Assembly: GCF_000769655.1 (NCBI RefSeq)
Contig: NZ_CP008887.1
Coordinates: 124,001-188,000 of the forward strand
Source of the DNA: Thermococcus eurythermalis
GTDB taxonomy: Archaea; Methanobacteriota_B; Thermococci; Thermococcales; Thermococcaceae
Reading direction: 5' to 3'
Length of the DNA stretch: 64,000 nucleotides
The notes under the pieces are model-generated. The model searched no databases. It was given only the letters and a program-made list of their open reading frames with translations, and was not told where the DNA came from. Below, in pieces: positions 1-64,000 of the stretch. Position 1 is the stretch's first letter. Every line of letters starts with the position of its first letter. The translations under genes and the position numbers were made by a program.

Positions 1-153
1 TGTTAATGTAAAATCTACCCATATTTAAGGCTTATTTTAACATAAAAACGTCAATCAATGGGCAAAGCTTTTAAACACTGACAAGCAAAAACCCCGTGAT
101 AACATCGGCATTTATCAACACTTTCAAGTCAAACCAAGCCGGCGGGGTTCGCC

Positions 154-1488
154 ATGAGGGAGAAGTGCGGAATCTTTGCAACGCTGTCGGAGAACGCCCC
201 AAGGAAAGCATACTACGCCCTCATAGCGCTCCAGCACAGGGGGCAGGAGAGCGCGGGGATAAGCGTCTGGAGGCAGAGGATAAAGACGATAGCGGGAAGG
301 GGGCTCGTCTCGGAAGTCTTCAGGGGAAAAGAGCTCTCAAAGCTCAAATCAAGGCTCGCGATAGCCCACGTCCGCTACTCCACCTCCGGCTCCCTCAACG
401 AGACCCAGCCTCTGGAGACGGCATGCTGTGGGAAGACCATCGCGGTGGCCCACAACGGGACGCTTACGAATTTTCTCCCCCTCAGAAGGCACTACAAACG
501 GCTTGGTGTCAAGTTCCAGCACTCCGTTGATTCCGAGCTGTTGGGTATCTCGTTCCTCTGGCACTTCAACGAAACAGGCAACGAGTTTGAGGCGATGAGG
601 GCAGTTTTCAATGAGGTCAAAGGCGCGTATTCCGTAGCCCTGCTCTTCGATGGAAAAATCCTCGTCGCGAGGGACCCTGTCGGCTTCAGGCCGCTCAGCT
701 ACGGGAGAGGGGACGGCCACTACTTCGCCTCCGAGGACTCAGCTCTGAGGCTCTTCGCCGAAGATGTAAGGGACGTGAGGCCAGGGGAAGCCTTCCTGCT
801 CTCCGAAGGCGGGGTGGAAAGCAAAGTCCTGGCGAAGGAAAGCCACCACCACTGCGTTTTTGAGTACATCTATTTTGCAAGACCCGACAGCACGATAGAC
901 GGCGTGAACGTCTACACAGCAAGGGTTAGAATGGGCGAGGAGCTGGCAAGGGAGAGCCCTGCTGAAGGCGACGTCGTCATAGCGGTTCCCGACTCAGGAA
1001 GGGCCGCGGCGCTCGGCTTCTCGCGGGTGAGTGGGATTCCTTACTCCGAAGGCCTCATAAAGAACCGCTACATAGGGAGGACTTTCATAACCCCCGGACA
1101 GTTCTACAGGGAGCTGAAGGTCAGGCTCAAGCTCTCGCCGGTAAAGGAGGTCGTGGAAGGGAAGAGGGTCGTCCTCATCGATGATTCAATCGTCAGGGGC
1201 ACGACGATGAAGCGCATCGTGGCGATGCTGAGAAAGGCAGGCGCGAGGGAAGTACACGTGAGGATAGCCTCGCCGCCGATAAGGCACCCCTGCTACATGG
1301 GCATAGACATCCCCACGAGGCACGAGCTGATAGCAGCATTTGGAAGCGTTGAGAACGTGAGGAAAGCCATAGGCGCCGACAGTCTAGCCTATCTCAGCGT
1401 CGAAGGGCTGAAGAGGGCCGTTGGAAGGGAAGACCTCTGCCTGGCGTGCCTTACCGGGGAGTACCCTGAGTGGGCCTTCCGCTTCTGA
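154..1488 (+). CDS. purF: Amidophosphoribosyltransferase PurF
   Basis: First committed step of purine synthesis: PRPP plus glutamine gives 5-phosphoribosylamine. The 444-residue protein starts MREKCGIF, so Cys5 would become the N-terminal glutaminase nucleophile after a 4-residue propeptide is removed. The PRPP-binding motif [12 protein letters not shown] lies near residues 337-349. Four cysteines sit where Bacillus-type PurF binds a 4Fe-4S cluster ([14 protein letters not shown], and LCLAC near the C-terminus). A TATA-like CTTTTAAAC at about 68-76 predicts a start near 97; a TGATAA/TTATCA inverted repeat (97-102, 112-117) lies right there and could be an operator. The 3' end overlaps the convergent formate dehydrogenase gene by 38 bp. 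Confidence 0.96.
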
Positions 1489-3472
1489 GCTTCCTTATCC
1501 TGCAGGCCGAAAACTTGAGCTCCGGCGTCCCGGCCTTGTTGAGGGCGGGGCTCGTTATCCGGTTTGCCTTGAAGTGGAAGGGAACCACAACAACCCCTTC
1601 AGGAGCTCCCCCAAGCTTTGCGCGCATCCTTATCCTCCCGCGTCTCGTCTCAATCTCGACCCAGTCGCCGTCCCGGATTCCGAGCTTCCGGGCATCGTGC
1701 TCGTTTATCAGGACTCTCGGCTCGCCCATTAGCTTCACAAGCGAGGGGCTTCTCAGCGTCATCTCACCCGTGTTGTAGTGGCTTATCAACCTCACCGTTG
1801 TCAGGACGAACGGGAACTCCTTGTCAGGCTCCTCCCAGGGGCGAACACGCTCCACCGCAAAGAGCCTCGCCCTCCCGTCCGGCGTCGCGAAGTCCCAGGT
1901 GTGGAGCCTCTTCCTCGGCAGGAATATTCCCTCGCCGTTCTTGAGTTCATCAACGCTTCTCTCCTCAAGCTCCGGGAAAAGACGGAAGTACTCTGCTGTT
2001 ATCTCCTCAACGCTCGAATAGCTGAACCCCGGCAGGCCGAGGGCCCTTCCGAGCATGGTCAGTATCTCCCAGTCAGGCTTTGAATCGCCCATCGGCTCGC
2101 AGATTTTGTGGCCCCACTGGATTCTCCTCTCGCTGTTCATGTAGCTCCCGGACTTCTCGCAGAAGGCTGAAGCCGGCAGGACGTAGTGGGCGTAGCGCGC
2201 TGTTCTCGTCATGAAGACCTCCTGGACGACGAGGAGGTCGAGCTTCCTTAAAGCCCTCCTGACACGCATGAAGTCTGCCTCGCTCACCGCGGGGTTCTCG
2301 CCGACGATGTAGAGGGCCTTAACGTCGCCCCTTTCAATGGCCTCCCACAGCTCGGTCAGGTAGAGCCCCCTCTCCGTCGGCAGGTCGTCAACGCCCCAGA
2401 GCGAGGCGACGCGCTTCCTGAACTTTTCATCGGTGAGAGGGACGTAGCCCGGCAGGAACTCGCTAAGCGCGCCCATGTAAGCGGCTCCCTGGACGTTGTT
2501 CTGCCCCCGCATCGGGTAGAGGCCGCCCTTTTCCCCGATGTAGCCGAGGAGCAGCGCGAGATTTATCACAGCCAGGACGTTCTCGACGCCCGAGACGTGC
2601 TGGGTCAGGCCCATTCCCCACATCACCGCACCGCTCCCCGCGAGGGCAAAGGTTCTCGCGGCTTCGTGTATCGTCCCGGCGGGGATCCCGGTCACCTTTT
2701 CAGCGTACTCAGGGGTGTACTTTCTGACGGCCATCCTTATCTCGGAGAAGCCCCGCGTCCTCGCTTTCACGAACTCCTCGTCGTAGAGCTCCTCGCCGAT
2801 TATCACGTTCGCCATCGCGTTCGCAAGGACTATGTCAGTCCCGGGCCGTATAACGAGCTTATAATCGGCGAAGGCCATCGTCCGCGTTTCCCTGACGTCA
2901 ACAACTATCACTTTCGCCCCTTTTTTCTTAGCCTTCAGAATGTAGTCCATGACAACGGGGTGGGTCTCGGCCGGGTTGTAGCCCCATATCAGAATGGCGT
3001 TGAAGTTCTCAAGGTCTTCATAGGGGTTCGTCTGAGCTCCGGTGCCGAGGGCGAGCTTGAGCGCGTGGACACTCGCCTCGTGGCAGAGGCGAGCGCAGTT
3101 GTCTATGTTGTTCGTCCCGAAGAGGCGCGCAATCTTCTGGAGGAGGTAGTTTTCCTCGTTGCTGACCTTAGATGAGGCTATGAACGCCACCGCATCGGGG
3201 CCGTAGAGCTCCCTGATTTCGAGGAGTTTGTGGGAAATCTCCTCCATCGCCTGCCCCCAGCTTATTGGCCTCATCTTCTGGCCTTCCCGCTTGAGGGGGC
3301 GCCTAAGTCTGTCCCTGGAGAAGACGAACTCAAGGGCGTAGAGTCCCTTCGGGCAGAGCTTACCCCTGTTGGGCTCGCCTGGATACGGCTTAACCTTCAT
3401 CGTCTTGGGATCCACGAGGAGCCTGCACCCAAAACCGCAGTAGGGGCAAACGACCGTCTTATGCTCGCTCAC
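1451..3472 (-). CDS. Formate dehydrogenase-like molybdopterin oxidoreductase, alpha subunit
   Basis: Catalytic subunit of the DMSO-reductase/formate dehydrogenase family, binding a W or Mo bis-pterin and one 4Fe-4S cluster. Cluster cysteines are at residues 9, 12, 16 and 40 (CPYCGFGC, then LCPKG). The metal ligand is Cys130 in [11 protein letters not shown], where some bacterial enzymes have selenocysteine. The C-terminal molybdopterin-dinucleotide domain is complete. I chose the GTG start preceded by GGTGAT; an upstream TTG would add six residues. It stands alone, with no electron-transfer or hydrogenase subunits next to it, so its electron partner must be encoded elsewhere. The exact substrate is inferred from family likeness only. 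Confidence 0.9.
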
Positions 3473-3553
3473 GCTATCACCAATAGACAAGCAAAAGGCA
3501 AAAATAAAAAGTTTTCTACCAAAAATTAACTGAAAAATGTCAAAATCACAGGC

Positions 3554-4147
3554 TCACAGCGCCTTCCGCAGGAAGTACTCGTGAACCCTCGTGTCGTCGG
3601 TCAGCTCAGGGTGGAACTCAAGGCCGATGACGTTGTCCTGCTCGATGCCCACAACCCTGTCCCCAAGCCACGCTATCGGCTTCACCTTGTCGCTCAAAAG
3701 CTCGACTATCCTCGGGGCGCGGATGAATACACCCAAAAACGGCTCGTCGCTGAAGGCCAGCTTTATGGGCGCCTCAAAGCTGTCCACCTGCCTCCCGTAG
3801 GCGTTTCTGTTTACCTTAACGTCGAGGAGCTCAAGGAACTTCTGCTCTGGAGTTGCGCCTATTACCTCCTTGGAGAGCATTATCAGGCCCGCGCAGGTGC
3901 CCATGATCGGGAGCCCTTCCTCACCGAGCTTCTTGACCGGCTCAAAGAGGCCGTTCTTTTGCATGAGCCTTGAGATAGTTGTGCTCTCCCCGCCGGGGAT
4001 TATGATGGCTGAAATCTCCTCAAGCTGTTCCGGCCTCTTCAGCCAGATGACCTCTCCGCTCACGCCGAGGTTCTCAAGGGCCCTCCTAGCGGCCTCGATG
4101 TGCTCTTCCACGTCGCCCTGAAGGCCTATAACCCCTACCTTGACCAT
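3554..4147 (-). CDS. pdxT: PLP synthase glutaminase subunit PdxT
   Basis: Class I glutamine amidotransferase that feeds ammonia to PdxS for pyridoxal 5'-phosphate synthesis by the DXP-independent route. The 197-residue protein has the family signatures GLQGDVEEH at the N-terminus, GGESTT, the nucleophile elbow GTCAGL and the His-Glu pair in EFHPEL. It follows pdxS by 33 bp on the same strand with a GGAGGG ribosome site seven bases before the ATG, so the two form an operon and are made together for the 12:12 complex. Confidence 0.97.
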   Translation of the reverse strand: MVKVGVIGLQGDVEEHIEAARRALENLGVSGEVIWLKRPEQLEEISAIIIPGGESTTISRLMQKNGLFEPVKKLGEEGLPIMGTCAGLIMLSKEVIGATPEQKFLELLDVKVNRNAYGRQVDSFEAPIKLAFSDEPFLGVFIRAPRIVELLSDKVKPIAWLGDRVVGIEQDNVIGLEFHPELTDDTRVHEYFLRKAL

Positions 4148-4180
4148 TTTTATCCCTCCAAAAGCGGAAAAGGAGAAGAG

Positions 4181-5188
4181 TCAGACGCCCCTCTCCTCAA
4201 GGCGGACTTCGAGCTCCTCGATGTCCTGGCCGCGCATCGGCTCGCCGATTTCCTTGCTAATCTCAACGAGGACATCAGGCTCGTCCCAGTGGTTGACGGC
4301 CTCGACTATTGCCCTCGCCATCTTCGGCGGGTTGGAGCTCTTGAAGATTCCGGAGCCGACGAAGACGCCGTCCATGCCCATCTGCATCATGAGGGCGGCA
4401 TCTGCAGGGGTGGCGACTCCTCCGGCGGCAAAGTTGACGACCGGAAGCCTTCCAAGCTTCTTTATCTCAAGGAGAACCTTGTAGAGGCCGTCAACGATTT
4501 CGCGGTAGGTGTAGTGTCCGTAAATCGGCTCGTTCTCGAGAACCCTTGCCGGAAGCCCGGCTATCTCCTTGACGTTGAGGGCGAGCCTGAGATAGGGCTC
4601 GGCGAACTTTTCGGCAACGCCGTAGACCTGCTCATCGGTCATGGCCTGAATCTGCCTTATTCCCTCCGCAACGAGGCGAACGTGCCTGACGGCCTCGACG
4701 ATGTTTCCTGTTCCTGCCTCGCCCTTGGTTCTAATCATTGCGGCCCCTTCCCATATCCTCCTCACGGCCTCACCAAGGTTCCTCGCCCCGCAGACGAAGG
4801 GAACGTTGAACTCGCGCTTGTCTATGTGGAAGAACGGGTCAGAGGGCGTTAGAACCTCGCTCTCGTCAATCATATCAACTCCAAGGGCTTCGAGAATTTT
4901 TGCCTCGGCGACGTGGCCGATTCTGACTTTAGCCATTACGGGGATCGTAACGGCGTCCATTATCTCCTGAATTTTCTCAATTGGGGCCATTCTCGCAACG
5001 CCACCGGCCTTCCTGATGTCGGCAGGGACGCGGTGAAGGGCCATGACAGAAACGGCTCCAGCTTCCTCAGCAATCCTCGCCTGCTCGGCGTTTGTAACGT
5101 CCATGATGACTCCGCCCTTGACCATCTTGGCGAAGCCCCTCTTCAGCCTCTCAGTACCTTTCTTCTCAATAACGTCAAGCTTCCCCAT
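4181..5188 (-). CDS. pdxS: PLP synthase lyase subunit PdxS
   Basis: Makes pyridoxal 5'-phosphate from ribose 5-phosphate, glyceraldehyde 3-phosphate and PdxT-derived ammonia. The TIM-barrel signatures are clear: [23 protein letters not shown], the Schiff-base lysine in VMAKVRIGH, and the phosphate loop [14 protein letters not shown]. The ATG at [10 protein letters not shown] (335 residues, the family length) has GGGGTG upstream; the longer form would begin at an upstream GTG. A TATA-like element CTTATATATC (complement of about 5258-5268) lies upstream, with two GGTTATCAAA direct repeats between it and the gene. Confidence 0.97.
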
Positions 5189-5217
5189 ACCACACACCCC
5201 GGTTCACGGTCTTCGTC

Positions 5218-5270
5218 GGTTATCAAAACTCATTCATAGGTTATCAAAGAAGGGAGATATATAAGTCTTG
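5218..5270 (-). promoter_or_regulatory. pdxST promoter with two direct repeats
   Basis: The minus-strand TATA element (plus strand GATATATAAG, about 5258-5267) should start transcription near 5238. The 10-base sequence GGTTATCAAA occurs at 5220-5229 and again at 5241-5250, exactly 21 bp apart (two helical turns), straddling the predicted start. This is the layout expected for a repressor operator. No regulator is identified. Confidence 0.45.
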
Positions 5271-5484
5271 CCACAGCAATGTCATAAATGAAGCGAAAAA
5301 TGTTTAAACAAATACATCAAAAGCCGAAAGACACCATCTAAGTGTTCTCACGTCCCCAAAGGCACATTTAGGAGCCCTAGCAGTTATTTTGTCATGAAAA
5401 GCCACTTCTGCAACCCAAAGGGGCATACAAATCCACTGGGGAATACTTTTTTAATACGGTTCCGAGATTAATAAGGGATTCCAG

Positions 5485-6726
5485 ATGATAAAGAAAGCGG
5501 TTATCCCAATAGGGGGTGAAGCAACGAGGCTGAGGCCCCTCACGATAGAGACCTCAAAGGGACTTGTCAGGCTTCTGAACAAGCCGATTCTTGAGCACTC
5601 AATCCTCAGCCTCGCGAGGGACGGCGTGGAGGAGGTTTATCTCGGTGTCAGGGGCTACGTCAACTACACGACGCTCTTTGACTACTTCCGTGAGGGCTAC
5701 TGGCTGAAGAAGAAGTACGGCCTTGAGAAGGAAGTCAGAATACGGTACATGCCCAGGTATGAGAGCACCACCAACGGCGACGCTGTCTGGTACACCATGA
5801 GGTACTACGACATCAAGGAGCCAGTAGTGGTTATTCAAGGCGACAACATATACCAGCTCAGCCTCAGGGAGATGTACGAGTGGCACAGGAAGAAGAACGC
5901 CTTCATGACGATAGCTCTTCAGCCTGTCAATGACGTTACCGGCTTTGGTGTGGCGAAGATAGACGACGACCACAGGATAGAGTACTTCGTCGAGAAGCCG
6001 AAGCCGGAGGAGGCCCCAAGCAACCTCGCGAACACCGGAATCTACATACTCTCCGAGAACTTCTGGGAGTTCCTTGAGGAGGATTGGGCCAAAGAGATGA
6101 AAGAGAACCGCAGGCTGGACTTTGGAGGGGACATAATACCCGCGCTCATAGAGCACGGCTACGATGTCTACGGCTACCCGATGAGCGGCTACTGGTTCGA
6201 CATCGGGACGCCCGACAGGTACCTGAACGCGGCGATGTACCTGCTACACCACCTCTCTCCAGAGGACATGGAGGCCGTCGAGATAACCCATGACGTTTAC
6301 ATGCAGGGCAAGTCCGAGATGTCCGAAGACCTGCGCAAGAGGATAAGGGACATGATAAAGCGCGGTGAAGTTCTCATTGAAGGAAAAGCCCTCTTGGGAA
6401 GGCACATCTCAATAGGGAAGGGCACCGTCCTGGAGGACGCCATCATAGACAACTACTCCATGATTGGAGAGAACTGTGAGATACTTCACTCCGTCATAAT
6501 GGACAGGGCAAAGCTGGGGAACAACGTGAGGATAATAAACTCAATAGTCGGCAGGCACGTCGAGATAGGCGATAACGTGAGAATTGTCAACTCGGTCATC
6601 GGGGACAACGCCGTGATAAGTGACAACGTGAGAATGTACAACGTCAAGATATGGCCCCACGAGTTCGTGGAGAACGGGGCATCGCTTGAGAACTACACTG
6701 TGAGGCATACCGCTCCGAAGAGGTAG
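5485..6726 (+). CDS. Sugar-phosphate nucleotidylyltransferase with left-handed beta-helix domain
   Basis: Activates a sugar 1-phosphate to an NDP-sugar for glycan or nucleotide-sugar synthesis. Residues 1-240 are a nucleotidyltransferase domain with the signature IGGEATRLRPLT and a VVIQGDN metal-binding region. Residues about 300-400 are hexapeptide repeats (ISIGKGTVLEDAII, NSIVGRHVEIGDNVRIV), predicting a left-handed beta-helix as in GlmU and mannose-1-phosphate guanylyltransferases. Which sugar and nucleotide are used cannot be read from the sequence. A TATA-like CTTTTTTAAT near 5448-5457 and AAGGGATT before the ATG support the start. Confidence 0.9.
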   Translation: MIKKAVIPIGGEATRLRPLTIETSKGLVRLLNKPILEHSILSLARDGVEEVYLGVRGYVNYTTLFDYFREGYWLKKKYGLEKEVRIRYMPRYESTTNGDAVWYTMRYYDIKEPVVVIQGDNIYQLSLREMYEWHRKKNAFMTIALQPVNDVTGFGVAKIDDDHRIEYFVEKPKPEEAPSNLANTGIYILSENFWEFLEEDWAKEMKENRRLDFGGDIIPALIEHGYDVYGYPMSGYWFDIGTPDRYLNAAMYLLHHLSPEDMEAVEITHDVYMQGKSEMSEDLRKRIRDMIKRGEVLIEGKALLGRHISIGKGTVLEDAIIDNYSMIGENCEILHSVIMDRAKLGNNVRIINSIVGRHVEIGDNVRIVNSVIGDNAVISDNVRMYNVKIWPHEFVENGASLENYTVRHTAPKR

Positions 6727-6820
6727 GATATCGGATTCAAAGGACTGGAGAAGCTTTCTTTTCTATATTTCCAAGATTCTCGGGACTTGAAGAAAATGAG
6801 AGCCAGGAAAGAGAGCCAGA

Positions 6821-7654
6821 TTAAAGCTTTTCAACGATTTCAAGGCTCACGTCGAAGTTCTTCACCGAGTGCGTCAGGTAGCCGAGGCTGATAACGTCGA
6901 TGTCTAGCCTGGCGTACTCCCCGATGTTCTCCGGCGTTATGCCCCCGGAGACCTCGATTTTCACCCTCTCGCGCAGGCCCTCACGCCTTAGAGCCTCTAT
7001 CGTTCTCTCTATCTCTTCGGGCGTCATATTGTCGAGCATCACAACGTCGGCCCCCGCCTTTACCGCCCTGAGGGCGTCCTCAAGGCTCTCCACCTCCACT
7101 TCGACAACCTTGTAAAGGGAAAATTCCTTCGCGCGCCTTATTGCTTCTTCCAGCGGAACAAGGGCGAGATGGTTGTCCTTAATGAGTATCGCGTCGCTCA
7201 GCGAGAACCTGTGGGGCTCGCCGCCGCCGATGAGTATGGCCCTCTTGTCTATCGGCCTGAGAAGGCTCTTCCTCGTGCCAGCTACACGGACCTTCGAGTT
7301 CACGGCCCTGACCTTCTCGACGAGCCTCCTAACCTCGGTCGCGATACCGCTCATCCTGCCCATGACGTTGAGAGCCGTCCTCTCGACGAGCAAAATGGCC
7401 CTCGCGTCCCCCTCAAGCTCGAGGATTACGTCTCCTTTCCTAACTTCCTCGCCATCGCGTTTTCTGACCGAAACCTTGACGCCAAAGTGCTCGAAGAGAG
7501 CTTTAGCTTCTTCAACGCCCGCTATAACCCCATCCTGCTTGGCTATGATTACGGCCCTGGCTTTGGTGCCCTCGGGAATCACGGCCTCGCTCGTCACGTC
7601 ACCGAAGGGTGCATCTTCCTCAATGAAGCGGAGGAGGTATGAAACTGGTATCAT
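6821..7654 (-). CDS. nadC: Nicotinate-nucleotide pyrophosphorylase NadC
   Basis: Converts quinolinate and PRPP to nicotinate mononucleotide, the last of the three quinolinate-route steps encoded here. The 277-residue protein has the type II phosphoribosyltransferase motifs GTRKSLLRPIDKRAI, GGGEPHRFSL and IKDNHLA, plus the barrel strand MLDNMTPEEI. Its ATG overlaps the stop codon of the upstream ATPase gene by four bases (ATGA), so translation is probably coupled. Confidence 0.96.
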   Translation of the reverse strand: MIPVSYLLRFIEEDAPFGDVTSEAVIPEGTKARAVIIAKQDGVIAGVEEAKALFEHFGVKVSVRKRDGEEVRKGDVILELEGDARAILLVERTALNVMGRMSGIATEVRRLVEKVRAVNSKVRVAGTRKSLLRPIDKRAILIGGGEPHRFSLSDAILIKDNHLALVPLEEAIRRAKEFSLYKVVEVEVESLEDALRAVKAGADVVMLDNMTPEEIERTIEALRREGLRERVKIEVSGGITPENIGEYARLDIDVISLGYLTHSVKNFDVSLEIVEKL

Positions 7655-8952
7655 TCTCCTTCACCTCCCAGCAGGAACTTCCAGAGGGGCACGAGCCGAA
7701 CCTTCTTCCCCTCCACCTCGATTGTATCATCACGCTCCCAGTTTATTATCGTTAGGCTGTCACAGTTGAGCTTCTCAGAGGCGCTCATAAGCGCCGAAAC
7801 CTCCCGCTCAAACGTTTCGGGTTCATCAAGGGAATAGCTTACCTGTATCAGCTCGGAAACAATGCCGTCCTCAACCACAGCAAAATCAACTTCCCTGCCC
7901 CGCTCGTCCTTGAAGTAGTAAAGCTCCCTCTCCTGCCTCCTGAGTTCAAGGAAAACGGCGTTCTCCATCAGCCTGCCGGTGCTCCCTCCCGAACGGGGGG
8001 AATAGGCGTTTATCAAACCGGAGTCAATGATGTAAACCTTTGGGAGGCTCTTCTCAACCTCCTTGAGGTTGTGGGAGAACTTCCTGAGCGGGAAAACCAG
8101 GTAGGCCTCTTCAAAGTACTCGAAGTAGCTGTAGAGGGTGTTCCTGCTCACCTCGACCCCCATACCCTTCATGTATCTGGCCGTTTTGTTTACCGAAAAC
8201 TCCTTGGCGAAGGACGCCATGAGGAGCTTCAAAAACAGCCGAATCGCCTTCAGGTTCTTCACGTTGTGTCTCTCGACCACGTCGCGGTAGAGCATCACAT
8301 CAATGTACTCAGAAAGGGTCTTTCTCTTGAGGAAGGGGTCGTCGAGCAGAACGACCTCGGGGAAGCCACCGAACTCAAGGTACTCCCTCAGAAAGGCCTT
8401 TATCCTCGCCTCGTCTCTCGTGGAGATGTACTTGCCCGGGGTAAAGCCCTTTGCCCTCATGAACTCACGGAAGGAGAAGGGAAACATCTCGAAGGTGAGC
8501 GTTCTCCCACGCAGTGCCGTTGCGATTTCCCTGCTCAGGAGCTTTGAAGAAGAACCCGTCAGATAGACCCTGAAGCCGTCCCTCTCAAGGGCTCTCTTGA
8601 CGAAGAGCTCCCAGTTTTCAACCTCCTGAACCTCATCGAGGAAAAGGTACTTCTCCTCGGCATCGGGGAAGAGCTCGTAGAAGACCTTCACGAGGGTCGA
8701 GAGGTCGTCAAGGCTCGGCGGGTATATCCTGTCGTCGTCGAGGGGGAAGAAAACGGCCGCCTTACCTTCACTTCTCAGCCTGGAGAACTTTTGCAGGATG
8801 TAGAATGTCTTTCCGGTCCTCCTCGGCCCGATTATAGTTACTGCCTTGTTCACCGCCAGGTCATCGGGGACGTTGAGCTCACGTTCGATGCCATCAACGC
8901 TGAGGTCGAGGTAGTCCATCACTACCTGTGCTATGACTTCCTCACGGCTCAT
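7651..8952 (-). CDS. AAA ATPase with DUF4143 domain
   Basis: Member of the archaeal/bacterial ATPase family with an N-terminal AAA domain (Walker A GPRRTGKTF near residue 43, Walker B YLFLDEVQEVENW near residue 100, sensor region LTGSSSKLL) and a C-terminal DUF4143 nuclease-like domain ending in YYFKDERGREVDFAVVEDG. The cellular role of this family is not known. It lies between nadA and nadC and overlaps nadC by 4 bp. The minus-strand TATA-like CTTTTTAAGG lies about 27 nt before the ATG and no ribosome site is visible, so the message is probably leaderless. Confidence 0.88.
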   Translation of the reverse strand: MSREEVIAQVVMDYLDLSVDGIERELNVPDDLAVNKAVTIIGPRRTGKTFYILQKFSRLRSEGKAAVFFPLDDDRIYPPSLDDLSTLVKVFYELFPDAEEKYLFLDEVQEVENWELFVKRALERDGFRVYLTGSSSKLLSREIATALRGRTLTFEMFPFSFREFMRAKGFTPGKYISTRDEARIKAFLREYLEFGGFPEVVLLDDPFLKRKTLSEYIDVMLYRDVVERHNVKNLKAIRLFLKLLMASFAKEFSVNKTARYMKGMGVEVSRNTLYSYFEYFEEAYLVFPLRKFSHNLKEVEKSLPKVYIIDSGLINAYSPRSGGSTGRLMENAVFLELRRQERELYYFKDERGREVDFAVVEDGIVSELIQVSYSLDEPETFEREVSALMSASEKLNCDSLTIINWERDDTIEVEGKKVRLVPLWKFLLGGEGE

Positions 8953-9036
8953 GTTAAGTGAAAAGGCAAAAATCCTTAAAAAGTTTCCCTCCTAACTTAA
9001 CAAAAATCCCGGAATCTTGCACTTCCAACTTAACAC
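8950..9036. promoter_or_regulatory. Intergenic region with three TTAAGT/ACTTAA boxes
   Basis: Between the ATPase start and the nadA stop there are three related boxes: GTTAAGT just before the ATPase ATG, AACTTAAC near 8993-9001 and AACTTAAC near 9028-9035. The first is inverted relative to the others, and the first two flank the minus-strand TATA-like element. Repeated boxes around a TATA element suggest autoregulation by a DNA-binding protein, but the boxes are short and AT-rich. Confidence 0.25.
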
Positions 9037-9037
9037 C

Positions 9038-9946
9038 TTAGCTCATCTCAAGCATTCTCTCGATGGCCTTCCTGGCCTTCTCAGCTATTTCAGCGGGCAC
9101 TTCGACCTTGTGTTTCATGTCCCTGAGCGACTCGTAGATGTGGTTGAGGGTTATCGCCTTCATGCCGATGCAGACGGCGTCCTCCCTTGCCGGGTGGAAC
9201 CTGATGTCAGGGTAGAGCTTGCTGAGGCGGTAAACCATCTCTTTCTCAGTGAAGACGACCCACTCGCTCCACTCTTTAGCTCTTCTTATCATTCCGCCGG
9301 TGGAGACAATTATATCGGCCCTCTCCTGAACCTCCGGCTCACACTCGGGGTGAACCATAAGCTTTGCCTCCGGATGAAGCTTCCTCGCGCGCTCGACGTC
9401 TTCAACGGTGAACTTCCTGTGGACGTAGCAGTGGCCGTTCTCCGGGATGGGTATGACCTTTTTGCCTGTCTGCCTGGCAACGTAGTGGGCGAGGTTCTTG
9501 TCCGGTCCGAAGATTATCACGTCGGAGTCGAGCTTTTCAACTATCCTGACGGCGTTGGCGGAAGTTACCGTGACGTCGGCGTAGGCCTTCGCCTCGGCGG
9601 TTGTGTTCACGTAGAGAACCACAGGCGCGTCCGGGTACTTCTTTTTCGCCTCAAGTATGTGCTTGACCTTCAGCATGTTGGCCATCGCGCAGGTGGCCCC
9701 CCTCTCCGGCAGGAGGACGGTCTTTTCAGGGTTGAGGATTTTGGCGGTCTCGGCCATGAAGTCAACGCCCGCAAAGACTATTACCTCGGCATCAACGTTT
9801 ATGGCCTTCCTCGCGAGTTCAAGGCTGTCGCCGAGAAAGTCGGCTATGTCCTGGACTTCGGGAAGCTGGTAGTTGTGGGCCATGATTATCGCGTTACGCT
9901 CCTCCTTCAGGCGTTCAATTTCTGCTATGAGCGCCTCCTTCTCCAT
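9038..9946 (-). CDS. nadA: Quinolinate synthase NadA
   Basis: Condenses iminoaspartate with dihydroxyacetone phosphate to quinolinate using a 4Fe-4S cluster. Cluster cysteines are recognisable in [19 protein letters not shown] and AVCIGMKAI. Other family marks are [15 protein letters not shown] and the substrate motif VDFMAETAK. The start [13 protein letters not shown] (302 residues) is preceded by GGTGAGAT; an in-frame extension of 58 residues upstream overlaps nadB and looks non-coding. It follows nadB by about 60 bp in the same direction, forming a nadB-nadA unit. Confidence 0.96.
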
Positions 9947-10008
9947 AATCTCACCTCGCTTGGATGGGGGTAGAGGGAGAAGATTAAAAGGTTGTTGGCC
10001 ACATTTGA

Positions 10009-11406
10009 TTAGAGCCTGCACTTCCCATCGAAAAAGCTCGGCCTCTCGAAGGCCTTTCTCATAACCGGAAAGTCCTCGCGGTAGTGACTTCCCCTGCTCT
10101 CCTCCCTGGCTAAAGCGCACTCAAGGACGCCCCTCGCGAGCAGTTTCAGCCTCGGGTCGGCCTCGATTCCCTCAAGCTTCCTGAGGCCCTCCTTTAGCGT
10201 TTTGGCGCTCCTCACGATTCCCGCATAACTCCAGAGCAGTTCTCTCAGCGCGTCAACGTCCCCCTGTTCGTAGCCGTGGTAGGCCAGCTCCTTAACCTCC
10301 CCTCCCCTCGGCCTCTCGCGTGCTATCGTTCTGGCAACCTCAAGGCCGGAGACGATGCACTCAAGGAGGGAGTTGCTCGCCAGCCTGTTCGCCCCATGGA
10401 AGCCGTTGCTCATCGCTTCACCTATCGCGTAAAGGTTTTTAATCCCCGTCCTGTACCAGAGGTCGGTCGCTATCCCACCCATAGTGTAGTGGGCTATCGG
10501 CGAGACGGGAATTAAGTCTCTGGCCGGGTCAATCCCGTCCTTCCTCAGGAAAGCGTATATCTGAGGGAAGCGCTTCTTAAAGTCCTCTATGCCGGTTGCA
10601 TCGAGGAAGACTCTCCTGCCGGCCTTCATCTGGTTATATATCGCCCTAGCAACGATGTCCCTAGTGGAGAGCTCGTTCACGAAGCGCTCGCCGTCTTCGG
10701 TTACCAGCTTTGCTCCGGCTCCCCTGACGGCCTCGCTGATAAGGAAAACACCTTTCTTTCCGATGTAGCCGGTCGGGTGGAACTGGACGAACTCAAGGTC
10801 ACGGGCGGGGGCGCCTTTCATTACCGAGTCGCCGATTAGAAGGCCGGTGTTCTCGGGGGAGCCGGCGGTGAACTTAAACAGAGCAGAGAAGCCACCTGAG
10901 GCTATAACAGTTGCATCGAAATGAAGGAACTCACCATCAACGAAGACCCCGTAGGCCTTCCCTCTCTTTACCCCAAGCTCTTCCGCCTTTCCTTTAACGA
11001 AGTGGACGCCGAGTTCCCTGGCACGGAGGTAGAGCAGTTTGGTCACGTGCTTTCCGGTCTCGTTCTTAATCGTGAAGACCCTGTGAAACGAGTGTCCGCC
11101 CTCGGTTTCACTCGCCTCGAACTTCAGGCCGAGGGAAGTGAGAAAATCATAGGCCTCGCTCGCCTTCGAGATTACGTTCCAAACGACCTCGCGGTCGTTG
11201 ATGTACTTTCCGGCTTTGATTGTGTCGAGGACGTGGGCTTTGGGGGAATCGCCTTCGAGGATGGGAAATGCCACCCCAGCCTGGGCGAGGTAGGAATTGC
11301 TCTTTTTGATTCCGGGGCCGATGAGCGTGACATCAAAACCCTTCTTTGCGAGCGCTATGGCCGCTGTCAAGCCGGCAATACCATCGCCTATGATTCCAAC
11401 CCTCAT
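10009..11406 (-). CDS. nadB: L-aspartate oxidase NadB
   Basis: FAD enzyme that oxidises L-aspartate to iminoaspartate, the unstable substrate handed to NadA. The N-terminal dinucleotide fold is [13 protein letters not shown]; the succinate dehydrogenase/fumarate reductase-like active region includes [21 protein letters not shown] and [17 protein letters not shown]. The length (465 residues) is somewhat shorter than many bacterial homologues, mainly in the C-terminal helical region. In an anaerobe the electron acceptor is probably fumarate rather than oxygen; that is inference. Confidence 0.95.
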
Positions 11407-11457
11407 CTAACCACCGGGAAAAGAAGAGAAGAGGGACTTAAACGGTTTTTGTTTTCT

Positions 11458-12621
11458 TCAAATTTTCACCCGAATCAGCCACCTGAGCTTGCCGGCGTCT
11501 ATGCTCTTTGTCATCAAAACTCCGCTCTCAAAGACCCACACCGCCAGGCGGAGCACTAACCCGTTCCAGAGCAGGAGATAGAGAACCGCCGCGGCGGCCC
11601 GCAGGTAGTCGCCGTTTGTTGCACTCAAAAAGGCCCAGAGGGGCGCGTAGCCGGGGTCGGCCTTTACAAGGAGCCCGGCGGCACCCGAAACATCAAGCCC
11701 CGCAAAGGCAACCAGGAGGGGAATCAGGTAAAGCACCTCAACGAGTCCCGCCAGGCTGAGGGCACTCCTCACATCGAGGGTAAAAAGCGAGACCAGCAGG
11801 CTCGTGAGGAGCATCAGCAGGAAGAGCAGGAAAACTCCGGCCGAGAAGAAGACGACTGGCCCTACACCAACCGACACGCCGGTCGGGCCTCCTCCGGAGG
11901 TCTTTGGGAGCATGGAGACGGCCCAGGTCGAGAGTGTTAAAGACGCCAGCACCAAAAAGCTGAAGACCACGGAGGCGAAAATCTTCCCGAGGATTATCGA
12001 CCTGCGCGAGACCGGGAGGGTGAGGAGCGTCTCAAGCGTCTTTCCTTCCTTCTCCATGGCGACGGAGGCCGCTACCGCCTGGGAAGCGTATACCCCAATG
12101 ACGAAGAGAACCAGTGGCACCGCCAGCGCACTCCGGAGGAGCGCCGAGACGTAGCGCGAGGGCTCGACGCTGAGAACACTCCCGCCGACGTCGAGGAGGA
12201 ACTCTGGCCGTATTGATGGGAAGACGCCCTCACCGAAGCGCAGAACCAGCGCCTTCAAAGCCCCGGCCAGCCTGACGGTCTTAAAGTCAAGCACCGATGA
12301 AAGTTCCGTCTCGATTAACAGACTTGGAGAGCGCCCGCTTTTGATTGCGTCCGAGAATCCGGCCGGGATAACGAGCCTAACCGGCGAGCCGTTATCTATG
12401 ACAACGCCACTTTCTTCCAAGAACTCGATGAGCGCCCTTGAGTACTCCCCGGAATCCTCATTGACAACGCTGATTACGAGGCTTGATGAGCGTGAGGACG
12501 ACTGCAGAACTCCGAAAAGCAGTGGGATAAAGATTATTGGGACGATTATGGCCGCCAGGAGCCTCCTATCCCTCAAAATGTCCGCGAGCTCTTTCTTAAA
12601 CATAATCCACAGCTCACCCAT
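11458..12621 (-). CDS. ABC-2 type transporter permease
   Basis: Membrane part of a two-component exporter. One transmembrane helix near residues 20-40 (LLAAIIVPIIFIPLLFG) is followed by a large outside domain of about 130 residues and then five to six more helices, as in NatB-type and other ABC-2 permeases. The cytoplasmic N-terminus has the typical KELADILRDRRLL. The gene overlaps the upstream ATPase gene by 8 bp, so the pair is co-translated. The substrate is unknown; sodium or drug export are both possible for this family. Confidence 0.87.
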   Translation of the reverse strand: MGELWIMFKKELADILRDRRLLAAIIVPIIFIPLLFGVLQSSSRSSSLVISVVNEDSGEYSRALIEFLEESGVVIDNGSPVRLVIPAGFSDAIKSGRSPSLLIETELSSVLDFKTVRLAGALKALVLRFGEGVFPSIRPEFLLDVGGSVLSVEPSRYVSALLRSALAVPLVLFVIGVYASQAVAASVAMEKEGKTLETLLTLPVSRRSIILGKIFASVVFSFLVLASLTLSTWAVSMLPKTSGGGPTGVSVGVGPVVFFSAGVFLLFLLMLLTSLLVSLFTLDVRSALSLAGLVEVLYLIPLLVAFAGLDVSGAAGLLVKADPGYAPLWAFLSATNGDYLRAAAAVLYLLLWNGLVLRLAVWVFESGVLMTKSIDAGKLRWLIRVKI

Positions 12622-13363
12622 GGAAAACCCTCCCAGAGGCCGTTACAAAGACTTCTTCGAGGTTCTCAGCCTCGTACTTGGCCTTCAGCTCCCCAGGCGT
12701 CCCGGTCTCAACGATCCTGCCCCCCTCTATTATCGCCACCCTGTCGCACAGGAACTCGACCTCGAGCATGTTGTGGCTCGAAACGAGGACTGAAACGCCT
12801 TCTTCGCTGGAGAACTCCTTTATGCGCTTTCTGATTTCATAGGCACTTGACACGTCCAGCCCGCTCGTCGGCTCGTCGAGGATAGCCAGCCTCGGCCTCA
12901 CCATCAGCGCCCTCGCCAGGAGGAGCTTCCTCGTCATTCCCTTGGAGTAGGTCGCAACCCTGTCGTGGAGCCTGGCCCCAAGGCCAGCTATTTTAATCCC
13001 CAGCTCGACCATCTCGTCGGCGTCCTTTCCCGTCGCCTGCGAGTACAGCCCGGCCATGAAGCGGAGGTACTCGAGCCCCGTCATGTTCCTGTAGGCGCCG
13101 GCCTCCTCCGGCAGGTAGCTTATCAGCTTCCTGACCCTCTCGGGCTCCTTAACGACGTCATGTCCCATCACTTCAGCTTTTCCCCTGTCCGGAGGGAGGA
13201 GCGTTGCGAGGATTTTGAGGGTCGTGCTCTTTCCCGCTCCGTTCGGCCCGATGAGACCGAATATCTCGCCTTCCATCATCTCGAAGCTTATCCCCCTGAG
13301 GGCTTTAATGCCTCCATACTCCTTTTCAAGGTCCCTGACAACGACGGCGGGGCTTTGAGACAT
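12614..13363 (-). CDS. ABC transporter ATP-binding protein
   Basis: ATPase of the exporter whose permease follows with an 8-bp overlap. Walker A is GPNGAGKST, the signature is TYSKGMTRKLLLAR, Walker B is LAILDEPTSGLD, and the H-loop is SSHNM. I placed the start at the ATG of MSQSPAVVV, which directly follows GGAGAGGTG; an in-frame GTG four codons upstream is the alternative. A minus-strand TATA element (plus strand ACTTATAAAAG, about 13408-13418) is bracketed by two copies of CTAAGCATA. Confidence 0.92.
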   Translation of the reverse strand: MSQSPAVVVRDLEKEYGGIKALRGISFEMMEGEIFGLIGPNGAGKSTTLKILATLLPPDRGKAEVMGHDVVKEPERVRKLISYLPEEAGAYRNMTGLEYLRFMAGLYSQATGKDADEMVELGIKIAGLGARLHDRVATYSKGMTRKLLLARALMVRPRLAILDEPTSGLDVSSAYEIRKRIKEFSSEEGVSVLVSSHNMLEVEFLCDRVAIIEGGRIVETGTPGELKAKYEAENLEEVFVTASGRVFHG

Positions 13364-13383
13364 CACCTCTCCCACCCCACAAT

Positions 13384-13439
13384 TATGCTTAGAGGTTGGA
13401 GAAGGTTACTTATAAAAGTTTCTTTCCAAGTATGCTTAG
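13384..13439 (-). promoter_or_regulatory. Exporter promoter bracketed by CTAAGCATA repeats
   Basis: Plus-strand TATGCTTAG occurs at 13384-13392 and 13431-13439 in direct orientation, one copy on each side of the minus-strand TATA element TTTTATAAGT (around 13408-13418). Nine identical bases twice within 56 bp, placed symmetrically about a TATA box, suggest a specific operator for the ABC exporter operon. Confidence 0.4.
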
Positions 13440-13503
13440 GCAGAATAGGAGAAAGAAAATTCAGAAAGCAACCAAACTCCCGAACAGGGGCAAAAATCCA
13501 AAA

Positions 13504-14985
<1,482 letters not shown>

Positions 14986-15134
14986 TTAACGTGAACCTGG
15001 CAAGTATTTTTAAGGGTTTCGAGAAGCCCCCTCGTTGTATATCTGCCACCCCGGAGGTTGTCACGCAACATTTTGACGAAGGGGGAGAGGTTTTTTCAGG
15101 AAAAATCTGTCCAATGTACAAAAAAGCCTCCGAA

Positions 15135-15176
15135 AAGCACTTATATATGCATGGGTGCCTTGTTATGGTGATAACC
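15135..15176 (+). promoter_or_regulatory. Promoter and ribosome site of the small frameshifted gene
   Basis: A BRE/TATA-like GCACTTATATATGC at about 15137-15150 lies about 27-40 nt before the ATG at 15177, and GGTGATAACC stands directly before that ATG. A complete promoter and ribosome site argues that the following 116-codon stretch is, or recently was, a real gene. Confidence 0.5.
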
Positions 15177-15525
15177 ATGAGGAGGGCTTACGAAATTCGC
15201 AGGAGGGTTTCAGAAAAGGAAAGGGGGGAGGGCCAAACCCTTCGTTAGCGTCGGCTCTGAGGAACTGCTGTTTGAGGTTCTAAAGGAAGGTCTGTTCTGG
15301 GCCGCCCTCGGCCGGCCGTCTGAGGTCATGCCGTTTCTGAGGGGCAAACTTTTGGGCAACGGCTTCAGCGAAGGCTCCAAGAGACAGCTCGAGTGGCTCC
15401 TCGACGAGCTCCAGAGCTTCTACGAGCGCGTCGCCTGCGGTGGCCGCGTGGAAGAAAGGCACCTGAGGGCAATCAAGTCCTTCCACAGGGACATAGTATC
15501 TGTCCTAGAGACGGAAGGGGCTTAG
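15177..15525 (+). pseudogene. Small conserved-looking protein, frameshifted at a G6 run
   Basis: Reading begins MRRAYEIRRRVSEKERG at 15177 after a good GGTGAT ribosome site, but that frame stops at 15248. The +1 frame continues immediately as AKPFVSVGSEELLFEVLKEG and on to a stop at 15525, with no start codon of its own before 15328. The switch falls at the run GGGGGG (about 15222-15228); removing one G gives a single reading frame of about 115 residues, acidic-basic and probably helical. I do not recognise the family. Either a true frameshift mutation, a one-base sequence error, or slippage at the homopolymer explains this. The 3' part alone (15328-15525) would encode 65 residues. Confidence 0.5.
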
Positions 15526-15536
15526 CTTTTTAACCC
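15524..15536 (+). promoter_or_regulatory. TATA box of the C/D-box guide RNA gene
   Basis: AGCTTTTTAACC lies about 25 nt before the predicted 5' end of the guide RNA at about 15555, the correct spacing for an archaeal promoter. Confidence 0.45.
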
Positions 15537-15553
15537 CTCTTCCCCACTCTTCT

Positions 15554-15609
15554 TGGGATGATGAGGGAAGTTTCGTCCGAGCGGTGAGGAAACTCGCATG
15601 GGCTGACCA
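15554..15609 (+). ncRNA. C/D-box sRNA guiding 2'-O-methylation of 16S rRNA
   Basis: All four boxes are present with ideal archaeal spacing: C box ATGATGA (15558-15564), D' box CCGA (15577-15580), C' box GTGAGGA (15584-15590) and D box CTGA (15603-15606). Both guide spacers are exactly 12 nt. In the D guide, ten bases (ACTCGCATGG, 15592-15601) are perfectly complementary to the 16S rRNA of this window (plus-strand 52761-52770). By the D+5 rule the target is the U at about nucleotide 52 of 16S. The D' guide (15565-15576) pairs less well; GGAAGTTTCG matches 16S antisense at 52462-52471 with one mismatch. It sits between protein genes with its own TATA box. Confidence 0.8.
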
Positions 15610-15658
15610 ACCCTCAACCTTTTAAAAGGCTCTTCTTTTTGCTCTCCGGGGGCCAAAA

Positions 15659-17635
15659 ATGGACGAAAAACTTGAGAAGTTCATCAATCACCTCAAAGTC
15701 CTCGTGGAATACGAGAGAAAGGCCGAGATTGAAGCGATGAAGGCAGAGATGAGAAGGCTCAGCGGCCGCGAGAGGGAGAAAGTTGGGAGGGCCGTTTTAG
15801 GTTTAAACGGTAAAATCGTCGGCGAGGAGCTCGGCTACTTTCTGGTGAAATACGGCCGCGAGAGGGAAATCAAGACGGAGATAAGCGTCGGAGATTTGGT
15901 CGTAATCAGCAAGAGAGACCCGCTGAAGAGCGACCTGGTTGGAACCGTCGTCGAGAAGGGGAAGCGGTTCATAACGGTCGCCCTTGAGACCGTCCCGGAC
16001 TGGGCGCTTAAGGGTGTGAGGCTCGACCTCTACGCCAACGATATAACATTCAAGCGCTGGCTTGAGAACCTCAACAACATCCGCGAGAGCGGGAGAAAGG
16101 CTCTGGAGTTCTACCTCGGTCTGAGAGAACCGGAAGAGAGCAAGCCGGTTGAGTTCGAGCCCTTTGATAAAAACCTGAACGCGAGCCAGAGGAGGGCCGT
16201 TGCCAAGGCCCTTGGGAGTCATGATTTCTTCCTGATTCACGGGCCCTTTGGGACGGGAAAGACGAGAACGCTCGTCGAGCTGATACGGCAGGAAGTCGAG
16301 CGCGGAAACAGGGTTTTGGCCACCGCCGAGAGCAACGTGGCCGTTGACAACCTCGTCGAACGGCTGGTCGATTCCGGTTTGAATGTCGTTCGCGTCGGAC
16401 ACCCGAGCAGGGTCTCAAAAGCTCTCCACGAGACGACCCTTGCTTACCTCATGACCCAGCACGAGCTCTACGGTGAGCTGAGGGAACTCCGCGTAATCGG
16501 GGAGAACTTGAAAGAAAAGAGGGACACCTTCACCAAACCAGTTCCGAAGTACAGGCGCGGGCTGACTGATAAGCAGATTCTCCGCCTGGCTGAGAAGGGG
16601 ATAGGGACGAGGGGCGTTCCAGCTCGGTTAATCCGCGAGATGGCACAGTGGCTCAAAATCAACGAGCAGGTGCAGAAGACCTTCGACGATGCTAAGAAGC
16701 TGGAGGAGAGAATAGCGAGGGAGATAATAAGGGAAGCTGACGTTGTCCTGACAACAAACGCCTCCGCCGGGCTGGAGGTGGTGGACTACGGCTCCTACGA
16801 CGTGGCGGTGATAGACGAGGCGACCCAGGCCACCATTCCGAGCGTCCTCATACCAATCAACCGCGCGAAGCGGTTTGTTTTGGCCGGAGACCACAAGCAA
16901 CTACCGCCGACGATACTCAGCGAGAAGGCAAAGGAGCTCAGCAATACCCTCTTTGAGGGGCTGATTGAGCGCTATCCTCAGAAGAGCGAGATGCTCACCG
17001 TCCAGTACAGGATGAACGAACGGCTAATGGAGTTCCCGAGCAGGGAGTTCTACGACGGAAAGATAGAGGCGGCGCCAGAAGTTAAGCGGATTACCCTCTC
17101 AGACCTTGGGGTTAAGTGCCCGGAGTTTGGAGAGCAGTGGGACGACGTCCTTAAGCCGGGCAACGTGCTGGTCTTCATAGACACCTCCAAGAGAGAAGAC
17201 CGCTTCGAGAGGCAGAGGCGCGGTAGTGAGAGCCGCGAAAACCCGCTTGAGGCCAGGCTGGTGAAGGAGGTCGTTGAGAGGCTCCTGGAGCTGGGAGTTA
17301 AGCCCGAATGGATAGGTGTCATAACGCCCTACGACGACCAGCGCGACCTTATAAGCTCGCTCCTGCCGGAGGAGATAGAGGTCAAGACCGTTGACGGCTA
17401 TCAGGGAAGGGAGAAGGAGGTAATAGTCCTTTCATTAGTCCGCTCCAACAGGAGGGGTGAGCTTGGCTTCCTGAAGGACCTGAGGAGGCTGAACGTCTCG
17501 CTGACGAGGGCGAAGAGGAAGCTGATTCTGGTAGGCGACTCCGCAACGCTGAGCGCCCACCCGACGTACAAACGGCTGGTTGAGTTTGTGGGTGAGAGAG
17601 AAACGGTAGTTGATGCCGGGAAGCTGGGGGTGTGA
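15659..17635 (+). CDS. Upf1/IGHMBP2-like superfamily 1 helicase
   Basis: DNA/RNA helicase of the SF1B Upf1-like group. Motifs in order: Q-like NASQRRAV, Walker [12 protein letters not shown] (near residue 198), motif Ic [14 protein letters not shown], Walker [10 protein letters not shown], motif [12 protein letters not shown], motif IV region [13 protein letters not shown], motif [20 protein letters not shown] and motif [18 protein letters not shown]. An N-terminal oligonucleotide-binding-like barrel occupies residues 20-140. The 658-residue length fits archaeal members annotated as DNA helicases. taw3 follows three bases after the stop, so the two are probably one transcript. Confidence 0.92.
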
Positions 17636-17638
17636 TGC

Positions 17639-18241
17639 ATGTTCCTCTACACCAAAAACTTCGACGAGCAGAAGGAGAAGGCGATGGGGAGCCTCAGGCA
17701 GGCGTTAGTCGAGGGAAAGGTGGACGAGGACATAATTCCCCTCCTTGAAAAGATAAACGCGCTGGAGAACTACTTCACAACGAGCTCCTGCTCGGGCAGG
17801 ATTTCGGTCATGGAGATGCCCCACTTCGGGGACAAGGTGAACTCTGTGTGGCTCGGCAAGTGGCACAGAACAGTCAAAGTCGAGGAGGTGCTTGAGGCCA
17901 TTGAGAGACACAGGAAAGGCCAGCTCTGGTTCCTCGTGAGGAGTCCAATCCTGCACGTCGGCGCGAGAACCCTTGATGACGCCGTTAAGCTGCTCAACCT
18001 CGCCATAGGGCTGGGCTTCAAGTACAGCAACATCAAGAGTGTGAGCCACAAGAAGCTCCTCATCGAGATACGCTCCACCGAGAGAATGGACGTCCCGCTC
18101 GGCGCGGATGGAGAGCTCTGGGTGAGCGAGAATTACATCGAAAGAATCGTGAACATAGCGAACGACCAGCTGAGAAGGTTTAAGGGGAAGCTGAAGAGGC
18201 TGGAGGAAGAAGTGGAGAGAATCTCAATAAACGACGAATAA
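17639..18241 (+). CDS. taw3: tRNA-Phe wyosine methyltransferase Taw3 (TYW3 family)
   Basis: Archaeal TYW3 homologue, which N4-methylates the tricyclic base at position 37 of tRNA-Phe during wyosine synthesis. The family motif TTSSCSGRISV is at residues 47-57, and WFLVRSPILHVGARTLDDA matches the conserved second block. Length of 200 residues is normal. It lies directly after the helicase gene. The Trm5-family gene at the end of the window may act in the same pathway. Confidence 0.92.
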   Translation: MFLYTKNFDEQKEKAMGSLRQALVEGKVDEDIIPLLEKINALENYFTTSSCSGRISVMEMPHFGDKVNSVWLGKWHRTVKVEEVLEAIERHRKGQLWFLVRSPILHVGARTLDDAVKLLNLAIGLGFKYSNIKSVSHKKLLIEIRSTERMDVPLGADGELWVSENYIERIVNIANDQLRRFKGKLKRLEEEVERISINDE

Positions 18242-18278
18242 CACCCCAAAACAAAGTTTTAGACGGAAAGGAGACGCA

Positions 18279-18304
18279 AAGCGTTATATAAAACAATAAC
18301 GCTT
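18279..18304 (+). promoter_or_regulatory. Perfect inverted repeat over the TATA box of the 7TM-DUF835 gene
   Basis: AAGCGTTAT (18279-18287) and ATAACGCTT (18296-18304) are perfect 9-bp inverted repeats around an 8-base centre, and the TATA element TTATATAAAA spans the left arm and centre. A dimeric repressor bound here would block TBP. The start codon is only about 20 nt downstream, so the leader is very short or absent. Confidence 0.5.
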
Positions 18305-18322
18305 AGTGTGTTAAGGGATACC

Positions 18323-19378
18323 ATGAATAGAACGATGCTCATCATTGGACAGACGCTCAGCCTCTCGGCAAAGGTGGCAGGAGCCCTGTTTCTCACTTAC
18401 GTTTACCGGAAGCACCGGCGAAAGCCGGCCCTCTGCTGGTCGCTTTCCTGGGTAGCGGCCGCTTCTTCGATATTCGCCGACATAAGCGAGAACATATGCC
18501 TGCTATCACTGTCTGAAGCATTCTGGGCGGCTCTACTCTTCTGTGGGACACTCTGTCTGCTTGAGGAGAAGGGGGACGTAAACAGAATGGTGAAAGCGCT
18601 GTCGGCTATCCCCGTTATAATAAGCCTATACGGAATCCTAATAGGGACTCTGGACTATTCCTCCGATTGGTTTGCTCTTCTCGGCCTGCCCTATGCGGTC
18701 TCCGCCCTGTTCATTACAGCTTCCGGGCTTCTAATTATTTCCCTAAAAGACATATATAACACCAAAGCTGTTCATCTTGGTGGCGTCATCACGGTTCTGG
18801 GGCTCCATGAACTCGACTTTCCAGTTTTAAGGCTCGTTGAGCGGTTTGCCCCAATAGGCTTCGTTCTGGGTTCCATGTTGGCGGTTCTCTCAGCGTACTT
18901 TATGATAAAGTTCGTCTTCACGGCTGAATTCATAAAGGTTGAGAAGCCTCGGGTGGAAATAGACTTCACTCCGGGTGTGATGATAGTTAGTCCTGAGGAG
19001 TACCCCGCAATAAAAGAGAAGCTCAAAGAGGTGCCGGCGCTTGCGTTCGTCAGGGACGTAAACGTCCCAGAGGTGTGGAACAGGTTCTTTGTTACGACCT
19101 CAGGCAAAGATAACGCAATACCCCCCACAAATCTTGCAAAAATCCTCGACATCACGACGCGATACCTGCGGGAGGCCAATGAAAAGGGATTCCACGGTGT
19201 AGTCGTCGTGGACTGCCTCGAATACCTGAAGACATACAACGGATTCGAAGCTATTTCAAAATTCCTGGCGTCCCTCAGGGACTCAACAGTCCTGCACAAC
19301 GGAGTCCTAATCCTGGTTGTAGAGGAAAACGCGTGGGAGACAAAGGAACTTGGGATGCTGAAAAGAATCCTGGGTTAA
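18323..19378 (+). CDS. Seven-transmembrane protein with C-terminal DUF835 domain
   Basis: About 351 residues. Roughly seven hydrophobic helices fill residues 1-200 (for example GVITVLGLHELDFPVLRL and IGFVLGSMLAVLSAYFMI), followed by a soluble DUF835 domain with the family core VVVDCLEYLKTYNGFEAISKFLASLRD and VLILVVEE. Function of DUF835 is unknown; the architecture resembles a sensor with a cytoplasmic output domain. The ATG was preferred over a GTG five codons upstream. Two further DUF835 proteins are at 61.6 and 62.6 kb. The promoter carries a perfect inverted repeat. Confidence 0.75.
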   Translation: MNRTMLIIGQTLSLSAKVAGALFLTYVYRKHRRKPALCWSLSWVAAASSIFADISENICLLSLSEAFWAALLFCGTLCLLEEKGDVNRMVKALSAIPVIISLYGILIGTLDYSSDWFALLGLPYAVSALFITASGLLIISLKDIYNTKAVHLGGVITVLGLHELDFPVLRLVERFAPIGFVLGSMLAVLSAYFMIKFVFTAEFIKVEKPRVEIDFTPGVMIVSPEEYPAIKEKLKEVPALAFVRDVNVPEVWNRFFVTTSGKDNAIPPTNLAKILDITTRYLREANEKGFHGVVVVDCLEYLKTYNGFEAISKFLASLRDSTVLHNGVLILVVEENAWETKELGMLKRILG

Positions 19379-19400
19379 TCTAGAAGCTTTTGACTAGGCC

Positions 19401-19532
19401 GTGCCACTGCTAAGGGCCGGGTGCATTAACACCCTCGTTGACGTAGAAAGGGCCAAGGAAGCGCTGGAAATCGGCCTTAGACAGAAAACTAAGGCCCCAT
19501 ATTCAGCCCCGAACCCACAGCCGACGCCATAA
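19401..19532 (+). other. Short open frame or gene remnant between DUF835 and DUF1464 genes
   Basis: A 43-codon open frame from a GTG reads with codon-like composition (RAGCINTLVDVERAKEALEI), but no ribosome site is visible and its start lies 22 bp after the preceding stop. The region also holds an 8-bp hairpin GGCCTTAG/CTAAGGCC (19474-19497), which could be a terminator or part of a small RNA. Probably a remnant; function unknown. Confidence 0.2.
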
Positions 19533-19549
19533 CCGGATTAAAAAGAAAG

Positions 19550-20617
19550 TCAGACGCTAAGTGGGAGTTTCACGTAGTCAAGGACGCTTCCGCGGCTCTT
19601 CTTTATCTCCACGTGCTCCACGAGCTCCATGAACTGGCCCCCAGCGAGGCCGTCGCCTATTATCGCGCTCCCCTGGGCGGCCTCTTTGGCCTTACCCTCA
19701 AGACCCCTCTGCCTGACGACGGGAAGGTCAAAGAGCTCCTCGAATGTGTCTTCCACGTCCTTCCTCAGCTCGTCTATGCGCATCAGCCTGCCCGAGAGGA
19801 TTATCTCCTGGGCATTTCCAACGACGGCAAGTTCTGAGGCAACGGCCTTAATGAAGCCGTCCTTCATGGCCTCCCATGCCTTTGAGAAAGGTTCTTCGTC
19901 AAGCCTTCTGGCGAACTCCTCGGGAGGGAGTATCTCGTTGGCCGCTATCACCGTTGCCCCGCCCCAGAAGAGGTGCCACTTCTTTATCCTCCCCATCAGG
20001 TAGGCGACCTCGCCGTCGAGGGCACCGCTGTTTACATAAGCTGGGCCAGGGAATATCGTCCCGCCGATGCCATCAACGATTTTTCCTCCCTTCACGGCTC
20101 CAGCGTAGTTGTAGCCGAAGCCCACCTCGAGGAGGACGAAGGAGACATCGCTGTACTCAATTCCAAGCCTCTTCGCCTGGTCGTAGATGCCGAGCACGGT
20201 TATCGCCATCTTGTCCGCCGTCCCCATGTCCACCCTGTTGTACTTCCTCCACTCAGGGACGGTTGGAAGGTGAATGACCCCAGGAATGAACCAGACGTTC
20301 ATGCCCTTCTCGGCCATCTGGCCGACCATCTCCTGGAGGCCGAGGAGAACGGGGATTTCCTTCATTTCCTCCTCTCTCACGAGCGTCATCTCGAAGCGGT
20401 CCCTCTCAGTCAGCTCGCTTATGTGCTTCAGCGGAACCCCGTAGCCCGAAGGGCCGATTATGACCTCGGCGTTGAAGTCCTCGATGGCCTTCACTATCCT
20501 CCCCGGGTCTTCCGCAACGACTTCGCTTGGAAAACTCAGGTCGAGCTTTATTTTTCCGTCCTCTAAGCCAATAACATCGAAGCTCTTGGTTCCCGGGTCA
20601 ACGCCTATAACCCTCAC
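19550..20617 (-). CDS. DUF1464 family protein, predicted sugar/acetate kinase-like fold
   Basis: The N-terminus MRVIGVDPGTKSFDVIGLEDG is a phosphate-1-like ASKHA motif, and VLLEVGFGYNYAGAVKGGKIVDGIGGT plus EIILSGRLMRI fit the ATP-binding half of that fold. This matches the archaeal DUF1464 family, which has been labelled a predicted butyrate kinase without proof. Start is GTG, preceded by GGGGGG. Its promoter region contains TAGCGC/GCGCTA arms (20662-20667 and 20681-20686) around a TTTTTTTAAA element. Confidence 0.85.
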   Translation of the reverse strand: MRVIGVDPGTKSFDVIGLEDGKIKLDLSFPSEVVAEDPGRIVKAIEDFNAEVIIGPSGYGVPLKHISELTERDRFEMTLVREEEMKEIPVLLGLQEMVGQMAEKGMNVWFIPGVIHLPTVPEWRKYNRVDMGTADKMAITVLGIYDQAKRLGIEYSDVSFVLLEVGFGYNYAGAVKGGKIVDGIGGTIFPGPAYVNSGALDGEVAYLMGRIKKWHLFWGGATVIAANEILPPEEFARRLDEEPFSKAWEAMKDGFIKAVASELAVVGNAQEIILSGRLMRIDELRKDVEDTFEELFDLPVVRQRGLEGKAKEAAQGSAIIGDGLAGGQFMELVEHVEIKKSRGSVLDYVKLPLSV

Positions 20618-20661
20618 GAGAGACCCCCCACTTCAAATTTTGTTCCTATTCAGAAGAGAAA

Positions 20662-20686
20662 TAGCGCGTTTAAAAAAACTGCGCTA
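20662..20686 (-). promoter_or_regulatory. DUF1464 promoter with TAGCGC inverted repeat
   Basis: TAGCGC at 20662-20667 and GCGCTA at 20681-20686 enclose the AT-rich minus-strand TATA-like element. The overall span (25 bp) and the AGCG...CGCT arms resemble the 26-bp repeat before the DUF835 gene at 18279-18304. A shared regulator is possible, but six-base arms can arise by chance. Confidence 0.3.
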
Positions 20687-20773
20687 AGGCTTCAAAGCTT
20701 CAGAAACTTTGCACAGGCCGAAAGGAACCAAGAACAGAATTAGAAAAGTGGGAAGGGTCAGAACTCAGCGCCT

Positions 20774-22414
20774 TCAGTCTAGGTCGCTGCTGAAGTCCTC
20801 GCTTCCGCCCTTGCCGCCCTCTTTGTCCTTCTCGAGCTTGCTGGCGGCGATGACGTCGTCGATCCTGAGGATCATGATTGCCGCCTCGCTGGCGCTCTTG
20901 ATGGCCTGCTTGGTGACCCTGACCGGGGCGATGACGCCGCGCTCCATCATGTCGGCCGGCTCGCCCTCGAAGACATCTATACCGATGGTCGGTCCCTTCT
21001 CCTTGTGCGCTGCTATGACCTTCACGAGGGTCTCGATCGGGTCGAGACCGGCGTTCTCGGCGAGGGTCCTCGGTATGACCTTAAGGGCCTCTGCGAAGGC
21101 CTCGATGGCGAGCTGCTCCTTGCCGCCGACCTCCTTGGCGTACTCGTCGAGCCTGATGCTCAGCTCAATCTCCGGAGCACCGCCGGCGGCGACAATCTTG
21201 CCGTCCTCGACGATGTCCTTGACGACCTTGACGGCATCCTCAAGGGCGCGCTCGACCTCGTCAACGACGTGCTCGGTGCCGCCCCTGATGAGTATGGTGA
21301 CCGCCTTCGGGTTCTTGCAGCCCTCGACGAAAATCATGTTCTCGCCGGCGACCTTCCTCTGCTCGACGAGCTCGGCCTCACCGAGGTCCTCTGGAGTGAG
21401 GTCGCGGACGTTGGTGACGATCTTGGCGCCGGTGGCCTTGGCGAGCTTCTCCATGTCGCTCTTCTTGACGCGCCTGACGGCCATTATGCCGTACTTGGCC
21501 AGGTAGTGCTGGGCGAGGTCGTCAATACCCTTCTGGACGAAGACAACGTTCGCTCCAACTTCCTTGATCTTCTCGACCATCTCCCTGAGCATCTTCTCCT
21601 CCTGCTCGAGGAAGGCCTGGAGCTGCTCCGGGCTGGTGATCCTGATCTCGGCGTCGGTCTCGGTCTCCTTGACCTCAAGGGCCTCGTTTATGAGGGCGAT
21701 CTTGGCGTTCTCAACCCTCCTCGGCATGCCTGGGTGGACGACCTCCTTGTCGATGACAACGCCTCTGATGAGCTTGGTGTCCTTGACGCTACCGCCCTCC
21801 TTCTTCTCGAACTTGATGTTGTCGAGGTCGACCTTGTAGGTGCCGTCAACCTTCTCGGCGACCTGCTTGACGGCCTCAACGGCAATCTCGGCGAGATACT
21901 CGCGCTCCTCCTCGGCGGCCTTACCAGTGATTGAGGTTATAGCGGCCTTCTTGAGGGTCTCAACGTCCTCAACGTCAACATCCCTGGCAATCTCGTCGAG
22001 GATCTCCTGGGCCTTCTCGGCAGCTAAAGCGTAACCCTTGATGATTATGCTCGGGTGAATGTTCTGGTCGAGGAGCTCCTCGGCCTTCCTGAGAAGCTCA
22101 CCAGCAATAACAACAGCAGTAGTAGTACCATCACCAGCCTCCTTATCCTGAGTCTTAGCAACCTCAACCATCATCTTAGCGGCAGGGTGCTGGATGTCCA
22201 TCTCGTCGAGTATTGTTGCACCGTCGTTGGTGATAACGATGTCGCCGAGGCTGTCAACGAGCATTTTATCCATTCCCTTCGGGCCAAGGGTGGTCCTAAC
22301 CGTCTCGGCTATAATCCTTGCAGCCAGAATGTTAAGCCTCTGAGCGTCCCTTCCAACATACCTCTGGGTTCCCTCAGGCAGAATAACAACCGGCTGGCCT
22401 GCAAGCTGGGCCAT
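20774..22414 (-). CDS. thsB: Thermosome (group II chaperonin) subunit
   Basis: 546-residue chaperonin subunit that builds the double-ring ATP-dependent folding machine. Motifs include [13 protein letters not shown], the ATP-site [21 protein letters not shown] and the C-terminal ATP-binding [18 protein letters not shown]. The C-terminus ends SEDFSSDLD instead of the Gly-Met-rich tail, which by memory is typical of the beta-type (heat-inducible) subunit of Thermococcus; the beta label is therefore inference. The minus-strand promoter CGAAAAATTTATAAATAG (complement of about 22502-22519) has a strong BRE and TATA box. Confidence 0.96.
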
Positions 22415-22565
22415 CTCCCCTCACCCCCTCCCTTTTTCTTTTTCACTGGATGAGGTCTTTTAGTAACCTCAAGTGCTTCCGCTTTATGGTTCCTTTGGGC
22501 TATTTATAAATTTTTCGGTAGCCCTCCCCAGCAAGGCTTATAAAAGACCATGAGGAGAGGTAAGC

Positions 22566-23285
22566 ATGAAGAAGCTAATCCCAGTTGCAGTTCTAACCCT
22601 TGCAGTGGTATTGGTTGCACACACCCAGCTTCAAAGTGATGGGCTGGAGAAATACATCGGAGACTTAAACAGGACGCTGGACTACGCGGCTGTCGTCAGG
22701 CGCAACATGGAGCAAAACAACCTGACAACGCTTATCCTAAAGGAGGGCAACCAGTACATAGTTATCGAAGAACCTAACGCACACGGGATATGGTCGCTGT
22801 ACAATGGAAGCGAGAAGGTAATTAGATGGAAGATATGCGTCGAGGGGTTCCAAAACAACGGAACCGATAGCAACCCTGGCCCGGTTGCCTTCATGAGCTA
22901 TCTCTACTTAGTCCTCAACGGAAGCCCTAAATACGAGAGAGAAATCACATGGGGAAATCCCATCAAAGTGACCCTCGTGAGAAAGCCGGGCGTTCCACCC
23001 TACGAGAACCTAACAATAAACGACACCAAGTACGGGCCCCAAACGTTCCAGGCTCCAGTGAACGACTGGATTAGGGCCAACTTGACGGTCTCAGAGGGGA
23101 AACTGAAGAGGATAACCATGCTCTCAAAGTACCCGGACTACTTCAACCAGACCCTGAATACTGTCAGTGTCGATATAAAAATCATATACAGGGGTGAGAA
23201 AGGGTATGATAATATGAAAAAGCACGTTCTGGAGCGCTACACCGAACTTCTGAGGGCATGCTCCCCGGAAGCACCAAAGAACTGA
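22566..23285 (+). CDS. Secreted or membrane-anchored hypothetical protein
   Basis: 239 residues with an N-terminal hydrophobic segment MKKLIPVAVLTLAVVLVA that looks like a signal peptide or anchor, followed by a soluble domain with several N-x-S/T sites (NRTL, NLTT, NLTV, NQTL) compatible with outside location. I do not recognise the family. TATA-like CTTATAAAAG (22536-22545) lies about 25 nt before the ATG, with GAGGAGAGGT as ribosome site. The 3' end overlaps the convergent nrdG gene by 49 bp. Confidence 0.7.
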   Translation: MKKLIPVAVLTLAVVLVAHTQLQSDGLEKYIGDLNRTLDYAAVVRRNMEQNNLTTLILKEGNQYIVIEEPNAHGIWSLYNGSEKVIRWKICVEGFQNNGTDSNPGPVAFMSYLYLVLNGSPKYEREITWGNPIKVTLVRKPGVPPYENLTINDTKYGPQTFQAPVNDWIRANLTVSEGKLKRITMLSKYPDYFNQTLNTVSVDIKIIYRGEKGYDNMKKHVLERYTELLRACSPEAPKN

Positions 23286-23986
23286 TTCACGTGGACGGCA
23301 ACGCCGGCCTCTTCTAGCCTCTTCCTTAACCCCTCAAGTTCTTCCCCGGGCCAGCAGTACCTTGAGCACCATGCCTCGTTTCTTGGATTCGTCAGGGGTC
23401 TCCCAACGAGCGGGTTCAGCACGACGTAGAAGTCTGTGTTGATTCTCCGGAGAACCTCCTCAACATAGGGCCACACATCTGGGCCCCGCGCCACGGGGAT
23501 TCTCAGCTCCACAGGAACCCCGTACTCCGACACGAGTTCGATGCCCCTCAAGAAGAGCGCCCAGAGCCTTTTCGCGGACGCTTTGGGGAGGCCGTAGAGC
23601 TCCTCGGGGGGCGCCTTAAGGTCCGTCGCTATGTGGTCAACCAACCCGGCGTTGAGGAGCCTCCCCAGGGGCCCCACGAGGGTCAGGTTCGTGTTCAGGC
23701 TCACGGGCACGTCAAGGAGCCTGACCTCCGCAAGGAGAGACCCCAGCTCCCTCCACTGCATCAGCGGTTCGCCGCCGGTGACGTGGAAGTAATCTATGAG
23801 GAACGCGCTCGCCTCAAGCTCGTCGAGGAGGGATTTTCTGTCGAGGCGGAAGCAGTCGAGGCCCTCAGCGATGCGCCAGTTGTGGCAGAAAGGGCACTTA
23901 AGGTTGCAGCCGCAGAGCCAGAGCGTGAAGGTGACCCTCCCGTGGACGTCCACCATGCTGACGCTCTTCCACCCGCTCGTGAGCAT
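23237..23986 (-). CDS. nrdG: Anaerobic ribonucleotide reductase activating protein (radical SAM) NrdG
   Basis: Radical SAM enzyme that installs the glycyl radical on NrdD. The cluster motif is CGCNLKCPFCHNW near residues 29-37, with SAM-binding VTGGEPLMQ near residue 72. At 249 residues it is longer than E. coli NrdG and resembles the archaeal/Thermotoga type. It lies 22 bp after nrdD on the same strand, as expected for an activase and its target. Oddly, its 3' end runs 49 bp into the convergent secreted-protein gene. Confidence 0.92.
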   Translation of the reverse strand: MLTSGWKSVSMVDVHGRVTFTLWLCGCNLKCPFCHNWRIAEGLDCFRLDRKSLLDELEASAFLIDYFHVTGGEPLMQWRELGSLLAEVRLLDVPVSLNTNLTLVGPLGRLLNAGLVDHIATDLKAPPEELYGLPKASAKRLWALFLRGIELVSEYGVPVELRIPVARGPDVWPYVEEVLRRINTDFYVVLNPLVGRPLTNPRNEAWCSRYCWPGEELEGLRKRLEEAGVAVHVNQFFGASGEHALRSSV

Positions 23987-24008
23987 TCAACCACCTCCAG
24001 AAAAGAAA

Positions 24009-25853
24009 TCAGGAGGAGTAGTGCCTCCTCGTCCAGAACTCCTTCTTTCTGTACGGGTTCCAGTTCTTGAGCGGGCGGTAGTATCCGATGATTCTGCTCC
24101 ATACCTCCACGTCCTCGCTTCCACAGCGCGGGCAGTGGGTGTGCAGGCCTGTCGTTGAGTAGCCACATTTGTTGCAGACGGTAATCGCCGGCGTGTAGCT
24201 CCAGTAGACGAGCTCGGTTCTCATAAGCCTCCGGGTCAGCTTTGCAAGGGCCTCAGGGTCCGGCTCCTCCCCGAGGAATATGTGCATCATAACCCCGCCG
24301 GTGAAGCTCCTCTGGACTTTCTCCTCCACCCTTATCCTGTCCGCAAGCTCAAGGGAGCCATAGTAGGGCGCTATGCTGGTCGAGTAAATTGGGTTCTCCG
24401 GGTCGTCGAGGTACTCCCTGAGCTCCGGGAACTCGCGAAGGTCTTTTATGGCTAGCTTCGCCGCGGCGCTCTCACCCGGAACCTCCTCCACGTTCCAGGG
24501 CGTTCCAGTTTCCTTCATCCACTCCCTAGCCCTCGCGGTCGCGAACTCAACCATCTCCTTCATGACCTCCGCGGCCCTGAGCCAGTCCCTCCTCGTCCCC
24601 TCCTCCCAGAGCTTCGGCTCGTTGAGGTAAATGGCAACCGCTTCTGGAAGGCCGAGGATTCCGACGGTGTTGAAGTGGCTCCCCGGAAACTCCTCAAGGT
24701 AGAGGTGAATCATGCTGTACATGTGCCTGTAGGACGTGATAAGCCGGACGTAACGCTCCCTGAACCAGTCGGTTGTTGTCCGGATTACCTCAAGAACACG
24801 CTCATACTCCTCCCAGAACCTGTCATCGTCGCCCTTCGCCCTCAGTGCAAGCCTCGGCAGGTTCAGGGTGGTGACGTTCACCGAGCCGGTGATGTCGGGC
24901 ATCGCCCACAGGCCGCCGAAGCGCTGGCGTTCAAGCCTCTCAACGGCTTCATCTTCAGCGCTCTTACCTGAGACCCCAAATGCAAACGCCATCTCGGACT
25001 TATCTATGGCTATCCTGCAGCACATCGCGTAGCTCGCGTCCGGGTCAACAACGTTCGTGTTCAGCCAGTAGAAGCTCCCGCGCTTCGCGGCGGTGGTGAA
25101 AACGGCCTCAAAGACCTCCGGGTCGTCCCAGAGCATCTTGGCGGTCACCATCAGCGTGGGTATCGGGAACGTAAAGGGCTGGCCGAGGGCGTCGCCTTCC
25201 CTGAGAACCTCCGTCAGGGCTATGAAGAACTCCTTCGCCTCCTTCTCGTACTCGCCGAGCGGCTCAACCTTCTCGCCCGCATAAACCGCGTGGTCGCCTT
25301 CAAGCATCTTCTTCGGGGCGTCGAGAGTTACGGTGAAGTTGGTGAAGGGGGTCTGCATCCCCACCCTGCTCGGGTAGTTGAGGTTGTAAACAAGCCTCTG
25401 GATGTTCTGCCGTATCTTCCGCCTACCCAGGCCCTCCTTCCTTATGAACGGCCCTGCGTACCACTCGACGCTTGAGAGCGCCTGGGCGCCGCTGAAGTAG
25501 TGCTGCATGGTTATGAGGTAGTTCGCTATGTGGTCAACGTACGTATCGAAGTGTTTAGCTGGGCGTGAGACTATCGTCGGGGTCTTGAGGCCTTTTTCGA
25601 GGAGCCTCGCGGTGCTGTGGCCGGTGCAGTAGGGGATGTAGAGGCTGTAGGGGAGCTTGTGGATGTAGATGTCCCCCGAGAAGTGCGCCCTCAGCCCCTC
25701 CCCCGGGACAAGGGAAATGCTATCCTTAAGGGCCTCCTCCATCACGTAGGCAAAGAAGCCAGTGGGGCCAGGGTAGCGGTTTGCGTTTTCCAGGACGTCG
25801 AGACTGCTCCAGCCCGCGTACTCCTTGATGATGTCGCGCTTAGTGGCCTCCAT
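24009..25853 (-). CDS. nrdD: Anaerobic ribonucleoside-triphosphate reductase NrdD
   Basis: Class III reductase making dNTPs from NTPs under anaerobic conditions. The radical glycine is in SRIIGYYRP near the C-terminus; directly before it a zinc site CNKCGYSTTGLHTHCPRCG is complete. DIYIHKLPYSLYIPYCTGHS and FSGAQALSS match the barrel. The ATG at MEATKRDI follows GGTGGTAAAT; an upstream GTG would add three residues. No separate N-terminal ATP-cone is evident in the 614 residues. A 7-bp inverted repeat lies near the promoter. Confidence 0.95.
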   Translation of the reverse strand: MEATKRDIIKEYAGWSSLDVLENANRYPGPTGFFAYVMEEALKDSISLVPGEGLRAHFSGDIYIHKLPYSLYIPYCTGHSTARLLEKGLKTPTIVSRPAKHFDTYVDHIANYLITMQHYFSGAQALSSVEWYAGPFIRKEGLGRRKIRQNIQRLVYNLNYPSRVGMQTPFTNFTVTLDAPKKMLEGDHAVYAGEKVEPLGEYEKEAKEFFIALTEVLREGDALGQPFTFPIPTLMVTAKMLWDDPEVFEAVFTTAAKRGSFYWLNTNVVDPDASYAMCCRIAIDKSEMAFAFGVSGKSAEDEAVERLERQRFGGLWAMPDITGSVNVTTLNLPRLALRAKGDDDRFWEEYERVLEVIRTTTDWFRERYVRLITSYRHMYSMIHLYLEEFPGSHFNTVGILGLPEAVAIYLNEPKLWEEGTRRDWLRAAEVMKEMVEFATARAREWMKETGTPWNVEEVPGESAAAKLAIKDLREFPELREYLDDPENPIYSTSIAPYYGSLELADRIRVEEKVQRSFTGGVMMHIFLGEEPDPEALAKLTRRLMRTELVYWSYTPAITVCNKCGYSTTGLHTHCPRCGSEDVEVWSRIIGYYRPLKNWNPYRKKEFWTRRHYSS

Positions 25854-26156
25854 ATTTACCACCTGGATAAATTGTCCCGAATCTCAGGTTGCGGGCACAC
25901 CCTATAATCCTTCTCGTTGGACTGATGGACATAATATCCAGCATATTATAAGTGGATACAGCGAATTGATAACAATAGCGGGGAGCTTTTTGACCAAACG
26001 ACAAACAAAATGACGAACAGAATAAACCATAGCATTAAATCAGACAGTAACTTGTCCAATATTCAAATACGCTTTGATAGTTTTGACAGATGTCAGAGGC
26101 TTTCGAGACCATATCTTTTTAACCAGTTCGGCGAACCGAAGGGCGGTGATGTAAAA
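25854..26156. promoter_or_regulatory. Divergent intergenic region between nrdD and the TPR gene
   Basis: On the nrdD side a perfect inverted repeat ATAATAT-CCAGC-ATATTAT (25931-25949) overlaps a TATA-like CTTATAAT on the minus strand; a second TATA-like ATTATAGG lies nearer the gene (about 25900-25908). On the TPR side a TATA-like ATATCTTTTTAA is at about 26111-26122, with GGTGAT at 26145-26150. The middle of the region shows no convincing gene or small RNA. Confidence 0.35.
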
Positions 26157-27182
26157 ATGAGCGACATCAGGGCCGAATGGGAAAAGGCCTTAGCGGAGAA
26201 GGACTGTGAGAAGTTGCTTGAGCTCTTTGACGATTACATTGACATCATCGAGGACGAGGAGACCCTTAGGCAGGAGCTGAAGAAGTTGGGAGAAGTCGCG
26301 GTCGAGTGCGACGACCCCTACGACCTACTCCACGAGATTGGCCATGTTTACGCTCACCTCGATGACGCCGAGGCTGGGATTGAGCTCTACAAAAAGGTAG
26401 CTGAAAGAAAGAAGGACGACCCGGAGGAGTACGCAACAGCCCTTTATTACCTGGCCGATGCCTACGAGCACTTCGGCATGCCTGATAAGGCAATAGAGAC
26501 CTATGAAAAGCTCCTCAAGCTGGAGGAGGAAGTCCTGAAGAACGAGAGGGAGATAGCACTTACGCTGGCTAACCTCGCGGTTAACTACGACGAGCTGGGC
26601 GAGACTGAGAAGGCCATTGAGCTTATGGAGCGCGCGAGGGAGATTTTTGAGAAGCTCAACGACGAGAAGAACCACATGATAAGCCTCATAGACTTAGCGC
26701 ACTTCCACTACGAGCTTGGGAACTACGACACCGCGGAGGCCCTCATCAGGGAAGTCCTCAGGAACCCGCGCGACGATGAGATTGAGATAAACGCCAAGCT
26801 GGTCGAGGCCGAAATCCACGCGGGCAGGGAAGACTACGATAAGGCCTTCAAGGCCCTCCGCGAGGCCCTGCTCAAGGCAATCAACGTGAACGACGATGTC
26901 TTTGGGCTCGTGTTCGACACGCTCATAGACTTCATCGAGGGCCTCTTCAACGAGGAAGAGTACGAGGTAATAGCGAGGAACATGGAGGGCTTCGCCGAGC
27001 TGTTTGAGGACGATACCGCGTACTTCTTCAGGGCAATAGCGGAGCTCGCCCGCTGGAGAGCCGGCGAGGAAGGGGCAAAGGAGCGCTTCGACGAGCTCTA
27101 TTCAAAAGTGGAGAACGAGGAGCTCCGCTCAATACTTGACGAGTGGAAGAGGCCGAAGCTTAGCCTGAGCTTGGGGCTTTGA
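26157..27182 (+). CDS. Tetratricopeptide-repeat protein
   Basis: 341 residues, almost wholly helical and acidic, with several TPR-like units (YATALYYLADAYEHFGMPDKAIETYEKLLKL, ALTLANLAVNYDELGETEKAIELM and a third near residue 200). Likely a protein-interaction scaffold; the partner is not known. The ATG at MSDIRAEWEKAL has GGTGAT seven bases upstream; the longer in-frame extension of 49 residues starts upstream of the probable promoter and is rejected. It stands alone between nrdD and EF-1 beta. Confidence 0.85.
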   Translation: MSDIRAEWEKALAEKDCEKLLELFDDYIDIIEDEETLRQELKKLGEVAVECDDPYDLLHEIGHVYAHLDDAEAGIELYKKVAERKKDDPEEYATALYYLADAYEHFGMPDKAIETYEKLLKLEEEVLKNEREIALTLANLAVNYDELGETEKAIELMERAREIFEKLNDEKNHMISLIDLAHFHYELGNYDTAEALIREVLRNPRDDEIEINAKLVEAEIHAGREDYDKAFKALREALLKAINVNDDVFGLVFDTLIDFIEGLFNEEEYEVIARNMEGFAELFEDDTAYFFRAIAELARWRAGEEGAKERFDELYSKVENEELRSILDEWKRPKLSLSLGL

Positions 27183-27282
27183 GCCCTCTTTTTAAAACTC
27201 TCTTTCTCATCACTTTGATGTTAGAAACTGGAAGTCCGAGAAAACAGCGGGATTGAAGTAAGTCAAAAGGAGGGCAGAGCCC

Positions 27283-27558
27283 TCAGATTCTCGAAACGGT
27301 CTCGACCTCGGCGCTCTCGACGTTCTCAACCTGCCTAAAGGCCTCAAGGACCTGCTCAAGGTCATAGCCCTCTTCGTCCTTGGCAAGGACGTAGAACTTG
27401 AGGGCAACGAGACCGAAGGCTATCGGCTCGCGCTCGACCTTGGCGAGGCCGAACTTCTCGGGGAGAGCCTCCTTGAGCTTGACCTCGAGCTCGTCGAGGT
27501 TAACCTCGGGGTCGGTCGGCATGACCTTAATAACCGCAACCATGTTGTAGTCAGCCAT
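27283..27558 (-). CDS. Translation elongation factor 1-beta
   Basis: 91-residue archaeal EF-1B, the nucleotide-exchange factor for EF-1A. MVAVIKVMPTDPEVNLDEL and PIAFGLVALKFYVLAKDEEG are the family blocks; the ferredoxin-like fold is expected. The ATG of MADYN has GGAGGTGAAAAGA upstream, better than the in-frame GTG three codons earlier. It follows the zinc-ribbon gene by 17 bp, and the two probably share a promoter. Confidence 0.95.
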   Translation of the reverse strand: MADYNMVAVIKVMPTDPEVNLDELEVKLKEALPEKFGLAKVEREPIAFGLVALKFYVLAKDEEGYDLEQVLEAFRQVENVESAEVETVSRI

Positions 27559-27575
27559 TCTTTTCACCTCCTAGT

Positions 27576-27761
27576 TTACGGCCCCTCCCATCCGCACTTG
27601 GGGCACTTGTACGGGACGCTAAGGACCCTGCAGGACTCGCAGCGCCAGATGATGGCTTCGCCGCAGTTCGGGCAGACGAAGTGAGTGGCGTGCTCCCTTG
27701 GGGTTATCTCCTTTCCGCATGAGGTGCATACGGGTATCTCGAACTTCATTTCCTCAGCCAC
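27576..27761 (-). CDS. Small zinc-ribbon protein (DUF1610-like)
   Basis: 61 residues with four CxxC-type knuckles: CTSCGKE, CPNCGEA, CESCRV and CPKCGWEGP, enough for two zinc ribbons. Such proteins occur next to EF-1 beta in Thermococcales, suggesting a translation-related role, which is inference. The GTG of [10 protein letters not shown] has GGAGGTG six bases upstream. TATA-like GTTTAAAAAC (complement of about 27789-27798) supports initiation just upstream. Confidence 0.88.
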
Positions 27762-27883
27762 TGCGAACACCTCCAAGAAAGGCGGTTGTTTTTAAACCTC
27801 TGGTGAGCGTTACTCGGCCAATTTATAAGCTTTTCCCCAAGCAAAGCCCCGACAAGGGCTCCGAATATTATCATGTCCGACAT
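27746..27883 (-). CDS. Possible 45-residue membrane peptide upstream of the zinc-ribbon gene
   Basis: An open frame [19 protein letters not shown]... with one hydrophobic helix containing a small-xxx-small pattern, then a basic tail. It overlaps the zinc-ribbon start by 16 bp. A TATA-like CCTTTTAAGC lies about 26 nt before its ATG, so it could be leaderless. No homologue is recognised and there is no clear ribosome site, so it may be chance. Confidence 0.22.
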
Positions 27884-28919
27884 TATCTCTGCCGCAACAA
27901 GAGCTTAAAAGGAAAATCGTCCCTGGTGCGCTCTCCCGCCAGTGTTTCTCCTTCCAGGTGACCTTTAGGAGGTTGAGATTCTCCAGTTTAGAAACCCCTA
28001 CACTGAGTTACACTGAGTCCGCTTTTCAAAAGGAATCACGAACCTTGGTCAAACTTCGCGGAAGCTTTTTCCAAAAGCTTCACCAAAAGTTCGTAGATCT
28101 CCCCACAAAAACCGTAATGCAGGATTTTTACCTCTTCACAAGCCCCCTGTCCCCAAAGAGAACACGTTTATACAAAGCTCTGTCGGAGGGTTTGCTTCCC
28201 CTTTGACGCCCTTCGGGCGTCTATTCCAACGTTAAACCCCACAATAAAGGAGCAATTTAAGAAGTCCTCATTTCCAAGACCACATATCCAAAAGAAAAAT
28301 CACCTAGAGTTCTAGTTTTCAGAAGGAGCTACGAACCTTGATCAAACTTCTCGCTCAGCCTTTGGAAAAGGCTGGCGAAAGTAACGCCCTTCTCATCTAC
28401 CGGACAAGAAGGCAATCGTGCACTAACAAAACTGCAACCTTCAAGTGAGTTTACTTCCCAGGCAAACACCTTCAGGCAGTTTCAAATTCATTTTGGCGCC
28501 CGAAGGGCGCTTTCCTACAGTGAAACACTAGCAAATGAGCAGGCTAAACAGAAACCCACATTAAAAGCCTAGCAATTTTAAAATGGCACTCGCTTTTCCG
28601 CCAGCGCTTGCGCAGGAAGCTTTTGGAAAAAGCTTCACCAAAAGCTCGTGATTCCTCTTCAAAGCTCCTATGTAACATAATTTCAAAACCAAGCTGGTCG
28701 GTAGAAGCCTGAATTCACTTGATGACTTAGACTTTCTTCTTAAGTTCTACTTAAACCGCGCTCCAAAGGAGCGCCTAAAAGCTTGAACCCCTTGTTAAAA
28801 GACGCCCTTAGAGAAATTCACCTTTCCACAGGAGCAATCAATGAGAAATCCACTCAAAGAACAGCAACTCAAAAGAGAATCACAAACCTTGATGAAACTT
28901 TGCGAAGGCAAAGTTTCGA
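27884..28919. repeat. Gene-free degenerate tandem-repeat region with conserved hairpins
   Basis: About 1 kb without a supportable gene. Two hairpin types alternate. Type I units (about 28031, 28324, 28600 and 28872) carry a head like GAATCACGAACCTTGATCAA followed by, or in the third copy inverted with, a stem such as GAAGCTTTT/AAAAGCTTC, CAGCCTTT/AAAGGCTG or GAAACTTTG/CAAAGTTTC. Type II units are tight stems GACGCCC-TTC-GGGCGTC (about 28203), GCGCCC-GAA-GGGCGC (about 28497) and GCGCTCC-AAA-GGAGCGC (about 28758). The spacing implies an eroded repeat unit of roughly 270-300 bp. The array ends at tRNA-Arg. A perfect tandem TACACTGAGT pair lies at about 28000-28019. Confidence 0.5.
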
Positions 28920-28997
28920 TGGCGGGCCGGGCGGGATTCGAACCCGCGACCTTCGGCTCCGGAGGCCGACGCCCCATCCAGGCTAGGCCACCGGCCC
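28920..28997 (-). tRNA. tRNA-Arg (anticodon CCG)
   Basis: The complement folds as a cloverleaf: acceptor GGGCCGG/CCGGCCC, anticodon stem TCGGC/GCCGA enclosing loop CTCCGGA (anticodon CCG), T arm CGCGGGTTCGAATCCCGC, and an encoded CCA end. A TATA-like GCTTTTTAAGCC on the minus strand (about 29025-29036) lies upstream. No intron is seen. Confidence 0.95.
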
Positions 28998-29088
28998 ACC
29001 CGGGGTAAATACATAACAGGGCTTAAAAAGCTTAACCCACGACAAAGCTTTTTAGGTTTGTTTAGAAAGATAAATCTAGGTGATGAGT

Positions 29089-29457
29089 ATGGAGCCGCAG
29101 GAGTTTAAGCTCACCGAGGAAGGCATTAAAGCTGTTCTCCCCCCACTTGAGGCCGAGATAATGGAGCACATGTGGAAAGTGAAAGTGGCGACGGCAGGCC
29201 AAGTTTATGAGCATATGAAGCAGAAGCATCCCGATATAAGACGCTCCACGGTAAGCATACTGATGAACCGTCTCTGTGAGAAGGGACTCCTCCAGAGAGG
29301 CATCGATAGGGGCAGGGGCGGAATGAGATACGTATACTCAATAACAACGACAAGAGAAGAGTTCGAGCAAAAAGTTGTCCAGAAGATCCTTGACGCACTG
29401 ATGACAAACTTTAGAGAAGCGACCTACGCATATTTATCCAAGATGAAAAAGAAGTGA
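29089..29457 (+). CDS. BlaI/MecI/CopY-family winged-helix repressor
   Basis: 122 residues. The pattern PLEAEIMEHMWKVKVATAGQVYEHM...RRSTVSILMNRLCEKGLLQR is the winged-helix DNA-binding domain of the BlaI family, followed by a short dimerisation helix region. Family members repress beta-lactamase, copper or stress genes and are released by proteolysis. I chose the third in-frame start, an ATG with AGGTGATG upstream. The next gene, seven bases on, encodes an M48-type membrane protease, reminiscent of BlaI with BlaR1. The TATA-like AGCTTTTTAGG is at about 29046-29056. Confidence 0.85.
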   Translation: MEPQEFKLTEEGIKAVLPPLEAEIMEHMWKVKVATAGQVYEHMKQKHPDIRRSTVSILMNRLCEKGLLQRGIDRGRGGMRYVYSITTTREEFEQKVVQKILDALMTNFREATYAYLSKMKKK

Positions 29458-29463
29458 TGCAAG

Positions 29464-30246
29464 ATGCTCTATCTCATCCTTGCACTTGAGGTCTTCCTGA
29501 TAGTCTGGACTCTAGGAGACCTCGGGCTTGCAATGGTGGCAGGGATACTTGCATCCCTGGGGATCCTTTACGTATGGGTAAATAGGCATAAGTTCGGTGA
29601 AAGGTTAATTCCCCTTGATAAGGAGGAAATGCCGTGGCTCTACAAGGGCATAGAAGAGCTCGCAAGAAAGGCCGGAGTTCCAATGCCAAAGATCTACCTG
29701 CTGGACGACTATATACCAAACGCGTACTCATTTGGAGACACAATTGTTCTTTCACTCGGCCTTTTTGAAGTTCTTGATGAGGACGAAATAATAGTGGTAG
29801 CCGCTCATGAACTCGGCCATATAAAAAACAGGGACACTATATGGTTCCCGGTGATAACCTACGGAAGGTTTCTGATGATAATAAGCACGCTGGTACTCGT
29901 TATTGCAGGCAACATTGCAGTTAAAGGCCTTGCACCCCTGCTTTACTTGGTATACGAGCTTTCAAGGAGCGACTTCATGAAGGCGAGAGAGTTCTTGGCA
30001 GACGAGACTGCACTGGCATTGCTCCCGGTGCCAATGAGCCTCAAAAGGGCCCTTGAGGAGTTAAAATACTACGAAGACCTCAGGACGAACGTAAAGATTA
30101 AAGGCGTCCCAAGCATCGAGCCAGGGATAGAGAGGGAAAAGCGCTTCACGTTTTTCATGGAGACACACCCCAGCTACGAGGAGAGAATCCTAAGGATAAC
30201 GTTTGAAATTAACAATCTGATAGAAATCAAGCAGAGGGTGCGGTGA
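29464..30246 (+). CDS. M48 (HtpX-like) membrane zinc metalloprotease
   Basis: 260 residues with two N-terminal helices, the zinc-protease motif AAHELGHIKNRDT near residue 118, a middle membrane hairpin (FLMIISTLVLVIAGNIAVKGLAPLLYL) and the third-ligand region SDFMKAREFLADETAL. This layout is that of HtpX/Ste24-type proteases facing the cytoplasm. It directly follows the BlaI-type regulator gene, so the protease may cleave or be controlled by that regulator; this is inference. dCMP deaminase follows one base after its stop. Confidence 0.88.
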   Translation: MLYLILALEVFLIVWTLGDLGLAMVAGILASLGILYVWVNRHKFGERLIPLDKEEMPWLYKGIEELARKAGVPMPKIYLLDDYIPNAYSFGDTIVLSLGLFEVLDEDEIIVVAAHELGHIKNRDTIWFPVITYGRFLMIISTLVLVIAGNIAVKGLAPLLYLVYELSRSDFMKAREFLADETALALLPVPMSLKRALEELKYYEDLRTNVKIKGVPSIEPGIEREKRFTFFMETHPSYEERILRITFEINNLIEIKQRVR

Positions 30247-30247
30247 T

Positions 30248-30781
30248 ATGGGCGTGGAGATTTTCCTCAATCGGGAAAAAGCCGAGAGGATAAAGCGGAT
30301 ACGACCAACGAAGGACGAGTACTTCATGCTGATAGCTAAGCTGGTCTCCCTCAGGGCCACGTGCCCCAGGCTCAGGGTCGGCGCTGTTGCAGTAAAGGAC
30401 GGCTACATTCTGGCGACCGGTTACAACGGCGCGCCAAGGGGAATGAACCACTGCATTGACGTGGGCTGTCTTATCGTCGATGGCCACTGCCACAGGGCCG
30501 TTCACGCGGAGCAGAACGTTATAGCGATGGCGGCAAGAAAGGGGATAAGCCTTGAGGGAGCAACGCTCTACGTGACCCACTTCCCCTGCGACACCTGCTT
30601 TAAACTCGTCGTCAACGCGGGGATTAGGGAGATAGTCTACGAGGAGATGTACCCCAACGAAGCCACCGAGATACTGCTGAAAGAGGCCCAGGAGAAGGGA
30701 ATAGTGAAGATACGGCAGTTCAAACTGCCGAAAGAGCGCGTCAGGGCGTTTCTCGAGGAGCTCTTCGGGGAGTTCATTTGA
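30248..30781 (+). CDS. Deoxycytidylate (dCMP) deaminase family protein
   Basis: 177-residue zinc deaminase with HAEQNVIA and PCDTCFKLV, the ligand and catalytic motifs, and TCPRLRVGAVAV near the N-terminus. The family converts dCMP to dUMP for thymidylate synthesis. It is placed at the end of the BlaI–M48 gene group with only one base between stop and start, and its 3' end overlaps the convergent DUF2304 gene by 8 bp. Whether it is functionally tied to the protease is unknown. Confidence 0.9.
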   Translation: MGVEIFLNREKAERIKRIRPTKDEYFMLIAKLVSLRATCPRLRVGAVAVKDGYILATGYNGAPRGMNHCIDVGCLIVDGHCHRAVHAEQNVIAMAARKGISLEGATLYVTHFPCDTCFKLVVNAGIREIVYEEMYPNEATEILLKEAQEKGIVKIRQFKLPKERVRAFLEELFGEFI

Positions 30782-31142
30782 GCTTTTTCTCGATTTCTTC
30801 AAGCCTTCTGTTGAGCTCTTCCAGCTCTATGGCGACTTTTCTGGTCAGCTCGGTTATCTCACGCTCAGTTCTGTCCACCGCGAGGTAGACCCTAAAGAGC
30901 AGCAGATATGCAATCCCTATGGCGACAACAAAGAGGGCATCCAAACCCCTGCCCAGGCCGAGAATATCCTTAATTTCAATGGCAATCCTCAGGGGGAACA
31001 AGGCAACGATGAGCAAACCTACGAGGAGAGCCTCCCAAAACAGGAAGTCACCCCATTCAAAATCTCCCCTGCGGTACTTGCCGAGAACGTAGACCACAAG
31101 GACAAGCACGATTGCAAGGGTAATCATCTGAACCGCATACAT
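30774..31142 (-). CDS. DUF2304 membrane protein
   Basis: 122 residues with three hydrophobic helices (MITLAIVLVLVVYVLG, FLFWEALLVGLLIVALFPL, DALFVVAIGIAYLLLFRVYL) and a C-terminal coiled coil (EITELTRKVAIELEELNRRLEEIEKKLK, ends there). DUF2304 proteins often sit beside polyprenyl-phosphate glycosyltransferases, as here. The ATG at MYAVQMIT follows GAGGTGATGGCT and lies six bases after the stop of the HAD–GT2 gene, so the pair is an operon. Confidence 0.85.
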   Translation of the reverse strand: MYAVQMITLAIVLVLVVYVLGKYRRGDFEWGDFLFWEALLVGLLIVALFPLRIAIEIKDILGLGRGLDALFVVAIGIAYLLLFRVYLAVDRTEREITELTRKVAIELEELNRRLEEIEKKLK

Positions 31143-31147
31143 AGCCA

Positions 31148-32470
31148 TCACCTCAGTTTGTCAAAGAGAAGGTTCAGGGCTATCTTAACGCCCTCTAAAA
31201 CGTTCGTCCCCTTCTTCATAGAGTACTCAGTGTAGACAGCCTTGATAGGAACTTCGACGATTCTACAGCCCGCTTTGGAGGCCTCTATTATAATCTCACT
31301 CGACACGGCATAGCGGTCGCAGGTTATCCTGATTTTCCTCAGGCAGTCGCCGCTTAGACACCTTAACCCGCTCTGACTGTCGCTGACGTATTTACCAGCA
31401 AAAACCGCGGTCACGGCATCTAGAACGAAGTTGCCGAACTTCTTCACGAGGGGCATCTGGCTCGTGTCACCTTTGAGCCTTGAGCCGACCGCAAAGTCCG
31501 CCCTGCCCTCCGCAACTGGCCTCATGACGCGGAGGGCGTCGCTTATAAGGTGCTGGCCGTCGGCATCAAATGTGAGGACAAGTTTGGCGTTTTTTCTGAT
31601 GGCATAGGCAAAGCCCGTTCCGAGGGCCCCACCAAGCCCCCTGTTGACGAGATGCGTAAGAACGTGGACTCCGTAAGAACGAGCTATCTCCTCCGTTCTA
31701 TCCCTGGAGCCGTCGTTCACGACGATTATCTCGTCCTTTTTGAAATACCTGAGAAGATTCTCTATTACCCCCTTGATGGTCTTCTCCTCGTTGTAAGCGG
31801 GAACAACAACGTAGCTCGACAGGAGCCTCTCGAAGAGCTTCCTGAGGTGAATGAGGTTCTCGACCTCAAAGTTTGGCTCGGCTTCAACCTGAAAGCTCAT
31901 TCTGCCAGCCTCGTGGCCGGTGACAAGGACGCTCAGAGCGCCGAGCTCCCGGGCAGGGATGACATCGTAGCCGTGGTCTCCAACGACGATGGCTTTCTCT
32001 GGTTGAACGTTGAGCTCACCGAGGATTCTCCTCAGCTGGCCAGGATTCGGTTTCAGCTCCTCGGGAGGGACATCATCCCTCGTTGAAATAATCTCAAAGT
32101 AGTCCTTAATGCCGTGAAGCTCCAGGGCCTCAAGGGCAGCCATTCTGGAGCTCCGGGTCATGAGGGCAAGCTTTATTCCCTCCCCCACAAGAAAGTCGAG
32201 GAGCTCCCTTGCCCCCTCGAAGAGAAAGCTGTCCCTTATCCTTTCAACTTCAAGATTGACGAGAATTGAGTACATCTCTTCGAAAGGTCTGCCCGTTTTT
32301 CTGGACAGCTCGATAAGGCCCTCATACATCGGCGTTAGCTCTCCAACGAGCTCCCTGGGAATCCCTAAGGAAATCAGCCGTTCTTTAAGCTCGGACTTTA
32401 TCTCGCTGAAAGTCTTCTCAGCACCCACAAGCGTCCCGTCGAGGTCAAAAACAACGGCCCTGATGTCCAT
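31148..32470 (-). CDS. HAD phosphatase fused to family 2 glycosyltransferase
   Basis: Two domains in one 440-residue chain. Residues 1-210 are a HAD hydrolase (VVFDLDGTLVGAEK, LMTRSSR, KPNPGQ, VGDHGYDVIPA). Residues 215-440 are a GT-A glycosyltransferase of the dolichyl-phosphate sugar type (VVPAYNEEKTIKGVI, VVNDGSRDRTEE, FDADGQH, and SDSQSGLRCLSG). There is no membrane helix, so the DUF2304 protein encoded next may anchor it. The HAD part could remove a phosphate from the sugar donor product or precursor; that is speculation. A GGTGAT site precedes the ATG. Confidence 0.88.
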   Translation of the reverse strand: MDIRAVVFDLDGTLVGAEKTFSEIKSELKERLISLGIPRELVGELTPMYEGLIELSRKTGRPFEEMYSILVNLEVERIRDSFLFEGARELLDFLVGEGIKLALMTRSSRMAALEALELHGIKDYFEIISTRDDVPPEELKPNPGQLRRILGELNVQPEKAIVVGDHGYDVIPARELGALSVLVTGHEAGRMSFQVEAEPNFEVENLIHLRKLFERLLSSYVVVPAYNEEKTIKGVIENLLRYFKKDEIIVVNDGSRDRTEEIARSYGVHVLTHLVNRGLGGALGTGFAYAIRKNAKLVLTFDADGQHLISDALRVMRPVAEGRADFAVGSRLKGDTSQMPLVKKFGNFVLDAVTAVFAGKYVSDSQSGLRCLSGDCLRKIRITCDRYAVSSEIIIEASKAGCRIVEVPIKAVYTEYSMKKGTNVLEGVKIALNLLFDKLR

Positions 32471-32523
32471 GATATCACCGAAGGATTTATTTTTGCCCCA
32501 GTGTACTGGAGCCGGTGTCCGAG

Positions 32524-33420
32524 ATGATAGCGTTACTCACGCTTATATCTTTAATCCTTTCGCTCGTCCTCACCGGATACATCGGAGGGCTTATGGGAAA
32601 GGCCGGAATAGTTGGCAGAGATATTCACAAACCGGAGAAGCCCGAAGTCCCGGAGATGGGCGGCACAGCGATAGTTCTCACCGTGGGGCTTCTGGGGGCG
32701 CTGGTGAAGCCAGAGATACTCCCGGTGTTCCTCCTCTTTGGACTGGTGGGAGTTATAGATGACCTAGTCGCCCTCAAGCAGTCCCACAAGGTCGTCCTTT
32801 CGCTCCTCGTGTCGGTTCCAGTTGCATTCATGGACATAGAGAGGAGCATCGATTTATTTGGATACACACTGAACCTCGGAATACTCTACCCTATCTTCGC
32901 AGTCCTGTTCGTTACCGGCTCGGCGAACCTCGTCAACATGCTGGCCGGGTTCAACGGGTTAGAGGTTGGTACGAGCGCGATAGCCCTTGGCTTTCTCGCC
33001 CTGATGACAGAAGGCACCGCGAGGGAAGTTGCCCTCATAGGGCTCGGTTCATCTTTGGGGTTCCTCTGGTGGAACAGGTATCCCGCCAGGGTCTTCCCAG
33101 GCGATACAGGGACGTTGAGCCTGGGGGCGCTTATAGGACTCGTCGGAATCCTAGGCAAGGTTGAGACCTACACTGCAATCCTGCTGGTGCCCCACTTTCT
33201 CGACTTCGCGATAAAGGCCCTTGGTGTCCGCTTTGGGGTCAGGAGGTACGGAAGGACAGAAGTCCTGCCAGACGGAACCCTCAAGGCCCCACCATACCCA
33301 AGCTTCCTCGGAACAATAATGAGAAGGGTCAGGGTTACCGAACCCAGGCTCGTTGCAATAGTCTGGGGGATTGAGTTCACCCTTGGTGTTCTTGCGTGGG
33401 CTCTGAGTCAATTACTTTGA
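32524..33420 (+). CDS. MraY/GPT-like polyprenyl-phosphate sugar-1-phosphate transferase
   Basis: About ten membrane helices and the family motifs IDDLVALKQSHK, LVNMLAGFNGLEVG and FPGDTGTLSLGALIG show a GlcNAc-1-phosphate transferase of the MraY/WecA/Alg7 superfamily. In archaea these start dolichol-linked glycan assembly for N-glycosylation. I chose the ATG preceded by GGTG; an upstream GTG would add three residues. It is divergent from the HAD–GT2 gene with about 50 bp between, and its 3' end overlaps cas6 by 44 bp on the opposite strand. Confidence 0.9.
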   Translation: MIALLTLISLILSLVLTGYIGGLMGKAGIVGRDIHKPEKPEVPEMGGTAIVLTVGLLGALVKPEILPVFLLFGLVGVIDDLVALKQSHKVVLSLLVSVPVAFMDIERSIDLFGYTLNLGILYPIFAVLFVTGSANLVNMLAGFNGLEVGTSAIALGFLALMTEGTAREVALIGLGSSLGFLWWNRYPARVFPGDTGTLSLGALIGLVGILGKVETYTAILLVPHFLDFAIKALGVRFGVRRYGRTEVLPDGTLKAPPYPSFLGTIMRRVRVTEPRLVAIVWGIEFTLGVLAWALSQLL

Positions 33421-34126
33421 CCATTCCAAAGCCGTACCTCGTTTTTTCTCCAAACCCCGTCTCGTAGCCAAACTTTGCCAGTTCATGCGATCCGGTGTAC
33501 CTGAACACCATGAGGGAGCTCCTGAAGTAGGTGTCCCTAACGAGTATCCTTACGGGCTTGAACTTGAGGACTTCAATCTTAAAGTCCTTGTCCTCGGGCA
33601 TGTGTCCGTAGATGGCGGAGTAGCGCATCAGCATTACCTTTCTGAGCTTGTCAAAGAACATATCGTCGCTGGGATACAAGTCCCAAATCTTCATCCTGCC
33701 GTCCACGAACTTGACGGTTCTGACCATGATTGGGCTGAGGGTGGAGAACAGCATTTCATCTTTGATCTCTGGCTCTCTGAGAACTTTAACATCGTCTGCT
33801 ATGAAGGTCGCGTCCTTAATCTTAAGGGCAGGGTCGTCAAGAAAGCCCTCGGCAACGGCCTTGATGAGCTCTGCCGAATGCGACGAGACGTAGAGAGACA
33901 CGTCATCAGACAGAACCCTGATCCCCGCCTCCGGGATAAGCTCCCTTTTGCGAACCATTATGCGCGAGAACGTGAAATAATCGGTGTGACTTGTTTCCAC
34001 TCCCCTGGCCAGCTCTGGGGATATCAGGTATATCTTTTCCAAGATTTGTGTGTAGACCTCGTAGTTATAGTTGAAAGGCAGTATTGTTCCTTCCACCGCC
34101 GGCCTCAGCTTTATTTCTATTCTCAT
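33377..34126 (-). CDS. cas6: CRISPR RNA endoribonuclease Cas6
   Basis: 249 residues with the Cas6 repeat-associated fold: an N-terminal ferredoxin-like half and the C-terminal glycine-rich motif GFGEKTRYGFGMVKV. Cas6 cuts the precursor crRNA within repeats. The ATG follows GGTGGGTAGA; TATA-like AATATATTC is upstream on the minus strand. No CRISPR array or other cas gene is in the window, so this is a solitary copy serving arrays elsewhere, or a leftover. It overlaps the convergent glycosyltransferase gene. Confidence 0.85.
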   Translation of the reverse strand: MRIEIKLRPAVEGTILPFNYNYEVYTQILEKIYLISPELARGVETSHTDYFTFSRIMVRKRELIPEAGIRVLSDDVSLYVSSHSAELIKAVAEGFLDDPALKIKDATFIADDVKVLREPEIKDEMLFSTLSPIMVRTVKFVDGRMKIWDLYPSDDMFFDKLRKVMLMRYSAIYGHMPEDKDFKIEVLKFKPVRILVRDTYFRSSLMVFRYTGSHELAKFGYETGFGEKTRYGFGMVKVIDSEPTQEHQG

Positions 34127-34335
34127 TCTACCCACCCCGGTTTCAGCTAAGAATATATTGGGATTTAAGATTAATAAGAATTTTGCATAGAACGTGCCAA
34201 TAAGTGCACATATTTACAACTTTAAAGTGTCGGCAACGACAGTTGGAAAACCTGCAAGATAACTCCAGAGCCCACAAGGTTAAAAAGGCTCTTAATTAAT
34301 GACATGTAGAGAGAACGTATGAGAGGTGAGAGAGT

Positions 34336-35526
34336 ATGAGTGTTGAAGACGCAAACATTCACGAAAATTACGATGATTACATAACGTTCCTCAAGAGGAG
34401 GATCAGGCAGCTTGAATTGCAGGTAAGAACGCTCGAGGCCGACAAGGAGAGGCTTGAGAGGGAGCTCTCAAGGCTCAGGATGGAGATGTCACGGCTTAGG
34501 CAGCCACCCGCATTCGCCGGCAACGTTATCGAAGTCCTCGACGACGAGAGGGCTATAGTCCAGAACTACAACGGGCCGCGTTTCGTCGTCAGGATAGCGC
34601 CGTGGATAGAGAGGGACAAGCTGAAGCCCGGCTCAAGGGTTGCCCTGGACCAGAGGACAATGGCGATTGTTGAGCTCCTACCGAGCGAAAAGGACCCCAG
34701 CGTGCTCGGCTTTGAGGTCATAGAGAGACCCAGAGTCAGCTACAACGACATAGGTGGCCTCGACAAACAGCTCCAGGAGCTCAGAGAGGCGATAGAGCTG
34801 CCGCTCAAGCACCCAGAGCTCTTCGAGAAAGTCGGAATCGAGCCTCCGAAGGGAGTGCTCCTCTACGGCCCGCCCGGCTGTGGAAAGACCCTCATGGCGA
34901 AGGCCATCGCAAGGGAGGTCAACGCCACCTTCATCCGCGTCGTCGGCAGTGAGCTCGTCAGGAAGTTCATAGGAGAGGGCGCAAGGCTCGTCCACGAGCT
35001 CTTCGAGCTGGCCAAGGAGAAGGCGCCGACCATAATCTTCATTGACGAGATTGATGCAATAGGAGCAAAGAGGATGGACGAGACCACCGGCGGTGAGAGA
35101 GAAGTGAACAGAACCCTTATGCAGCTCCTCGCCGAGATGGACGGCTTCGATCCAAGGGGCAACGTCAAGGTCATAGCGGCCACCAACAGGCCCGACATCC
35201 TTGACCCAGCACTCTTGAGGCCGGGCAGGTTCGACAGGCTCATAGAAGTCCCGCTCCCGGACTTCCGCGGCAGGCTTGAGATACTCAAGGTCCACACCAG
35301 GAAGATGAACCTCAGGAACGTTGACCTCAGGGTCATAGCTGAGATGACGGAGGGAGCAAGCGGAGCCGACCTGAAGGCCATAGCGACCGAAGCCGGAATG
35401 TTCGCCATAAGGGACAGGCGCGAATACGTTACACAGGACGACTTCCTGAAGGCCATCGAGAAAGTCCTCGGCTCGGAGAAGAGGCTTGCCCAGACGATTG
35501 CGATGCACGAGGTCATGTACGGCTGA
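34336..35526 (+). CDS. pan: Proteasome-activating nucleotidase PAN
   Basis: AAA ATPase hexamer that unfolds substrates for the 20S proteasome. Residues 10-55 form a coiled coil ([22 protein letters not shown] region), then an OB domain, then the AAA domain with [27 protein letters not shown], the second region of homology [20 protein letters not shown], and a C-terminal MYG that fits the HbYX gate-opening motif. The 396-residue length is normal. GAGGTGAGAG precedes the ATG. rio2 follows after 34 bp. Confidence 0.97.
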
Positions 35527-35560
35527 CCTTTCTTTTCTCATTCATCGGAGGAGAGAGTGA

Positions 35561-36490
35561 ATGGTCAGCAGGCTACTGGCACTCGAGGCATATCCACAGC
35601 TCCGCGACCTGGACTTCAGAATCCTCAGGGGAGTAGAACTCAACATGAGGCACCACAAGTGGGTGCCCTTAGAGGACATAGCGCGCTTCGCGAGGGTAGA
35701 TGTAGAGACCGCATCGTTCAGGCTCGGCAAGCTCGACGACCTCTCGCTGGTCAGGCGGAGGAGCGACATAGGCTACATCGGCTACCAGCTCACGATACAC
35801 GGCTACGACGCCCTGGCGATAAGGGCCCTCGCCAAGAAGGGCGTTGTCGAGGCCATCAGCGCCACCCAGATAGGTGTCGGAAAGGACGCGGACGTTTACG
35901 TCGGGATAACGCCGGGCGGTGAGCAGGTCGCGGTGAAGTTCAACAGGATAGGGGGCAGAACCGCGTCCAGGAGGGCGGGCTACCACTCCCACGTCTTCGC
36001 GGACAAGCACCACACGAGCTGGCTCTACGTCTCAAGGCTCATTGCAAAGAAGGAGTACGACGCCCTTGTTTTGCTCAGCCCGATTGCGAGGGTTCCAAAG
36101 CCCATAGCCTGGAACAGGCACGTTCTCGTTATGGAGTTCATCAAGGGGACGGAGCTCGCGGAGCTGAGGGACGATGACCTGATGAAGGAGGAAGCAAAGA
36201 ACATTTTGGATAGAATACTTGAGGAGTACCTCAAGATAGTGCGCTTTGGAATAGTCCACTCCGACCTGAGCGAGTTCAACGTCGTCCTGACGGGCGACGA
36301 CATTCTGATAATAGACTGGGCCCAGCACATAACCACAGCCAACCCCGAGAGCTACGGGCTGCTGAAGAGGGACCTCCAGGTCATTCTTAACGCCTTCAGG
36401 AGAAGGTGGCGCGTTGAGAGGAGGTTTGAGGATGTCTGGCCGGAGTTTGAGAAAGCCTGGCACGAGAGCAGGGGTGAGAGGCATGAGTGA
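35561..36490 (+). CDS. rio2: RIO2-type serine/threonine protein kinase
   Basis: 309 residues: an N-terminal winged helix (DLDFRILRGVELNMRHHKWVPLEDIARF) characteristic of Rio2, then a RIO kinase domain with GVGKDADVYVG (flexible loop), the ATP lysine in VAVKFNRIG, hinge VMEFIKGTELAEL, catalytic HSDLSEFNVV and metal-binding IIDWAQ. Rio2 helps mature the small ribosomal subunit. Its stop overlaps the next gene's ATG by 8 bp, and PAN lies just upstream, so the three genes may form one transcript. Confidence 0.95.
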   Translation: MVSRLLALEAYPQLRDLDFRILRGVELNMRHHKWVPLEDIARFARVDVETASFRLGKLDDLSLVRRRSDIGYIGYQLTIHGYDALAIRALAKKGVVEAISATQIGVGKDADVYVGITPGGEQVAVKFNRIGGRTASRRAGYHSHVFADKHHTSWLYVSRLIAKKEYDALVLLSPIARVPKPIAWNRHVLVMEFIKGTELAELRDDDLMKEEAKNILDRILEEYLKIVRFGIVHSDLSEFNVVLTGDDILIIDWAQHITTANPESYGLLKRDLQVILNAFRRRWRVERRFEDVWPEFEKAWHESRGERHE

Positions 36491-36956
36491 GGGACGCGAG
36501 AGGATTGCCGCGCTCTTCCGCGAGGCCCTTGAGGCCGAGAACCGGAACGACTTTGAAACCGCCAAGAGGAAGCTCGATGAAATACTCCATGAGACCATTG
36601 AAGCTGAACCGGAGCTGTATTTTGAGGCATGCTTCCGTCTCGTTGATATATTCCTCCAGGAGGACAACTACAGGGGAGCTGTCAAGTGCGCCCTCCGCGC
36701 AGTTGTGCGCGCTCCAAGTGAAGAACACTACAGGCTCGGCCTGAAGAGACTCGGCGACGTCCTGACGATAATCAAAAAAGAGGGCAAGCTCTCCGAACTC
36801 GCGGAGAACATGGAACAAGCGCTCAAGCTCGTCGAAGGCGACGAGGAGCTGTACCGCTTTACAATGGCCCTCATAAGGCTCGCGAGGGGAGAAGAGGTCG
36901 GGGAGAAGTTCACGCTCCCCGAACTCAACGAGGCCTTCGAGAGCCTAACCGGGTGA
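36483..36956 (+). CDS. Helical TPR-like protein downstream of rio2
   Basis: 157 residues, nearly all helical, with TPR-like pairs such as YFEACFRLVDIFLQEDNYRGAV and RLGLKRLGDVLTIIKKEGKL. I do not recognise a named family. The ATG (MSEGRERIAALF) follows GGGGTGAGAGGC and overlaps the rio2 stop, showing translational coupling and hinting at a role with Rio2 or ribosome maturation. The 3' end overlaps the convergent radical SAM gene by 32 bp. Confidence 0.8.
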   Translation: MSEGRERIAALFREALEAENRNDFETAKRKLDEILHETIEAEPELYFEACFRLVDIFLQEDNYRGAVKCALRAVVRAPSEEHYRLGLKRLGDVLTIIKKEGKLSELAENMEQALKLVEGDEELYRFTMALIRLARGEEVGEKFTLPELNEAFESLTG

Positions 36957-37863
36957 GGAACTCCTCAACGTACTCTTTTTTCGGTGGAAACGGGAAGTTG
37001 TAGGGCTCCTTCTTTGGCCTTTCATTGTAGTACGGCCTGTTGCAGGCCGGACAGCCGTGGGTGGAAAACACTGACGGCGGAACGTCTATACCGTCCAGGT
37101 CAAAGCCCGCTATGGAGTCTCCCTCCATGATGATTCTGTCCCCGAGGCCGTTCTCAATGAGCCACCTGGCCAGCTGGACTTTCCGGTAGCGCTCAAGGCT
37201 TGGTGGAGAAGAGTTCTCAAGCCTCGTTCCCTTCAGGGGAGTGAAGGCGAAGAGCGAAACGTCAGCCCCTATTGAGTATGCCCTTTCAAACGTCTCGACC
37301 AGCTCCCTGTCGGTCTCCCCAAGCCCCACTATGACGTGAACCAGCGCCCTTCCGGCCCCGAAGACGTCAACGATTCTCTTAGCGAAGTCCCACATCTCCC
37401 CCCACTCGAAGTCGGGTTTAATCTCACTGAACAGCCTCTTGCTTGCCACGTCCAGGCCAACGCCAATGTAGTCAACGCCAAGGCCATTGAACTCATCAAG
37501 AGTTGCCCTATCAACGGGAGTTATCGAGACCGAGACTGGCAGATTGAGGGGCTTAAACGCCTCAAGCAGGGTGAAAACATCATCAAGCATTCCGGGGTAG
37601 TCTATCGTCTGGAGACATATCCTCCCGAAGCGGCCGTTGGGAAACGCATCGAGAACTTCTTCAAGCTCGAACGCAGGCCAGGTGACGCGGGAGAGCCTGT
37701 TGAAGTCCGCACTGCTTGAACGGGCCTGGGCACAGAAGGCGCAGTCGTTGGCGCATTTGCCAGGCCAATATGTCATTAGGTAGGCAGTCGTTGGCCGGGC
37801 CATCAGCTTCGCCCTGATAAGCCCCATCGCGATTGCGGTGCCGTAGGAGACCCTAACGAGCAT
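36925..37863 (-). CDS. Radical SAM protein, probable LipS-type lipoyl synthase subunit
   Basis: 312 residues with the cluster motif KCANDCAFCAQA (BioB-like CxxxCxxC, residues about 36-43), a radical SAM barrel (ICLQTIDYPGM, DYIGVGLDVASKRLFSEIKP) and a C-terminal extra pair HGCPACNRPYYNERPKK that could hold a second cluster. Such genes are often annotated biotin synthase. The neighbours (MFS transporter, then plant-type asparaginase) match the order around TK2248 of T. kodakarensis as I remember it, and TK2248 was shown to be one half of a two-protein lipoyl synthase. The identification rests on that memory of synteny. Confidence 0.75.
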   Translation of the reverse strand: MLVRVSYGTAIAMGLIRAKLMARPTTAYLMTYWPGKCANDCAFCAQARSSSADFNRLSRVTWPAFELEEVLDAFPNGRFGRICLQTIDYPGMLDDVFTLLEAFKPLNLPVSVSITPVDRATLDEFNGLGVDYIGVGLDVASKRLFSEIKPDFEWGEMWDFAKRIVDVFGAGRALVHVIVGLGETDRELVETFERAYSIGADVSLFAFTPLKGTRLENSSPPSLERYRKVQLARWLIENGLGDRIIMEGDSIAGFDLDGIDVPPSVFSTHGCPACNRPYYNERPKKEPYNFPFPPKKEYVEEFLTRLGSRRPR

Positions 37864-39022
37864 TCAACTTCCCCCAGATAACGGGCGCGTAGAGGGTTAT
37901 AAACCCAACCCCAAGGATTAAAGGAAGAACCGGAAAGACGCCCCAGTAGTCCCTCACCTGGGCGACGTAGCCGAGGGCCACCTGGCCTGCTAAAGTCCCG
38001 AGGTCGAAGAACATGGTGTATATCCCAGAGCCCATCGTCCTTATTCTCTGTGGCAGGTTTCCGAGGGCCATCAGCTGCATCGCCGGAACCGCCAGACCAA
38101 AGCCCGCTCCGATGAGGGCGGCGCTGACGTAAGCGTAGGGCGGAAGAGTGTACACGTTAAGCATGACGTAGCCCATGAGGAGAAGGACGAGGCCAAGGGT
38201 CGTCACCGGGAGAGGCCCTCTTCTGTCGGCGCTCCTGCCCCCGATAAGGCGCGTCATAAAGGAAAATGTCCCGATGACCATCATATAATAACCGAAGAGG
38301 CTCTGGGGTAGGGATAGGGACTTGTAGAGGGCGGGGAGGTAAGTGGTAACCCCCGCATAGCTCATCGAGAAGAGGAAGAGCGTCAGCGAGGCGGAAACGA
38401 AGGTTACCCTCAACAGCTCGCGGTAGCTGGCCTTCTCGTGCTCCCTGTGTCCTGCAACATCCCCGACTTCACGCCAGGCCATGAAAGCCAGCAATGCCCC
38501 GACTGTCGAGAACACCGCCGTCAGCGCAAAAGCCCCTCCAAACCCGATTAAATCTGAGGCGTAGCCGCCTATCGCAGGCCCGACTATGTTGCCCAGGGAA
38601 AACATCATGCCGCGCCAGCCGAGGGTCTCTCCCACCCTGCCGGCGGGGGCCAGGTCTACTGCGGTTGAAAGGCTGGAGGGGAAGAACAGCCCCATTGAGA
38701 ATCCGTGAATTGCCCTGGCAAATGCGAAGAGGTAGACGTTGGAAGTCAGGGCAGACACGACGTAAAGAACCCCCGCAAGGAGGCCCAACAGATTACCGCC
38801 GACGAGGGCGTGGAAGCGGTAGCCTTTATCCCCAACGGCACCGCCTAGGGGCTTGGAGATGAGGGAGAGGAAAGATGTGACCCCCGCCACGAGTCCGACC
38901 AGGAAGGGCTCGGCGTTAAGGCTGACGAGAAACGGAGAGACCACTGGCGTGACGACGCTTATCCCGAGGAAGAAAAAGAACGTTGAGAAGTTAAGGAGCC
39001 AGACGTCCCTCAGTGAGGCCAC
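37853..39022 (-). CDS. Major facilitator superfamily transporter
   Basis: 389 residues with twelve predicted helices; the loop GGAVGDKGYRFHALVGG matches the MFS A-motif region and a second half repeat is visible (LIGGRSADRRGPLPV). Substrate unknown. The GTG start shares its G with the last base of the asparaginase stop (TAGTG), and the 3' end overlaps the radical SAM gene by 11 bp, so asparaginase, transporter and radical SAM genes form one tight operon. Confidence 0.87.
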   Translation of the reverse strand: MASLRDVWLLNFSTFFFFLGISVVTPVVSPFLVSLNAEPFLVGLVAGVTSFLSLISKPLGGAVGDKGYRFHALVGGNLLGLLAGVLYVVSALTSNVYLFAFARAIHGFSMGLFFPSSLSTAVDLAPAGRVGETLGWRGMMFSLGNIVGPAIGGYASDLIGFGGAFALTAVFSTVGALLAFMAWREVGDVAGHREHEKASYRELLRVTFVSASLTLFLFSMSYAGVTTYLPALYKSLSLPQSLFGYYMMVIGTFSFMTRLIGGRSADRRGPLPVTTLGLVLLLMGYVMLNVYTLPPYAYVSAALIGAGFGLAVPAMQLMALGNLPQRIRTMGSGIYTMFFDLGTLAGQVALGYVAQVRDYWGVFPVLPLILGVGFITLYAPVIWGKLNAR

Positions 39023-39942
39023 TAAACACCAGCCTCCGGCCCTTTCATGCCCTCCTTCATGAAGGCGTAGCTCATGTGCTTGGTATTCTTGGCAAAGCCG
39101 ACGTTGCCCTTTGCATCTACCATAATGATGCCCATCGTGTCGGGGCCGAAGTACCGAGTGGCAAGGCTTATTGCCGCGTCGCTTGCCGCCTGGGCGTCCA
39201 TACCGAGCCTGACGAAATCGGTGGCACTCTTTGCCAGGGCGAGCTTTATCGCCACCTCACCGAGGCCTGTACAGGAAGCACCTGCAACCTCGTTGGCGTA
39301 TGTTCCACCGCCGATTATGGGGGTGTCGCCGACCCTGCCAAACATCTTGAGGAAGACACCGCCGGTTGAAGTCCCCGCAACGACCTCCTCGCCGTCAAAG
39401 GCAACCGCCCCGACCGTGCTCCTGAGGACTTCTGGGTATTCTTTGATCAGCTCGTTGAGCTTCTTCCAGTGCCTCGTTTCCCCCTTCTCGATGAGCTTTT
39501 TCCTGAGCTCCTCCCACTGCTTGAGCCTCTCATCTGTAACCGGGTCGTACTCCTCGAAGCCCATGAGCCTGGCAAACTTGACGGCCCCCTCACCTATGAG
39601 GAGCACGTGGTCGGTCTTCTCCATGACCTTCCTCGCGACGCTTATCGGGTTCTTGACGCCCCAGATGCCAGCAACTGCCCCCGCTTCCAGCGTCTTCCCG
39701 CGCATTATTGCCGCGTCCATCTCGACCTTTCCGTCGAGGGTCAGGACGGAACCGGTGCCGGCGTTGAAGAGCGGGTTGTCTTCAAGGGCCTTGACGGCCT
39801 CCTCGACGGCGTCCAGTGCGGAACCCCTCTTGAGCTCGCGCCAGCCCGCCAGAACAGCCTCCCTAACGCCCTCAATGACCTTTGGAATGCGCTCCTCTTT
39901 CCTTATTGTGCCGGCACCGCCGTGGACTATTATCGCGACCAT
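39022..39942 (-). CDS. Plant-type L-asparaginase / isoaspartyl peptidase
   Basis: Ntn hydrolase that splits itself before a threonine. The 306-residue precursor has VHGGAGTI at the N-terminus, the cleavage site RSTVGAVA with Thr176 as future nucleophile, and GTSTGGVFLKMFGRVGDTPIIGGGTYAN in the beta chain. Family members hydrolyse L-asparagine and isoaspartyl dipeptides. The ATG of MVAIIVHGG has GGTGG upstream. It is the first gene of the operon with the MFS transporter, which might import or export an amino acid (inference). Confidence 0.94.
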   Translation of the reverse strand: MVAIIVHGGAGTIRKEERIPKVIEGVREAVLAGWRELKRGSALDAVEEAVKALEDNPLFNAGTGSVLTLDGKVEMDAAIMRGKTLEAGAVAGIWGVKNPISVARKVMEKTDHVLLIGEGAVKFARLMGFEEYDPVTDERLKQWEELRKKLIEKGETRHWKKLNELIKEYPEVLRSTVGAVAFDGEEVVAGTSTGGVFLKMFGRVGDTPIIGGGTYANEVAGASCTGLGEVAIKLALAKSATDFVRLGMDAQAASDAAISLATRYFGPDTMGIIMVDAKGNVGFAKNTKHMSYAFMKEGMKGPEAGV

Positions 39943-40001
39943 GAGAACCACCGGGGAAAGTTCCCTCGAAGGGTTAAAAGGGTTGTGGAAACGAAAAGAA
40001 A

Positions 40002-40913
40002 TCAGCTGATCGCCATGTTGATTATAGTCTCCCCGATGTTCTCAAGGTACTCAAGTATCCTCCTGAAGCTCTCCTTGGCAATGGACTGCCTGTAGTCGGT
40101 CGCTTTAATCGTGGCGCGGAGCTCTAGCATGAGCTTGTCTATCGCCTTGAGGTCGCGCTTCTCTATCTGCGCAACCATGGCCTCGAACTTCTCCCGGAGG
40201 TACTGGACGTCAATATCATCGGGGTTCTCCGCGATTCTGATTATGTGGTCGCCTATCCTCTCGATGTTCCTGGCGATGAATAGAATCCCCATGAGGTCAA
40301 ACGTCCTCCTGGCGATTCCACTCTCCTCCACAACCGTGTGCTTGCTCAGCAGCCTGTTCACGGTGCGGACTATCAGAAAGTAGAACCTGTCAAGCTCGTT
40401 TTCGAGGTCGTTCATGTCACGCCTTATCTCGCCGTCCCCGGTGCCGATGAGGAGCTCAAGGTCGCCGAGCATCGAGAGGATAATGGACCTGATTCTCCAC
40501 AGGAGCTCAGCCAGGTTGACCTCGTCCTCGTCGAGAAGGCTCTTTGCAACAATCCTCATCGGTTCGTCGAGGATTATCTCGACACCGGGAAGGCTCTGAA
40601 GCACCTTTCTTATTTTGACCTTGTAGATCGGCATCTCCCCGGGGAGCCTTATCTCAAGGACATCGTAGCCCTGGATGTAGGCGGAGATAACGAGCCTTAT
40701 CGCCATATCGGGCGAGAACTCCTCGGAGAGCGCCAGGACTTTTTTCTCGCTCACATCTTTAGGCTCGCTAGGGAAGATTGTTATACTGCCGTCCGGGTTT
40801 ATAGTCAGCGGTACGGTATCACCCTGCTTTAGGTTGTGCTCCTTCACCCATTTCTTTGGAAGGGAAATTATGTATGAGCTTCGTCCGGTAAACTGTATCT
40901 TGCGGAACTCCAT
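40002..40913 (-). CDS. AbrB/SpoVT-PhoU domain regulator
   Basis: 303 residues: residues 1-50 are a swapped-hairpin AbrB-like domain (RKIQFTGRSSYIISLPKKWVKEHNLKQGDTV), residues about 110-300 are PhoU-like three-helix bundles (VRTVNRLLSKHTV, ARNIERIGDHIIRIAE, with the metal-binding D/E-rich helix). Such proteins are linked to phosphate uptake control in archaea. No Pst transporter genes are adjacent. A minus-strand TATA-like CCTTTAACGG lies about 35 nt before the ATG. Confidence 0.88.
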   Translation of the reverse strand: MEFRKIQFTGRSSYIISLPKKWVKEHNLKQGDTVPLTINPDGSITIFPSEPKDVSEKKVLALSEEFSPDMAIRLVISAYIQGYDVLEIRLPGEMPIYKVKIRKVLQSLPGVEIILDEPMRIVAKSLLDEDEVNLAELLWRIRSIILSMLGDLELLIGTGDGEIRRDMNDLENELDRFYFLIVRTVNRLLSKHTVVEESGIARRTFDLMGILFIARNIERIGDHIIRIAENPDDIDVQYLREKFEAMVAQIEKRDLKAIDKLMLELRATIKATDYRQSIAKESFRRILEYLENIGETIINMAIS

Positions 40914-40997
40914 ATCAAGCCACCCACGCTATATAGAGATAGCCCGTTAAAGGCTTCACTTCGATAAACTTATAAGCGCTATGAGGGACGTTTCACT

Positions 40998-42164
40998 ATG
41001 CTCTCCAAGTACGGCAGGGACGCGAAGATACTCATCGGGGCAAACGCGCTTGGACAGACGTTCCTCTGGTTCTCGTTCTTCATAATGCCGTTTTACCTGA
41101 CCGCCCTTGGCTACAACGAGAAAGAAATGGGAGCGTTCTTCTCGACCCAGACGACTGTAGGAGGGCTCTTTTTCCTTCTGGCAGGATATGTCTCCCTAAG
41201 GCTCGGATACAAGAAGACTCTCATCCTGAGCGCGTTCGCCGGGCTCATCGGGAGGCTCCTGCAGGTTCTCGCGCCGAACACGTTTATCCTGTTCCTCGGG
41301 TTCGTCCTCGTGGGGGTGAACATGGGGCTAAGGCAGCCGAACTACAACGCCTACCTGAGCGAGCTCGTTCCAGGCGAGATGAGGCACGAGGCGTTCTCCA
41401 AGAGCTTCGGCCTTGGAACGCTCTTCAACTCGCTTGGAGTACTCCTAGCGGGCTTTCTACCGGAATATCTAATGAGACTATCCTTCGCAGAGGAAACGGC
41501 CTACAGAATAACGTTCTCCTTCTCAATCCTCCAGTTCGTCTTTGTTATCCCTGCCCTGCTCCTCGTCCATGACGTCGAGGTCAGGGAGAGAAAGATAAGG
41601 TGGGAAAGAGACCTGGTAATAAAAATCCTCAAGTTTTCACTGCCCAGCGCCCTCATAGGCCTCGGTGCGGGGATAACCATACCCTTCATGAGCATCTACT
41701 TCAAGAAGCGCTTCGGGGAAACCCTCCAGGCGATAAGCTGGGTCTTCTTCTTCCAGCAGCTGGCGATGGGCCTCGGCTCGTTTGGACTGCCCGAGCTCGT
41801 CAGGAGGTACGGGCCCGTCAGGGTTATAACGTCATTCCAGGGGCTTGCAACGCTCCTCTTCGTCGTGTTTCCGTCCCTAGAGACGTTCGCACTGGCGGGA
41901 GCGGTTTATGTGCTCAGGGCAATACTCATGAACATAATCTGGCCGATAAACGACTCGTTCATGATGGGCTTTTTCAGGGCCGAGGAAAAGGCAACAGCAA
42001 ACGGGATAAGGCAGGCATTCTCGACGTTCATGCGCGGAATAGGAAACTCCATCGGCGGGACGCTCTTTGCAGTCTCCCTCGCTTACCCGTTCTACGCCAC
42101 AGCCATCCTGTACGCCGTAGCAACGGTCATGTTCTATGTCCTCTTCATAAAACACAACGAGTGA
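40998..42164 (+). CDS. Major facilitator superfamily transporter
   Basis: 388 residues with about twelve helices, SLRLGYKKTLILSAFAGLIGR as the A-motif-like loop, and charged central loop EVRERKIRWERD. Substrate unknown. TATA-like ACTTATAAGCG (about 40970-40980) lies about 25 nt before the ATG, giving a very short leader without a clear ribosome site. It is divergent from the AbrB-PhoU gene and convergent with iorB. Confidence 0.87.
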   Translation: MLSKYGRDAKILIGANALGQTFLWFSFFIMPFYLTALGYNEKEMGAFFSTQTTVGGLFFLLAGYVSLRLGYKKTLILSAFAGLIGRLLQVLAPNTFILFLGFVLVGVNMGLRQPNYNAYLSELVPGEMRHEAFSKSFGLGTLFNSLGVLLAGFLPEYLMRLSFAEETAYRITFSFSILQFVFVIPALLLVHDVEVRERKIRWERDLVIKILKFSLPSALIGLGAGITIPFMSIYFKKRFGETLQAISWVFFFQQLAMGLGSFGLPELVRRYGPVRVITSFQGLATLLFVVFPSLETFALAGAVYVLRAILMNIIWPINDSFMMGFFRAEEKATANGIRQAFSTFMRGIGNSIGGTLFAVSLAYPFYATAILYAVATVMFYVLFIKHNE

Positions 42165-42195
42165 AGTGTCCCAAAGGAAGAAGAGAGGGAAAAGT

Positions 42196-42780
42196 TCACT
42201 CCTCTGCGAGCTCGACTCCCCTATCGAAGGCCCTGAAGTTCACTTCCCAGAGCTTCTCGCGCAGGGTGAGCTTTATCCCCTCGAGGAGGCTCTCGCGCTT
42301 GAGCGGAATGAGGCCCTTGCCATAGGCATAGCCGAGCATCAGGACGCCAAGGGTCCTGGGGTTTATCCCGTCAGCCTCGCGCTGGAAGTCCAACATGTGG
42401 ACGGGGCAGATTCTTCCAAGGGCCTCGTTTATCTCTTCAAGCTCAGGGTAGCGCTCCTTTCCGACGAGCGTCGTCGCGGTGTGAATCGGATAAGCATTGA
42501 CGATTGCCACGCTCTCCTTTCCCAAAAACCGAGCGTTCCTCAGAGCCTCTGCGGGCTCAAGGGCGAGCATTAGGTCCGCTTCCCCCTCCCCGATGAGAGG
42601 AGAATAAACCTCCTCGCCAAAGCGGAGGTAGCTGAGGACGCTTCCGTAGCGCTGGCTCATTCCAAGGGTCTCGCCGATGCGAACGTTGTAGCCCTCTACC
42701 ATCGCCGCGTTCCCGACTATCCTCGAAAGGGTCAGACCACCCTGGCCGCCGACCCCGGTAATTATAAGGTTAAACTCCAT
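42196..42780 (-). CDS. iorB: Indolepyruvate ferredoxin oxidoreductase subunit beta (IorB)
   Basis: 194 residues of the gamma-type 2-oxoacid oxidoreductase fold: NLIITGVGGQGGLTLSRIVGNAA at the N-terminus, ETLGMSQRYGSV and DLMLALEPAEALR. IorB works with the larger IorA in ferredoxin-dependent breakdown of aromatic amino acids. The ATG of MEFNLIITG follows GGTGGTGTTT. No iorA is adjacent on either side, so the partner must be encoded elsewhere or the protein serves another oxoacid oxidoreductase. Confidence 0.88.
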   Translation of the reverse strand: MEFNLIITGVGGQGGLTLSRIVGNAAMVEGYNVRIGETLGMSQRYGSVLSYLRFGEEVYSPLIGEGEADLMLALEPAEALRNARFLGKESVAIVNAYPIHTATTLVGKERYPELEEINEALGRICPVHMLDFQREADGINPRTLGVLMLGYAYGKGLIPLKRESLLEGIKLTLREKLWEVNFRAFDRGVELAEE

Positions 42781-42965
42781 AAACACCACCTACATGGGTT
42801 GGAGCGAGACAATAAAAAGCTAAGCTCAAAAAAATTCGCTGAAACAAGGGGTTTTCTGAAAATTATGAGCCTTCCATCCTTAGTTCGAGAATTCCATTCA
42901 ATTTCCAAGACACCTCCAGCCGGGGCCTAGGATACATATTTAAGGGATTGCGAGAACCCAAAAAT

Positions 42966-43652
42966 ATGACGTTCGAGGAGTACTACTCGGCTTTCAAGAC
43001 ATACAGCGATGTCCATTCAGAAGAGTACAGGAGAAGAATCGAAAACCTTGAGCCCCTCCTCATGAAGTTCATGACGAAAAAGGGAAGAGTCCTCGACCTC
43101 GGGTGCGGTGCAGGGGGCTTTTCCTTCCTTCTCGAAGACTTAGGCTTTACAGTTATCGGAGCCGACAACAGCGACTACATGCTCTCCCTCGCGAGGGGTT
43201 TTGCCAAAGAGAAGGGCTCAAAGGTAGAGTTTATCAAAGCCGACGCCAAGGAGCTTCCCTTTGAGGACGACTCATTCGACTACGTCCTCTTCATAGACAA
43301 TCTCGTGCACTTTGAGCCCCTTGACCTTGGAAAGGCCTTCCGCGAGATAGCGAGAGTGCTGAAGCCAGGTGGGAGGCTCCTACTCCAGTTCACAGACCTC
43401 AGAGCCCTGCTCCCAGTCCTCATGAACGGACAGGTGGTCGGGGCAGAGTACTGGATAAGCAAAGTCCTGCCGGATAGAGAGGAGAAGACCGTCCTGATAG
43501 AGTTCCAGAGCGAGGAGAAGTCCTTCAGGGTTCGCTTCAACGTCTGGGGAAAGACTGCGGTGGAGCTCCTGACAAAGCTCTACTTCAGAAAGATTGGAGA
43601 GGAGCAGATAAACGAGCACACATACCTTCAGGTTTACGAGCCAAAGAAATGA
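42966..43652 (+). CDS. Class I SAM-dependent methyltransferase
   Basis: 228 residues with motif I RVLDLGCGAGGFSFLLEDLG, motif II VIGADNSDYML, and EDDSFDYVLFIDNLVHF plus EIARVLKPGGRLLLQ, typical of the UbiE/COQ5-like group. The substrate is not readable. I chose the ATG of MTFEEYYSAFK because the TATA element CATATTTAAG (about 42935-42944) sits 25-28 nt before it, so the transcript is probably leaderless; an upstream TTG would add six residues. Confidence 0.88.
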   Translation: MTFEEYYSAFKTYSDVHSEEYRRRIENLEPLLMKFMTKKGRVLDLGCGAGGFSFLLEDLGFTVIGADNSDYMLSLARGFAKEKGSKVEFIKADAKELPFEDDSFDYVLFIDNLVHFEPLDLGKAFREIARVLKPGGRLLLQFTDLRALLPVLMNGQVVGAEYWISKVLPDREEKTVLIEFQSEEKSFRVRFNVWGKTAVELLTKLYFRKIGEEQINEHTYLQVYEPKK

Positions 43653-43664
43653 AACAAAAACAAA

Positions 43665-45245
43665 TCAGGCCTCCATGCGGAGGCGCTTGAGGACGAACTC
43701 CCTATCGAGCGAGGCCAAGAACGGGGCAAGCCTCGGCCCGCGGTCCTTGCCTATGAAGACGTTGTAGAGAACCTTAAACCACTCCTTGCTCGGGATTCCG
43801 CGCTTCTTGGCGACGTCAAAGATTGCGTTGTTGAGCTCATCAACCGTGAACTTCTCGTGTGCCTCGATCCAGTCTGCCAGCTCCATCATCGCCTCCCTGA
43901 TTTCGGGCTTTAGGTCGAGCCCTGGCGCTTCCTCAAGCAGGCTGAACTTGACGTTCTCGGGGGCGTACTTCTCGACCCAGTTCCTGGCGAGCCTGATGCG
44001 GAGCCTTATTCTCTCAATGTCCTCTTCGCTCAGGTTCTCGGGAACGTGGCCCTGCTCCTTGAGAACCCTGATTATTCCCTCCTCGTCGAGGTGAGGCATC
44101 TGGACGAGGGTGACGAGGAAGCGGAAGGGCGCCTGAGCGATAAGCCTCTCCGGAACCTTCGGCATCGACAGCTCGTAGGTCCTCTTGAGTTCCTCTTCCT
44201 CCTCGGGGTTCTTTGCGTGCTCAAGGCCGAAGTAAATCCTCTCGACCTTGTCGAACTCGTCGTAGAGGTTGAGAAGGCCGAGACCGAGGTCTATCTTGAG
44301 CTCCTTGTTGGGCCTCGCCTTGGCGTAGATGAAGCGGATTATTCCCGGCTCGAGAACCTCGTAAAGGTCGCTGAGGAGTATAACGTTACCCTTTGAGCCA
44401 CTCATCTTGCCCTTCTGTCCCTTGATTCCGACAAACTCGTACATGAGGGTCATCGGGGCGGGCCAGCCGAAGACCTTCTCGGAAATCTCCTTTCCGGTGT
44501 CGTAGGAGCTTCCAGCGGCGAGGTGGTCCTTTCCAGCCGGCTCGAAGTCCACCTTGAAGTGGGCCCAGCGCATCGGCCAGTCAACGCGCCAGCGGAGCTT
44601 AACGTTGCCCTCCCTTATGTCGGTCTCCCCCTCCTCGCCACAGTGCTCACAGCGGTACTTAACCTTCCACCCGCCGTCCCACGAGACGAACTTCGCCTCT
44701 CGCCTACACTTCGGGCAGTAGACCATGACCGGCTGCCAGTCATCTTCGAGGGGCGGCTGCTTGGCCCTCTCGCGGTACTTGTCGAGGACGGCTTTGATTT
44801 CATCGCGCTTGGCCAGGGCAGTCCTTATCTCCTCCGCGTACTCACCGGACTTGTAGAGCTCGCTCGCGTAGAGGAAATCAACCTCAATGCCAAGTTTCTT
44901 TACCTCTTCCTCGAACTTCTCCATGAAGTGCTCGGCGTAGCTGTTGTGACACCCCCACGGGTCGGGAACCTCGCGGACGGGCTTGGTTAGGTGCTCCTTC
45001 CACTCAGCCGGGACGTTCTTTGGAACCTTTCTAAAGCGGTCGTAGTCGTCCCACATGTGGATGTGCCTGACCTTCTTTCCCCTGTCCCGGAGGGCGTGGC
45101 CCACGATGTAGGCCGTGAAGAACTCGCGGAAGTTCCCAATGTGAACGTAACCGCTCGGGGTTATCCCGCTCTCGACCACGTACTCCTCCTTGTCACCGCG
45201 TTCCCGGATAATCTTTTCCGCCATGTAGTCCGCCCAGTGAACCAT
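43665..45245 (-). CDS. lysS: Class I lysyl-tRNA synthetase LysS
   Basis: 526 residues of the archaeal class I enzyme. The HIGH-like motif is [11 protein letters not shown], the KMSKS-like motif is MSGSKGNVI, and a zinc region CPKCRRE...CEHCGEEG is present. [14 protein letters not shown] opens the protein. The ATG (MVHWADYM) follows GGTGGTGAAG; an upstream GTG is the alternative. A minus-strand TATA-like CCTTAAAAGCC (about 45278-45288) lies upstream. The class I form is a known trait of most euryarchaea. Confidence 0.97.
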
Positions 45246-45371
45246 CTTCACCACCGCGCTTAGCTCCTCGAAAGGGCTTTTAAGGTTAGCCTCCAGTCAA
45301 ACAACTCCCTAAGAGAAACACTTATAAGCACGAAGAGTAAAAACTACTGAACAATGTAAAAGGTGAACGCT

Positions 45372-46241
45372 ATGGAGTTCGAATTGAGGAGAATGAACGT
45401 TTTCTTTCCGGCGTCGCTGGAGATTCAGGAGGAATTACTCAAGGCCGGCTTTAAGGTGCCGTACGACAAGGAAACAGGAAAGAAAACTCCCGTTCCTGTG
45501 GTCTCAAGCTCGAGGGAGGGCAGAAAGCTGAGGCGCGGAAGGCTGCTGAAGGCAACGGATTTTGAGATAAAGGACAAATTCGCGGTGATTCCAGAAGAGA
45601 AAACTCTCATCGAGTTCGAGGTTACCAAGAAGGGCTTTCTCGTGATAAGGCCGAAACCCTTCGAGTACCACCTCGAGGAGCTCGGGTTCCTATCAGTCCC
45701 ACCAAGGATTTGGGGAACGTGGGCGAGCTTTTCACTGCCGTTTTCAGCGTACGGGGAGCTTGCCGATTGGCTGAGTGAGTTTAAAGGGGAAGGCAGCGGT
45801 ATTTACACCGCCTCAAAGGGCTCAGGAGGAAGGATAGAAGTCTACGCATACAAGGGCAGGACGAGGAAAGACCTCGGCATCCCAGTCTTCGGCTACGCCT
45901 TTGGCTTACACGGTCTAACCCTCGCGGAGGAGTACCTGAGGGAAAAGGCGGAGGAGAACGGCGTCCCAGAGGAGAGGCTCCGCTACCTAAAGCTCGGTCT
46001 GAGGAAGAGGAAGGAAACCAAGGCCGGCCTCAGGGTCGGAATCGTCTGGGAGAACGGAAAACCCGTTGAGGTTACCCTTAAGCTCTCTACGACCGCGCCA
46101 AGAGTCAGAATCCAGGGCCTCTACGGAGAGCTCGTCGGAAAGTCCAGAGGCGAGCTCACGAGGACTGACGACTGGTACATCTTAGTCCACGCAACGGACT
46201 TCGTAAACGCCCTTGAGAAGGTGCGCGGGACGTTTGGGTGA
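45372..46241 (+). CDS. Conserved-looking hypothetical protein
   Basis: 289 residues, basic-acidic and soluble, with no membrane helix. Recognisable stretches are VVSSSREGRKLRRGRLLKATDF, LPFSAYGELADWL and a C-terminal DDWYILVHATDFVNALEK. I do not recognise the family and will not assign a function. The ATG follows AGGTGAACGCT; TATA-like CACTTATAAGCACG (about 45317-45330) is upstream. It may share the divergent region with lysS, and the next gene begins close downstream. Confidence 0.75.
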   Translation: MEFELRRMNVFFPASLEIQEELLKAGFKVPYDKETGKKTPVPVVSSSREGRKLRRGRLLKATDFEIKDKFAVIPEEKTLIEFEVTKKGFLVIRPKPFEYHLEELGFLSVPPRIWGTWASFSLPFSAYGELADWLSEFKGEGSGIYTASKGSGGRIEVYAYKGRTRKDLGIPVFGYAFGLHGLTLAEEYLREKAEENGVPEERLRYLKLGLRKRKETKAGLRVGIVWENGKPVEVTLKLSTTAPRVRIQGLYGELVGKSRGELTRTDDWYILVHATDFVNALEKVRGTFG

Positions 46242-46294
46242 GGAGCGGAAGATATTTTAGTTTCAACCTCATTTTTCTTTTGGTGAAAACTGAT

Positions 46295-46903
46295 ATGATT
46301 GAAACTGCACTGGGAGTTGCAATAGCGGCTTCGTGTATCATAATCACGATATTTCTAACCAGCAAACTCGGGCCAGAATGGGCGTGGATAAACAGAAAGC
46401 TTATACACTTCAGCATCGTGCCCGCGGCCCTGCTGTTCTACTACGGCATGATTCCAAAGGAAATCTTCAGCCCAGCGGCTGCCCTCTTTGGAATCGTCCA
46501 GCTGGCGACACACCTAAAGCATAAAGAGCTCAGCTGGTACCAGCTCAACCACAACTACGGGGAGGTCTTCTTCGCATTCTCTGCTACGGCCATCACGTTT
46601 TTCCTGCCGAGGGACTACGCAACCGCCCTGCTCCTTGTGATGGCAATCAGCGACGGCGTTACGGGAGTCGTGAGACACTTCTACTTCAGGAGAAACGGGC
46701 TCAAGGTGAAGCTCAAGAAGCACTGGACCGGGAGCCTGGCGTATCTGGCGACGGCCCTCGTGATAGCGTTCATTTTCCTTGAGGGAGAAGCAATAAGAAA
46801 AGTGATATGGGCAGTGGTGCTGATGCTCGCAGAGTACCAGCCATGGGTCGATGACAATCTGGCGGTGCCCCTCGTTGGTAGTCTGCTGTTCCCCCTCTAC
46901 TGA
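46295..46903 (+). CDS. Dolichol/phytol kinase-like membrane protein
   Basis: 202 residues with about six membrane helices. NRKLIHFSIVPAALLFYYG, LVMAISDGVTGVVRHFYF and LKKHWTGSLAYL match the CTP-dependent polyprenol (dolichol, phytol) kinase and CDP-lipid synthase superfamily. A likely role is phosphorylating an isoprenoid alcohol; the substrate is inferred. The longest frame starts at a GTG overlapping the upstream stop, but a TATA-like AGATATTTTAG at about 46248-46258 and GGTGA before the ATG favour MIETALGV. The 3' end overlaps the DUF366 gene by 7 bp. Confidence 0.75.
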   Translation: MIETALGVAIAASCIIITIFLTSKLGPEWAWINRKLIHFSIVPAALLFYYGMIPKEIFSPAAALFGIVQLATHLKHKELSWYQLNHNYGEVFFAFSATAITFFLPRDYATALLLVMAISDGVTGVVRHFYFRRNGLKVKLKKHWTGSLAYLATALVIAFIFLEGEAIRKVIWAVVLMLAEYQPWVDDNLAVPLVGSLLFPLY

Positions 46904-47463
46904 GCCCACCTGACCTTCAGGCTGTCCTTTTTCACCTTTTTGAACTCCTCAACCAGGGCCCTTCCCGTTCTCTCCATGAATTCTTCAACGTCGGTGATGC
47001 CAATTTCCCTGAGACCTGTTGCTTCCACGCCCTCCGGAATTCCCTTTGCCTCGACGTTTATTCCGATGTGAATCTTCACGCTGACCGGCGAGACGGTTGC
47101 TATCGAGATGCTGAGCTTCCTGCCGTTAACGTAGATGTCGTCGCCTTTGCGCATTGTCTTGATGCCGTACTCACCGAGAACCTCACAGAGCCTCGCTATG
47201 AAGAGCTTCTGGAGCGTCGAAGCGAAGAGGGTGTTTACGAGGTCAAAGACCTCTATGATGTAGTGAACCATGTCGTCGCTCTTTATCTCCTTGTTCTGCC
47301 TAAGGTCTTCGATGTCGATCATCTCTTCCACTTTGACGTCGCACTTCCCGCGGAAAACCACGAGCGAGTTGCCGAGCAGGCCGAAGTTTCTGTATGCCCA
47401 GTGGCTACCAATGGCCGAACCGTCGTAGTCAATACGCCTGTCCTTAACTATCAGCAGCTCCAT
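46897..47463 (-). CDS. DUF366 family protein
   Basis: 188 residues matching the archaeal DUF366 family, which has a biotin/lipoate ligase-like fold but no established role. Typical stretches are VKDRRIDYDGSAIGSHWAYRNFG, VVFRGKCDVKVEEMIDIED and DIYVNGRKLSISIAT. It follows the HAD phosphatase gene by 4 bp in the same direction. If it is ligase-like, the probable lipoyl synthase 9 kb away is worth remembering, though no link is shown. Confidence 0.85.
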   Translation of the reverse strand: MELLIVKDRRIDYDGSAIGSHWAYRNFGLLGNSLVVFRGKCDVKVEEMIDIEDLRQNKEIKSDDMVHYIIEVFDLVNTLFASTLQKLFIARLCEVLGEYGIKTMRKGDDIYVNGRKLSISIATVSPVSVKIHIGINVEAKGIPEGVEATGLREIGITDVEEFMERTGRALVEEFKKVKKDSLKVRWAQ

Positions 47464-47467
47464 ACTA

Positions 47468-47944
47468 TCACCCCATTCTTTCGAGGAGTTCCATTAGCTC
47501 TTCAAAGCTTTTTGCATCGACCCACATGTGGATGAAGTCAACGCCAGGAACGGCCATTTTGACACCATCGATGTGAATGGCCCTGTCGTCAATGTAGATG
47601 ATGTCGTCGATATCATAGCCGATTGAACGAAGCTCTTCAATGGTTCTCCGAATCATGTCACCCTTGTCAGGATGGCCCTCAATTTTCGGGAAGACAAAGT
47701 AGTCCCATAAACCAAAGCCCTCGAGAATCGGCCTTACCCTCTCCTCGATGTTCCAGCTCGCAATGCTTAGAACAAACCTTTCGCTCGCCCATTCGAGGAA
47801 CCCGCGGACGCCAGGGAAGAGGCAGAGCTCTTGGCCAAGGGAGTCTGTTAAACAATCACCGCTGAACTCGTAAGGCAGAACTAAAGCAGAAGCGTCCTCA
47901 TGGTCCCAGAGGGTGCTGTCCAAATCGAGAACGAACAGTCTCAT
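47468..47944 (-). CDS. HAD-superfamily phosphatase, MDP-1 type
   Basis: 158 residues with FVLDLDSTLWDHEDAS (nucleophile Asp), VLSIASWNIEERV (motif II Ser), and DIIYIDDRAIHIDGV (motif III/IV), matching magnesium-dependent phosphatase 1. MDP-1 enzymes act on damaged sugars or phosphoproteins; the archaeal substrate is unknown. The ATG follows GGTGATTTTC. It forms a two-gene operon with DUF366 and lies just downstream of the 23S gene end on the same strand, with a TATA-like AAAATTAAAATT in the gap. Confidence 0.85.
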   Translation of the reverse strand: MRLFVLDLDSTLWDHEDASALVLPYEFSGDCLTDSLGQELCLFPGVRGFLEWASERFVLSIASWNIEERVRPILEGFGLWDYFVFPKIEGHPDKGDMIRRTIEELRSIGYDIDDIIYIDDRAIHIDGVKMAVPGVDFIHMWVDAKSFEELMELLERMG

Positions 47945-48023
47945 GAAAATCACCAGGAAAATGTATCGCGGAGAATTTTAATTTTTGCGGGTTGAAACTT
48001 GCAGAAGAGTTGAGTTAAGTCAT

Positions 48024-48051
48024 GATGAGGGCCGTGCATAGGCGAGCTGGT
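48024..48051 (-). other. 23S rRNA processing stem, 3' arm
   Basis: This 28-base segment is a perfect inverted complement of 51109-51136, on the other side of 23S. The two arms form the long helix with a bulge-helix-bulge site cut by the archaeal splicing endonuclease. Confidence 0.8.
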
Positions 48052-48055
48052 CTCT

Positions 48056-51103
<3,048 letters not shown>

Positions 51104-51108
51104 TCTGG

Positions 51109-51136
51109 ACCAGCTCGCCTATGCACGGCCCTCATC
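51109..51136 (-). other. 23S rRNA processing stem, 5' arm
   Basis: Perfect inverted partner of 48024-48051 across the whole 23S gene (28 of 28 bases), forming the precursor helix from which 23S is released. Confidence 0.8.
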
Positions 51137-51201
51137 GTGACCCCTGTTCGGGGTCTCAGGCCCTTCCACCCCGAGCCAAGCTCGGGATGTGCACCTCTTC
51201 G

Positions 51202-51278
51202 TGGTGGACCGGCCGGGATTTGAACCCGGGGCCTCCGGCTTGCAAAGCCGGCGCTCTCCCAGGCTGAGCTACCGGCCC
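51202..51278 (-). tRNA. tRNA-Ala (anticodon TGC)
   Basis: In the 16S-23S spacer. The complement folds as a cloverleaf with acceptor GGGCCGG/CCGGTCC, anticodon loop CTTTGCAAG carrying TGC, T loop GGGTTCAAATCCC and an encoded CCA end. A tRNA-Ala in the rRNA spacer is standard for euryarchaea. Confidence 0.96.
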
Positions 51279-51283
51279 ACTTT

Positions 51284-51326
51284 GGCAGGCCCGACACCCC
51301 TTAAACCCCCCCGGACGGGTTCCCGG
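51284..51326 (-). other. 16S rRNA processing stem, 3' arm
   Basis: This segment between tRNA-Ala and 16S pairs with 52865-52906 upstream of 16S: both carry GGCAGGCCCGACACCCC and CCCCGGACGGG blocks in inverted arrangement, with an unpaired bulge between them. This is the precursor helix for 16S release. Confidence 0.75.
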
Positions 51327-51330
51327 CGAT

Positions 51331-52818
<1,488 letters not shown>

Positions 52819-53200
52819 TGAGCAAGGAGTACGGCCGGTGGAACTCCCCTCAAATGGGGGAGTACCGATTCCCGTCCGGGGGTTTGGTCGGGGTGTCGGG
52901 CCTGCCTTACCCCCGAGGGGTCCGCCTTTCGGCGTTTCCTCGGGAGCGCACCTCGTGTAACCCGGACTGGAGGGCGGGGTTCATCGTTGGGTGCTTTGCA
53001 CCCGTTCCCCCCGACGCCGCCGTCTTGGCGTCCGGGTCTTCGTCGCCCCCTGTTCGGGGGCTCCACCCAATAGGGCTGAACCCCCGCAGTGAAAAATTTT
53101 TGCAAAACCCGTGAGCGGGGAGATTTTTAGAAAAGAACCTGTCAAAAGAGAGAACCAAAATGCACAAAAATAGGCATGAAAATGTTAAAAATTTTTGCAG
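52819..53200 (-). promoter_or_regulatory. rRNA operon leader and promoter region
   Basis: From 52819 to about 53090 is G+C-rich precursor leader containing the 5' arm of the 16S processing stem (52865-52906). The A+T-rich stretch 53085-53200, after the prs stop codon, should hold the rRNA promoter; TATA-like candidates on the minus strand are near 53090-53100 and 53126-53136, and I cannot choose between them. No gene was seen here. Confidence 0.6.
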
Positions 53201-54040
53201 TCAGAAGCGAAGTATTTCCGGGACAACGCTTATCTTCGAGACGGGGGTGGGTATTGTGTTCGTGACGGCGAGCTCATCAACAGCACCGCCAACCCTCTCG
53301 ATGGCACCCTCGGCAAAGACCCCATGGGTGGCCGCAACAAAGACCTTACCCGCACCCATCTCCCTGAGCAGGTTGGCCGCCCTTATCATAGTACCCCCTG
53401 TGCTTATGATGTCATCAACTATAAGCACGTTCTTGCCCTTGACGTCTATGTCCACGGGCCTCATCTCGACCTCGGTAGGTGAGATTCTCCTCTTCTCAAA
53501 GTGGCTATACTCAAGGCCGAGCTCTTCAGCAACTGCCCTAGCCCTCTCGCGGGCGCCTTTATCAGGGGCAAGGACTATCCCCTCACCAAGCTTCTCGCGG
53601 AAGTAGCCCGCTATGACCCTCGCCGGCGAAACGTTGACTCCCTTGCCAGGGAAGTACTTGAGGGTCTCGGGGTTGTGGAGGTCGAAGATGTAGAGTTCAT
53701 CGTAGTAGATGCCGAGCGCCTTCATTATCGCCCTCACGCTCACCGGCTCACCATCCTTCGTGACCCTGTCCTGCCTGCTGTAGGCGAAGTAGGGAACTAC
53801 GGCGCGGAGTTTCGTGAAGCCCTTCTCCCTGAGCGCGTCCCCAATGAGGAGTAGCTCAACGATTTTCTCGTCCTGCGGTGCGAAGGTAGAGCTGACGACC
53901 GTTGCTTCACTACCTGAACCGAGAACCCGGACGTACTTCTCCTCATCCGGGAACTTCTTTATCTCGACGTCAATGATTTCTCCGCCGAGTTCCCTCAGCT
54001 CCGGCTCAAGGTGCTTTCCACCGCTCCCTATGACGAACAT
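53201..54040 (-). CDS. prs: Ribose-phosphate pyrophosphokinase (PRPP synthetase)
   Basis: Makes PRPP, used by PurF and NadC of this window. The 279-residue protein has [34 protein letters not shown] and the PRPP loop [14 protein letters not shown]. The start [15 protein letters not shown] is preceded by GGTGGTTCTC and a TATA element GTTTATAAGTC; a 39-residue upstream extension overlapping the next gene is rejected. It lies just upstream of the rRNA operon on the same strand. Confidence 0.96.
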
Positions 54041-54095
54041 GAGAACCACCCCCTTTGACAGTCTCCTGTCGAATTGGCGACTTATAAACCCACCG

Positions 54096-54803
54096 TCATA
54101 CCAGAAGAACGGCAATGATTCCGGCGAGAAATATTCCGTCGAAGGTCCCCGCACCACCTATGCTCACCATCGGTGCCCCCAGCTTCTTGATTTTGTCCCA
54201 GTTCATCAGGTCTGCCCCTATGAGGACACCCAGCGTCCCGCTGACGTAGGCAACGAGGGTCGGGTTTCCATCACCAAGCAACCAGCCGAGAAGGACGGCA
54301 ATGAGGGGTGGAAACAGCGTCGGCATTGCTATCCCAAGACCCCTAACCGGTCTCGCGACGGCGTTGCTGAGGAGCGAGGCGATGAAAACCGCGAGAAGGG
54401 TGTTCAGGAGAAGGCCGTACTCACCGAGGTAAACGAGGCGGAGTAGCTCGTAAATAGATATGCTCAGCGGGACGAGTGCACCGCCAACGTTGACGGCTAT
54501 GACAGTCTTCCGCTCCTCCCAGTCGAAGTATGGCATCGGGTAGAGGATTCCAAAGAAGCCGATTTCCCGAACCCTAATCACGGGCTCGTAGGTCACTTCC
54601 TCCGCTATGGGTATGTTTATGAAGCTCCCCACGAGCGCGAAAATAAAGAGGGTAATCGCCACACCGGGCGGAAGGCCGAGCCTGTGGAACGCTATGAGAA
54701 CAGCACCCGAGAAGAAAAAGAACGTGAGGACGAAGACAACCGCTATGAGAATCAGAAACGGCCAGGTAAGGGGTGGAAACAGGAAGCGCCTCGCTCTATT
54801 CAT
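54096..54803 (-). CDS. DUF1614 membrane protein
   Basis: 235 residues with seven or so helices; [34 protein letters not shown] and [22 protein letters not shown] are the conserved archaeal DUF1614 blocks. The conserved glycines and acidic residues within helices suggest a transporter or enzyme, but no function is established. The ATG overlaps the end of the ASCH-domain gene by 8 bp, so the two are translated together. Confidence 0.85.
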
Positions 54804-55164
54804 CCTTAACCACCACGTTGGCCCAAATCTGAACTCCTTTGGCCATCTCCACTTCCTTGGGCTTCTCAAACTTCTCGGCGTTTTTGAGCACCCACGCGTA
54901 GAGTGGCTTCCCGTTGGAGTACTCACGGAGGAAAGAAACGCTCGCGCGGTGCTTGTCCTCGTGCTCAGCTAACTCCTCCGGCGTGAACGGGCCGAGGACG
55001 TCAACAAGTTCGGCCTTTCCAATGGCCTTTCCGTTGGAGATTATCAGAATCTCGCCCCTAACTCTCGTCCTCGTCTTCCTAATCTCCCACACTTTCTTGC
55101 CCTCAACTATAAGGCTCGCATAGGGTTCTCTCACTATGAGGCCTTTTTTCGTCTCCATCGTCAT
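54796..55164 (-). CDS. ASCH-domain protein
   Basis: 122 residues with the ASCH fold (PUA-like RNA/nucleotide-binding): IVREPYASLIVEGKKVWEIR, RGEILIISNGKAIGKAELVDVLGPFT and YAWVLKNAEKF. ASCH proteins bind RNA or hydrolyse modified nucleosides; the role here is not known. Start is the first ATG (MTMETKKG); the second ATG two codons on is also possible. It is the first gene of the operon with DUF1614. Confidence 0.88.
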   Translation of the reverse strand: MTMETKKGLIVREPYASLIVEGKKVWEIRKTRTRVRGEILIISNGKAIGKAELVDVLGPFTPEELAEHEDKHRASVSFLREYSNGKPLYAWVLKNAEKFEKPKEVEMAKGVQIWANVVVKDE

Positions 55165-55252
55165 CGCTTCCAGTAGGGTTTAGAGGTTATAAAGCCAACG
55201 CTGGGAAAACTTTAAGTCCGCTTTACCGAAGGCACTTGAGGAGGTCGAACCG

Positions 55253-55888
55253 ATGAAGGTCATATGGTACGGTCACGCCTGCTTTTGGGTTGAGACGAAC
55301 GGAGTGAAGATACTGATAGACCCATACCCGGAAGTTGACGACGACCGAATTGGCGAGGTTGACTACATCCTGATAACCCACGAGCACACGGACCACTATG
55401 GAAAGGTCGAGCTCCTGTCAAGGCTCCGCGACGCCACGGTAATAGGCCCCAAGCAGGTCTACCTGATGGCGGTGGCAGATGGCGTTACGAAGGTCAGGGA
55501 AATCGAGGCGGGACAGACGATAGAGCTCGAAAACGGCGTGAAGGTTACGGCCATCTACGTCGAGCACCCGTCGAGCCAGTACCCGCTCGGCTACCTGATA
55601 GAGGGCGACAAGAGGCTCCTCCACCCCGGAGACACCTACGCAGGCCCAGTGTTCCAGAGGCTTCGCGGTAAGGTGGACATCCTGCTCGTCCCGATAAGCG
55701 GTCGCTCAACGGCCAATGCGAGGGAGGCGACGCAGATAGTCGAGGACGTGAGACCGAGGGTGGTAATCCCGATGCACTACGGCGTTTACAACGACGCCGA
55801 CCCGTCGAAGCTGGCCGAGGAGCTCAGGAAGAGGCGCATTTGGGTGCTCTTCAGGGAGCCGAAGCTCTACGAGGAGATGTCCTTCTGA
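55253..55888 (+). CDS. Metal-dependent hydrolase, beta-lactamase superfamily (UPF0173-like)
   Basis: 211 residues. The dinuclear zinc motif is [11 protein letters not shown] near residue 44, with GDTYAG, and IPMHYGVY near residue 176 as the later histidine. [14 protein letters not shown] opens the fold. Substrate unknown. A GGAGGT ribosome site seven bases before the ATG and a TATA-like ACTTTAAGTCC are present. radB follows after nine bases. Confidence 0.9.
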
Positions 55889-55897
55889 GGGAAAGGC

Positions 55898-56563
55898 ATG
55901 CTATCCACGGGCTCACGGAAGCTCGACGAACTGCTGGGGGGAGGCTTCGCCCCCGGCGTTCTCACCCAGATTTACGGCCCCTATGCTACCGGGAAGACGA
56001 CCTTAGCCGTTCAAACAGGAATTCTAAGCGGTAAGAAGGTCGCCTACGTGGACACAGAGGGAGGCTTTTCTCCCGAACGGCTGAAGCAGATGGCAGAAGC
56101 GAGAAACCTCGACCCCGAGGAAACACTGTCGCGCTTCATACTCTTTACACCTGCAGACTTCACGGAGCAGAGAAGGGTTATAGGCTCGCTGAAGAAGGTC
56201 GTTGACGAGTCCTTCTCGCTCGTCGTGGTGGATTCCATAACCGCCCACTATAGGGCCGAGGAGAACAGGATGGGCCTCCTGACCGACCTGAGCAGGCAAC
56301 TCCAAGTTCTCCTCTGGATTGCAAGGAAGCAAAACATACCCGTCCTCGTAATCAACCAGGTGCACTACGACAGCCGACTAGAGAGAACGAGGCCAGTTGC
56401 GGAACAAACCCTCGGCTACCGCTGTAAGGACATTTTGAGACTCGACAAGCTCCCGAAGCCGGGCCTAAGACTAGCTATCCTCGAAAGGCACCGCTTCCGC
56501 CCCGAGGGCATAATGGTCTACTTCAGGATTACAGAAAAGGGCATTGAAGACGTTGGTGAATGA
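55898..56563 (+). CDS. radB: DNA repair and recombination protein RadB
   Basis: 221-residue RecA/RadA paralogue of euryarchaea, lacking the N-terminal helix-hairpin-helix of RadA. Walker A is GPYATGKTTLAVQ, Walker B LVVVDSITAHYR, and VLVINQVHYD matches the L2 side region. RadB modulates RadA-driven recombination and binds the Holliday junction resolvase. It is translated shortly after the hydrolase gene. Its 3' end overlaps the convergent DUF234 ATPase gene by 35 bp. Confidence 0.95.
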   Translation: MLSTGSRKLDELLGGGFAPGVLTQIYGPYATGKTTLAVQTGILSGKKVAYVDTEGGFSPERLKQMAEARNLDPEETLSRFILFTPADFTEQRRVIGSLKKVVDESFSLVVVDSITAHYRAEENRMGLLTDLSRQLQVLLWIARKQNIPVLVINQVHYDSRLERTRPVAEQTLGYRCKDILRLDKLPKPGLRLAILERHRFRPEGIMVYFRITEKGIEDVGE

Positions 56564-57938
56564 TATCGCTGAGGTCGAAGGCCAGGACGCCCTCTTTTCT
56601 CAGCTCCTCCTTATCCTCAAGCTCCCTCGCTATAATGCCGAACCTGTAATTCCCTTTGAGCGGGAGAAGTTCCGCTTTCCTCTCAAGGGAATTCAAAACC
56701 TTCCTCGCGTCTCTCAGGCTCAGGTCCCTCCACTTCACCTCGAAGAGAACAACGTTTTTCCGGTCGTAGGCGACCACGTCTATCTCTTCTCCCCCCTGCC
56801 ACCACCTGCCAACGCGCTCGGGCCTGAAGCCGAGGTCGAGCCCTCTCACGAAGTCCAGGGCAATTCTCTCGTAGGTTTTGCCAACGAAGGCAGGAAACTC
56901 AGTTTTAAAGCGCTCGAAGACCCTTCTGGGGTCCTCCTCAAGGGCGGTGTAGTTGTGGTAAACGAAGCGGAACCAGAAGTTGAAGAACTCGTCGCTTATG
57001 CGATAGGCCACCTTCCTCGTCTTCAGCGGGTTCTCGGTGACGGGAACTTCCCTCTTCAGGTACTCGAAGTGGTTCGTCAGCTCGCTGAGGTACTTGCCAA
57101 CGGTGAGGAGCTTCATACCAGTTTTGTCGCTTATCTCCTTGGGCGTAACGTAGCCGAGGCTGACCGCTTCGAGGATTGAGAAGTGAGCGCGGTAGAACCT
57201 GCCGAACTCCAGCTTGAGGACGTTTAAACCTTCTTCCCTCAGAGGGGCGAACTCGTCGAAGAATAGCGCCTTCAGAGCCTCAAGAGAGCCTCCATGGTAG
57301 TAGCGCGGGACGTAGAGGAGGTACCTTGGCATTCCGCCCAAAGCCGAGTACAGCTCAACGAAATCCTTCGGTGGAACATCAACAAGAGAGCGCACGAAGT
57401 TAAATGAAGTCCAGAAGTCAAAGGGCTTCAGCTTAACCCACTCGTCCACCCTGCCGAAGAGGGGCTCTTTTCTGTCCATGAAGATGCGCTTAATCATGCC
57501 GACGTACGAGCCTATGACTATAAGCATGAGGTTTGAGGTCTCCTTTTTCTCGTCCCAGAGCCTCTGGAGGGAGGAGAAGAAAGAAGGTTTAACCGTCCTG
57601 AAGTTCTGGAACTCGTCGAAGACCACAACAAGCTTTCTCTCCCGCGAGTAGTCGAGCAGGAACTCAACCAGCTCCTCCAGGGAGCCGAACTTTGGTTTCA
57701 CGTAAGGGGGAAGGTAGCGGGAAAGCTTCTCCTCAATCTCGCGCGAGTACTCCTCGAGGAGCAACGCTTCGTCCTTCTCGCCAACGAAGAAGTAGAGGCC
57801 AAGTTTATCACTCAGGAACTCCCTGGCCAGGGCTGTCTTTCCAACCCGCCTCCTGCCGTAAATTACGAGAAAGCTTGAGCCAGGAAAGGAGTAAACCTCG
57901 TTGAGCTTCTCAAGCTCGCGTTCCCTGTCGTAAAACAT
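56529..57938 (-). CDS. Archaeal AAA ATPase with DUF234 domain
   Basis: 469 residues. FYDRERELEKLNEVY and Walker A GRRRVGKTALAREF, Walker B VVVFDEFQNFRTV, sensor VIGSYVGMIKRIF, then a winged helix (GYVTPKEISDKTGMKLLTVGKYLSEL) and a C-terminal DUF234 nuclease-like part (EEIDVVAYDRKNVVLFEVKWRD). This is a large archaeal family of unknown role, related in style to the DUF4143 ATPase at 7.7 kb. The ATG follows GGTGGGTAAT. Confidence 0.88.
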   Translation of the reverse strand: MFYDRERELEKLNEVYSFPGSSFLVIYGRRRVGKTALAREFLSDKLGLYFFVGEKDEALLLEEYSREIEEKLSRYLPPYVKPKFGSLEELVEFLLDYSRERKLVVVFDEFQNFRTVKPSFFSSLQRLWDEKKETSNLMLIVIGSYVGMIKRIFMDRKEPLFGRVDEWVKLKPFDFWTSFNFVRSLVDVPPKDFVELYSALGGMPRYLLYVPRYYHGGSLEALKALFFDEFAPLREEGLNVLKLEFGRFYRAHFSILEAVSLGYVTPKEISDKTGMKLLTVGKYLSELTNHFEYLKREVPVTENPLKTRKVAYRISDEFFNFWFRFVYHNYTALEEDPRRVFERFKTEFPAFVGKTYERIALDFVRGLDLGFRPERVGRWWQGGEEIDVVAYDRKNVVLFEVKWRDLSLRDARKVLNSLERKAELLPLKGNYRFGIIARELEDKEELRKEGVLAFDLSDIIHQRLQCPFL

Positions 57939-58244
57939 ATTACCCACCGAGTATATTACTGAATGAGTAATATTTAAGGGTTGTGGGGAATCAAAGCCAA
58001 GACTAACAAGCTCGGCACGCCCCTAAGCCACGAAGTTACCAAACGTTTTTGAGAGCTATCTTCAAACACCCGCATATGAACTCCCCAGAAACCGAAAGAA
58101 CACACCAGAGAAAAAGGCTCAAGTTACCGGTTCTTCCCGGCGGCAGGAATCTACCCCCGAGGACATTGAAAAGACCATAAGCCTCGGCCAGGGTAGTGAG
58201 ATAGTAGAGGAAATGAGAGTAAAGAAAACGGGAAGAGAGCGCCT
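57939..58244. other. Intergenic region with a start-less open frame
   Basis: Beyond the promoter of the DUF234 ATPase (TATA-like TAAATATTAC on the minus strand) no complete gene is seen. The plus strand keeps one frame open from about 58031 to a stop at about 58258, including STPEDIEKTISLGQGSEI, but with no usable start codon or ribosome site. It may be the tail of a decayed gene, overlapping the FAU-1 3' end. Confidence 0.25.
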
Positions 58245-59660
58245 TCAAATCCTCTCGTAGACCTCCTGTGTAATCCTCAGCACGGCCTTGTAGAGCTTCT
58301 CGCTTATTATACCCTCCTCGTAGTGTTCCGCTAACTTCTCCTTGTCGATTATCTCCTTCGTTCCATCTGGCCATTTAACGATGTCAACCTCGAGGTCAAC
58401 GTAGCGCGCTCCATCGGGGTAAATCTCAACGGGAGTGTTGATGTTGTAGTACTCGCCCTTCAGGTTGCCGTTCTTGTCGTAGTAGCGGTGCACGAACCAC
58501 CACTTGCCGGCCTCAATCTCTGTTATGGCGTAGTCGCCGAACTCTATCGGCAGGTCGAGGCCGTCGTAGAACTTACCGGGCTTGAGGTGCCTCTTTATCG
58601 TGACCTTGAGCGGGTTGTGGCTGACCTCCAGAACTTCTCCCGGCCCAATCCTTATCCTCTGACCGTCGGGCTTGACGTGGTCGAGGCTGAAGAGCCAGCC
58701 CCTCCTCGGCCCCTTGTTCTCTATCAGAGCCTCCCAGAAGCCCCGGTTCACCTTCATCCTCTGGCCGGGAACCTTGGCGAGGATTCCCTCCGCTATCTCA
58801 ACCGCGAAGCCGAGTTCGGGGTCTTTAGCCTTGAGCTGGTGGTGGCCCTCCACGGTCGGGACGACCTTGTTCCTTATCTCGTCGAGCTTCTTCTTGGCAC
58901 CGCCACCGAACTCGACCTCGTAGATGTTCCTGCCCTCGATGATGAGCGACGGCGCGAAGTAGGTGTCAGCCTTGGCCAGTCTGTCGGCGAGCTTTGAAAG
59001 CCTGACTATCTCGTCCCTCAGGGTGTTCCAGTCCTTGTAGGCCGCGGCGGTTCTCCAGAGGATTCCCCACTCGCCGAGGTCTATGCTCAGGCCGAGGATT
59101 CTGAGCCTCTCGCGCTCCTGGTTGTCCCTTATCTTCCTCGAAATCTTCACGTGCCTCTGGGCCCCTATCGGCTTGGGAATCAAAACGGCGTAGTCGCCTG
59201 GAATAGTTAGGGTAGTGCTGAGGTGTGGCAGGAGGTTGTGCTTCTTCACCTGAACGAGAACCTCGTCCCCTTCGTTCGCCCTCGGGAGCTCGTTCTTGGG
59301 GAGGGTTCCTATCGCGCTCCCGAGGTCAACGTAAACGTACCGCTCATCAACCTTAACAACGAGACCCTTGTAGATGCCGTAAAGCTGGTAGGGAAGTCTC
59401 CTGAAGAAAACATCAATCAGCTCCTCCTCCAGGACGGCCTTGGCCTCCTCAACGGCGTTTCCAACGAGAACGACGCCGTGCCTGTCCTTCTTATCGTAGA
59501 TGTCAACGTCGAACTCGTCGTAGGTCTTCTCAAGGCCGAAGCGCTCGACTATCTTGTTGCTCGGCTGGCTTATGCCGAAGCCCCTGTCGAGGAAGAGTTT
59601 CGTTAGGGCCGTTGAGTAGATGCCCCGAATCCTAACCGTAAGCCCTGTGTCTGTAGACAC
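58245..59660 (-). CDS. FAU-1 RNase E/G-like RNA-binding protein with DUF402 domain
   Basis: 471 residues resembling the AU-rich RNA-binding protein FAU-1 of Pyrococcus furiosus. An S1-like RNase E/G N-terminus ([28 protein letters not shown]) is followed by a middle domain and a C-terminal DUF402 ([41 protein letters not shown]). FAU-1 has been reported to process 5S rRNA precursors. Start chosen is GTG at VSTDTGLTV, after GGTGGTGAAG; an upstream GTG would add three residues. It overlaps the end of the coiled-coil gene by about 29 bp. Confidence 0.9.
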
Positions 59661-60363
59661 CTTCACCACCCCTCATCTTCTTCTCCACCACTCCAATGAG
59701 CGCCAGTCCCTCAAGGATTTCCTCAGTGTCTCGCACCCCGCTGAGCTTCTCCACGTTTCTCGCCTCAACCCAGAGCAGGCCCTTGGAGTGCCATTCGAGC
59801 AGGGCCCTCTCGACGCGGTGAACGTCTGAGGAATGAGCGTAGAGCCTGTAAACGAAGCGAACGAGCGTGTCGAGCCTCTCCTCAAGGTACCTCGTTCTGT
59901 GGACTTCCTCCAGTATGCCAACGGGAACCTTTTTGTGGTTTTCGCCCAGGAATGCCAACCCCTCAACCTCGGCCGAGAGCTCGCCTATCGCCTTCCTCAC
60001 CGCGTAGTCGTAGAGCCTGTGAAACTGGACCAGCCTGTCGAAGGAAGCCTTCAACCTCGCCCGCGAGTTGAAGTCGTCACCGCGGAGGAGCGAGAGGACT
60101 TCCTCAAGGCGGAACTTCATCTGGTGCTCGTTCTTGTAAAGCTCCTTCGAGAGCTCCTCAAGCCTCCCGCCGAACTTCGCCAGCTCACGGTAGAGCGACG
60201 AGGCCCTCTCAAGCTTCTCGGCCGAGAGCTCGTGCAGTGACCTGAGGACAGCCTCGAGCTCCTCAGCGCCCTTCTCACCGTAGAGCTCGGAGAACTTTGA
60301 TTCAAAACGGGAGTGAAGCCTCTCAAGCTCCCCGAGAAGTGACCTGAGCTCGTCAACGTCCAT
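59632..60363 (-). CDS. Hypothetical coiled-coil protein upstream of FAU-1
   Basis: 243 residues, rich in Leu, Glu and Arg, with long heptad-like helices over residues 1-110 ([34 protein letters not shown]) and a winged-helix-like C-terminal end ([20 protein letters not shown]). I do not recognise the family. The stop lies inside the FAU-1 start region, so the genes are translationally coupled, suggesting a common role in RNA metabolism. Confidence 0.75.
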
Positions 60364-60490
60364 CCCCGAAACCCCCTAATGTAGGAGTTGGCCGTAGGCC
60401 TACTTTTACTTTTCGATTGGCGGAGTTAAACGAAACCGCTTACCCGAAAGCCTTTTTTAAAAGGACAGTGTATCAGAGTACGGTGTTGCC

Positions 60491-61417
60491 ATGACCCTCT
60501 ACGACCGCTTTGGAAGGCCAGTAACGAACCTCAGGATTTCGCTCACGCAGGAGTGCAACTTCCGCTGCTTCTTCTGCCACCGCGAGGGCCAGAGGTTTTT
60601 GGCCGCGAATGAAATGACCCCCGAGGAAATCGAGAGGCTCGTCAGGATAGCTTCCCGCTTTGGGATAAGGAAGGTTAAGCTCACAGGCGGTGAGCCGACC
60701 GTTAGGGAGGACATCCTCGAAATCGTTCGGAGGATAAAGCCCTACGTGATTGACCTGAGCATGACGACCAACGGGAGCCGGCTTAAGGAGCTCGCAAAGC
60801 CACTCGCAAAAGCGGGACTCGACAGGGTGAACGTCTCACTCCACAGCCTCAAACCGGACGTTTACCGCAGGATTACCGGCGTTGACATGCTTGAAACCGT
60901 TCTGGAGGGCATAGAGGAGGCCGTGAAGTATCTCAGCCCCGTCAAGCTCAACATGACGGTCATGAGGGGCCTCAACGACGGCGAGATATGGGACATGGTC
61001 AAGTTCGCCGCGAAGACTGGAGCAATACTCCAGCTGATAGAGCTCGAAGCGCCGAGGGAGATGACCGAGACCAAGTTCTTTAAGAAGTACTTCTATCCGC
61101 TCAGGCCGGTTGAGAAGGAGCTCGAAAAGAGAGCCGTTGAAATCCGCGAGAGAACGATGCACAGGCGGAGGAAGTACTTCATCCCGACCGACTACGGCAT
61201 AGCCGAGGTCGAGGTCGTTAGGGCGATGCACAACACGGTCTTCTGCGCCAACTGCACCCGCTTGAGGGTCACTTCCGACGGCAAGTTCAAGACGTGTCTG
61301 CTGAGGAAGGACGACCTTATAGACTTCCTAACGGCGATGAGGAACGGCGCAAGCGATGAAGAAATCGCGGAAATACTCCACCAGGCCGTCCTGATGAGAG
61401 AGCCTTATTGGAAATAG
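60491..61417 (+). CDS. moaA: GTP 3',8-cyclase MoaA
   Basis: Radical SAM enzyme for the first step of molybdopterin/tungstopterin synthesis. N-terminal cluster motif [15 protein letters not shown] motif [20 protein letters not shown], and the C-terminal second-cluster cysteines CANCTRLRV...CLLR are all present. Normal length at 308 residues. The TATA-like CCTTTTTTAAAAG (about 60453-60465) and GGTGTTGCC precede the ATG. It supplies the cofactor the formate dehydrogenase-like enzyme needs. Confidence 0.96.
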
Positions 61418-61578
61418 TTTGGCATTGGATGCCCTGGACATATTGGCCTTCAATTAGATATTCATCGAAATTTTTTAAAATTCGTCTTAACGCATGGGTT
61501 TGATAGAAATGGAAAAACATTTAAACTATTTTGTAGATACCACAAGCAAGTTTGGAAATACTGCGGTGCGGTGGGGTT

Positions 61579-62457
61579 ATGTATCAAAACATTCCAGGGC
61601 TCCTATCGGGATTTGCACTTGTGACAATTGGACTGCACCTTATTTGGATAGCACTCAAGTACTACAAGGCCCTCGAAAAGCCCGGGAAAAAGTTAGCTTG
61701 GAGATTCTTGATTTCGATATCGCTCTTTACTGTAGGTTCAATTGGGGTCGTCATAGACTCTCTAACCGAAATCCAATTATGGTTCATCATGGCCATCATT
61801 TATCCAATCTCCTACTTTATTTTGGCCTCCTCAGTTGGATTCTACCTTAAGGCCCTGCTCTCAAAGCAGGCGAAGCCAATAAAGCCCCACAAGAAGGCGC
61901 CGGTTCTCCCAATATCCGGAGCATACTCCTTGAGGAAGCCCGTAACACCCCAAACGCTGGCATACCTGTCGAGGATTTCAAGCGGACTGCTCGTCATCAG
62001 CAGGACAAAGAAGGAGAGGTGGGTCAAAAAATATCGGCTTGAGCCGGATGAGTTCGTATGGCTGAGCAATATGGAGGAAGAAACTGCAATCAGCCCCACA
62101 AAGCTCCACGTGATTCAGGGCAAGATACTCCAGTTTCTGAACGGGAGCGGAGGAAAAGCAGTGGTGTATATGGAGGGGGTTGAATATCTGGTAATCTACA
62201 ACGACTTTCCCCCAGTTGCAAAGTTCCTGTTCTCGGTCAAAGACTACGTTATTTCCCATAAATCGGTGCTTATCTCTTATATCCCCCATGGCATCCTGGA
62301 TAAGTCACAAGAGAGCATTATTCTAAAAGAGTTCAAGGAAGCGGAGGAGGAAGAACTACTTAACGAAATCTCCCAAAAACTCCTAGTAACAATGGTGGAA
62401 CAGAGGGAAAGTGCTAGTGTCGATGAACAAGAAAATGTCATGTCAAACAGTGAATGA
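61579..62457 (+). CDS. Three-helix membrane protein with DUF835 domain
   Basis: 292 residues: three hydrophobic helices in residues 1-95 (LLSGFALVTIGLHLIWIALKY, FLISISLFTVGSIGVVIDSL, FIMAIIYPISYFILASSVGF), a basic proline-rich linker, then DUF835 (LVISRTKKERWVKKY, AVVYMEGVEYLVIYNDFPPVAKFLF). The ATG of MYQNIPG follows GGTGGGGTT; a TTG nine codons upstream is less likely. TATA-like ACATTTAAAC is at about 61518-61527. It stands in tandem with a second, frameshifted DUF835 gene. Confidence 0.8.
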   Translation: MYQNIPGLLSGFALVTIGLHLIWIALKYYKALEKPGKKLAWRFLISISLFTVGSIGVVIDSLTEIQLWFIMAIIYPISYFILASSVGFYLKALLSKQAKPIKPHKKAPVLPISGAYSLRKPVTPQTLAYLSRISSGLLVISRTKKERWVKKYRLEPDEFVWLSNMEEETAISPTKLHVIQGKILQFLNGSGGKAVVYMEGVEYLVIYNDFPPVAKFLFSVKDYVISHKSVLISYIPHGILDKSQESIILKEFKEAEEEELLNEISQKLLVTMVEQRESASVDEQENVMSNSE

Positions 62458-62573
62458 TGGCCCCAGCAGGGGTACTTTTGGAGCCGTACTGCAGTCTTGG
62501 AGACGCGAACAAGCACCCGCCGTAGAGTAGAAAGGTTTTTTGGGGAGCGATGCAAAGTTTTAATGGTGGAACA

Positions 62574-63555
62574 GTGGAGCTAAACAACCTCTCGCCGTAT
62601 CTTTCAGGGATAATGCTGATTCTCATAGGCCTCTATGGTATGGTTAGGTCGTACCAAGAGTGGAGACTGCATGACGAGCCAGCCAAACGGCTTGCCCTAG
62701 TCCTAATGGTCTCATTCGCCCTGTTTGGGATCGTCGGAGGAGTTAGTATAATCATGCTTATCGCCATTGACCCCGAGTTCTGGGTCATTGAGGCAACTGC
62801 AATCACTTCGGGGTATCTTCTCCTGGTGTATGCAACGCTGAGCATGCTCCCGTCTGAGAACAATCCAGAAAAAACCCAGGACAGGAGGAGCAGAGGAAAA
62901 ACTCGAAAGACAGAGGGTAAAAAAGGTAAAACTTCCCCTCCCCTCTGCGGGGGTAGTGAAGTCCCGCAAAGACGCTGTATTACTCCTTAGGGCAATAGCA
63001 AACTATGCTGGCCGCCCCATCCTTGTCATTGGAAGGGAGCACCCCGATGAGTGGGTCGAAAGGGCGGGCATAGAACCCGACGAGTACATATGGCTTACAA
63101 GGGTTGAGCACAGAAAGGCCGTGAGTCCGAGCAGCCTGCATGTTCTCACAGGAAAAGTTGAGGCATTCCTAAAGGGTAAGCCGGGAGGTGTGGTCTACAT
63201 TGAGGGAGTTGAGTATATGCTCTTTTACTCCGACTTCAAAGCCGTTGCAAAGTTTTTGTTCACAATCCGGGACATGGCAATAATGGAGAATGCCCACATA
63301 ATCCTTCTAGTAGATGAAAACACGATGTCCCCAGAACAGACGGCAATACTAAAAAAAGAGTTCGAGGAAATAGACGTAGAAGATGCCCTCGAAAAGCTGA
63401 TGGGCCCTGCACTGTTTGGAGCTATTCCCAGCGAAAAACGGAGGGGCAACAATGCCAGCCCTGAAAGTCCCGAAGAAGGAAGCGGAGCCGGTGAAGAGAA
63501 AGCTGAAGAATCTGGGTCTCTACGACGGGAAGAGGAGACCGAGGAGAGAAAGTGA
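62574..63555 (+). pseudogene. DUF835 membrane protein, frameshifted at an A6 run
   Basis: A paralogue of the preceding gene split into two frames. The first reads three helices (GIMLILIGLYGMVRSY and so on) to LPSENNPEK, then drifts into an unlikely basic tail ending at 62990. The +1 frame from about 62876 reads TGGAEEKLERQRVKKVKLPL and the full DUF835 (PILVIGREHPDEW, GVVYIEGVEYMLFYSDF, KFLFTIRDMAI) to 63555. Removing one A from AAAAAA (62868-62874) joins them. The start could be GTG at 62574 (after GGTGG) or ATG at 62550. The 3' end overlaps the Trm5 gene by 104 bp. Sequence error or real decay cannot be told apart. Confidence 0.6.
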
Positions 63556-64000
63556 TTTCGTCCTTCTGCCTGTAGTTGAGGACGAGAGAATTTATTCCCT
63601 CGGCTACGAGGTTTTACCAATTGAGCTCCCCCTCAGGCCGGAGAGACAGATTTACAAGAACCTTGAGAGCGTCCTTGCGGAGAGGCTGAGCGAGGAGGAG
63701 CTGAGGCACCTCAGGCGCTACGACGTGGTTGGGGACATAGCGGTAATCCAGATACCGCCCGAGCTGGAGCACCGCGTTGACGACATCGTCTGGGGACTGA
63801 GAAAGGTTCACCCTTTTCTGAAGGTCGTCGCAAAGAAGGGCTTCCACGAGGGGGCCTTCAGGATAAGGGACTACTCGATAATCTGGGGCGAGAAAAGGCT
63901 TGAGACAGTCCACAGGGAGAACGGCGTCGAGATTAAGGTTGATTTGAGCAAGGCATTCTTCAACCCGCGGATGAAGGGAGAACGCTATCGGCTGGCCCAG
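63452..64000 (+). CDS. trm5: Trm5-family tRNA(guanine37-N1)-methyltransferase (partial, cut by window end)
   Basis: The 183 residues visible begin MPALKVPKKEAEPVKRKLKN, then VLLPVVEDERIYSLGYEVLPI, the D1/D2 region of archaeal Trm5, and AFFNPRMKGERYRLAQ just before the window ends. The SAM-binding domain is outside the window. Members methylate G37 of tRNA, and the Trm5a/Taw22 form also methylates the wyosine precursor; which form this is cannot be fixed from the N-terminal part. GGAGGGG precedes the ATG. It overlaps the upstream DUF835 reading frame by 104 bp. Confidence 0.8.
   Translation, partial: MPALKVPKKEAEPVKRKLKNLGLYDGKRRPRRESDFVLLPVVEDERIYSLGYEVLPIELPLRPERQIYKNLESVLAERLSEEELRHLRRYDVVGDIAVIQIPPELEHRVDDIVWGLRKVHPFLKVVAKKGFHEGAFRIRDYSIIWGEKRLETVHRENGVEIKVDLSKAFFNPRMKGERYRLAQ

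Follow-up and report, generated by a model that had tools for sequence, protein, structure and literature searches.

The closest described relatives of the RNA reported here are the C/D box sRNAs of Pyrococcus, 46 of which are credited to Gaspin et al. (2000) in PMC7994747. The corresponding Rfam models snoPyro_CD (RF00095) and sR28 (RF01136) align over the whole of the present RNA, and architecture, size, k-turns and spacing are alike, but the guides differ and the scores stay below the gathering level. In the same family, sR26 of Pyrococcus furiosus forms a well-studied dual-guide RNP in which methylation takes place at the fifth nucleotide from both D and D' (PMC7089733), although on other targets than those considered here. 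A further comparison is provided by sR15 and sR17 of Nanoarchaeum equitans, in which two guides address distant 16S segments that are joined by one helix and for which a chaperone role was proposed (PMC4644070). In the present sRNA, by comparison, the helix concerned is helix 5 and the D' guide would bind just beside its 3' strand, with one mismatch.

The window analysed here is a stretch of 64,000 nucleotides of the Thermococcus eurythermalis genome (contig NZ_CP008887.1, positions 124,001 to 188,000), in which positions 15554-15609 of the forward strand almost certainly constitute a complete archaeal C/D box sRNA gene. From 5' to 3', the RNA reads UGGG-AUGAUGA-GGGAAGUUUCGU-CCGA-GCG-GUGAGGA-AACUCGCAUGGG-CUGA-CCA. 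The original prediction had described C, D', C' and D boxes separated by two exact 12-nt spacers, and direct reading as well as a script confirmed this layout. The features of the gene and its targets are the following.

15527-15533, forward strand: TATA box UUUUUAA, centred about 25 nt upstream of the RNA 5' end
15554-15609, forward strand: C/D box sRNA gene, recognized by box architecture, sub-threshold Rfam C/D matches and presence in 86 of 94 genomes of the family
15558-15564, forward strand: C box AUGAUGA, identical in 37 of the 39 distinct cores compared, the last base being U in the other two
15565-15576, forward strand: D' guide GGGAAGUUUCGU, conserved from +2 to +11 except for an AG/GA exchange at +8/+7
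15577-15580, forward strand: D' box CCGA, one base off CUGA
15584-15590, forward strand: C' box GUGAGGA, with the form RUGANGA in 38 of the 39 cores
15591-15602, forward strand: D guide AACUCGCAUGGG, with ten Watson-Crick pairs to 16S 49-58 and A15598 as D+5
15603-15606, forward strand: D box CUGA, invariant in all 39 cores
52761-52770, reverse strand: target of the D guide by complementarity, 16S 49-58, which includes the 5' side of helix 5, with U52 at 52767 (16S located by Rfam)
52462-52471, reverse strand: probable target of the D' guide, 16S 348-357, with A351 at 52468, nine of ten pairs for both guide variants and no variation of the site in 28 genomes

The C and D boxes match their consensus (RUGAUGA and CUGA, respectively) and C' departs from RUGAUGA at one base; this departure and that of D' are points against the prediction. 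A terminal stem of 3-4 bp can be drawn by inspection between 15553-15556 and 15607-15610, which leaves the usual 3-nt bulge of the k-turn; little covariation was observed in this stem among homologues. When both strands of the 64 kb were scanned for the C/D'/C'/D arrangement, exactly one candidate was returned, namely 15554-15609, and none was returned from 100 windows simulated on its dinucleotide statistics.

The gene sits in a gap of 133 bp, as first described, between the stop codon of a small upstream gene (15523-15525) and the ATG of a helicase with AAA_11/AAA_12 domains (15659). Its own TATA box, likewise part of the original prediction, lies directly behind that stop codon, and most homologues have a TATA-like element at an almost equal distance. 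In PMC7994747, a TATA-like motif was reported for only about 20% of the archaeal C/D genes examined, and the conserved promoter of this sRNA is therefore mildly unusual. The helicase begins 50 bp downstream of the RNA. This proximity is what would favor a quite different view of the locus, in which the boxes are not an RNA gene at all and result from a chance match or belong to a k-turn element of the 5' leader of the helicase, as K-turn motifs located in such leaders may function in cis (PMC4247193). Nevertheless, judging by its sequence the helicase possesses a TATA-like element of its own behind the sRNA, and the distribution of the RNA among relatives also speaks against a leader element.

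By nucleotide search, the sRNA was found in 86 of 94 Thermococcaceae genomes, with each of the six genera represented; among the 74 clean genomes with a completeness of 90% or more, 73 carry it. In parallel, a pattern search recovered it in 85 of the 115 genomes of the phylum sample and in none outside the family, while the reversed pattern used as a control gave no hit. In its own genus the sRNA mostly lies between the small conserved gene and the helicase. It is also kept in Pyrococcus and in genome G023, where none of the neighbour genes of the window was detected in the flanks examined; in G023, the orthologue spans C1:254607-254655 and the small upstream gene is located about 3 kb from the sRNA. 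We infer that G023 is T. kodakarensis, its C/D sRNA and 16S coordinates being in agreement with PMC9014305. Conservation across six genera is maintained even where the helicase is not a neighbour.

The conservation profile, built on 39 distinct 49-nt cores, follows the guides and not only the k-turns. Positions +2 to +10 of the D guide are invariant in all cores and +11 is A in 38 of them, whereas variation is found at +1, at +12, at the second base of D', at the fifth base of C' and in most of the D'-C' spacer. Such strictness at +2 to +11 with drift at +1, +12 and the spacer is the profile predicted by a guide-target duplex of 10 bp. The spread of homologues, the different neighbourhoods and the conservation of guide positions nearly exclude the view that the locus is not an RNA gene, which is left with a very small probability.

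The same guide-position conservation, the TATA box, the differing neighbourhoods and the presence in the T. eurythermalis genome of adjacent fibrillarin and Nop-domain genes strongly support the original prediction of a C/D guide RNA with a 16S target. It is highly probable, as far as can be judged from sequence, that the locus represents a free-standing C/D sRNA gene with its own promoter, the D guide of which would direct methylation of U52 while the D' guide would most likely address 16S 348-357. In this mechanism, the sRNA would be transcribed from its own promoter and L7Ae, Nop5 and fibrillarin would assemble on it.

The original prediction had called this RNA unannotated, which holds for Rfam. 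A covariance search with archaeal C/D models, which it had put forward as a check, does match exactly the span of the sRNA (E values of 6e-7 for sR28 and 7e-4 for snoPyro_CD), but no Rfam family reached its gathering score there, sR28 scoring 32.2 bits against 39 and snoPyro_CD 27.3 against 45. The P. abyssi orthologue likewise falls under the gathering scores. The sRNA therefore belongs to none of the Rfam families and is left unreported by a standard Rfam run. The word unannotated holds less well for the literature: no sRNA at the orthologous place of T. kodakarensis or P. abyssi was found in the main texts examined, yet orthologues may already be present in published Pyrococcus or Thermococcus sRNA lists, such as the 61 C/D sRNAs of PMC9014305. 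The sRNA is well conserved but otherwise an ordinary representative of a class already known, and Rfam does not cover it at threshold. Annotation of Thermococcaceae genomes therefore misses this predicted family-wide guide for 16S methylation.

The ten consecutive bases of the D guide that had been matched to 16S 49-58 were found again, and this complementarity is kept in all 28 genomes in which both rRNAs are available, with 10/10 pairs in 27 of them and nine pairs plus one G-U in the remaining one. For comparison, about 0.5% of random 12-mers match 16S or 23S at all ten positions +2 to +11. The pairing of A15598 with U52 under the D+5 rule was also borne out. The 16S numbering presumes the 5' end given by Rfam and the helix assignment relies on a hand alignment to E. 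coli numbering, in which U52 corresponds to E. coli U56. The duplex of the D guide has a predicted energy of -18.6 kcal/mol. It is expected that the D guide pairs with 16S 49-58 and that a 2'-O-methyl group is placed by fibrillarin on U52, which belongs to the 5' strand of helix 5. In a cryo-EM study of the P. abyssi 30S subunit, 44 modifications of the 16S rRNA were reported and the parts of the text examined mention no 2'-O-methyl group at the U52 site; as far as these parts go, this silence counts against the methylation-guide reading.

An identical D guide core beside the D box was observed in C/D RNAs of Thermoproteales, namely of Pyrobaculum (L070 and L079) and of a Thermoproteaceae metagenome-assembled genome (L067), which differ from the present sRNA by their D' guides and share no other similarity with it. 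The region of 16S U52 is therefore targeted in another phylum too. The occurrence of this D guide in two phyla could reflect common origin or convergence. Furthermore, sR1 of Sulfolobus acidocaldarius is presumably assigned to 16S U52, the same target nucleotide as that of the present D guide.

The D' guide had been given no target in the original prediction and a likely one in the 16S rRNA was found here. Its core from +2 to +11 exists in two forms, GGAAGUUUCG for the own genus and GGAGAUUUCG for the five remaining genera, and 16S 348-357, which reads CGAAACCUCC and is invariant in 28 genomes, is the only site in 16S and 23S that matches both variants at 9/10. This site starts two bases past the 3' strand of helix 5 (341-346 in the own numbering), whereas U52 lies on the 5' strand. 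The single mismatch, an A-C opposition, falls at +8 in one group and at +7 in the other, and these are the only two variable positions of the D' core. At the corresponding window positions 15569-15570, the own genus has AG and the five others have GA, and neither GG nor AA occurs among the 39 distinct cores. GG at +8/+7 would pair perfectly with the 16S rRNA, and this perfect form is thus absent from the cores. The AG/GA exchange sets one genus apart from all others and may have arisen only once on the tree; for this reason, selection for the D' mismatch is not demonstrated.

A random guide has a 12-15% chance of matching some rRNA site at 9/10. The case for the D' target hence rests on its location beside helix 5 and on the fact that variable and mismatched positions coincide, both of which were noticed after the fact. 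On these grounds, the assignment of the D' guide to 16S 348-357 is considered reasonably likely and, by the D'+5 rule, A351 would be the predicted target nucleotide. The D' guide would most likely pair with this segment and A351 would be methylated, perhaps less efficiently, or the segment would merely be held.

Other targets were considered for the D' guide and set aside. The 23S segment 2115-2124 gives 8/10 pairs, yet it varies between genomes while the guide is constant, and 23S 2038 reaches only 7/10. When exact matches to CGAAAYUUCC were sought in the own genome, five places were hit apart from the sRNA, none of which holds a tRNA or an Rfam RNA, and a target in tRNA or in another known RNA was rejected within the limit of exact matching. 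The mismatch was also thought of as a means of avoiding the anti-Shine-Dalgarno tail. This idea was dropped as another Pyrococcus guide contains GGAGGU, and it is contradicted as well by P. furiosus sR26, one substrate of which contains the anti-Shine-Dalgarno sequence in a form that pairs with this RNA (PMC7089733).

A single-guide RNA is the first of two further ways of reading these data. The D guide would act alone, on U52, while the D' guide would be kept for another RNA target or for the structure of the RNP and its match to 348-357 would be coincidental. The D' pairing is indeed always one mismatch short and its duplex is the weaker one, with about -12 to -13 kcal/mol against the value given above for the D guide, whereas a fully paired D' guide would reach -19.7 kcal/mol. 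The frequency of chance matches at 9/10 points in the same direction, as do the Pyrobaculum RNAs that combine the same D guide with unrelated D' guides. It is more difficult to reconcile with such a view that the D' guide is conserved from +2 to +11 as strictly as the D guide, that its core varies precisely where the mismatch falls, that the site adjoins the partner strand of the D target and that tRNA and other Rfam RNAs hold no exact D' match. A single guide is regarded as possible but rather unlikely, and a dual guide across helix 5 is the probable arrangement suggested by the sequences.

The position of the two targets on either side of one long-range helix raises the second possibility, that of an RNA acting as an rRNA folding chaperone first and as a methylation guide second. 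Each guide would retain one side of helix 5 until folding of the 5' domain is complete, and the D' mismatch would ease release. For other archaea, dual guides of this kind have been suggested to act as chaperones (PMC4644070), and one internal D' mismatch is retained here in every genome, but the AG/GA exchange behind this mismatch pattern may come from one event on the tree, as noted above. This chaperone role is considered unlikely. An intermediate version, in which the D guide would methylate U52 and the D' guide would not be an efficient methylation guide but a weak, releasable holder that aids folding of the 5' domain at high temperature, is put forward with equally low confidence. The preferred reading is that of a methylation guide for U52, with a D' guide that would either lead to methylation of A351 or just hold its segment. 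As targets, guide conservation and T. kodakarensis genetics are available, the sRNA offers a clean test of dual guides that bridge long-range rRNA helices; apart from this and from the annotation gap, it is a housekeeping RNA.

Several observations were made beside the main subject. Another C/D RNA of T. eurythermalis, located outside the window (genome G000, contig C1, 540120-540168), has a D guide, GGUUUCGCGGGG, that pairs by eye with 16S 346-354. Its site overlaps the D' target described above, and the two RNAs could compete or act in sequence.

The conserved small gene that immediately precedes the sRNA (window 15177-15525, forward strand) has homologues in 86 of the 115 genomes of the class (L203-L212) and bears no Pfam or NCBIfam name. 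It had been taken for a small frameshifted gene. As the shift of frame is present in nearly every relative checked, it is not a local lesion or mutation. A Shine-Dalgarno sequence GGUGAU (15167-15172) and an ATG (15177) open one frame, while the conserved protein frame (GG.xKP ... FLRGKL, 15181-15522) is +1 to that of the start codon, and the two meet at AGG-GGG-GAG (15222-15230). This arrangement, with the same junction or with AGG-AGG-G, is found in 51 of 53 distinct loci from all six genera, and the Pyrococcus copies, which are located elsewhere in the genome, have the same frame arrangement. This makes the gene, which occurs family-wide, a candidate for conserved programmed +1 frameshifting close to its start. 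Thermococcales are absent from a review of archaeal recoding (PMC8211752), and this gene is more surprising than the sRNA itself.

Finally, the H/ACA guide RNA Pab19 (RF02794, 95.5 bits) was located at 52956-53061 on the reverse strand, just upstream of 16S in the leader of the rRNA operon, a position at which this RNA is known.
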